From positions 1-32,734 of the IMG/VR virus record IMGVR_UViG_3300049855_000373: DNA of 32,734 bases; one strand, given 5' to 3'. The DNA comes from a virus. A program made the translations under genes and the position numbers. The notes under the pieces are model-generated. The model did not search any database, was not told the origin of the DNA, and saw only the letters and a program-made list of their open reading frames with translations. Positions 1-32,734 of the stretch are shown piece by piece (the stretch's first letter is position 1; each line of letters begins with the position of its first letter).

Positions 1-2
1 TG

Positions 3-125
3 AATAGCACTGGAACAAGACAGCCGGGTGATGGGTATGAGGCGGTTTCGATTAGATTGCAAACCGCCATGCTTTTCATGCTCAATGAAATTGCAAAACG
101 ATTGCCGGAGTTAGTTGAAGAATGA
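3..125 (+). CDS. C-terminal end of an unidentified phage protein (cut by window start)
   Basis: An open frame enters from the left edge and ends at TGA 123-125, giving 40 visible residues that finish in ELVEE. The visible part is mostly helical-looking, with a hydrophobic stretch around TAMLFMLNEIA. The stop overlaps the next start as ATGA, the usual sign of translational coupling in a compact phage operon. No family is recognised and the start lies outside the window. Confidence 0.6.
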   Translation, partial: NSTGTRQPGDGYEAVSIRLQTAMLFMLNEIAKRLPELVEE

Positions 126-358
126 AAATGATGAAAATCGAAAAACTGAGAGAAATAATCAGCACAGTTGAAAAAGCCAGGGCATGGGAAGACGAAGCTT
201 TGGTTGTCGATATCCTGACAGAAGAAACAATCGACGAAATCTTTACTGTGCTTCCAAGTTTATTGAAGCTATATGACGCAACACACAATACTTATCATGG
301 TATTCACGATATGAGAGAATGCGGAATATGCACTGCTTTGATGGAATTTGAAAAATGA
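122..358 (+). CDS. Small unknown phage protein with a CxxC pair
   Basis: This 78-residue acidic, helix-rich protein shares ATGA overlaps with the genes on both sides, so it sits in a tightly coupled operon. Two in-frame ATGs (codons 1 and 3-4) are possible starts; the first is preferred because of the ATGA junction. A Cys-Gly-Ile-Cys pair near the C-terminus (about residues 67-70), close to several His residues, could bind a metal, but this is inference. No family is recognised. Confidence 0.65.
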   Translation: MKMMKIEKLREIISTVEKARAWEDEALVVDILTEETIDEIFTVLPSLLKLYDATHNTYHGIHDMRECGICTALMEFEK

Positions 359-639
359 AGTATTTCATCTTAAGCGCCCAACAAATTTATACGCTCCAAC
401 AACTATGCAGGAACCTAGGGCGCGTACAAGAATCAGAATCATGGACCGAAGAAAAAGAATACTTAAGAAGTAGTACAATTGAATTGTATAAGGAATCTTT
501 CAAAGAAATCCCTGACTTTATCAACATGATTGTGGGATACTCGACACCCAATCCAAAAGAAATTGAAATTTGGCACCGTGATGAAAGCGGTGAATTAAAT
601 CTAGGTGGCGAGCAAGATGAATCGGTCGAAAGCGAATGA
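355..639 (+). CDS. Small unknown phage protein
   Basis: A 94-residue acidic protein beginning at the ATGA junction with the upstream gene. The N-terminal half looks helical and the last 15 residues are rich in Glu, Gly and Ser. There is no signal peptide, membrane segment or recognisable motif. Its 3' end overlaps the start of the helix-turn-helix gene that follows, so the two are probably co-translated. Function unknown. Confidence 0.6.
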   Translation: MKYFILSAQQIYTLQQLCRNLGRVQESESWTEEKEYLRSSTIELYKESFKEIPDFINMIVGYSTPNPKEIEIWHRDESGELNLGGEQDESVESE

Positions 640-820
640 CCCAAGAATCAGTGTCAGGGAAATAAGTAAACGCTATGGCATCCAAGAATCCGAAACGCTC
701 GGAGCAATTAAAGCGGGGAAGTTGAAAGCAAGCTTCCATCGAATGTGGGCCGAGTGGTTAATAAATATCGAGGAGTTTGAACGATGGAAAAAACAGCGTG
801 TGCAATTATCGCAGCCCTAG
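617..820 (+). CDS. Small helix-turn-helix DNA-binding protein, excisionase/MerR-like
   Basis: The 67-residue product has the pattern of the helix-turn-helix family used by excisionases and small phage regulators: a first helix ISVREISKRYG, a short turn, a recognition helix ESETLGAIKAGKLKA, then a wing-like segment ending in EFERWKKQR. ATG 617 is chosen because AGGTGG lies 8 bases upstream; a GTG at 605 would add four residues. The gene overlaps both neighbours (639 upstream, 784 downstream). It could regulate phage promoters or direct recombination; the sequence does not decide which. Confidence 0.6.
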   Translation: MNRSKANDPRISVREISKRYGIQESETLGAIKAGKLKASFHRMWAEWLINIEEFERWKKQRVQLSQP

Positions 821-1248
821 CATTGTCAGGTCCAGTCCGCGCGCAAGCGGTTGACGCAGGAATGGACTTCGAACCGGAAAAGGACACGGCGCAAGAAATT
901 TGGAAATACCAGACCGAGAAGTTTGACGCCATGCTTTCAGAACTGAAAAGCCATGAATATTTTGCGGGGACTTTGGTATCGATCCAATTTCGCGGTGAAT
1001 CATTCACGGTCGATCGGAGAATGGAAACGCCGAAGCGGACACCGGGAAACCCACCGCCACGACTTGAAACTCTCGGAAGTTTGCTCGGCGGCCTTAGCGC
1101 AAGCACAAGGGGACAGCTGAAAATAAACGTGCAGCGCACATTCGATGAGAATGGCATTGTGAAGTCTGAAAGCTGGACTATCGAAGTTGGCGGAAGCTGG
1201 GAAGCACAGACAGGCATGCAGGATGAAACAGGGAAGCAGCATAAATGA
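784..1248 (+). CDS. Small secreted (periplasmic) protein of unknown function
   Basis: A 154-residue protein with an N-terminal signal peptide: a short charged start (MEK), a hydrophobic core AIIAALALSG and an Ala-X-Ala-like end PVRAQA near residues 18-22. The mature part has no recognisable domain; it is hydrophilic with a Gly/Ser-rich middle and several predicted strands. GAGGAG 8 bases before ATG 784 is a strong ribosome site and supports this start even though it lies inside the preceding HTH gene (37-base overlap). One of several phage products here that would leave the cytoplasm. Function unknown. Confidence 0.65.
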   Translation: MEKTACAIIAALALSGPVRAQAVDAGMDFEPEKDTAQEIWKYQTEKFDAMLSELKSHEYFAGTLVSIQFRGESFTVDRRMETPKRTPGNPPPRLETLGSLLGGLSASTRGQLKINVQRTFDENGIVKSESWTIEVGGSWEAQTGMQDETGKQHK

Positions 1249-1348
1249 CTTGGTTGAACCTTGATTCGAAAGCAGTTAGCATACAGGGATAAACCCGCTG
1301 TGTGTAGCCGGGCAGGGGAGTGCTAGCGCTTCCTTGCGCTGTGGTGCG

Positions 1349-1371
1349 AGTCCCAGCGGCGGGACTTTATT
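1349..1371 (+). terminator. Short hairpin, possible terminator between convergent genes
   Basis: AGTCCC (1349-1354) pairs with GGGACT (1361-1366) around a 6-base loop and is followed by TTATTC. It lies just after the + strand gene ending at 1248 and at the stop codon of the - strand gene ending at 1367, where a terminator is expected. The T tract is weak. The same bases also take part in a larger tRNA-like fold (see findings). Confidence 0.35.
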
Positions 1372-1684
1372 CATCGTCATATTCATCGCGTTCCGCTTTC
1401 TCAGTGACCACGCCCTTGCCTTTACACTCCCAGCAAATCGACCGATCAAACATGCCTTGTCCTGAACCGTTGCAATTTCCGCAAAACTTTTCGATTTCTC
1501 TCAACTTCATTGCTTCCCTCGCTGTTTGCATGGCGGCCTCAATGCAAAGCCTGACCCAGTGTGATTCAGAAATACCAATCCTTTTTGCTGTCGCTTTGAT
1601 CCAAATTTCTTGGTGCACCGTGATCGAATAGCTTTTCCTTACCGTGGGTTCAGTTCCGAAAGGCCTTCCGCCTTTGTTCTTCAT
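1367..1684 (-). CDS. Ribbon-helix-helix-like protein with a DnaJ-type zinc ribbon
   Basis: A 105-residue protein with two parts. Residues 5-55 begin with KGGRPFG, common at the start of ribbon-helix-helix DNA-binding proteins, then a strand RKSYSITV and two helices. Residues 68-95 carry two Cys-X-X-Cys-X-Gly-X-Gly units (CGNCNGSG and CWECKGKG), the spacing seen in DnaJ-type zinc-binding domains. The tail is acidic. The start ATG has GAGG 8-9 bases upstream, inside the end of the preceding lipoprotein gene, whose TGA ends 3 bases before. Likely a phage regulator; zinc binding and DNA binding are inferred from motifs. Confidence 0.65.
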   Translation of the reverse strand: MKNKGGRPFGTEPTVRKSYSITVHQEIWIKATAKRIGISESHWVRLCIEAAMQTAREAMKLREIEKFCGNCNGSGQGMFDRSICWECKGKGVVTEKAERDEYDDE

Positions 1685-1687
1685 GGC

Positions 1688-2113
1688 TCAGTCCTCACAC
1701 TTCACCGCTGTTTGGGATTGGATCGAGTAGTAATCGTTAAGTTTTCCGGTTGGTGCTTTATCGAATCGAACAATCGTATATTCCCCGGCCGTGAGTTTTG
1801 CCGATTGCTCGACATACCAGAGAGTCGAACCGTCATGGATTCGGAGCATGACCAAGGCACTCTCGCAATTCATTTGCGCCGTAAAGCGTGACTCGCACTT
1901 GTAAAGAGTGTTCCATACCAGACAAGATTCCTGGCTTTCAGTCTGGACTGTGTAGCCTTCCAGTTCGGGCAACGCCTTGCTCGGCGCTGTGGTTTTATCG
2001 AAGGTGATCGAGGAACCTTGCGCGGAGTTGGTTCCGCTTACCTTGTCGCCGGTTGAACCGGAATCAGTTCCGCAAGCAGTGAGGACAAAAGCTAGGAAAA
2101 TAAGGGATTTCAT
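1688..2113 (-). CDS. Small lipoprotein of unknown function
   Basis: The 141-residue product starts MKSLIFLAFVLTACG: a lipoprotein signal with the lipidated Cys at position 14 in lipobox LTAC. A Ser/Gly/Thr-rich linker follows, then a compact domain of about 95 residues with four further Cys that could form disulfides in the periplasm. ATG 2113 is chosen over an upstream ATG at 2155 because GGAG lies 8 bases before it and the lipoprotein signal begins exactly there. First gene of a two-gene minus-strand operon with the RHH/zinc-ribbon gene. It may act in envelope modification or superinfection exclusion, but no motif proves this. Confidence 0.7.
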   Translation of the reverse strand: MKSLIFLAFVLTACGTDSGSTGDKVSGTNSAQGSSITFDKTTAPSKALPELEGYTVQTESQESCLVWNTLYKCESRFTAQMNCESALVMLRIHDGSTLWYVEQSAKLTAGEYTIVRFDKAPTGKLNDYYSIQSQTAVKCED

Positions 2114-2166
2114 TTTGTTTTCTCCGTTGTCTGTCTGATTTCTCCCGCCTAACAAAGAACTTATCG

Positions 2167-2183
2167 GTTATTTCCGAAATAAC
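2167..2183. promoter_or_regulatory. Perfect 17-bp palindrome, candidate operator
   Basis: GTTATTTC at 2167-2174 and its exact reverse complement GAAATAAC at 2176-2183 flank a single C. It lies between two divergent lipoprotein genes and 9 bases upstream of the -35 element of the rightward promoter, the position expected for a dimeric regulator's operator. The cognate protein is unknown; the RHH-like or HTH proteins encoded nearby are candidates. Confidence 0.5.
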
Positions 2184-2191
2184 TTGAGCGC

Positions 2192-2220
2192 TTTACTCAA
2201 AAGTAAGAATTGGATATAAG
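2192..2220 (+). promoter_or_regulatory. Sigma-70-type promoter for the rightward late operon
   Basis: TTTACT (2192-2197) and TATAAG (2215-2220) are separated by exactly 17 bases and match the -35 and -10 consensus at 4/6 and 5/6 positions. Transcription would start near 2227, about 30 bases before the lipoprotein start at 2257, and could run on into the terminase genes. No other equally good promoter is seen close by. Confidence 0.55.
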
Positions 2221-2256
2221 TGACTAATATCATTGAAACAGAGAGGCTGTGGATAT

Positions 2257-2523
2257 ATGAGGCTAATTTTCCTAGGGATTTTTCTTGTGTCTTGCAGTTC
2301 GACACCGAAGCCTGAAAACACCACGGTAATCCTGAAAACAACGTGGGCTTGGTGCTATAATAAGTGCGGGCGAAAAGACAATCTTGCAGCTGTAAGCAAC
2401 GCGGCTTGCGTGTGTAGCAACGGTGCGATTGTGCCCTTACAACCTACGGTTCCAGAATCCCAAGAAAATAAAAGCGGAGTGTTCGACAAGCTTTCTTCAT
2501 TTCTCGAATCGATTGGAAATTAG
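2257..2523 (+). CDS. Small Cys-rich lipoprotein
   Basis: The product of 88 residues begins MRLIFLGIFLVSCSS, a lipoprotein signal with the lipidated Cys at 13 (lipobox LVSC). The short mature part carries four further Cys in the pattern C-x3-C then C-x-C, likely disulfide-bonded or metal-binding, and a Pro/Glu-rich linker before a helical C-terminus. The ATG at 2257 is preferred to a TTG at 2233 because the signal starts there and GAGAGG lies upstream. It is first behind the promoter at 2192-2220 and ends one base before the small terminase gene. Function unknown. Confidence 0.65.
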   Translation: MRLIFLGIFLVSCSSTPKPENTTVILKTTWAWCYNKCGRKDNLAAVSNAACVCSNGAIVPLQPTVPESQENKSGVFDKLSSFLESIGN

Positions 2524-2524
2524 G

Positions 2525-2938
2525 ATGGCCGGAAGGAACAAACTACTGACGCCCGATGGAAGGGCCCAAATCGCTATGCTATGCGATATGCTTTTGGGCT
2601 TAGGCGCGTCTTGGCCTGATATCCGAACCGAACTTTTCAGATTGATGCAAACAAGTGACGCCCTTTACGATGAAATACCTTCCCAAAGCACTCTCGAGAA
2701 AATTGTCTGTGAACACTTTGATGCTGTCAATCTAACAGAGCTAAGGGAAAAGAGAAAAGATAGCCTGAAAATCCAGCTGAAAAGAAAAGCGGTGACGATG
2801 GCCTTGGGGGGGAACGTGTCGATGCTTATCTTTTGTCTGAAGAACCTTGCCGGATGGTCCGACAATGTCCAGCCAGTGCCTAGCACAGAGGAAATGAAAA
2901 ACACAATTCGGCTGGCATATGACCCAAAAGCACTCTAA
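2525..2938 (+). CDS. terS: Terminase small subunit (probable)
   Basis: A 137-residue helical protein directly before the large terminase. The N-terminal part (about residues 8-65) has the helix-turn-helix look of small terminases, with ASWPDIRTELF followed by SQSTLEKIV. The C-terminal part ends in GNVSMLIFCLKNLAGWSDN, a pattern typical of small terminases, where the final Lys-Asn...Gly-Trp segment sits before a flexible tail. It would bind phage DNA at the packaging start site and regulate the large subunit. ATG 2525 is chosen because the longer frame upstream overlaps the lipoprotein gene and lacks sense. It overlaps terL by 20 bases. Confidence 0.75.
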   Translation: MAGRNKLLTPDGRAQIAMLCDMLLGLGASWPDIRTELFRLMQTSDALYDEIPSQSTLEKIVCEHFDAVNLTELREKRKDSLKIQLKRKAVTMALGGNVSMLIFCLKNLAGWSDNVQPVPSTEEMKNTIRLAYDPKAL

Positions 2939-4274
2939 GACAACGCTTTCCGGCTTTGAGCCTTTTGGTTATCAATGCGATGTCCTAAGATTTATCCACA
3001 ACCACAACTATGCACAATGGACACCCGAAATTCTGCTTTCGGGTTCGGTTGGCTCGGCTAAGTCTATTTTGCTGGCTCACATTGCAATCCTTCATTGCAT
3101 CCAATACCCGGGCGCTTGCGTTGCCATCGGAAGGCGATCACTTCCAGACTTAAAGAAAACTCTTTTCCGGGAAATCTTGGAACACCTTGAAGAAAGCATG
3201 ATCGAAGGCGAGCACTACGATATTCGCCACAATACCGGGGAAATCGATTTTGCGAACGGATCGAGGATTCTATCGGTGACTTGGGGGGACAAGCGCTATG
3301 GAAAGTTCCGATCGCTCAAACTCTCCATGATTCTCATCGAGGAGTTGACCGAGAACGATGACGAGTTTGAGCCAGGATTCAAGATTCTGAAGGCGCGCCT
3401 TAGGCGTATTCCAACCGTGACGCAAAACCTTTTGATTTGCGCGACTAACCCCGACGAGCCCGATTGCTTTTGGTACAAGTATTTCATCGAGGGCGCGGAG
3501 AAATATCCCAGCCGCCTAGTGTTCTACTCTGTGACAACGGACAACTTTCACCTGGACCCAGTTTATATTCAGCAACTCTTGCAAGATTATTCCCCGCTGG
3601 AAGCTGAAAGATACCTCAGAGGGCGCTGGATTTCGATTGCGGGCCTTGGAATTTATCACGCCTATACTGAGGAAGTGAATTTAAGAAAAGCTTCCTACGA
3701 TCCAGACAGGACCCTTCCCTTGCGCCTGTCGTTCGACTTCAATACCGCCGAAGGTAAACCCCAGTCATGCTGCGTTTTCCAACTCGATAAGACTGGAACC
3801 TTTCATTTCTATGGGGAGTCGATCATTGACGAAGCAAAGTGGTGTATCGACAATCTTGACGACCTCAGTGCGAAAGGATATTTCGACGGGTTCAACCGAT
3901 TCATGGTTTACGGTGATGCCACGGGCCGTGCGCGTTCCTCGAACTCGCTTCGGTCAAACTATGACCTCATCGACGAGTGGTTCGCGCAACGCCGACTCCC
4001 TATGCAGCTGTGTATCGCAAAGATAAACCCGCCAATAGTTCGGCGGTGGACAACTGTGAACGCGCTGTGTCAAAATGCAAGGCTAGAGGCTAGGCTATTT
4101 GTCTATAGCGGTTGTCCAGTGCTCAACCAAGGAATGAAACTCGCGCGGAAAAAGCCGGGAACAGCGGTTGAGGATGACAGCAAAAGATATCAGCATGTGA
4201 CAACGGCGCTAGGCTACGCGGTTTGCTTCGTTAAGGATTACGAGAACGCACAAAATAAGGTGATTCACTTATGA
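2919..4274 (+). CDS. terL: Terminase large subunit
   Basis: A 451-residue packaging motor and nuclease. The ATPase part shows a Walker A-type loop GSVGSAKS at residues 42-49, a Walker B strand SMILIEE at 136-142 with the catalytic Glu, and the coupling motif LLICATNP at 171-178. The nuclease part has the RNase H-like first acidic strand SFDFN (Asp273) and second VYGDAT (Asp333). Length is normal for the PBSX/Terminase_3-type group. It pumps DNA through the portal and cuts the concatemer. It overlaps terS by 20 bases and shares ATGA with the portal gene, so the three are translationally coupled. Family-level identification is firm. Confidence 0.95.
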   Translation: MTQKHSKTTLSGFEPFGYQCDVLRFIHNHNYAQWTPEILLSGSVGSAKSILLAHIAILHCIQYPGACVAIGRRSLPDLKKTLFREILEHLEESMIEGEHYDIRHNTGEIDFANGSRILSVTWGDKRYGKFRSLKLSMILIEELTENDDEFEPGFKILKARLRRIPTVTQNLLICATNPDEPDCFWYKYFIEGAEKYPSRLVFYSVTTDNFHLDPVYIQQLLQDYSPLEAERYLRGRWISIAGLGIYHAYTEEVNLRKASYDPDRTLPLRLSFDFNTAEGKPQSCCVFQLDKTGTFHFYGESIIDEAKWCIDNLDDLSAKGYFDGFNRFMVYGDATGRARSSNSLRSNYDLIDEWFAQRRLPMQLCIAKINPPIVRRWTTVNALCQNARLEARLFVYSGCPVLNQGMKLARKKPGTAVEDDSKRYQHVTTALGYAVCFVKDYENAQNKVIHL

Positions 4275-5734
4275 TCAATCTATTCGCGGATGAGGCTAGG
4301 AAAGAAATTGCAGGTTTCATTCGAAACGAAAGGAGCCGCCTAGAATACCAAGCCGAGATATTTGAAATCATGGAAGGCAACGTCAAGGGCCTGCTTGAGG
4401 ACCGAATGCTCGAGGACCTTGGGCCAAAGTCCTTTCAAGCAGCAAGCACTCGGCAAGCGCCGATCAATGTGTTCAGAAAGATAGTGGACAAGCTCACCAA
4501 GATTTATGACAACCCAGTCATTAGAACCGTTGAAGGTGGAACCGATCAAGACGAAAAGCTTTTGGCTTGGTATGAAGAGGTTCTAAACGTAAACCGAAAG
4601 TTCGGGAAAAATAACGAGAATTACAACGCATACCTGTATGGCCTTTTGCAAATTGGTCTCATGGACCCAAAGCCCGGAAGCCTGACAAGAGTTCCATTTA
4701 TCCGCTCGATACCGAATCACCAATTCCTAATATACAACACAAGCCGAACCGATCCGACAATGCCCGATGTCATTATCGTTTGCATGGGAAAAAGAAAAGA
4801 TTCTAAGGGTGAAATCCAGCATATATACTACGTCTACACCTCAGAAATGTTCGTCATCATTGATCAGTCAGGCGATATTATTTCGGACATGATGAATGAC
4901 AGAGAAATGGATGGAATCAATCCCTATGGAGTGACTCCATTTGCTTATGCGAACGGCTCGCAAGATTGCGTCATGCCTTCAATTCAGACCGACAACAAAG
5001 ACATGACACTGCTTATTCCCCTGCTATTGACTGACCTCAACTATGCTGTCAAATTCCAGGCGTTCTCGGTCTTTGTTGGGATTGACATCGATGACAAGCA
5101 AGTCGAGTTCTCGCCTAACTCGATCCTTTTGTTCCAGACCAAGCCGGGCGGGGAAAAGCCAAGCTTTGACGTAGTAAAGCCGACGATCGATATCAGTGAG
5201 ACGCTAAGCCTTGCCTCATCTCAAATGTCCCTATGGCTCTCGAGCAAAGGCATAAGGCCAGGGCAAATCGGCCAAATCGGAGTCGACCAACTCTCGAGCG
5301 GAATATCCAAAATGATCGAAGAGTCAGACACCTTCGATTCGATCAAAAAGCAAATTGTGATTTACGAGGAGTTCGAGAAAGTATTCTGGGAAAAACTCCT
5401 CAAAGATATTCACCCGCAATGGGTAGCAGCGGGCGTTGTCGAAAACAAAACCATCTTTACGCCATCGGCGCGCGTTGTGACCAAGTTTACTAAGCCCGTT
5501 CCCATGCAAACTCGCGGGGACCTTGTGAAGGACCTTGAGGCCGAAGTCCTAGCAGGGTTCACAAGTAAAAAGCGGGCCATCGAAATCTTGAATAGCGAAC
5601 TCACGAGCGCCGAAATTGAGGACCTCATGAGTGATATTGAAGACGAAACGCCAAAGATTACAGGAGTGATGAAAGATGGCCCGAACAACCAACAGGGAGA
5701 CCCAGTTAACACTCAAAATTCCCAAGGATTTTGA
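4271..5734 (+). CDS. Portal protein
   Basis: The 487-residue protein following terL is the expected portal. Its N-terminal half has the portal-type pattern: APINVFRKIVDKLTKIYDNPVIRT near residue 65 onward, then FGKNNENYNAYLYG around 115-130 and a barrel-like strand region. The C-terminal half contains a long helix and a polar tail with an Asp/Glu-rich segment near 455-475. It would form the dodecameric ring at the capsid vertex that docks terminase and later the tail. AAGG lies 10 bases before the ATG and the start overlaps terL's stop. The last 59 bases overlap the next gene. Confidence 0.85.
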   Translation: MINLFADEARKEIAGFIRNERSRLEYQAEIFEIMEGNVKGLLEDRMLEDLGPKSFQAASTRQAPINVFRKIVDKLTKIYDNPVIRTVEGGTDQDEKLLAWYEEVLNVNRKFGKNNENYNAYLYGLLQIGLMDPKPGSLTRVPFIRSIPNHQFLIYNTSRTDPTMPDVIIVCMGKRKDSKGEIQHIYYVYTSEMFVIIDQSGDIISDMMNDREMDGINPYGVTPFAYANGSQDCVMPSIQTDNKDMTLLIPLLLTDLNYAVKFQAFSVFVGIDIDDKQVEFSPNSILLFQTKPGGEKPSFDVVKPTIDISETLSLASSQMSLWLSSKGIRPGQIGQIGVDQLSSGISKMIEESDTFDSIKKQIVIYEEFEKVFWEKLLKDIHPQWVAAGVVENKTIFTPSARVVTKFTKPVPMQTRGDLVKDLEAEVLAGFTSKKRAIEILNSELTSAEIEDLMSDIEDETPKITGVMKDGPNNQQGDPVNTQNSQGF

Positions 5735-6137
5735 TCCATCGCAACGCGCGGACCTTGCCGACCGAGTGCTAGAGTTTATCCGCGAACGGACCAAAAGCGG
5801 CTACAACGTCGCGGGGAGGGATTGGGCCGGTGATGCTGGAAAGTATACTGAGGAGTACGCAAAGAAAAAAGGCGTATCCGCTGGCGGGCCGGTGGACCTT
5901 TCGCTCTCGCATGACATGCTCGATGGAATGCAATACTTTCCATCCAAAAGCCCAACGGGACAGATTACGGTGGGGTTCAAAAAGGGCACGTTTTTGGAAA
6001 GGAAGGCTGAGGGCAATATCCTTGGGACCTATGGAAAGCCAACGCCCAACCCGCGAAAGGCCCGGCCGTTCCTCGATATCCTTCAAAAGGACCTTCGGCA
6101 AATAATCGACGAGGTGAGAAATGACAGCGGCCAGTGA
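5676..6137 (+). CDS. Head-tail connector or tail-completion protein, gp10/virion-morphogenesis-like
   Basis: A 153-residue basic protein. Its layout, an IRERT helix (35-39), a Gly/Lys-rich stretch, a KYTEEYAKKKG helix, then DLSLSHDMLDGMQY (about 85-98) and a strand ITVGF before KAEGN and RPFLDI, resembles the HK97 gp10/virion-morphogenesis type of connector. AGGAG about 10 bases before ATG 5676 supports a start inside the portal gene. It overlaps the following gene, which looks like a divergent paralogue. The role at the head-tail joint is inferred from family resemblance and position. Confidence 0.6.
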   Translation: MARTTNRETQLTLKIPKDFDPSQRADLADRVLEFIRERTKSGYNVAGRDWAGDAGKYTEEYAKKKGVSAGGPVDLSLSHDMLDGMQYFPSKSPTGQITVGFKKGTFLERKAEGNILGTYGKPTPNPRKARPFLDILQKDLRQIIDEVRNDSGQ

Positions 6138-6570
6138 CGTGGCGAAAGCCTTTTCAAGAATCCTAGCTAAGGTCGACTCACCAGATGCCATGCGAAAGCT
6201 AGGCGGGTTTATTATTCGGACAATCCGCGAGAGAACCAGGGGAAGGGCGCAAGGCGTATCGGCACCCGGGGGGAACGCGACAAGGCTTAAGCGAGTCGGT
6301 GACAAATATGCCAAATGGAGAGCCAAACAACCAAGACACCCAGACGCGGCCACGGGCCGAACCAGCAATTTGACGTTCAAAGGTAAAATGCTGGATGCAA
6401 TGATCGTGAAGAAAGCCACGGCCACAAAGCTATTCATCGGCTTTCGAACTCAAAAGGAAGCCGACAAGGCTGTCTGGCAAGAACAGCAAGGAAGGCGCTT
6501 TCTAGTCCTGTCAGGAAAAGAAATTAAAGACGCCGCCGCTTTTGTGAAACAAGGATTGAGGGGCAGGTAA
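6121..6570 (+). CDS. Second connector/tail-completion-like protein, paralogue of the previous gene
   Basis: A 149-residue strongly basic protein sharing the order of landmarks of the upstream gene: IRERT (35-39), KYAKWRAK, NLTFKGKMLDAM (about 83-94), LFIGF, a Gln/Gly segment, and RRFLVLSGKEI near the C-terminus. These match IRERT, KYTEEYAKK, DLSLSHDMLDGM, ITVGF and RPFLDIL. GAGG six bases before the ATG supports the start, which lies inside the previous gene. Tandem copies could have split roles, for example one at the neck and one as tail completion. Exact function is not proven. Confidence 0.6.
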   Translation: MTAASDVAKAFSRILAKVDSPDAMRKLGGFIIRTIRERTRGRAQGVSAPGGNATRLKRVGDKYAKWRAKQPRHPDAATGRTSNLTFKGKMLDAMIVKKATATKLFIGFRTQKEADKAVWQEQQGRRFLVLSGKEIKDAAAFVKQGLRGR

Positions 6571-6614
6571 TTTCTGTCACGCCCTATTGACATTTATGAA
6601 TGAAGGAACTTAGT

Positions 6615-7250
6615 ATGGTCCAAGAATCTCACCAAGATGTTTCCAGCGGAAACTCCTCCGACTCAGCCAGTGGCGACGGAGCCGGTGACGGAAAGCCAAA
6701 GCATGTCAGCTATGAGACTTATGAAAAAACTCTCAGGGCTGAAAAGAATGCGAAGCAGAAGTTACAGGAAGTCCAAGAACGCCTGATGTCCTTCGAGAAC
6801 GAAAAGAAGACGGTCGAAGAACAAAAGCTGTTGTCCGAAAAAAAGCACATTGAATACATCGAACAGCTGAAACGCGAAAAGCAGGAACTCGAACAAAAAA
6901 CGAGTCACCTCTTGCAAGAGCAAACAGACTTTCGAAAACTCAATGCTGCGCTCGGCCTACTCCAAGAAAAAGGCGTTCAACTGGAATCCAAGTATCTTGG
7001 TTTGCTTCCCTTGGATCGGATTGAGATTACAGACGAAGGTTCAATTGATCTTACCTCCGTATCTCAAGTGGTCACGGACTTCCAAAAGGAACACCCAAGG
7101 CTCACAGCACCGGCCAAAGCGTTTTTGCCCAGCGACAAGTCAAGTTCGTCGGCCAACTCATTGAGCGTCGATGAATGGAAAAAGCTTCCGTACAAAGAAA
7201 AAACGGAAGCGATGAAAAGCGGGCGAGTGAAACATAACTTTAAATTCTAA
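6615..7250 (+). CDS. Capsid scaffold protein (probable)
   Basis: The roughly 211-residue product directly before the major capsid gene has scaffold features: a Ser/Asp/Gly-rich N-terminus, a long highly charged coiled-coil (about residues 30-105, heptad-like Lys/Glu/Leu), and a basic C-terminal tail (KSGRVKHNFKF) of the kind that contacts coat protein. It would template the procapsid and then leave. ATG 6615 is preferred because AAGGA lies 7 bases upstream; an ATG at 6600 would add five residues with no ribosome site. Confidence 0.75.
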   Translation: MVQESHQDVSSGNSSDSASGDGAGDGKPKHVSYETYEKTLRAEKNAKQKLQEVQERLMSFENEKKTVEEQKLLSEKKHIEYIEQLKREKQELEQKTSHLLQEQTDFRKLNAALGLLQEKGVQLESKYLGLLPLDRIEITDEGSIDLTSVSQVVTDFQKEHPRLTAPAKAFLPSDKSSSSANSLSVDEWKKLPYKEKTEAMKSGRVKHNFKF

Positions 7251-7271
7251 GGATGGCGGCTGTCGTCATCC
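7251..7271 (+). other. Hairpin between scaffold and capsid genes
   Basis: GGATGGCG at 7251-7258 can pair with CGTCATCC at 7264-7271 (one G-T wobble) around a 5-base loop. It starts one base after the scaffold stop codon and has no T tract, so it is more likely an mRNA-processing or stabilising hairpin that raises capsid expression than a terminator. This role is inference. Confidence 0.35.
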
Positions 7272-7295
7272 TTACAACAAGAAAAGGGTGACGGC

Positions 7296-8165
7296 ATGGC
7301 AAACTCCGATTTAGACAACGTAACCAGTGCGATTCAGACTTTTTGGTCCTCGCTTTTCATGGACGAACTTCGTCAAACCAACTTGCTTTACAACTTGGTT
7401 AACCGTGAATACACCGGGGACTTGCGCGAAATGGGTGACACTGTGAAGGTCAACCAAATCAATGCACCCACCGGACAGCGCCTGACAATCGATGGCGCGG
7501 GCGTAGGTCGGACCTTCACGCCTGAGACAATTTCCCTTTCGACAGTGTCGGTCACAGCTGACCAACGCCTTGTCGCTTCTTACGATTTCCATGACCTCGT
7601 GGCCATCCAATCCATGATCGACCCGGTCGGCTCGCGTGCTACTGAAGTCCGCGCCGCCATGGTTCAAGCTGTCAGCAATCAATTGAACAGCTACCTCTAT
7701 TCGCTTGTCGCGCCTTCCACCACAATCGCATCTGTCGCAACAATGACCGCCGCGACCGTGGCACAAGCGCGCGAAAATGCGGCCGTTGCTAAGTGGAGCT
7801 ACAACAAGCCTTGGTATGGCCTGCTTGCGCCTCAATACTATTCTGACCTCCTTGTTGACACCACCTTCACTAGCGCGGATTTTGTGGGCGGTGATGCTCC
7901 TGTCATTTCCGGCCAAATCGGTCTGAAACGATACGGGTTCAATATCTTCGAAGATAACACCCAAACCACAAGCGCTACCTCGGGCGGTCTGTTCTTTCAC
8001 CCTGACTTCCTTTACATGGTGAGCCAGTACGAGCCACGGTTCAAGATTTCGGATAAGCACAGCCAACACGAATTCGCTTTCGTGATGTCGGTTGACTGGG
8101 TGATCGGCGCTAAGCTTGGTATCGCGGGCGCTGCGAAGCACCAGAAAGTCCAGACCGGCGCATAA
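7296..8165 (+). CDS. Major capsid protein
   Basis: A 289-residue protein placed right after the scaffold. It resembles the P22-coat/HK97-fold capsid group: an N-terminal helix FWSSLFMDELRQTNLLYNLVN, an extended arm with GDTVKVNQI, a long central helix with DPVGSRATEVRAAMVQAVSN, then a segment KPWYGLLAPQYYSDLL and a C-terminal half FNIFEDN...LFFHPDFLY...VIGAKLGIA typical of these coat proteins. AAGGG lies 7 bases before the ATG. Base composition is GC-richer and codon use more biased than in the next genes, as expected for the most abundant product. A terminator follows. Confidence 0.85.
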   Translation: MANSDLDNVTSAIQTFWSSLFMDELRQTNLLYNLVNREYTGDLREMGDTVKVNQINAPTGQRLTIDGAGVGRTFTPETISLSTVSVTADQRLVASYDFHDLVAIQSMIDPVGSRATEVRAAMVQAVSNQLNSYLYSLVAPSTTIASVATMTAATVAQARENAAVAKWSYNKPWYGLLAPQYYSDLLVDTTFTSADFVGGDAPVISGQIGLKRYGFNIFEDNTQTTSATSGGLFFHPDFLYMVSQYEPRFKISDKHSQHEFAFVMSVDWVIGAKLGIAGAAKHQKVQTGA

Positions 8166-8200
8166 TCCTAGATACACGTTCCATAGATTCTCGATATCGC

Positions 8201-8238
8201 GGCGGCTAAAACCGATGAGGAGTTAGCCGCCTATTTTT
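8201..8238 (+). terminator. Intrinsic terminator after the capsid gene
   Basis: GGCGGCTAA (8201-8209) and TTAGCCGCC (8223-8231) form a perfect 9-bp stem around a 13-base loop, followed by TATTTTT. It lies 35 bases past the capsid stop. It probably reduces read-through so that capsid protein is made in excess over the downstream connector and tail genes. Confidence 0.8.
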
Positions 8239-8259
8239 CAAAAACTGAAGGAATGAAGC

Positions 8260-8481
8260 ATGGAAGACATTAACGGATTCAGCAAGCTGATCATGATCGA
8301 TGGAAGGTCATTCGATAACTTGAAACAAAGAATGATCGAACAAGTCCAGGTGCCAGCGCAAATTTTGCAAATCGGACTAAAGCCGAACGGCTTTCCTTTT
8401 GCTATTCTCAAGGTATCAATCCCAGAAAGCCCAAGTGCAGCGCCGACAACCGGCAAGAAAAAAGAAGTGCTCCCGGAGTAA
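8260..8481 (+). CDS. Small unknown virion-region protein
   Basis: A 73-residue protein starting at ATG 8260 with AAGGA upstream. It has a helix SFDNLKQRMIEQV, a short hydrophobic strand region with PNGFPFAILKVSI and a basic tail containing GKKKE. No family is recognised. It lies three bases before the next gene, whose ribosome site overlaps its stop. Its position between capsid and connectors suggests a small head or neck component, but this is inference. Confidence 0.6.
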   Translation: MEDINGFSKLIMIDGRSFDNLKQRMIEQVQVPAQILQIGLKPNGFPFAILKVSIPESPSAAPTTGKKKEVLPE

Positions 8482-8484
8482 GCC

Positions 8485-9066
8485 ATGACCAAGTACGGTT
8501 TGACAGACTTAGAGAGAGGTAAATACTTCCCGGGTGGAACCGAGAGTCTGTCAACCGTTCGAGTCGGTCCAGATAGATATTCAACCCTTCCAGCCGAGAA
8601 CTATGTTTATCAAGTGACTTACCTCGAAAGCCCAACCTCTACGATCGATCAAAACATAAACGGCTCTGTTACATCGGTCGATTTCAAGTTTTCGCCGTCA
8701 TCGACTCAGTACGTCAAGCAGTTAACTTTTTCCGTTGTCGGCCTTAATATGGCTTCGATCTTGGATTACTTTAATATCTCAGGTGGGCTTACCAATGGGA
8801 TAAAGTTCCTGACTAAAGAGGGCGTGGTCGAGAGAGAGATTTTCAATGTAAAAAAGACAATTGAACTATCCCATGCGAGCACTCAAGGAATTTTGAATAA
8901 CTATATCCAGGGAAACGCCAGCGAGGATATTTTCATAGCTGACATGGTTTTTCCTTTCGAATCAGTCTTCGGTCCTAACCGGGAAATCATAATCAGAATA
9001 CGCGACAATCTTTCCAGCATTCGTTATCAAAGAGCGACAGTCATACACCGCGAGGTGATCGCATGA
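8485..9066 (+). CDS. Unknown virion-region protein, beta-rich
   Basis: A 193-residue beta-rich protein with GGAG 7 bases before ATG 8485. It contains a C-terminal half with LDYFNISGGLTNGIKFLTKEG, then IIIRIRDNLSSIRYQRATVIHREV. The next gene shows the same landmarks in the same order, so the pair looks like divergent tandem paralogues. The coding sequence is visibly more A+T-rich than the capsid and connector genes, which fits later acquisition. Candidates are a head decoration or head-fibre protein, but no family is recognised. Confidence 0.6.
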   Translation: MTKYGLTDLERGKYFPGGTESLSTVRVGPDRYSTLPAENYVYQVTYLESPTSTIDQNINGSVTSVDFKFSPSSTQYVKQLTFSVVGLNMASILDYFNISGGLTNGIKFLTKEGVVEREIFNVKKTIELSHASTQGILNNYIQGNASEDIFIADMVFPFESVFGPNREIIIRIRDNLSSIRYQRATVIHREVIA

Positions 9067-9551
9067 CAGCTGTATTCCCGAGCAGAAAATTCATTACGAA
9101 TGCTGGATCAAAGAATATGGCCGTCAATGGATCGGTGACTCCGGTTGTCTTTGGATATGCACCACCTCCAACAACGCTTTTTACGGTTGGGGAATTGATT
9201 CTAAACGCCACTGGTACTGGAACAATATCCCAGCCATTGTCCGAGTTTTGGAATTTCTCAGCGCTAGCGAATGGTCTTTCAATAGAGTTTATGATCAATG
9301 GAGTCATGGTTGCTGAGAGTGGAATTATAAAAAACAATTTTGATATGATCCAATACGTTGGTGCTGAGTTCTTAGGTAAAGTCCTAGGAACTAGGAATGT
9401 AGTTAGAGGCGGTTTCGACTTCATACCTCATTTCACTTTGAACGGTGATCGAGGCGATTATTTCAGGGTCATAGTGAATGACAATCTAGCTTTTGGTGGC
9501 CATATTGAACAGATGACAATATCAATGCGTGGTTCATTCATAGCGCTTTAG
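9063..9551 (+). CDS. Unknown virion-region protein, tandem partner of the previous gene
   Basis: A 162-residue beta-rich protein coupled by an ATGA overlap and GAGG 7 bases upstream. It has FWNFSALANGLSIEFMINGV (about 61-80), a segment FIPHFTLNGDRGDYFRVIVNDNL and a final strand MTISMRGSFIA, which parallel DYFNISGGLTNGIKFL, FPFESVFG...IIIRIRDNL and ATVIHREVIA in the upstream protein. It is A+T-rich like that gene. A head decoration or appendage role is possible; function is not established. Confidence 0.6.
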   Translation: MTAVFPSRKFITNAGSKNMAVNGSVTPVVFGYAPPPTTLFTVGELILNATGTGTISQPLSEFWNFSALANGLSIEFMINGVMVAESGIIKNNFDMIQYVGAEFLGKVLGTRNVVRGGFDFIPHFTLNGDRGDYFRVIVNDNLAFGGHIEQMTISMRGSFIAL

Positions 9552-9566
9552 TGAAAAGGTAAACCG

Positions 9567-10415
9567 ATGCAATCGAACCTCGATCAAAGAATATTCTATT
9601 ACAATGCAGCGGGGACATCGTTCACCGATCTAACTGTTTCGCTTAATGAATGGAACAACGGAAAGACGGTAACGCTTACAATGCAGCCGGCCGATTTTCT
9701 TTATATCGCCTGCTTTTTGCCATTCAATCACAAGTATTTTCGCTTTTACACGCCATCGACAACGCTCAAAACGCCGAAGGTGGAAATCCTGAACGCGCCG
9801 AGTGAGTGGAGTCAAGTTGTCGACCAACTCGACTATACCAATGGCATGCAAGCATCGGGCGTTGTCCAGTTCACGCCGAATTGGGATAAAAACTGGGGAC
9901 TGGTATCGCGGAGCAATACCGATATCACAGGTTTTTCATCGGGCCCGGTTGTCTATGGCGCTTACTGGCTTAGGATTTCCTTCGCATCGGCCGCAACGTT
10001 TACATTGGAATATGTAGGCCAAAAATTCTCATCCGATAATGACCTGTATCAAGAGTATCCAATCCTTCAAAGTCCGACTATTCTGGCTGGATGGAAATCA
10101 GGCAAAACGTCTTGGGACGATCAGCATCTACTGGCCGCGAACTACATTAGCAAAACGCTTGTGCAGCGCGGCCTGATTTTCACCAACAACCAAATTCTCG
10201 ACATCGCCACGTTGCGAAGTCCAGCCGTTCACAAGGCGGCTCACATTATTTTCTCGGGTCTCGGTGCTCGAAACTATGCTGAGGAAATCAAACTCGCCGC
10301 CGAAGCCTTCGATAAGGCTATGACCCAAGACAAATTCCAGGTCGACACGAACGCGAACGCACGAAAAGACCGCGCCGAAGTTGTGCTCAATACGACATCG
10401 AGGGCCAGCCGATGA
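9567..10415 (+). CDS. Putative virion/head-tail connector-region protein
   Basis: A 282-residue protein with two parts: residues 1-165 are strand-rich with aromatic residues (for example PFNHKYFRFYTP), like a jelly-roll or immunoglobulin-like fold, while residues 175-282 are helical with AHIIFSGLGARNYAEEIKLAAEAFDKAM and a charged tail. The helical half resembles small head-tail adaptor helices. AAGG lies 7 bases before ATG 9567 and the stop overlaps the next gene as ATGA. A neck or connector role fits its place but is inferred. Confidence 0.5.
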   Translation: MQSNLDQRIFYYNAAGTSFTDLTVSLNEWNNGKTVTLTMQPADFLYIACFLPFNHKYFRFYTPSTTLKTPKVEILNAPSEWSQVVDQLDYTNGMQASGVVQFTPNWDKNWGLVSRSNTDITGFSSGPVVYGAYWLRISFASAATFTLEYVGQKFSSDNDLYQEYPILQSPTILAGWKSGKTSWDDQHLLAANYISKTLVQRGLIFTNNQILDIATLRSPAVHKAAHIIFSGLGARNYAEEIKLAAEAFDKAMTQDKFQVDTNANARKDRAEVVLNTTSRASR

Positions 10416-10861
10416 GCAAGGTAACCGATATTCGCTCACAGTTGAATACCCTCATTGATACAATCTTGCCAGATTATGTGAAGCTGTCGGACAGCTATGA
10501 AACTCCCGACAATGCCAACGTCATCCTAGAAAAAGGCTTTTCGATCGGCTATGGCCCATCGGAAAACACCACAGACGATTGGTGCAACGGAACACTTAGG
10601 CAACGCCGACAATTTCAGATCATTTTAACAAACATTTACACGCCGAGCCTTGACCCGGAATATCGTGAAACACTCGAAAACTCACTGCTTGACGATGAGT
10701 TCGCGCTTATCGGAGCAATTGAGCGTGACGTGACATTAGGCGGGGAAGCGATTTCCTCGCGGTTTTCATTTGATAACGGCCTTGAGTATCTCATCGACGA
10801 TCGAAAGCAGTTCATCATTATCGTGATCACGGTCACGATTGACTATGAGGAGTCAACCTAA
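10412..10861 (+). CDS. Putative tail terminator / head-tail joining protein
   Basis: A 149-residue acidic protein immediately before the tail tube gene, the usual place of the tail terminator. It has an N-terminal helix VTDIRSQLNTLIDTILPDY, a central strand pair RRQFQIILTNIY, a helix with a run of acidic residues, and a last strand KQFIIIVITVTIDYE, the alpha-beta order seen in tail terminators. The start is coupled by ATGA and GAGG 8 bases upstream; the stop overlaps the tube start as TAATG. Assignment rests on position and fold pattern. Confidence 0.55.
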   Translation: MSKVTDIRSQLNTLIDTILPDYVKLSDSYETPDNANVILEKGFSIGYGPSENTTDDWCNGTLRQRRQFQIILTNIYTPSLDPEYRETLENSLLDDEFALIGAIERDVTLGGEAISSRFSFDNGLEYLIDDRKQFIIIVITVTIDYEEST

Positions 10862-12393
10862 TGGCATTCGCTACACGTTCCAGTGTTTTTTGTTTCGTTC
10901 CAGAGGTCACTGAGGGAACTCCTGAGGACCCCGTTGCAGGTGATTTCACCGTTGTCCGCGAAGGCGCAAGTTTTTCGGGTGCTGTTAACACCGTCACTTC
11001 AGACGAACTACGAAATTCTATTGGTGCATCAAAATCATTTGTGACCTCACAAGCACCGACCGCAAGTATCCCCAAGTACCTTAAGCCGAGTGGAAGCGAA
11101 GGCGTTGCGCCTGATTATTCCATTCTCATTGAGTCATGCTTGGGCGCGGTCGACGTGAACACAACCGAATATACAACCACGGCCGGAAGCACAGCGGGGA
11201 CAACCTCGGCCCGCGCAAATCTTAAGGTGACAGCGGGCGTTGAGGCGAACTTTCAAAAGGGCCAAGCCGTTTTGATCAAGGACGCAACAAACAACTATGC
11301 CGTGCGCAACGTGATGAATGGAATCACGAGCACAAACCTTCCGCTTTCGTTCAATTTGGGCGTTGCACCTGCAACGGGAATCGGCCTTGGTAAGGCGGTT
11401 CTCTATTTACCGAGCACTTCCCAGCCAACATATACAAGCCATATGTTCCAATCGGCCGCGTCAACTTCGGCTGTGCATCAAATGATTTCCGGCTGTCGCA
11501 CCACGGCGATGAATGCGGAATTCAATGCGAACGAATTGGCAGCGGTGACGTTTGAAATCGGCGGAATTCAGTATTTCATAAACCCCATCGAAATCAGTTC
11601 TCTGAACAAATGGATCGATTTCACCGACTCGGTTGGAACCGTATCTTGCCAGCTGGCCCTAAAGTTTTATGCTACGCCTATCGACCTCGCGAACGAAATC
11701 GCGAGCAAGATGACCGCCGCTTCCGCGCCTTCCGGTGCCGATGTCATCACTTGCACTTGGTCGAACACCACTGGAAAATTCACGATCGCTTCCGATGGAT
11801 CGGTCCTAAGCCTTTTGTGGAATACCGGAACGCACACAGCGAACTCGGCAAAGACAGCGCTTGGGTTCTCTAACTCCGACGATACAGGTTCACTCACATA
11901 CACCTCGGACACGGCGCAAACTTATTACCCGGCCGTGACACCTGACTTCGATAGCCAGCCGCCGCAAGTCGTTCGCGACAATATGCTAGAACTTGGAAAC
12001 TTTTCCGATTATCTGTGCGTAGGCGGTCAAGCCCTCACAATTTCGATTTCAACTCCCAAGACCGATGTCCCCAACTGGTGTGCCGAAACTGGCATTGACG
12101 AATCGGTTGTGCTGTCGCGCGAGGTCACTATTTCTGGAACTCTCAAGTTCCAAAAGCATGATATCCAGCGTTTTTATAACCTGATCAATAACGTGGAAAC
12201 TCAGCTTGCCTTTGTTCACGGCCAAAAGATTGCCGGAAACTGGGTTCCTGGAACCATCGTTTCAATCTTTTGCCCAACTTGCTCGGTGACATCGAACACA
12301 ATCGCGGACCAAGACGGCTACATCGTCGAGCAGTTCGAAGCCACGGCTTTTGTCGGCGATGACATGGAAGACATTTATCTAAATTTCCTTTGA
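10861..12393 (+). CDS. Major tail tube protein with an inserted domain
   Basis: At 510 residues this is longer than a basic tube protein. The N-terminal part (1-235) and the C-terminal part (about 365-510, with TISISTPKTDVP, REVTISGTLKF and a final VEQFEATAFVGDD) look like tube halves. Between them, residues about 240-365 form an added module with IDFTDSVGTVSCQLALKF, FTIASDGSVLSLLWNTG and LGFSNSDDTG...YTSDT, a pattern also met in other phage tail proteins. It would stack in rings to form the tail tube, with the insert probably on the outer surface. GGAG precedes the ATG; the start overlaps the previous stop. Confidence 0.75.
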   Translation: MAFATRSSVFCFVPEVTEGTPEDPVAGDFTVVREGASFSGAVNTVTSDELRNSIGASKSFVTSQAPTASIPKYLKPSGSEGVAPDYSILIESCLGAVDVNTTEYTTTAGSTAGTTSARANLKVTAGVEANFQKGQAVLIKDATNNYAVRNVMNGITSTNLPLSFNLGVAPATGIGLGKAVLYLPSTSQPTYTSHMFQSAASTSAVHQMISGCRTTAMNAEFNANELAAVTFEIGGIQYFINPIEISSLNKWIDFTDSVGTVSCQLALKFYATPIDLANEIASKMTAASAPSGADVITCTWSNTTGKFTIASDGSVLSLLWNTGTHTANSAKTALGFSNSDDTGSLTYTSDTAQTYYPAVTPDFDSQPPQVVRDNMLELGNFSDYLCVGGQALTISISTPKTDVPNWCAETGIDESVVLSREVTISGTLKFQKHDIQRFYNLINNVETQLAFVHGQKIAGNWVPGTIVSIFCPTCSVTSNTIADQDGYIVEQFEATAFVGDDMEDIYLNFL

Positions 12394-12416
12394 ACCAATC
12401 CGATATCGAGGAACTT

Positions 12417-12725
12417 ATGGCCGACTTTATCAAGAAAATAGAACTCAAGGACGGCAACGGATGCATTTCGTATCGCGTGCCCAATGTCATTGAACAGCTT
12501 CGTTTCTTCAGTTCGTCTGGCTGGTATTCCGATGAATGCCAGTCGGACATTTACTTGCGAACTCTCAAAGCAATCGAAGCGGGCCGAGAATTCATCGTCA
12601 AGGTCGAGGGCCTTTACTCCTCAATCGACGAACTTTTGGATGACCGGGCCTACCTAGACACGTTTATCGAATTGGCTTGGGACCTAGCCGCCGCGAAATT
12701 GGGCGACAGCACAAAAAAGACTTAA
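12417..12725 (+). CDS. Tail assembly chaperone, zero-frame product (gpG-like)
   Basis: A 102-residue acidic protein between tail tube and tape measure, the fixed place of lambda G-like chaperones. GAGG five bases before ATG 12417 supports this start; a TTG at 12390 overlapping the tube stop would add nine residues. Its last sense codons are ACA AAA AAG ACT before TAA. They contain the slippery heptamer A AAA AAG in the correct phase, so a fraction of ribosomes should shift by -1 and extend the protein by 80 residues. It would bind tape measure and tube protein during tail assembly and be absent from the virion. Confidence 0.75.
   Translation: MADFIKKIELKDGNGCISYRVPNVIEQLRFFSSSGWYSDECQSDIYLRTLKAIEAGREFIVKVEGLYSSIDELLDDRAYLDTFIELAWDLAAAKLGDSTKKT
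12713..12719 (+). promoter_or_regulatory. Programmed -1 ribosomal frameshift site
   Basis: The heptamer A AAA AAG (A at 12713, AAA 12714-12716, AAG 12717-12719) is read in the zero frame as the end of ACA, then AAA AAG. Slipping back one base makes the next codon GAC at 12719, which is in phase with the open frame ending at 12961. This is the classic signal in tail chaperone genes of lambda-like siphoviruses. Confidence 0.8.
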
Positions 12726-12961
12726 GGCTTTGCGCCGTCAATATCGTCGCGAAACAGCCTTTTCTTGACGGTGTCGAGCCAGAAAACAAGGTATCGGTGA
12801 TCCTCGCTGTGGAACTTTTGGAAGTGATACGGGGAACCGATCGGCTCAAGCTTTCAGGCCTCACGGCCAGGGATTTAACCGCGCGGGAATTTCAACTTGT
12901 GAGCTATCTAGCGTTGCAAATTGATACTTTAGGCGCAAAAGGAAAGGCAAGCCGTGGCTGA
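12719..12961 (+). CDS. Tail assembly chaperone, -1 frameshift extension (gpT-like)
   Basis: An open -1 frame of 80 codons after the slippery site, running DLRLCAVNIV to KASRG. It has no good start of its own (the frame's ATG at 12677 lies deep in the other gene with no ribosome site), which is expected for a frameshift extension. Joined to 12417-12719 it gives a fusion of about 181 residues. In lambda the extension (gpT) binds the tail tube protein while the gpG part coats the tape measure. It ends 8 bases into the tape measure gene. Confidence 0.75.
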   Translation, partial: DLRLCAVNIVAKQPFLDGVEPENKVSVILAVELLEVIRGTDRLKLSGLTARDLTAREFQLVSYLALQIDTLGAKGKASRG

Positions 12962-15188
12962 CGCTACAATCAATATTGACGTAAAGGTGAGCCCACCCGA
13001 TCCGCTCGGACAGCTTGTCAAGCAGACCAAGGAAGCGGAAACCGAAACGGGTTCACTGGCATCGGCCTTTGGGAAATTGGGCGCGGTCATCGCTGGCCTA
13101 GGCGCACTGAAGGGGACTTTCGATTTTGTCTTGGGCGCGACAAGGCAGATGGAGGACCTGACAACCCAGTTCATCGCCTTCACCGGCTCGGCCGAAGGCG
13201 CGGCGAACCAACTGGAAGCCTTATCTCAGTTTGCCTCTCAGTCCCCTTTCGAACTCGCAGAAATTGCCACGGCCAATAGAACGCTTTTGGCTTTTGGTTC
13301 CTCAACCAAGCAATCACTGGAACAGCTTCGGCAATTGGGCGAGGTAGCCGCCGCAACGGGGACTGACCTTTCGGAACTCGCGACGATCTTCGGACAGATT
13401 CAGGCGGAAGGGAAACTTACAGGCGAGCGGTTCAACCAACTTGTGGAACGCGGTGTCAATATCGGGCCTATCCTGGCCCAATCTCTCGGCGTTGCCCAAT
13501 CCTCGCTCGTTAAGTTGAGGTCCGAAGGCAAGATAACAAGCGATGAAGTCGCAAAAGCCTTCCAAAAAATGACATCGGAAGGCGGTCAATTCTTTGGATC
13601 GACCGAACGCCTAAGCAAAACAATTTCTGGTTCGCTTTCCACCCTCAAAGACAACTTCACAATTCTGGCTTCGACCGTTGGTTCTAGCGCGGTCCCCGCT
13701 TTCACTTCCCTTGTGAATATCATTAGCAAGGCCGTGGAAGGGAACATTGCATACCTCAAAGAACAGCAAAAAATTGCCAATGAGAACGAAACGCAAAAGC
13801 GGATTCGGGCCATCGGCGTCGAGGTCGATACTCTAACCAAGCAGCTTGAGGACCTAAAAAAGTCTCAAGCGGCTGGGTTCTCGTTCTTCGGTGATGACCC
13901 GCTTAAGATTGCTTCCGATATTGACGTAGTGACAACTTCGATTCGTCAATTGAGCCTTGAGCGATTGCAGCTGGCCAAAAAGCAGGGATCGGCCGACCTC
14001 GCAAAGCAGGTGGAAGCCGACAACAAAGAAGCTGAGATAGCACAGCAAAAGGCCAATGAGAAAAAGCTGGCCCTCCTGCAAGAACAAGCGGCCAAAGAAA
14101 AGGAAGCGGCCGACAAGATCGCGACCGAACGCGCTACCAAGATTCAAGAGACCGAAGCCAATATTACGCAAATCGAACTGCAAGAGGAGGCCGTTCGGCA
14201 AGCGATCCGCGCCGAGCAAGCGGGCGCGAATAAACAGGCCGCACTGGATGCCTTGAACCAACGCGAAGCCGAACTGACCTCGGCAAAGCTGACAGCCGAA
14301 GCCACGCGAGCCGATTTACTCCTGCAATTTGATCAAGCGGAACTCCTTAGGGCCCAAGACAAGCAAAACAAACTCTCTGAAATTACCAAGGCCGGGGAAG
14401 CAAAGCGCCTTGCCGACATCAAGAAAGCCAAAGATGACGATCTAAACGTCAACAAGGGCACCACAGAGGCCCTCAAAAAGTTCGAGGAGCAATCATATAC
14501 CCAAAGAGTGGACACCGCTCGAACGGGCCTTTCTGCGATTGCCAGCCTGCAAAAGTCTGGAAACCGTGATGCTTTCAACATTGGAAAGCGGGCCGCGCAA
14601 GCGCAAGTCCTCCTCGACATACCAAAGGCGGCCTTCGCGGCCTATACCTCGCTTATCGGCGTGCCCTTTGTCGGTCCAGTCCTCGCACCGCTCGCAGCGG
14701 CGGCGGCGGTCTTTGCCGGAACCCAGCAATTAAGGCAAATCGAAGCACAGCAACCACCCGGCTTCGCCGAAGGCGGTTTGGTTCCTGGAACCGGAAACAA
14801 AGACACGGTTCCGGCACTGCTTACGCCCGGTGAGGTTGTCGTTCCAAAGAAGAACTTCGCCGATTTGCAGCAAGGCATGGTTCAAGGTTCGATTGCCAGC
14901 GATCAAGTCATTCTATTGCAGCAAGGCAACGCCATCACCGGCAAGATTTTGGATGAGTTGACGTTCGGAACTGTAAACGAAAAGCTGACAATCATGATCA
15001 AGCTTTTAAATGACACGGTCGGAGGACTCGACAAGATCGCAGTAGCAGCGGCGGCGGCTAGTTCACCGGCCACAACCGAAGCAAACGTTGCTGAGATTCA
15101 GCAAAACCAACCAAGACCGAGCGGATATGGCTCGGACCCTGGAAGGCCGAAGGAAATAAAACGCTCTACACCACAGCAAACAGCGTGA
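12954..15188 (+). CDS. Tape measure protein
   Basis: The 744-residue product has the tape-measure order: a short N-terminus, a hydrophobic segment KLGAVIAGLGALKGTFDFVL near 41-60, a conserved N-terminal tape measure domain at about 63-245 (with FIAFTGSAEGAANQLEAL and ASQSPFELAEIA), a long coiled-coil rich in Ala, Glu and Lys at about 265-540, then a hydrophobic Ala-rich segment and the common motif GFAEGGLVPGTGNKDTVPAL with LTPGEVVVPK near 600-640. It sets tail length and enters the cell on DNA ejection. By the usual ratio of length to residues the tail would be of moderate length. A GTG start has AAAGGA upstream and overlaps the chaperone extension. Confidence 0.9.
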   Translation: MADATINIDVKVSPPDPLGQLVKQTKEAETETGSLASAFGKLGAVIAGLGALKGTFDFVLGATRQMEDLTTQFIAFTGSAEGAANQLEALSQFASQSPFELAEIATANRTLLAFGSSTKQSLEQLRQLGEVAAATGTDLSELATIFGQIQAEGKLTGERFNQLVERGVNIGPILAQSLGVAQSSLVKLRSEGKITSDEVAKAFQKMTSEGGQFFGSTERLSKTISGSLSTLKDNFTILASTVGSSAVPAFTSLVNIISKAVEGNIAYLKEQQKIANENETQKRIRAIGVEVDTLTKQLEDLKKSQAAGFSFFGDDPLKIASDIDVVTTSIRQLSLERLQLAKKQGSADLAKQVEADNKEAEIAQQKANEKKLALLQEQAAKEKEAADKIATERATKIQETEANITQIELQEEAVRQAIRAEQAGANKQAALDALNQREAELTSAKLTAEATRADLLLQFDQAELLRAQDKQNKLSEITKAGEAKRLADIKKAKDDDLNVNKGTTEALKKFEEQSYTQRVDTARTGLSAIASLQKSGNRDAFNIGKRAAQAQVLLDIPKAAFAAYTSLIGVPFVGPVLAPLAAAAAVFAGTQQLRQIEAQQPPGFAEGGLVPGTGNKDTVPALLTPGEVVVPKKNFADLQQGMVQGSIASDQVILLQQGNAITGKILDELTFGTVNEKLTIMIKLLNDTVGGLDKIAVAAAAASSPATTEANVAEIQQNQPRPSGYGSDPGRPKEIKRSTPQQTA

Positions 15189-15195
15189 GGTTATC

Positions 15196-16005
15196 TTGAG
15201 CAATATTAGGCTTAGGCGAAACGCCCGAATATCAGATAACAATCACCTCGATTCGGCCGTGATCACAGCGCCAGCAACGGTGGGCTTTCCTTTCAGCAAC
15301 GCCCTCAACTTCAAGGCGAGGGGGAAAGTCTGGAAGCCAGGAACAAAGACTTTCACAATCCAGGCCGATTTGAATTCGAACAAGCAGTGTAGCTTTCTCG
15401 CGATCTTTGGTGAGTCGAACAAATATTTGAGCCTAAGCAATGAGGCCGTCATCACCGTGAAGGCAAACATGATCGACCTATTTACAGGCGGTGAGCCTTT
15501 CAGCAAATCGGTGACCGTCACCGACCTGGGCGCTTTTGTCGATTTGACCGACGATGACTATCCGACAGGACAGCAATATAGGTATTGGCAAATCACGGTC
15601 GAGGATGCACTTAACCCGATTGATATTGAAGTGAGCGCGATATTCCTAGGCGATCATATCGACTTTCAATTCAATGCAAAGCAGCAATTCCAATTCGATC
15701 GGCAGGACTTAACGCGAAGGGCCACGAGTGATTCAGGCGTTCAATATACCGTTCGAAAAAACCAATATAATACTTTTACTGCTATGGGTTTCAGCTATCT
15801 TGGCACTGATGACCGCCGAAAACTTCAATCGTCGATCGAGACGATAGGGCTTGCAACGCCATTTGTTTTTGTCTTGGACCCACTGCAAATCGCTTTCGAA
15901 TTTGAATTCGGAACAATGCTTTCATATTTTGTCGATGTTCCCGTTCTAACTCAAGCTTACCTGAACAAATTCAATGTCGCCTTTGCCCTAAGGGAGGTGG
16001 TCTAA
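15196..16005 (+). CDS. Tail-tip protein, distal-tail-like (probable)
   Basis: A 269-residue beta-rich protein right after the tape measure, where distal tail proteins occur. It starts at TTG 15196 with GAGG five bases upstream. The N-terminal two-thirds have jelly-roll-like strands (KTFTIQADLNSN, YRYWQITVED, IDIEVSAIFLG); the C-terminal part contains RRKLQSSIETIG and FALREVV. The stop overlaps the next start as TAATG with a strong ribosome site AGGGAGG just before. A distal tail/minor tail role is inferred from order and predicted strands. Confidence 0.55.
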   Translation: MSNIRLRRNARISDNNHLDSAVITAPATVGFPFSNALNFKARGKVWKPGTKTFTIQADLNSNKQCSFLAIFGESNKYLSLSNEAVITVKANMIDLFTGGEPFSKSVTVTDLGAFVDLTDDDYPTGQQYRYWQITVEDALNPIDIEVSAIFLGDHIDFQFNAKQQFQFDRQDLTRRATSDSGVQYTVRKNQYNTFTAMGFSYLGTDDRRKLQSSIETIGLATPFVFVLDPLQIAFEFEFGTMLSYFVDVPVLTQAYLNKFNVAFALREVV

Positions 16006-16475
16006 TGGCGTTTCGTCAATACCCGGACAGCATAGCAGCGGTGCTTTCAACTGGTTCGCCTTACACAATCGATCTAGGTGAGGCAACGCCCGATGAAAAC
16101 CAGCAATTGGAATTCTTTGGGGTTCAAATATTCAAGCGTGGCCTTCAACCCTTGGTTCGAATGCGAATCAATGCCTATGTATCGGACGTGCTGCAAGGCG
16201 TGAGTCAGGACGTGACTTGCCATGATATCGAGCGACTTTACTCGGCGACAGATAACTTTTATGGCTGGGTCCGCTTTGAATTTTCCCCGCGTTTCAACTT
16301 CAATTCGTCGGCTCCGACTCGATTTGAACTCGAACTCGAAAACTATACGTACGCGGCCGATGACTCTCTTTTCGTCGCGGCTATCCTCGATTGGCCTGTG
16401 ACAATGGCTTATAACGCAAGCCCTGGTTCCGTGAACGCCGCGCCGATGGCTATTGAACTTTACGGAGCGATCTAA
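16005..16475 (+). CDS. Minor tail protein of unknown fold
   Basis: A 156-residue protein coupled by TAATG to both neighbours and preceded by AGGGAGGTGG, the strongest ribosome site in the window. It has aromatic, strand-forming segments such as YGWVRFEFSPRF and RFELELENYTY. Its place between a distal-tail-like protein and the tail hub suggests a tail-tip component. No specific family is recognised. Confidence 0.55.
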   Translation: MAFRQYPDSIAAVLSTGSPYTIDLGEATPDENQQLEFFGVQIFKRGLQPLVRMRINAYVSDVLQGVSQDVTCHDIERLYSATDNFYGWVRFEFSPRFNFNSSAPTRFELELENYTYAADDSLFVAAILDWPVTMAYNASPGSVNAAPMAIELYGAI

Positions 16476-18406
16476 TGAGTCAGCAAGTCACGGTCACGCC
16501 CTTAGCCGATATCACCTCGATCATGACGGGGACAACCGCGACTTGGGCTTGGGAAGTTGAAACCGTTTACGTATCGGGCGTTTCAACCGCTTTCACCTGG
16601 ACCGATGGAGCGCTATCTATTCCGAGCTACACAACCGGAACGGTCCTAGTGGAGTTCACCCTATACCTACTCTATGACCTTCCGAGCCAGTTCCTTCCAT
16701 CCGATCCGACCAATCCAGCTTCGCCCGTGGTCTATTGGGAAAACCGGCTATCGGCTTTCATTTCCTATGCGACCTCGATCAGGTCTTTTGAAACTGGCCT
16801 CACCGATATTTCTATTGGAAACATTTCCATTCAAATCGATGACGAATGGCTCCCATTGATCCAGCAAGTCCTCATCTTTTCCAATAGGATCATTCGGATT
16901 TATCGCGATGGCGTCATAGCGTTCAAAGGCGTATCGACACAGAGTTCTGTCAATGGGTATGTGATTCGGATAAACGTGCAAAAGAGAATCACAATCCTCG
17001 ACAGCGAATGCTCGTGGGGTGACCCTGATTACCTCAACCGAATCGATCGGAGTTCGAGCAACGCGTACTATACCGGCGCAAATATCCCATCGGAGTATGA
17101 TGGCTTTGCCATTCCCATGGTTTTTGGAAGTCTGACTCCATATGAAATCCAAAAGGACAGTGACGTTGACCTAGGGGAAGCCAATCCAGGTTTACTTGTC
17201 CTTCCGGCCTCATCACGGCGGCCGGCGCGTAGTTTGAACACCAACTCGGTTTGCCTTAGGGTCATCCCAACAAGCGCAAGCGGTGGGATTCTCGGAAGGA
17301 TGCCAAACTTTCAATCGATTTCATCGGTCCCGATATCGGTGACGATGACAGGTAAAGGCGCTTTCACTTTCAGCAAAGCCGCGCAAGCTAACAACTCAGT
17401 GATCACGAGCAAAATGATACCCGGGGAAGTCGCTGTGATGGACCGGGTGACACCGGGAGCCCTTGCCGGGGTTCGCTATTATAACTTCACGGGAACAACT
17501 GGAAACTTTTTGCTCGGAGTCGACGAGCCCGCGCCGATTTCTTGGGCCCTTTATGACACTTTGAATAGCTGCGATGAGAACTTTCATGCATTCCCAAGTG
17601 AAATCCCAAGGGAAACCTGGACAGGCCTGACAATCCTATCGGGGACCTTTACGCCGGGCGGTCATAGGTTTTTGACTGTTTCCGGTTTGACTGGGATCGA
17701 TTTGACCAAAACCGAACTTTACGTTGTGATAAGTAGCGTTGCGGGCGCGGTTGTCGCGGCCGAAGTCCTTCAGTTCGCACTTGAAAGCCATGGCTTTACG
17801 GTTGAGCCGACAAGCTTCGCACAGAGGGCCATCGATTTCCCTTTTACCACCTTCCAGCAAGCTGGCTTTGCCCAAAGAATTCCTACTCTCGGGGAATTCA
17901 TTTCGGAAATAAACCGATCACTCATGATGGTTTTAGTTTTCCCGGCCTCAAACGACGAGCCTTATCTGATTTATATCAATCCCAACGCCGCGCCGGTTGG
18001 AACAATATCCGAATATCAAATTTCTGGCCTTGCTTGGTCGAGCGAATACCGCGATCAGGCTAAAAAGGTTTTGTTCAAACCAAAATATAACCTAAGCGAT
18101 GACGCAAAAACCTATCTGTGGAGTGAGAGAACAGCTTCCCGCTCGGCTTTGCTTGGATCCGAAAAGACGATCGAGGTCCTTCACGTCCTCGATAACTTCA
18201 CCGATCGATTCGAAGAGGTGACCGAAATTTATGGAAGCCCAACCACAACAATTTCTTTCACGCTGCTTGACGATGACGTCACACTAGAACTTGCCGACAT
18301 GATTACAATCGATCATGCTCAGTTCCAGAACAAAATCCTAATCACAAAGATTGATTATTTGCCTATAGGCCGGGCGATCCAAGGGAGATACCTTTATGTC
18401 AACTAA
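16475..18406 (+). CDS. Tail hub / baseplate protein (probable)
   Basis: The 643-residue protein sits between minor tail proteins and fibres, as hubs do. It has an N-terminal strand-rich domain, then a hub-like segment ISIGNISIQIDDEW with RIIRIYRDGVIAFKG, the landmark AYYTGANIPSEYDGFAIPMV around 198-217 seen in phage tail-tip proteins, and a C-terminal part with PTLGEFISEINRSLMM, YIWS-type strands and VTLELADMITIDH, typical of hub domains that close the tail tube. It would form the cap opening at infection and hold the fibres. Coupled by TAATG upstream; overlaps the fibre gene by 11 bases. Confidence 0.65.
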   Translation: MSQQVTVTPLADITSIMTGTTATWAWEVETVYVSGVSTAFTWTDGALSIPSYTTGTVLVEFTLYLLYDLPSQFLPSDPTNPASPVVYWENRLSAFISYATSIRSFETGLTDISIGNISIQIDDEWLPLIQQVLIFSNRIIRIYRDGVIAFKGVSTQSSVNGYVIRINVQKRITILDSECSWGDPDYLNRIDRSSSNAYYTGANIPSEYDGFAIPMVFGSLTPYEIQKDSDVDLGEANPGLLVLPASSRRPARSLNTNSVCLRVIPTSASGGILGRMPNFQSISSVPISVTMTGKGAFTFSKAAQANNSVITSKMIPGEVAVMDRVTPGALAGVRYYNFTGTTGNFLLGVDEPAPISWALYDTLNSCDENFHAFPSEIPRETWTGLTILSGTFTPGGHRFLTVSGLTGIDLTKTELYVVISSVAGAVVAAEVLQFALESHGFTVEPTSFAQRAIDFPFTTFQQAGFAQRIPTLGEFISEINRSLMMVLVFPASNDEPYLIYINPNAAPVGTISEYQISGLAWSSEYRDQAKKVLFKPKYNLSDDAKTYLWSERTASRSALLGSEKTIEVLHVLDNFTDRFEEVTEIYGSPTTTISFTLLDDDVTLELADMITIDHAQFQNKILITKIDYLPIGRAIQGRYLYVN

Positions 18407-20291
18407 GACGAGAAACCTAAGCAACATTGACGGCGCTAACGTCACCAATCCAACGGCGAACCAGTTCACTACAAACGGCCTTGAGGCTTTCGCGAATGAC
18501 GCCGCTTTCGCCGCTCAATACACGCCTGTCGCTGGATCGATTTACTGGAACACCACTGAGAAGTGCTTAAGGGAATACAACGGGACCGCGTGGCAATACG
18601 ATAAAACCTTGTTCTCAGTTCAAACAGACGCGGCGACAACGGGTTCGAACCAAGACATAAGCCCGAACACCGTGGACCAAGTGATCCGCTTTACGGTGGG
18701 CAATACCCTGGTTTCAGTGCGATCGATTTCGCCGACTAATCAGAAGCTTGTTTACCTCGTCAATGATCAGACGACCCAGTTTTTGACCGTTGTGAATCAA
18801 TCGGCGGGCGCGACCGCTGCGAACAGGATTATCACTGGGACAAACACCGATCTTGCGATCGAACCGGGTCGAGTGATCGGCCTGATATATGACGAGGATG
18901 CCACAAGATGGCGGGTGATAAGCGGGGAAAAGCCAGCTGGCCGCCTTGAAGTTTTCGCGAATGACGCGGCCTATGCCACGGCTCACCCGGGGACACTCAC
19001 GGCCGGCGCGATCTATTGGAATTCAACCTCGCTGCTTGTTCGTCAATACAATGGCACAGCTTGGCAAAACGATAAAACGAGCTACACAACCCAAACAGAT
19101 TCGACAACTACGGGCGCGAACCAAGACATCACGCCGGGCGTCGATCAATTGATTCGCTTCACCCAAGGGTCACTGACTTCGATTCGGTCCATAAGCCCTG
19201 CAACGCAATCGGTGATCAGTTTCATAAATGGCCAGGCATCGCAGAATATCACGATCGTCAATGAATCGGCCGGCGCGACCGCTGCAAATCGGATCGTGAC
19301 CGGAACTAATACCGATTTCACCCTCAAGCCCGGCGCGGCTGTGGGCTTTGTATATGACTCGGCTGGATCGCGTTGGAGACTTTCGAGCGGCGGCGGCGGT
19401 GGTGGACTTCAACCCGTAGTCAAAACCGCTAACTTTGCAGCGGAAGCCGGAAACAACTATTTGACCGATACCACAAGCGGAGCCATCGCTGTCACCCTTC
19501 CAAGCGGAGCCGATGGATCGACTTTAAGATTTGTCGATGCCACGGAAAAATGGGGAACGAATAACCTCACAATCACGCCAGCGAGCGGTCAAACAATCGA
19601 TATGCTTGCGGCCAATGAGGCCCTGACTTGTGACGTGACGCGCGGCTGGGTCGAACTTTCATGGGATGGCACGCGGTGGGCTTTCAGTTCCCTTGCATCG
19701 ACAACGGTGGGGGAAGCTTCGGCAAGTGCGCCTGGGATTGTGAGCACTGGAACACAGAGTTTTGCGGGGAATAAAACCTTTGTTGGAACGATCACACCTA
19801 GTGCTGGGATTGTTGGAATAACGAGCGGTGCTTCATTTGGTTCTGGTATTGTTGGTCAGGTTTTGACTTACAGCTTAGCAAGGGCATCTGGTTTTGCTCT
19901 TACAACGGCGACTTCACACAATATTGCAGCGGCCAACGGAACTCCTGCAGTAACACTAACTCCTGGTTTTTGGATTATATCATTTGCAGCTGGTTTTACA
20001 GGAGGCGCTGCAACTCAGGTGCAAAATTTGGATGTGGGCTTGTCATTGACTAATGCAGTGACTGGTAGCCCAACAGGAATAAATATGACTTATTCAACTA
20101 CTGGTGAATATCGTATTTATCGAGGTTATCCAGCATCTTTTGCATCAATGGGGAATGGTGATTTGGAACTTTCTGCAACATATTTTTGTAATACAAGTTC
20201 TACAATTCCTCTTTATTATGTAGCTAACGCGATTTTTACAACTTCAACATTATCCGTTTACGGTTCGGTGACAGCATTCCGCATAGCCTAA
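18396..20291 (+). CDS. Tail fibre protein with two tandem repeat domains
   Basis: A 631-residue fibre. After a short N-terminal attachment segment come two tandem copies of about 147 residues (30-176 and 185-331), each running from E-x-FANDAA through IYWN, YNGTAWQ, DQ-x-IRFT, SAGATAANRI to RWR. A six-Gly linker (332-337) leads to a third domain (about 338-440), then GIVSTGTQSFAGNKTF, common in fibres, and a C-terminal tip domain ending VTAFRIA. The last 160 codons are clearly more A+T-rich, as if the receptor-binding tip had been exchanged. GGGAG lies 9 bases before the ATG, inside the hub gene. Likely recognises the host surface. Confidence 0.75.
   Translation: MSTKTRNLSNIDGANVTNPTANQFTTNGLEAFANDAAFAAQYTPVAGSIYWNTTEKCLREYNGTAWQYDKTLFSVQTDAATTGSNQDISPNTVDQVIRFTVGNTLVSVRSISPTNQKLVYLVNDQTTQFLTVVNQSAGATAANRIITGTNTDLAIEPGRVIGLIYDEDATRWRVISGEKPAGRLEVFANDAAYATAHPGTLTAGAIYWNSTSLLVRQYNGTAWQNDKTSYTTQTDSTTTGANQDITPGVDQLIRFTQGSLTSIRSISPATQSVISFINGQASQNITIVNESAGATAANRIVTGTNTDFTLKPGAAVGFVYDSAGSRWRLSSGGGGGGLQPVVKTANFAAEAGNNYLTDTTSGAIAVTLPSGADGSTLRFVDATEKWGTNNLTITPASGQTIDMLAANEALTCDVTRGWVELSWDGTRWAFSSLASTTVGEASASAPGIVSTGTQSFAGNKTFVGTITPSAGIVGITSGASFGSGIVGQVLTYSLARASGFALTTATSHNIAAANGTPAVTLTPGFWIISFAAGFTGGAATQVQNLDVGLSLTNAVTGSPTGINMTYSTTGEYRIYRGYPASFASMGNGDLELSATYFCNTSSTIPLYYVANAIFTTSTLSVYGSVTAFRIA
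18483..18923 (+). repeat. Fibre repeat unit 1
   Basis: First of two tandem protein-level repeats in the fibre (residues 30-176), offset 155 residues from the second. Shared blocks include FANDAA, YNGTAWQ, SAGATAANRI and TGTNTD. DNA identity is highest in the SAGATAANR segment. Confidence 0.7.
18948..19388 (+). repeat. Fibre repeat unit 2
   Basis: Second tandem repeat in the fibre (residues 185-331), followed at once by the Gly-run linker. It keeps the same order of conserved blocks as unit 1 but has diverged, so the duplication is not recent. Confidence 0.7.
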
Positions 20292-20314
20292 AACCAATCC
20301 TTCGGAGTTTTCAT

Positions 20315-22219
20315 ATGGCATTGCTTTCGACCAAGACTGGTCTTCCAAGTTTCTCAGCTCAGGACAACGCAATCGTCAACTACTTCACCGACGGCGGTTT
20401 CGAACGCGGTTCGAACGGCGTGATACCTAGCGGATGGGTTCAATACAATGACGGCGCTGTCGCAGTTCCGGTGGACGGAACAGGCGGCGCGGCTGTCGCG
20501 CAAGTCACCATGCTATGCACAACTTCAAGTCCGATCCGTGGCACGCTGTCGGCTGTCATCTCAAAGGATGCAAACAATAGGCAAGGCGTTGGGTATTCAT
20601 TCCCCTTTACGATTAGCAACGCAGATAAAGGCATCACAGCGGGCGTCAACTTTGAACTCGTGACGAGTGCAAACTATGTTTCAGGGGACATGGTTTTTTA
20701 TATTTATGACGTGACTAACTCGACTCTAATCACTCCTCGCTCGGTATCGCTTCCAGCACTTCCGAGCTATGGGAAGTTCTTTTCTGACTACGGCCTGACA
20801 GCTGGAACGAGCTATCGTTTCATTTTGCATATTGCCACGACTTCGGCGCTGGCTTACACGGTGACGCTTGATACCATGGTGAATACGACAACGCGCGTGG
20901 CGGTTCCTGGTTCCATCGTTGGTGAGTGGCTGAGTTACACACCAACCGTAAGCGCTGGTTTCGGAACTGCTTCAAGTGTTCAGTTCTATTGGCGGCGGGT
21001 TGGCAGTTCGATGCAGGTATCGGGCTATTTTGTTTGTGGAACTGTAGCAGGTTCACTGGGTTCAATTCCATTACCTACCGGGTACACGCTAAACACTTCA
21101 GCGTTTCCCGGAAACAGAGGTCCTACGTTTGGACGAGCAGTCCGGTTAGTCAGTGTCTCAACAAATATTAACGACAACACAGGTGCAGGCCAAGAGGCAT
21201 CTGTTACTTATGATTCTACAGTTGGGACATCGGCGGTCTTACTAACAGCGCGAACGTCTGGTTATGTTTATAACCAAATGAACGTTAACTCTTGGTTGGC
21301 CAACAGCGACGCAATAACCGTAGAATTTATTGTACCCATAGCCGAGTGGGCCGGTTCCGGCTCGAACTTCGGACCGGGCGCGAGTTTGGAATATGCAGCG
21401 GATGATGGAACATCTGATGTATTTGGTCCTAACGGAGCAGCAATTCCAACGATCACTCTTGGAACAGGAACTACACCAAGAGCGTTTACTTTTATATATC
21501 CACCACAGAGTTCTGATTTCTTCGTTTTAGAACTTCAACTTTCAGGAGTTACGACACAAAGTTGGATACCTGCAGATACTCGTTTCCCTTGGGTTCGCAG
21601 CGGATTGAATGACTACTATGGAATGACGTTTGAACACGGTGCCAGCAATTTGTTTACAGTTTACTTTGGTAATAGAGGAACGGAAGCATCAGCTGGATTT
21701 GGATCTAACGGTTCGCCATGGACTAATGCAGCTAGGTATAGACTTAGAAAAGCCAACCCATCCGCCCCCGTCGGCCAAGTCCTCGCATCGACCGATGGCC
21801 GAGAAGGGCTTTATAAAGCGGGACAAGCGCCGGGTATAATTTCAGGCGTCACTGTCGCGGCGGGATATATTGGGGAGACCATCGAACAAGGTAATAACAC
21901 CTTTTTTACAACTTCTATAGCAAACATTTTTACCCAGACTCTTCAGCCAGGAAAGTGGAGAATAGCGGCCTATACAAGTGTTAATACAGGTGCTGGGCCA
22001 ACTGGGTTCGTTTGGGGAATAAGCACGACATCAGTTACTTTCGATACAAATAACTACATGTTTGGTGCTCTCAATACAACCACAGGTCTAGGGTGCGCGA
22101 CGAACGAGATTATCGTCAATGTTTCAACCGCTACTACTTATTACATTCTTGGTCAATCAACCGGAGCCACAATAAGTAGCTATCAAAGAAATCGTCTTAT
22201 TTGCCAACGCATAGGCTAA
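20315..22219 (+). CDS. Second tail fibre / receptor-binding protein
   Basis: A 634-residue beta-rich protein. The N-terminal 200 residues (FTDGGFERGSNGVIPSGWVQ onward) resemble a carbohydrate-binding jelly-roll module. A middle domain begins near GEWLSYTPTVSAG and a further domain near FGPGASLEYAADDG; a short linker with QVLASTDGREGLYKAG leads to a C-terminal tip whose pattern (TLQPGKWRIAAYTSV ... TTYYILGQS ... ICQRIG) matches the tip of the first fibre. GC-normal linkers alternate with A+T-rich domains, which suggests domain exchange. CGGAG lies 8 bases before the ATG. It probably forms a side or tip fibre that binds surface glycans; this is inferred. Confidence 0.7.
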   Translation: MALLSTKTGLPSFSAQDNAIVNYFTDGGFERGSNGVIPSGWVQYNDGAVAVPVDGTGGAAVAQVTMLCTTSSPIRGTLSAVISKDANNRQGVGYSFPFTISNADKGITAGVNFELVTSANYVSGDMVFYIYDVTNSTLITPRSVSLPALPSYGKFFSDYGLTAGTSYRFILHIATTSALAYTVTLDTMVNTTTRVAVPGSIVGEWLSYTPTVSAGFGTASSVQFYWRRVGSSMQVSGYFVCGTVAGSLGSIPLPTGYTLNTSAFPGNRGPTFGRAVRLVSVSTNINDNTGAGQEASVTYDSTVGTSAVLLTARTSGYVYNQMNVNSWLANSDAITVEFIVPIAEWAGSGSNFGPGASLEYAADDGTSDVFGPNGAAIPTITLGTGTTPRAFTFIYPPQSSDFFVLELQLSGVTTQSWIPADTRFPWVRSGLNDYYGMTFEHGASNLFTVYFGNRGTEASAGFGSNGSPWTNAARYRLRKANPSAPVGQVLASTDGREGLYKAGQAPGIISGVTVAAGYIGETIEQGNNTFFTTSIANIFTQTLQPGKWRIAAYTSVNTGAGPTGFVWGISTTSVTFDTNNYMFGALNTTTGLGCATNEIIVNVSTATTYYILGQSTGATISSYQRNRLICQRIG

Positions 22220-22231
22220 AGAGGAAACAAA

Positions 22232-22336
22232 ATGTCAAAAAAACCAAAGATCGAAAAGCCCAAGGTAAAAGAATCGACCGAGCCAAAGCCAAAGGAAAGC
22301 AAAGAGAAGAACAAGGCACCGAAAAAGAAAAAGTAA
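22232..22336 (+). CDS. 34-residue Lys/Pro/Glu-rich basic peptide
   Basis: A very short gene with GAGGA six bases before ATG 22232, starting 12 bases after the fibre stop. Translation gives MSKKPKIEKPKVKE, then more Lys-Pro/Glu repeats, ending in APKKKK; 15 of 34 residues are Lys. Such composition is like the unstructured tails of histone H1-like or DNA-condensing proteins. The strong ribosome site and tight spacing argue that it is real. Possible roles are DNA binding or neutralising charge in the capsid, but there is no direct evidence. Confidence 0.55.
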   Translation: MSKKPKIEKPKVKESTEPKPKESKEKNKAPKKKK

Positions 22337-22355
22337 TTTGATCATTCCGAAAAAA

Positions 22356-22375
22356 TCCCCGGTTTACGCCGGGGA
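22356..22375. terminator. GC-rich hairpin after the fibre operon
   Basis: TCCCCGG (22356-22362) and CCGGGGA (22369-22375) form a perfect 7-bp stem with a 6-base loop, 19 bases after the small basic gene. The T tract needed for termination is on the minus strand (the A run at 22350-22355), so it would terminate leftward transcription best, though such hairpins can also slow rightward transcription. Confidence 0.5.
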
Positions 22376-22398
22376 ATTCCCGCGTTAACCCCACCGGC

Positions 22399-22428
22399 TT
22401 GCTTTTCTCTCAATTCTCAATAGATAAT
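22399..22428 (+). promoter_or_regulatory. Possible promoter for the heme-lipoprotein genes
   Basis: TTGCTT (22399-22404) and GATAAT (22423-22428) are 18 bases apart, with 3/6 and 5/6 consensus matches. It follows a hairpin and precedes the first cargo gene by 36 bases, the layout of a moron with its own promoter. The -35 match is weak. Confidence 0.4.
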
Positions 22429-22463
22429 CGAAAGATTCTACTCCAATCAAACGTGGGTAATTT

Positions 22464-23921
22464 ATGAAACTTTTAAGATTCATTCCCATATTCATGGCCT
22501 TAGGCTGTCAGCCAGCTGCTACGAAAACCGTTCAAGCGCCTTCCATTCCGCAATTGCCGGTTGAGGAACCGCCGCCTGTTCAACCGGGTAAGCCCGGCTT
22601 TGTTCGATTCGATGAAATCGAGCAATACGTGGACCGCGATATCAAAACACTGAACGCCGCCGACCGGCCTAAAACTCGATACCTCATCGGGTGTAATTTC
22701 CTCGACCAAGGCATCGATGACTTGTCTGATCATAAAGCGGGCGTAAACAAAGGCCTAAACATGATTTCGACCGAAAGATTGATCACAACCGCCGACACAA
22801 TCGACGATTCGGGGTGCATATGGCGGATCAATATCGACGATATCGGAATGACCACAGAGGAATGGCAAAAGGTTGAGCGGAATAACGTGCTCCCATTTAT
22901 CAGTGACTCGGTTCGCGGCCGAACAATTCGGGCGCTGGCAAACACAAACCAGCCATTGGTTTACGCTTCCAGCTTTTTTTTGACCGTGATGCAAGCCGAC
23001 CAAGTCTCGATCGGAAACCAACTCTACTATGATTTGACCGAGCAACCTCTAAACGATACCGAGTTCGTCGCGAAGCTTGGAATAAACCTTCAGGGCGAGT
23101 TCAATGACGAGGGACCTGCTTGCGCGGGCGGTGGGCGTTCTCAAATCGCATTGGGCAAGCCAAGGCTCATTTGCATCCTCGACACGACAGCAGACGGCTT
23201 TCTGATGTTCACAGCAGATACGTCACTCGCGAAGAATGATTCCATCCTTCAAAATCCATTCTTGGGAGAGATGGCCGCCATACCTGGATCGGTGACACCC
23301 AAGATTTTCAAATTTGTGGCGAGGGAATGGATATTCTCGATGCCAAATGGACTTATGACAGGCTACAGGCTTAGCAACGCGGGTGGAACAGCCGAAGTCA
23401 TAGCTCCGACCAACGTTGTCATTGACATCGAGCAAGCGGGCAAAGGCCTTCCACCTGACATCACGCTCGGAGCATGTTCGAACTGTCATCACCAAGAGGC
23501 AGGAATATTTTTCAAAGACGAAGTGTTCAACTCGGTTCGAAACAACGGAAACTTCAACACCGCCGAAAAGCAATTGGCCGAAGTCTTTTATCGCGCCGAT
23601 AAGTTTCAAGCTAAGCGGACTGTGGCAAATCAAAACCATACTAGGGCGCTCAAGGAAATCGGCGTGAGCACGTTCAAAGAGGACCCATTGGTGACCAATA
23701 TCATTCAACCCCTACGCGGTGAGCTAACGGCCGAAGATGTTGCGGGCTACCTTTTTATGGAAACCGATGACTTTAAGATTCGGCTCAATGGAACGAACCT
23801 CAGCAAAGTCTTGTTTGGCTCACTCATCGATGGCGGCGTGGTTCCATTGCAAGATTTCGTTAGAGGCTTTGGGGCATTGAAGGATGAGTTAATCCTTTTC
23901 AGAGATGAGGGACAGCTGTGA
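22464..23921 (+). CDS. Large lipoprotein with one heme-c (CxxCH) motif
   Basis: A 485-residue protein beginning MKLLRFIPIFMALGC, a lipoprotein signal with lipidated Cys15, then a Pro-rich linker to about residue 45. The long middle part has no recognised domain. At 338-342 lies CSNCH followed by another His and a Gly/Phe-rich segment, the covalent heme-c attachment motif, so heme would be added in the periplasm by the host maturation system. Other Cys in the middle region may form disulfides. A single heme site in such a long lipoprotein is unusual. The gene overlaps the next cytochrome gene as GTGA, so both are coupled. It looks like cargo, not a virion gene; the electron partner is unknown. 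Confidence 0.65.
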   Translation: MKLLRFIPIFMALGCQPAATKTVQAPSIPQLPVEEPPPVQPGKPGFVRFDEIEQYVDRDIKTLNAADRPKTRYLIGCNFLDQGIDDLSDHKAGVNKGLNMISTERLITTADTIDDSGCIWRINIDDIGMTTEEWQKVERNNVLPFISDSVRGRTIRALANTNQPLVYASSFFLTVMQADQVSIGNQLYYDLTEQPLNDTEFVAKLGINLQGEFNDEGPACAGGGRSQIALGKPRLICILDTTADGFLMFTADTSLAKNDSILQNPFLGEMAAIPGSVTPKIFKFVAREWIFSMPNGLMTGYRLSNAGGTAEVIAPTNVVIDIEQAGKGLPPDITLGACSNCHHQEAGIFFKDEVFNSVRNNGNFNTAEKQLAEVFYRADKFQAKRTVANQNHTRALKEIGVSTFKEDPLVTNIIQPLRGELTAEDVAGYLFMETDDFKIRLNGTNLSKVLFGSLIDGGVVPLQDFVRGFGALKDELILFRDEGQL

Positions 23922-24235
23922 GAAGAATCCTTTCTTTGAGTTTTTTGATCATGACCTTGTCTTGTGGTGCTCCTGAGGCTGACAAGGAACCGACCGAGCC
24001 AGCACCACAGCCAACGCCTTCCCCCACGCCCGGGGGAAGGACTAGCTTTGCCGAAGCACAGTCAATCATGCAAAGCTATTGCGCCGAATGTCATGCGAAC
24101 GCTGGGTTTATCAAAAGCGAAACAGCCTTGAAGGCCAGCACGGCAAAAGCCAGGGTCCAGAACGCGACAATGCCGCCGCCTTATGCGGATCAAATGTCAG
24201 CGGCCGATCGCGGGAAGTTCCTGAATTTTTTTTGA
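23918..24235 (+). CDS. Small c-type cytochrome lipoprotein
   Basis: A 105-residue protein starting at GTG 23918 (GTGA overlap with the previous stop). It has a lipoprotein signal with Cys16 in lipobox TLSC, a Pro/Thr linker at 20-40 and a mono-heme cytochrome c domain: heme motif CAECH at 55-59 and a likely distal ligand Met85 in ATMPPP, followed by the helix SAADRGKFLNFF that ends such domains. It would carry electrons at the outer face of a periplasmic membrane. Its coupling to the large heme lipoprotein suggests that they work together. Cytochrome c genes are very rare in phages. Confidence 0.75.
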   Translation: MRRILSLSFLIMTLSCGAPEADKEPTEPAPQPTPSPTPGGRTSFAEAQSIMQSYCAECHANAGFIKSETALKASTAKARVQNATMPPPYADQMSAADRGKFLNFF

Positions 24236-24252
24236 GAATAGAGTGAATTAAG

Positions 24253-24459
24253 ATGAGCACCAAATTTCTCGACACTAAAGACTATGTTCCTGGAACTTCG
24301 CCTTTGCGAAGATCGATCACCGTCATGTTTGATCGGGTGATATCGCGGAAAGATTCGTTTGATTTTTATTTGGGAAAGAAGTTTGTCTGCACGATGAACA
24401 AAGACAACTTCGATTTTCGGCAAGCAGATTTTTTCGAGGGCATAAGCGATCCTATGTGA
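24253..24459 (+). CDS. Small unknown protein
   Basis: A 68-residue protein from ATG 24253, 17 bases after the cytochrome stop. It contains PLRRSITVMFDRV and a central strand region FDFYLGKKFVC, and no signal peptide or membrane segment. The ribosome site is poor (AGTGA region). No family is recognised; its place before the lysis genes might be meaningful, but nothing in its sequence supports a lysis function. Confidence 0.45.
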   Translation: MSTKFLDTKDYVPGTSPLRRSITVMFDRVISRKDSFDFYLGKKFVCTMNKDNFDFRQADFFEGISDPM

Positions 24460-24575
24460 ATTGGGTCGAGAGCGTTTAATGAGTACCTCCTTGAAGTGGG
24501 AAAGAGTGAGCAGAGGGCGCGGCAAGATTCTTGCAGCGTCCTTTTTCATACGCACTAAAACCTGTGGGAGGACAG

Positions 24576-24896
24576 ATGGAAAAAGAACTGCTTATGCAGC
24601 TCGAAAAGCTCAGCCCTATTACGCTTGTACTGATTTTAGGTATCTTCGCGATATTAAAACTTCCACGATATTCGCTCGCAAAAATGAAACTAGAACACGA
24701 CGAAAAAGAAAAGATCTTAGTTCATCTCAATGAACAGGTAGACAAGCTAACAATCCAGCTTGATCAAATGAAAAAGGAACTCTTGGATTACCGCAAAAGG
24801 TTTTTCAAGCTAGAGGATGATTACGCTCAATTGAAAAATGAATATGAGGAGTTGAAAGGAGAACTTGAAAAACATGAGAAAGAAACTAAGCGCTAA
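24576..24896 (+). CDS. Membrane-anchored coiled-coil protein, candidate inner-membrane spanin
   Basis: The 106-residue product starts at ATG 24576, with a strong GGGAGG site five bases upstream. Residues 13-28 (SPITLVLILGIFAILK) form one transmembrane helix; residues 35-105 are a charged heptad-like coiled-coil (KILVHLNEQVDKLTIQ, then further Lys/Glu/Leu). This architecture matches inner-membrane spanins (Rz-like), and it overlaps the endolysin gene by 23 bases. No separate outer-membrane spanin is evident; the lipoproteins in the window are possible but unsupported partners. It could instead be a holin-like or regulatory membrane protein. Confidence 0.6.
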   Translation: MEKELLMQLEKLSPITLVLILGIFAILKLPRYSLAKMKLEHDEKEKILVHLNEQVDKLTIQLDQMKKELLDYRKRFFKLEDDYAQLKNEYEELKGELEKHEKETKR

Positions 24897-25254
24897 CTTT
24901 TTCGAGGATGAGTTCTTTTCCCCTGACACCAAGACAGCAAAGATGGAACCGGAATTCATTTATAAACTGCAAAAGCTTCGCAACGTGGTTGACGTGAATT
25001 TCGTGATTTCATCTGGATATAGAACGGAAGCTTACAACGCCATCTTGGGCGGTGCGAGTGAGAGTTATCATTGCAAGGGTATTGCGGCCGACATCGATCA
25101 CCAAGGATGGAACGGGGAAATCAAATTTAAGTTTGTTTCAGCCGCTTCGGCGCTTGGGTTCTCGATCGGAATTTATGACAAGCATTTCCATGTGGACACT
25201 CGGCTAGGTCCTAAAATCCTCTGGATAGGCAAAAGCAAATCTATGAAAGCTTAG
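24874..25254 (+). CDS. M15-family peptidase endolysin
   Basis: A 126-residue zinc peptidase of the M15 (D-Ala-D-Ala carboxypeptidase / L-Ala-D-Glu endopeptidase) group. Visible landmarks are SGYRTEAYNAILGG (47-60), then S-x-HCKGIAADID with zinc ligands His66 and Asp73, and HFHVD with His106 and Asp108. It would cut peptide cross-links of peptidoglycan at lysis. No signal peptide is present, so a holin or equivalent is required; none is obvious. GGAG lies 12 bases before ATG 24874; a TTG at 24865 three bases after that site is an alternative start. The gene overlaps the coiled-coil gene, forming a lysis pair. Confidence 0.85.
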   Translation: MRKKLSANFFEDEFFSPDTKTAKMEPEFIYKLQKLRNVVDVNFVISSGYRTEAYNAILGGASESYHCKGIAADIDHQGWNGEIKFKFVSAASALGFSIGIYDKHFHVDTRLGPKILWIGKSKSMKA

Positions 25255-25281
25255 GCTTTTCCGAAACCGGCGTGAGGATAG

Positions 25282-25310
25282 AAGGCAATAGCCTTTCACT
25301 TAGTTTTTTT
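25282..25310 (+). terminator. Weak terminator-like hairpin after the endolysin
   Basis: AAGGC (25282-25286) and GCCTT (25291-25295) form a short stem with a 4-base loop, followed after 8 bases by a run of seven T. The stem is short and the T run is offset, so termination would be inefficient. The rest of the 179-base gap to 25433 shows a TTGACG element without a convincing -10 partner. Confidence 0.3.
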
Positions 25311-25433
25311 CTCAAAAAATCCATGTCTAAAATTGCAGAATCAGCTTTTTTCTTTTGCATTTTGACGCCTTCCTATGCTCAAATGATCAAATTAAATTCA
25401 ACCCAGTTCAATTTTAAGCGAAGGTATTAACTG

Positions 25434-25925
25434 ATGTTAAAGCACATTTTTGGGACTTTTTCCATTGCTGTTTTGCTAGGCAGTACGCCGATTCTCGCGG
25501 CTGGCAAGTGTGAATTCTTTGCAAAGGCATCGGTCGGTGTTTTGGAATTCACCGGAACAGGATGCACGGTCGAAGGAAAGCCAAAGATCGAAGGCGGGAA
25601 AGTGTCCGGGGAATTCACGGTTGACCTGACAAAACTCGATGCTGGGGTTCGGTCGGAGCATATGCATGACAAGTATCTTGAGACCAAGAAATTCCCTAAG
25701 GCAATCTTAAAACTCGATCCAATGCCAGAATCGGGCGGTGCTTTTACGGGAAAGCTAACACTCCACGGTATCGAAAAATCCGTTTCAGGAAACGCCGAGA
25801 AGTCGGCCAGCGGTTTCTCGTTCAAATTCGAAGTAAACACACCGGATTTTGGAATCGCCGAAGCATCCTATAAGGGAATAACCATTGCGAAAACTGTCGC
25901 TATTTCTGGCTCTATTGATAAGTGA
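25434..25925 (+). CDS. YceI-family periplasmic protein
   Basis: The 163-residue product has a signal peptide (MLKHIFGTFSIAVLLGSTPILAA, cleavage near residue 23) and a YceI lipocalin-like domain. The best landmark is LDAGVRSEHMHDKYLETKKF at about 68-87, matching the family's conserved RxxHM-x2-KYL segment, followed by ILKL, a GKLTLHG strand and a final SISG-like strand. YceI proteins bind polyisoprenoid-like lipids in the periplasm and often lie beside cytochromes. The start has AAGG 10 bases upstream. The last 41 bases overlap the cytochrome-porin gene. This is a host-type gene, unusual in a phage. Confidence 0.85.
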   Translation: MLKHIFGTFSIAVLLGSTPILAAGKCEFFAKASVGVLEFTGTGCTVEGKPKIEGGKVSGEFTVDLTKLDAGVRSEHMHDKYLETKKFPKAILKLDPMPESGGAFTGKLTLHGIEKSVSGNAEKSASGFSFKFEVNTPDFGIAEASYKGITIAKTVAISGSIDK

Positions 25926-26922
25926 TATCGGTTTGGGTTATCCTCAGACAATAGTCCACGGATATCAGACGTGTGTGACCTGTCATGCATCCATTGACGG
26001 CGGTGACACACTGAATAACTACGGGCGCGCGATGACTGAAGAATTCATGGCTACCTTCGCACGCGAGGGGGAAGCTAGAGAGTTCTTCGGCCTAGCCGAA
26101 TCAGACGCGATTGACCTTGGTTTAGAGTATCGAAACCTAAAGGTGACCGATGCAAAAACTGGCAAGTCTGATCAGTTCCCTATGTATTCGGTTGGGCAAT
26201 TGGTGCTTAGACATGCTGGCCTGTCTGTGCTTGCTAGTGTTGGATATTTTGGACGTGACCGGACTTATCAGACAAGACTTTGGTGGGTGAACTATAATGT
26301 CAGTGCTGACTCTCATCGTCTGGATTTTAAGCTCGGTTATTGGCTCCCTGTGGTTGGGATTGGCCTCAATAATCATGATCTTTCGATCAAAAAAGGACAG
26401 GGGTTCGGGCGCGGACAAGAAAGATTCATTTCCCAAGTGAGCTATGGCAATCGCTGGCTTGAGGGCAAGATCATGATGGCCCGAAAAGACATCGACATCG
26501 AAAAGGGCGAGGATAACTTTCCCTCCAACCGATCCGAATCACCTGAGGAAATCCTAGGACAACTCCTTTTCAGACGCATCGAGGGCTTTGAGTTCGGCCT
26601 ACACGGTCGGCAAACCGATGGAAAAAATTCTCTGCAAGGATTCTCGACCCGCCTAGCAAAAAAGAAAGCCTACATTTTCCTTCAACAAGACTTCGATCCG
26701 CTCAAACAGGTCCGCGCGAGCTATGGCCGTGGCGGGTTCTTTCTGATCAGAGGGCTTGACCTTTACTATGAGGTCGATCGCCTTGAGACCAAAACCACGG
26801 CAACGGACACAAGAACTTTGGGGTTCAACTGGATGCTAAGGCCACGCTTTGAATATGAAGGGAGCTACGCCCAATGGCGCGAGGGATCGGCTTACCAGAC
26901 GAGTTTGAAGGTCTGGCTGTAA
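25885..26922 (+). CDS. Outer-membrane beta-barrel with N-terminal heme-c motif (cytochrome-porin fusion)
   Basis: A 345-residue protein starting at TTG 25885, with AAGGGA seven bases upstream. A signal peptide (residues 1-19, MRKLSLFLALLISDIGLG) is followed by the heme-c site TCVTCHAS (Cys30, Cys33, His34), a short linker with NNYGRAM, then about 270 residues of alternating polar/hydrophobic strands with aromatic ends (for example RLWWVNYNV, FKLGYWLPVV, RFEYEGSYAQW), typical of a beta-barrel. Ending in Leu instead of Phe is not unusual. It would place a heme at the periplasmic mouth of a pore. The gene overlaps YceI by 41 bases, so both are coupled, and overlaps the nuclease gene at its 3' end. 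The family is recognised only in outline. Confidence 0.65.
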   Translation: MRKLSLFLALLISDIGLGYPQTIVHGYQTCVTCHASIDGGDTLNNYGRAMTEEFMATFAREGEAREFFGLAESDAIDLGLEYRNLKVTDAKTGKSDQFPMYSVGQLVLRHAGLSVLASVGYFGRDRTYQTRLWWVNYNVSADSHRLDFKLGYWLPVVGIGLNNHDLSIKKGQGFGRGQERFISQVSYGNRWLEGKIMMARKDIDIEKGEDNFPSNRSESPEEILGQLLFRRIEGFEFGLHGRQTDGKNSLQGFSTRLAKKKAYIFLQQDFDPLKQVRASYGRGGFFLIRGLDLYYEVDRLETKTTATDTRTLGFNWMLRPRFEYEGSYAQWREGSAYQTSLKVWL

Positions 26923-27245
26923 AAGATTTTGTGTCCGAGAAGTTTTTGCAGAATCAAATGATCGAGTATCTAAACGAAGAGACTTCAGGGCTATTCTGGC
27001 AAAATGACAGTATAGGCATCAAAGGCCGCAAGCGGCAAAACAAGTATCGGCCTAACGGCGTGCCTGATATTCTTGGGTGCCTTGACGGGAGGCTCGTTGG
27101 GATTGAGGTAAAAGCGCCGAAAGGCAAAATGCTTCAATCCCAACTTGATTTTTCAAGCCGGCTGAAACAGGCGGGTGGTCTTTATTTTGTGGTTCGCTCG
27201 ATGCAAGATCTAACGGAACTCATGAAAATTCATGGTTGGACATAG
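26874..27245 (+). CDS. VRR-NUC domain nuclease
   Basis: A 123-residue nuclease of the PD-(D/E)xK superfamily, VRR-NUC branch. The catalytic landmarks are NGVPDIL (Asp65), IEVKAPKGK (Glu78 and Lys80) and a Gln-rich segment QSQLDF, with SEKFLQNQMIEYLN at the N-terminal side. VRR-NUC proteins act on branched or single-strand-flap DNA and in phages often serve as junction resolvases. ATG 26874 has GGGAG nine bases upstream but lies inside the porin gene (49-base overlap); GTG 26931 just past the porin stop is an alternative that would match the usual family N-terminus. Its 3' end lies in a direct repeat. Confidence 0.75.
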   Translation: MARGIGLPDEFEGLAVKDFVSEKFLQNQMIEYLNEETSGLFWQNDSIGIKGRKRQNKYRPNGVPDILGCLDGRLVGIEVKAPKGKMLQSQLDFSSRLKQAGGLYFVVRSMQDLTELMKIHGWT

Positions 27246-27334
27246 TTTCAAGATGTTCGATTTCATCATGGGACTAATGGAACTCATCAAAATTCATGGT
27301 TGGTCATAGTTTCACGCGGTTCGATTTCACCAGA
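27211..27334. repeat. Imperfect 60-bp direct repeat, two copies
   Basis: Two copies start at 27211 and 27275 (offset 64), about 50 of 60 positions identical. Copy 1 holds the C-terminal codons of the VRR-NUC gene (ending IHGWT); copy 2 holds the C-terminal codons of the opposing HTH gene on the other strand. A tandem duplication has thus created part of the convergent gene junction. Confidence 0.7.
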
Positions 27335-27559
27335 CAACTCCTGTTGGTCCTGATTTGCTTGCGCGAGTCGGGACCTTTCCCTTTCTACTTGCGCACTGGT
27401 AAGGGCCATCACAGCACCGGGCGCTGGCCTCACCTTGCCAGAGAGTTGGTGCGCGGCGACAAGGACCGTTTTAAGGCGGCCTTGTGATATCCATTTTCGA
27501 ACCGTCTTTTCGCTTACTCCGATTATTCGGGCCGCGTCATTGATACTGAAATATTCCAC
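27287..27559 (-). CDS. Helix-turn-helix protein, excisionase-like
   Basis: A 90-residue protein with the MerR/excisionase-type helix-turn-helix: EYFSINDAARIIG, turn, VSEKTVRKWISQGRLK (about 2-30). A basic hinge region follows and the C-terminal third is Gln/Glu/Arg-rich and helical. Its last codons lie in the second copy of the 60-bp repeat. It begins 3 bases after the stop of the next gene in the minus-strand operon. It may be an excisionase, a transcription regulator or a terminase-site binding protein; only the DNA-binding domain is supported. Confidence 0.7.
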   Translation of the reverse strand: MEYFSINDAARIIGVSEKTVRKWISQGRLKTVLVAAHQLSGKVRPAPGAVMALTSAQVERERSRLAQANQDQQELSGEIEPRETMTNHEF

Positions 27560-27562
27560 CGT

Positions 27563-27805
27563 TCAAGCTTCCTTCGCTAGTGAACATTTATCGATCGGCG
27601 TGATTATAAAGCCCTCATCTGACTTGATTGGCTCAAGGTATGGGAAAATTTGATTCCCGACCGTGAGGTATTTTAGATATCCAATCACCGTTTTACTTTC
27701 GCCATGTAGTCTAACAGAGAGTTTTGTTCCTTCCTTCAGTTCCGCTGCAAGGGCTACCTCAGTCTTACTTTTCTGGAAATAGAAAACCGCGCAATCAATC
27801 TTCAT
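27563..27805 (-). CDS. Small unknown early-region protein
   Basis: An 80-residue strand-rich protein, with a start overlapping the upstream stop as ATGA. Segments such as CAVFYFQKSKTEVAL, LSVRLHGESKTVIGYLKYL and EGFIITPIDKC suggest a small beta domain. No family is recognised. It lies in the minus-strand recombination operon, between an unknown gene and the HTH gene. Confidence 0.6.
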   Translation of the reverse strand: MKIDCAVFYFQKSKTEVALAAELKEGTKLSVRLHGESKTVIGYLKYLTVGNQIFPYLEPIKSDEGFIITPIDKCSLAKEA

Positions 27806-28140
27806 TGCAGTCCCTCCTTTGGCTTTTTTCTATTCAGAATTGGCCCAACTTGGGCCTCATGCAAGGGAATATTAAAGCAAACTGTTTCAGCTAAGTTTTC
27901 GATTATGTCGGTGATATCTAATTGGTGAGCCTTACTGAATTCCATAAGCAGCATAGCAAAGACGGCGGTCACTCTCTCATGGGTCAATAGCTCGTAATTG
28001 AGTTCGACAAGCTTTCCTTGCCTATTGGCCTCAAAGATCGCATCGGTTGACACGCCCGATGCTATGACGCCGATATTGTAGAATACACCCGCTATTGCTT
28101 GCGGCTCGACCTCTAAAATATCGACGTGCTTGTCTTGCAT
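27802..28140 (-). CDS. Unknown early-region protein
   Basis: The 112-residue product starts at ATG 28140 with GAGG six bases upstream; another ATG at 28152 lacks a ribosome site. The middle (IAGVFYNIGVIASGVSTDAIFEANRQ) and the following helix (LLTHERVTAVFAMLLMEFSKAH) are moderately hydrophobic but not long enough for membrane helices. A conserved-looking tail ends in PILNRKKPKEGLQ. The ATGA overlap with the next gene shows coupling. No family is recognised. Confidence 0.6.
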   Translation of the reverse strand: MQDKHVDILEVEPQAIAGVFYNIGVIASGVSTDAIFEANRQGKLVELNYELLTHERVTAVFAMLLMEFSKAHQLDITDIIENLAETVCFNIPLHEAQVGPILNRKKPKEGLQ

Positions 28141-28174
28141 TAGGGACCTCATTTTTTTGATTGGTCCCTTGGTT

Positions 28175-28810
28175 TTACTTGATTACAGGGAGGTTTTCAC
28201 TCAAAAACTTTGTCGCATCCTTGAGAGTAGCTAGGTTCCATGAATTGATAACAGCCGTGCTTTGAATATTTAAAAGCTTCGTGACGGTTTCAGGGCCATG
28301 CGCTGCAACATAGTTTCGAATCAGAGCCAACTGATCGGCTTTGATTTTTGGGTCATCGGCTTTTACAGCCGGAACAGGCGCTTTTACGTTAGCAGCGGCT
28401 GGCCTTTGTTCGGGCTTTCTGTCCTCAGGCGCGGCGTCAATATCCTCGTCGGCGGTCAAATTTAAAAGCGCGGCGTAGGCATACCTTCGGCCGTAAGTGA
28501 CTATGCTTCCCATGTCTTGAGCGGGAACCTTTGCGCGGCCAACGCTATCGAGAGGCATTGGAATGCTGGCACTTAGTTTTTCACCCGATGCATCGGAAAG
28601 AAAAGCGGTCACGATAAGCCAGGGCTTTTGGGCTATTTCGATTGCTTCGGTTGTGGTATGCACCGATAGGCCCTGGCTTTGAAGGCCTTCGGTGGTAGCT
28701 GAAACAATTTCATCAAGATCGGCGTATTTATAATTGTAAGCTTGCCGATTTTTCCCAAAAGGTCTGAAAAGTTTTCTGGCCTCAACTAGCTTTTGCACAA
28801 TTGTAGTCAT
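28175..28810 (-). CDS. erf: ERF-family single-strand annealing protein
   Basis: A 211-residue recombination protein. The ERF domain covers residues 1-140: NYKYADLDEIV near 26, a central strand WLIVTAFLSDASGEKL, and the family signature QDMGSIVTYGRRYAYAALL with LTADEDIDA (about 98-128). The C-terminal part is a Pro/Ala/Lys linker and a helical tail, as in other ERF proteins. It anneals complementary single strands during phage recombination and genome circularisation. The start ATG overlaps the stop of the Gp157-like gene. The partner exonuclease is not evident in this window; the VRR-NUC nuclease may assist. Confidence 0.85.
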   Translation of the reverse strand: MTTIVQKLVEARKLFRPFGKNRQAYNYKYADLDEIVSATTEGLQSQGLSVHTTTEAIEIAQKPWLIVTAFLSDASGEKLSASIPMPLDSVGRAKVPAQDMGSIVTYGRRYAYAALLNLTADEDIDAAPEDRKPEQRPAAANVKAPVPAVKADDPKIKADQLALIRNYVAAHGPETVTKLLNIQSTAVINSWNLATLKDATKFLSENLPVIK

Positions 28811-29340
28811 TTCACGCCCTCTTTTAAGACTGAGAATTTAGGGAAGGTGTTTATTTTGATTTCCGCGATTTCCTTCGCCATTGCGTTGCCATCGGCAAGG
28901 GCTTTTTGAATTGCGGTTTTATCCCATGAATATTCTGTGCGCACGAAATTACTGTAGTGTATGGCTTTCATGACATCGGGCTCCCCCATTTTGAGGTGAA
29001 CCGAGCCTTTGCCTTTTTGCAGTGTCACGGCGTATTCATTGCCGGTGAACTTTTCAAAGCCTGTCGCATTCATCGCAAAAATAAGGTGTTCACGAATGCG
29101 TTTTATATTCGTCTGGATTGTTTTTTTTGCTGTGGAGTATTCTTTTTCGCGTGCCGAAAGATAGAATTCTTGCGCTTCCAGCTTATCTAGCAGGTATTTG
29201 TAGTTGTCGACCTTGACCTTTGCGCCATCCATAAGGTCAACTTGAGCCGAAAGGTCAATGTTTTCGGTAAGATCGTCAACCGCTTGCAGGGCAAGCAATA
29301 GCTGGTAAAGAGAATCAGGTTTTTTGTCTGAATCGGACAT
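28807..29340 (-). CDS. Gp157-like phage protein
   Basis: A 177-residue, largely helical protein resembling the siphovirus Gp157 family: an N-terminal helix SLYQLLLALQAVDDL, a linker, then a long helix with KYLLDKLEAQEFYL and KKTIQTNIKRIREHLIFAM, and a C-terminal strand region with EYAVTLQKGKGSVHL. ATG 29340 is chosen because GAGGG lies about 9 bases upstream; an upstream ATG at 29388 adds 16 unlikely residues. Members of this family often lie beside single-strand-binding or annealing proteins, as here. The biochemical role is not known. Confidence 0.7.
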   Translation of the reverse strand: MSDSDKKPDSLYQLLLALQAVDDLTENIDLSAQVDLMDGAKVKVDNYKYLLDKLEAQEFYLSAREKEYSTAKKTIQTNIKRIREHLIFAMNATGFEKFTGNEYAVTLQKGKGSVHLKMGEPDVMKAIHYSNFVRTEYSWDKTAIQKALADGNAMAKEIAEIKINTFPKFSVLKEGVK

Positions 29341-29407
29341 ACTTCGCACCCTCATTTGAGAATGGAAATATGCCCTAAAACACCTCAAAAGGCAAGCAGG
29401 ACATGGC

Positions 29408-29602
29408 CTAGCGGGGTTCGGATACCTTCACAATTTGGCCTTTTGCGATCCAACTCCCAGCACCGGCCGGCACCAAATTTTCGACCTCATAAACGGTCCC
29501 ATGCTGTCTCATCCTCATAGGAAACCTCACCCAGCCGCCATGTTCACACCGTGCGCGTATCTTTTTGGTTTTCGGGTCATACACAATTCTAACTTGTGAC
29601 AT
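29408..29602 (-). CDS. Small unknown early-region protein
   Basis: A 64-residue basic protein from ATG 29602 with GAGG seven bases before it. It has a short strand-rich layout: VRIVYDPKTKKI, a Cys/His pair in ARCEHGGWVRFP and a final VKVSEPR. No family is recognised. It is first in the minus-strand early operon, about 30 bases after a possible promoter. Confidence 0.55.
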   Translation of the reverse strand: MSQVRIVYDPKTKKIRARCEHGGWVRFPMRMRQHGTVYEVENLVPAGAGSWIAKGQIVKVSEPR

Positions 29603-29639
29603 ATGAAATCCTCGATATAAATCAGACAATCTCGGGGAC

Positions 29640-29668
29640 CATATAAGCCGACGAATGCATTGATACAA
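29640..29668 (-). promoter_or_regulatory. Possible leftward early promoter
   Basis: On the minus strand TTGTAT (29668-29663) and TATATG (29645-29640) are 17 bases apart, with 3/6 and 4/6 consensus matches. It lies between the strong terminator and the first early gene, where a promoter is needed. The motif is weak. Confidence 0.35.
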
Positions 29669-29689
29669 CTGATTTTTATGACAATGGGG

Positions 29690-29720
29690 AAAATTCCGAC
29701 TCCGAAACGGAGCCGAAATT
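29690..29720 (-). terminator. Intrinsic terminator of the minus-strand virion operon
   Basis: On the minus strand AATTTCGGCTCCG pairs with CGGAGTCGGAATT over 13 positions (two G-T wobbles) with a three-base loop, and the stem runs into TT. It lies 20 bases beyond the stop of the virion gene ending at 29740 and would prevent read-through into the early block. Confidence 0.75.
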
Positions 29721-29739
29721 CTGATCAAAGAATTTTGAT

Positions 29740-30594
29740 TTAGGTGAGATCGCGGGTAACCGTAGTTCGCTCGCTATCGGTCATCGATGCTGTGATTCGA
29801 TCTTTGGTGTCAGCAATGTCTCTGAATTTGACCGTGGCAAGGCCGCCGCCTAGGTCAATAATGTCAGTTTTTCCAGCCGCGACAGCGACTAAAAGGCGTA
29901 ATAGCTCGGCCGCCGAGTATCCTGATTCAATGACCTCTGTCCATGGATTGCCAGCACTTCCGGCACCGTTTAGCTTTTCCCCCATCGTTCCGGCCGTGTT
30001 GAAATCGGCCGCAATTGAGTTCCAAACCGCTTCGGCCAATCCTTCAGGCGACAAGGGAGTCGGTCCCCCGGCCGTGGCGATCATGAAAGCATCCGCTTCC
30101 ATCGATACCGAAGGCGTGAGGACCAAAGTTCCGCTGGCACTCATGGAAAAAATCCCGCCGAGTGTGGAACTCAGAACCGATAGGGTCATCGATCCGCTTG
30201 CGATCATGTTTTGAAGTGTCGAAAGCAAAGCCGAGTTTACCGATAGGACCAAGGCACCGCTTGCGATCATTTCAGCTAAGAGGGACATCGTCGCATTCGT
30301 CGCGGTGATGACCATGGAACTCGAGCCAGACATTGGAAGGCCGGAAGTTAAGACAACCACGCCTTGGGTGATCGCGGCCGAACTTTCCGTGTAGCTCGAG
30401 ATGCTTCCGGATCCCATTGGAAGCACAAACGAACTCGGCGCAAGGTGTCCGTTAGCATACCCTCCAAAGATGGCGGGGAATGCTCCGACAAATCGATTGC
30501 GAAACCCACCCTTGACGATGTTGCCGTATTCCCCAGCCAGTCCGCGCGACAGGCCGGGCACTTGGTATCGGTCTCGACCGTTGCGGACTAGCAT
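29740..30594 (-). CDS. Virion structural protein with 21-residue repeats
   Basis: The 284-residue product starts at ATG 30594 with GGAG six bases upstream; a further ATG at 30606 has none. The middle (residues 88-171) holds four units of 21 residues beginning MSGSSS, MIASGA, MIASGS and MSASGT, alternating small polar and hydrophobic residues. The C-terminal part has LAEAVWNSIAADFNTAGTMG and GNPWTEVIESGYSAAELLRLL, then FRDIADTKDRITA, a pattern seen in phage structural proteins of unknown role. It begins 3 bases before the upstream gene's stop. The repeats may form a beta-solenoid or fibre. It ends at a strong terminator. Confidence 0.6.
   Translation of the reverse strand: MLVRNGRDRYQVPGLSRGLAGEYGNIVKGGFRNRFVGAFPAIFGGYANGHLAPSSFVLPMGSGSISSYTESSAAITQGVVVLTSGLPMSGSSSMVITATNATMSLLAEMIASGALVLSVNSALLSTLQNMIASGSMTLSVLSSTLGGIFSMSASGTLVLTPSVSMEADAFMIATAGGPTPLSPEGLAEAVWNSIAADFNTAGTMGEKLNGAGSAGNPWTEVIESGYSAAELLRLLVAVAAGKTDIIDLGGGLATVKFRDIADTKDRITASMTDSERTTVTRDLT
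30082..30333 (-). repeat. Four 63-bp coding repeats
   Basis: Units start at Met codons at 30333, 30270, 30207 and 30144, each 63 bases apart. The two central units share the segment cgatcat and most of their codons. They encode the 21-residue repeats of the structural protein. Confidence 0.7.
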
Positions 30595-30596
30595 GA

Positions 30597-31475
30597 TTAG
30601 CTCCATCCAAATTCAAGTGACCCGAAAAAGTTTGACGTTGCGGCCGTTGCAGCGCCGGAAAAGTAAAGCCATACCAAACAAGCTCCGTCCTGAATTTGCG
30701 GAAGGCTTGGAATCTGGTTTAGAAAATCTCTTTCCGATGCGACAGAAACCGTTGTGAGAGGGATTGTCAAAAGCGGCTTAGCAAGAACAAGCGCGGCGGT
30801 TCCGGCTCCGGAAGCGGCCGAGAGAGTCAGTGTCTGGACTGATTTGATTCCAGTGTCACCGTTGGCCAAAGGCAAGAAAGGACCGTAGTTGTTCGCCGCT
30901 GTTCCGCTGTGCGTTATATGCGGCGTGATTGCAGAGGCGGTGCAAGCAACGGTCACGGGCAAAGTGCGGCCAGCGGTTGACGCGGTGTTCGTGTAGCTTA
31001 GCGCCACGTTGTGCGCTGTCGCGCCGGAAGTGGTGACGATGGAAAGGAACGCCCGCACGCCTTCGCCGTTCGTGTAGCGAAGCGTTGGAGTTCCTGTAAG
31101 CGTCTGGGCCGTGGCACTGTTCATCGAAATGCCAGGGTAATAGCCTTGCATGTCCACAAGCATAAGCTGTGCAGGAACGCCCGTTGCAACGCCCGTAATC
31201 GCCGAACCGTTCAACGCATGCTTGGTGTCTGTCGATACGTTTCCGCCGTGTCTCATTCCAAAGATTTGAGTTCCGTTCCCGGTCGACTCGTCGCAGGTTG
31301 TCCACGCTAAAGCAGTTCCCGCAAAGGCGTTCGCTACAGGTGAACCGGCCAAAGATGAGAACTCATACCAACGGCCAGCTGTGTATGCAGCCGCGCCCGT
31401 GATCTTGTTCCAGTCATTTCGGAAATATTTGCCGCCTGTAATTGACGCGACAAGGTCATCTATAGATGTGAACAT
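30597..31475 (-). CDS. Virion structural protein, paralogue of the gene at 32121
   Basis: A 292-residue Gly/Ala/Thr-rich, strand-forming protein. It starts FTSIDDLVASITGGKYFRND and its C-terminal half (LSYTNTASTAGRTLP, PFLPLANGDTGIKSVQTLTL, LVLAKPLLTIPL, IQDGACLVWLYF) matches the partial gene at 32121 in order and motifs. These proteins are found in phage head/virion gene clusters; a decoration or appendage role is likely but unproven. GGAG overlapping the end of the endonuclease gene serves as its ribosome site, so its translation may depend on that gene. Confidence 0.65.
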   Translation of the reverse strand: MFTSIDDLVASITGGKYFRNDWNKITGAAAYTAGRWYEFSSLAGSPVANAFAGTALAWTTCDESTGNGTQIFGMRHGGNVSTDTKHALNGSAITGVATGVPAQLMLVDMQGYYPGISMNSATAQTLTGTPTLRYTNGEGVRAFLSIVTTSGATAHNVALSYTNTASTAGRTLPVTVACTASAITPHITHSGTAANNYGPFLPLANGDTGIKSVQTLTLSAASGAGTAALVLAKPLLTIPLTTVSVASERDFLNQIPSLPQIQDGACLVWLYFSGAATAATSNFFGSLEFGWS

Positions 31476-31479
31476 TTTT

Positions 31480-32112
31480 TTACTCCGCGAATTTAAAGGT
31501 TAAACCTTTTTGAGTCTGTTTAGCTCTGCCATTCAAAATATTAGATATGGAATTTTTGTGTATATTGTGATGGGATGCTGCTTCAAATACAGACCCAAAT
31601 AAATTACCTAAATTATCCGCTATTTTCTTTCTTTTCAAATATACTTCTTTACCAGTTTTTGATTTTGAAATCTTCTCTCTTGTAAATTCAGTCACAATTC
31701 TATTTTTATTAGACTCTATCAAGGACTGAATTACATGATTTGGTCTTTTTTTCCCAATCAACTTGTTGCCACCTATCCTTCCACCTCCTCTTTCTCTCGA
31801 TGAATCACCGATGTTTTTTCGTGCTTTTTTAGTATGGGTATATCCATCAGACCCTTTGCCACCATTAGTCATGTTTGCTTCACAGTATCCAAGTGACTTG
31901 TAAAGTTTGATAAATTCTTTTTCCTTTTCAAAAGCATCATTTTCACTAAGATTTCGCACCATTATTTCCGCTTCAAAATCACTATTTTCTACTATTCCTT
32001 GCCATATTTTATTTCGTCTAAGCTTTGAAAAAGATCTTTTATTTCTGCCTTTTCCAACATAGAAAGGCGTATTGGTATCCAATCTAATGTGCCTGTAAAC
32101 GTAATAACTCAT
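31480..32112 (-). CDS. GIY-YIG homing endonuclease
   Basis: The 210-residue product starts at ATG 32112 with AAAGGAAAT before it; the longer frame to 32199 overlaps the upstream gene. The GIY-YIG core is SYYVYRHIRLDTNTPFYVGK at 2-21 with its active-site Arg/Glu region following (KGRNKRS and IWQGIV), then Lys-rich modules ending with a NUMOD-like TREKISKSKTGK and a helix-turn-helix tail FEAASHHNIHKNSISN. It is far more A+T-rich than its neighbours, as expected of a recent mobile insertion. It lies between two paralogous virion genes without an intron, so it is a free-standing endonuclease that would copy itself into related phages. Confidence 0.85.
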   Translation of the reverse strand: MSYYVYRHIRLDTNTPFYVGKGRNKRSFSKLRRNKIWQGIVENSDFEAEIMVRNLSENDAFEKEKEFIKLYKSLGYCEANMTNGGKGSDGYTHTKKARKNIGDSSRERGGGRIGGNKLIGKKRPNHVIQSLIESNKNRIVTEFTREKISKSKTGKEVYLKRKKIADNLGNLFGSVFEAASHHNIHKNSISNILNGRAKQTQKGLTFKFAE

Positions 32113-32120
32113 ATTTCCTT

Positions 32121-32734
32121 TCAAGAATTCACAAATAAAATTTCCCCGCGATAGCCGCCTGTCGCAGTTCCACCGCGCCCGATAATGAAATTCAGGCAAG
32201 CGCCTTCGATCACTTCCGGGGGATTTTGGCCGAATATTCCGAAGTTCTTTTCAACTGGGACCGTTGTCTCATAAATGGGGACAGTGAGGATTGGACGAAC
32301 GATAGCAGCACAAATAAACCCACCGCCTGAACCACCCATGGTGACCGATTCAATCAATTGAACTCCCGTATCACTCCCGGCGAGCGGGAAAAAAGGCGTT
32401 GCCTGTCCAGCACCGCCGCCTGTTCCTACGCCCGTTGCGCAAACTCCGATCGCAGCACCTGGAATGATGTTATGAGTGGAAGTTCTTCCGCTAACGCCAT
32501 CCTGGTTCGTATATTTGATCGTGATCGGCGCGGTTGTGGCCAAAGGTGATTGAACGATTAGGACAATTTTTCCAGACGAATAGCGGGGAATTGTTTCGAA
32601 GTTATCTAAAACTTGTTCGGCGGGGTCATCGGTATCAATCAAAGAATAAAATAGCAGGTAATCGAGCAAGTAAACTTGGTCTGGGGGACCGTTGGCAACG
32701 GTTGTTTGAATGAATTGGCAGGATAAAACATGCT
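32121..32734 (-). CDS. Virion structural protein, cut by window end
   Basis: The frame stays open to the right edge, so the start lies outside the window; a TTG at 32669 is probably internal. The visible residues include YLLDYLLFYSLIDTDD, IKYTNQDGVSGRTS, PFFPLAGSDTGVQLIESVTM, IVRPILTVPI and IEGACLNFIIGRGG. These match the C-terminal half of the gene at 30597 in order, so the two are paralogues separated by the endonuclease. The TGA stop lies 8 bases before the endonuclease start and overlaps its ribosome site. Confidence 0.7.
   Translation of the reverse strand, partial: HVLSCQFIQTTVANGPPDQVYLLDYLLFYSLIDTDDPAEQVLDNFETIPRYSSGKIVLIVQSPLATTAPITIKYTNQDGVSGRTSTHNIIPGAAIGVCATGVGTGGGAGQATPFFPLAGSDTGVQLIESVTMGGSGGGFICAAIVRPILTVPIYETTVPVEKNFGIFGQNPPEVIEGACLNFIIGRGGTATGGYRGEILFVNS

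Follow-up and report, generated by a model that had tools for sequence, protein, structure and literature searches.

In phage lambda, the tail assembly proteins G and GT are produced by a -1 programmed frameshift (Levin 1993; Xu, Hendrix and Duda 2004, 2013, as summarised in PMC5009743), and G-T frameshifting of this kind is widely conserved across long-tailed phages (PMC5009743). According to the same source, A_AAA_AAG ranks among the heptamers most prone to shifting in E. coli, where it constitutes the dnaX site, and CC is the most shift-prone dinucleotide when it directly follows a heptamer on the 3' side (PMC5009743). Tail-chaperone frameshifts on AAAAAAG have been listed for VT1-Sakai, psiM2, PVL, PV83, ul36 and a Borrelia prophage, and another has been predicted for Burkholderia phage AH2 (PMC3483164). 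The same heptamer is also listed for the tail chaperone gene of Paenibacillus larvae phages (PMC6003738).

The locus described here belongs to a window of 32,734 nucleotides, which is the whole stretch of viral DNA that was analysed, and all the features of the shift region lie on its + strand. An earlier note on this DNA had claimed that a -1 frameshift joins the two frames of a tail chaperone. This claim is supported by a conserved slippery heptamer, by selection acting on the -1 frame, by synteny, by the exclusion of alternative starts in several relatives and by weak fold matches. On the basis of these comparisons, we consider it highly probable that the region 12417-12961 encodes a tail assembly chaperone subject to -1 programmed frameshifting of the lambda G/GT type.

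The region is flanked by two tail genes. The probable major tail protein gene (10861-12393, + strand, 510 aa) was named from its position only; its product has no Pfam or PHROG match and none in phage records. On the other side, the tail length tape measure protein gene (12954-15188, + strand, 744 aa, GTG start) was identified by its Pfam (PF20155 TMP_3, E 3.4e-28) and PHROG profiles (tape measure families, down to E 1.3e-40). With the tape measure protein, the chaperone or its extension as query, searches retrieved 15 other contigs in which the region is intact. These related virus contigs come from many metagenomes and are designated by L-numbers; two of them, L006 and L007, represent nearly the same virus. 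The relatives share the order tail protein, chaperone, tape measure, interrupted by a single inserted gene in L004 and L008. A homologue of the 10861-12393 product (55-89% identical) is encoded immediately 5' of the chaperone in 12 of the 14 relatives tested; in L004 and L008 it lies further 5' by one gene. The inserted gene, which separates the probable major tail protein gene from the chaperone gene, is Tad2-like (anti-Thoeris, PF11195); in L008 it occupies positions 4267-4467 (PF11195, E 5e-15) and the L004 copy was recognised by eye.

The zero-frame ORF (12417-12725, + strand) encodes a putative G-like tail assembly chaperone of 102 aa, a name based on the conservation of the gene in the relatives (34-79% identity to the window in the 15 contigs) and on weak fold matches. 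Its best start is the ATG at 12417, which aligns with the ATG of L002 and L003 and has GAGGA upstream; an alternative in-frame start, TTG, is present at 12390. At the other end of this ORF, the slippery heptamer A AAA AAG (12713-12719, + strand) was read directly from the sequence and has the X_XXY_YYZ phase that the earlier note had attributed to it: the zero-frame codons at the site are ACA (12711), AAA (12714), AAG (12717), ACT (12720) and TAA (12723-12725). The heptamer and the stop are separated by one sense codon (ACT), and not by three codons as had been proposed.

Five in-phase copies of AAAAAAG occur among the genes predicted on the + strand of the window, so that the motif is not rare by itself; among the five, only the copy at 12713 sits one codon before a stop and opens onto a long conserved -1 frame. 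All 15 intact relatives keep a slippery heptamer in phase at this place (A AAA AAG in 13 of them, A AAA AAA in L021 and L022). The loss of the heptamer in relatives with both frames open, which had been put forward as an observation that would speak against the frameshift, was not found. Elsewhere in these genes, lysine codons are split between 47 AAG and 43 AAA, and the fixed AAA-AAG pair is therefore not a matter of codon bias. The placement of the heptamer, given its position relative to the stop, the conserved -1 frame behind it and its retention in 15/15 relatives, is beyond chance.

The spacing between heptamer and stop is identical in all the relatives, and the stop is either TAA or TGA with GG always next to it. 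This TRA-GG arrangement (12723-12727 in the window, and the equivalent positions in every member) makes AGG the third codon of the -1 frame. The fixed one-codon spacing and TRA-GG may follow from the invariant arginine (AGG) of the extension, or may matter for slippage.

The open -1 frame of the window begins at 12644. After the slip, it continues for 80 codons up to a stop that ends at 12961, sharing its last 8 nt with the tape measure gene (GTG 12954); the earlier reading of 80 codons leading to this gene was accurate. The resulting T-like extension (12719-12961, + strand, 80 aa plus stop), which would be reached by the predicted frameshift, is 51-71% identical to that of the window in most relatives and 26-45% identical in the most distant ones, with synonymous sites near saturation in comparisons with the window. 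For the pairs with measurable dS, dN/dS of the extension is about 0.05-0.3 in the -1 frame versus about 0.7-2.1 when the same DNA is read in the zero frame. These substitution ratios indicate that the -1 part evolves as a protein in the -1 frame only, under purifying selection. This selection, together with the recurrence of the architecture in 15 further contigs drawn from many metagenomes, argues against an overlap created by a sequencing indel or by the decay of a once-continuous gene, an explanation to which we give practically no credence.

The overlap could also correspond to two separate genes, the second being translationally coupled to the first and starting at TTG 12677 (or at a later GTG or TTG). 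The codon at 12677, which had been reported as a false ATG, is in fact this TTG, in frame and upstream of the slip, and L003 has a TTG at the equivalent place. However, neither TTG is preceded by a Shine-Dalgarno-like sequence (the sequence before TTG 12677 is CGTTTATCGAATTGGC). Moreover, in L002, L004, L005, L006/L007 and L008, a -1 stop located 3-12 nt 5' of the heptamer blocks the upstream starts and no ATG, GTG or TTG occurs between this stop and the heptamer, yet the extension is still conserved from the first residues past the slip. The next ATG, GTG or TTG lies 216 nt downstream in L002, near the end of the extension, and none occurs until 102 nt in L004. Since these relatives combine a -1 stop that no start follows with conservation beginning right after the slip, frameshifting is the only plausible access to their extension, and initiation of a separate second gene appears very improbable.

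Transcriptional slippage at the A run, producing mixed mRNAs in both frames, would be another way of joining the two parts. Such slippage usually requires at least about nine A in a row. With 8-9 A, the run in L004, L008, L021 and L022 has a length that would suit it, but there are just six A in the window, L002, L003, L006 and L009-L012. In addition, tandem tRNA slippage would account for the unvarying codon phase and for the terminal G of nearly every copy, and the near clade carries a predicted hairpin at ribosomal spacing. We therefore hold transcriptional slippage to be scarcely credible and retain ribosomal -1 frameshifting as the reading of this locus.

The candidate stimulatory hairpin of the window (12726-12780, + strand, with arms at 12726-12741 and 12765-12780) comprises 15 bp with one internal mismatch, begins 6 nt 3' of the heptamer and has a predicted energy of -25.6 kcal/mol. 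Its structure was compared with that of 500 shuffles preserving the -1 protein and its codons. The native structure was equalled by 23-33 of the 500 shuffles in the window, which is marginal, by 1-3 in L002/L003 and by only one in L006/L007 (at 78-90 nt), the stem of L006 being offset in register; the hairpins of the nearest relatives are stronger than that of the window. The hairpin of L004 is shorter (7/500 at 60 nt), L021/L022 give a weak signal, and no hairpin signal was obtained in the remaining relatives with these codon-preserving shuffles. We consequently rejected the hairpin as a family-wide trait, the shuffles supporting it in the near clade alone (window, L002, L003, L006, L007). 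In this clade a stimulatory hairpin is likely, judging from the predicted folds; its stems either shift in register from one near relative to the next or show hardly any variation. Visual inspection for a Shine-Dalgarno-like stimulator on the 5' side revealed none as a conserved feature; Rfam has no match over the shift site. The dinucleotide that follows the slippery site is CC in most relatives and AC in the window. A further proposal, according to which the chaperone family is without sequence relatives in the searched libraries and its stop codon, invariably one codon past the slippery site and with GG behind it, might through termination kinetics contribute to the shift signal in the hairpin-less members, seems to us unlikely.

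With regard to protein identity, PHROG gave no significant match for the zero-frame part or for the extension, and Pfam gave none for the zero-frame part, both searches including a scan of all the 15 aligned members. A PDB sequence search and a search of 50,697 phage records were equally without match, and no related prophage was found in the genome collection. The zero-frame part and the extension were modelled separately and the structure-library search was conducted with the zero-frame part, whose model has a mean pLDDT of 75. Its best Foldseek match in the PDB is the HK97 tail assembly chaperone 2ob9, at a weak E of 0.72. A second structure comparison gave 2ob9 a Z of 3.2 over 83 residues and higher values to 3fgx (5.9), 3klu (4.8) and 5ir0 (4.7). 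Several of the best viral structure matches are named tail assembly chaperones, here again weakly (E 0.014 and above). For all of them, Foldseek E exceeds 0.001 and Z lies between 3 and 6; each of these model-based matches is weak, and together they agree with the position of the gene.

We propose that, from one start at 12417, two chaperones would be encoded through 12961, as are lambda G and GT. Most ribosomes would remain in the zero frame and terminate at 12725, giving the G-like protein of 102 aa. We infer that in a minority of them the Lys-tRNAs, placed on A AAA AAG in the ribosomal P and A sites, would slip back by one base, and that the hairpin located 6 nt downstream probably slows ribosomes at the moment of the slip. 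Past the slip, these ribosomes would translate a further 80 codons in the -1 frame, and the resulting fusion would measure about 181 aa (...STKK-DLRL...). The junction peptide STKKDLR of the earlier note agrees with this predicted junction (STKK|DLR). By analogy with lambda, both of these presumed chaperones would attach to the tape measure protein, and the role of the extension would be to recruit the major tail protein and so start the polymerisation of the tube.

Other genes of the virus were also considered. A conserved cargo (22464-24235 and 25434-26922) lies between tail-fibre-like and nuclease genes. It encodes a YceI-like protein (PF04264, E 7e-16) together with three proteins bearing CxxCH motifs of the haem c type (CSNCH, CAECH, CVTCH), a content that is unusual for a siphovirus. 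Among 10 related virus records, homologues were found in 5/10 for the 485 aa protein, in 7/10 (two partial) for the 345 aa protein and in 6/10 for the 163 aa protein, and the CxxCH motifs are retained in the relatives checked. On the - strand, 28175-28810 encodes an ERF-type recombination protein (PF04404, E 3e-20), and 31480-32199 a possible homing endonuclease with weak, below-cutoff I-HmuI/NUMOD matches and a GIY-YIG-like start recognised by eye.

The frameshift proposed here corrects the annotation, since the two ORFs would form a single gene with two products, and it assigns a tail chaperone to a virus group in which no profile match had pointed to one. The relatives also offer a natural series: heptamer and stop spacing do not vary, while a hairpin is present in one clade and apparently absent from the others. 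Such a series helps to ask how much stimulation A AAA AAG needs. Knowledge of tail assembly itself is unchanged by the finding.

Compared with lambda G/GT, the locus has the same overlapping frames between the (here presumed) major tail protein and tape measure genes, and the same predicted -1 slip towards the 3' end of the first frame on an X_XXY_YYZ heptamer. The lambda heptamer is G GGA AAG, whereas it is A AAA AAG here, with the stop one codon past the site. Unlike lambda G and GT, the proteins encoded here are without detectable sequence similarity to known families. The HK97 chaperone 2ob9, which tops the Foldseek PDB matches of the zero-frame model, shares 6-18% identity with it, and homology is not proven. 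E. coli dnaX has the same A_AAA_AAG site and its signal includes a downstream hairpin. However, dnaX is a different gene, in which slippage leads to a shorter product, and by eye we saw here no Shine-Dalgarno-like stimulator upstream of the site. The phages with AAAAAAG at this gene (PMC3483164, PMC6003738) resemble the present virus in heptamer, gene position and proposed role, but no sequence relationship to them was found (50,697 phage records). The site is real but ordinary; AAAAAAG at the tail chaperone gene is already documented in other phages.
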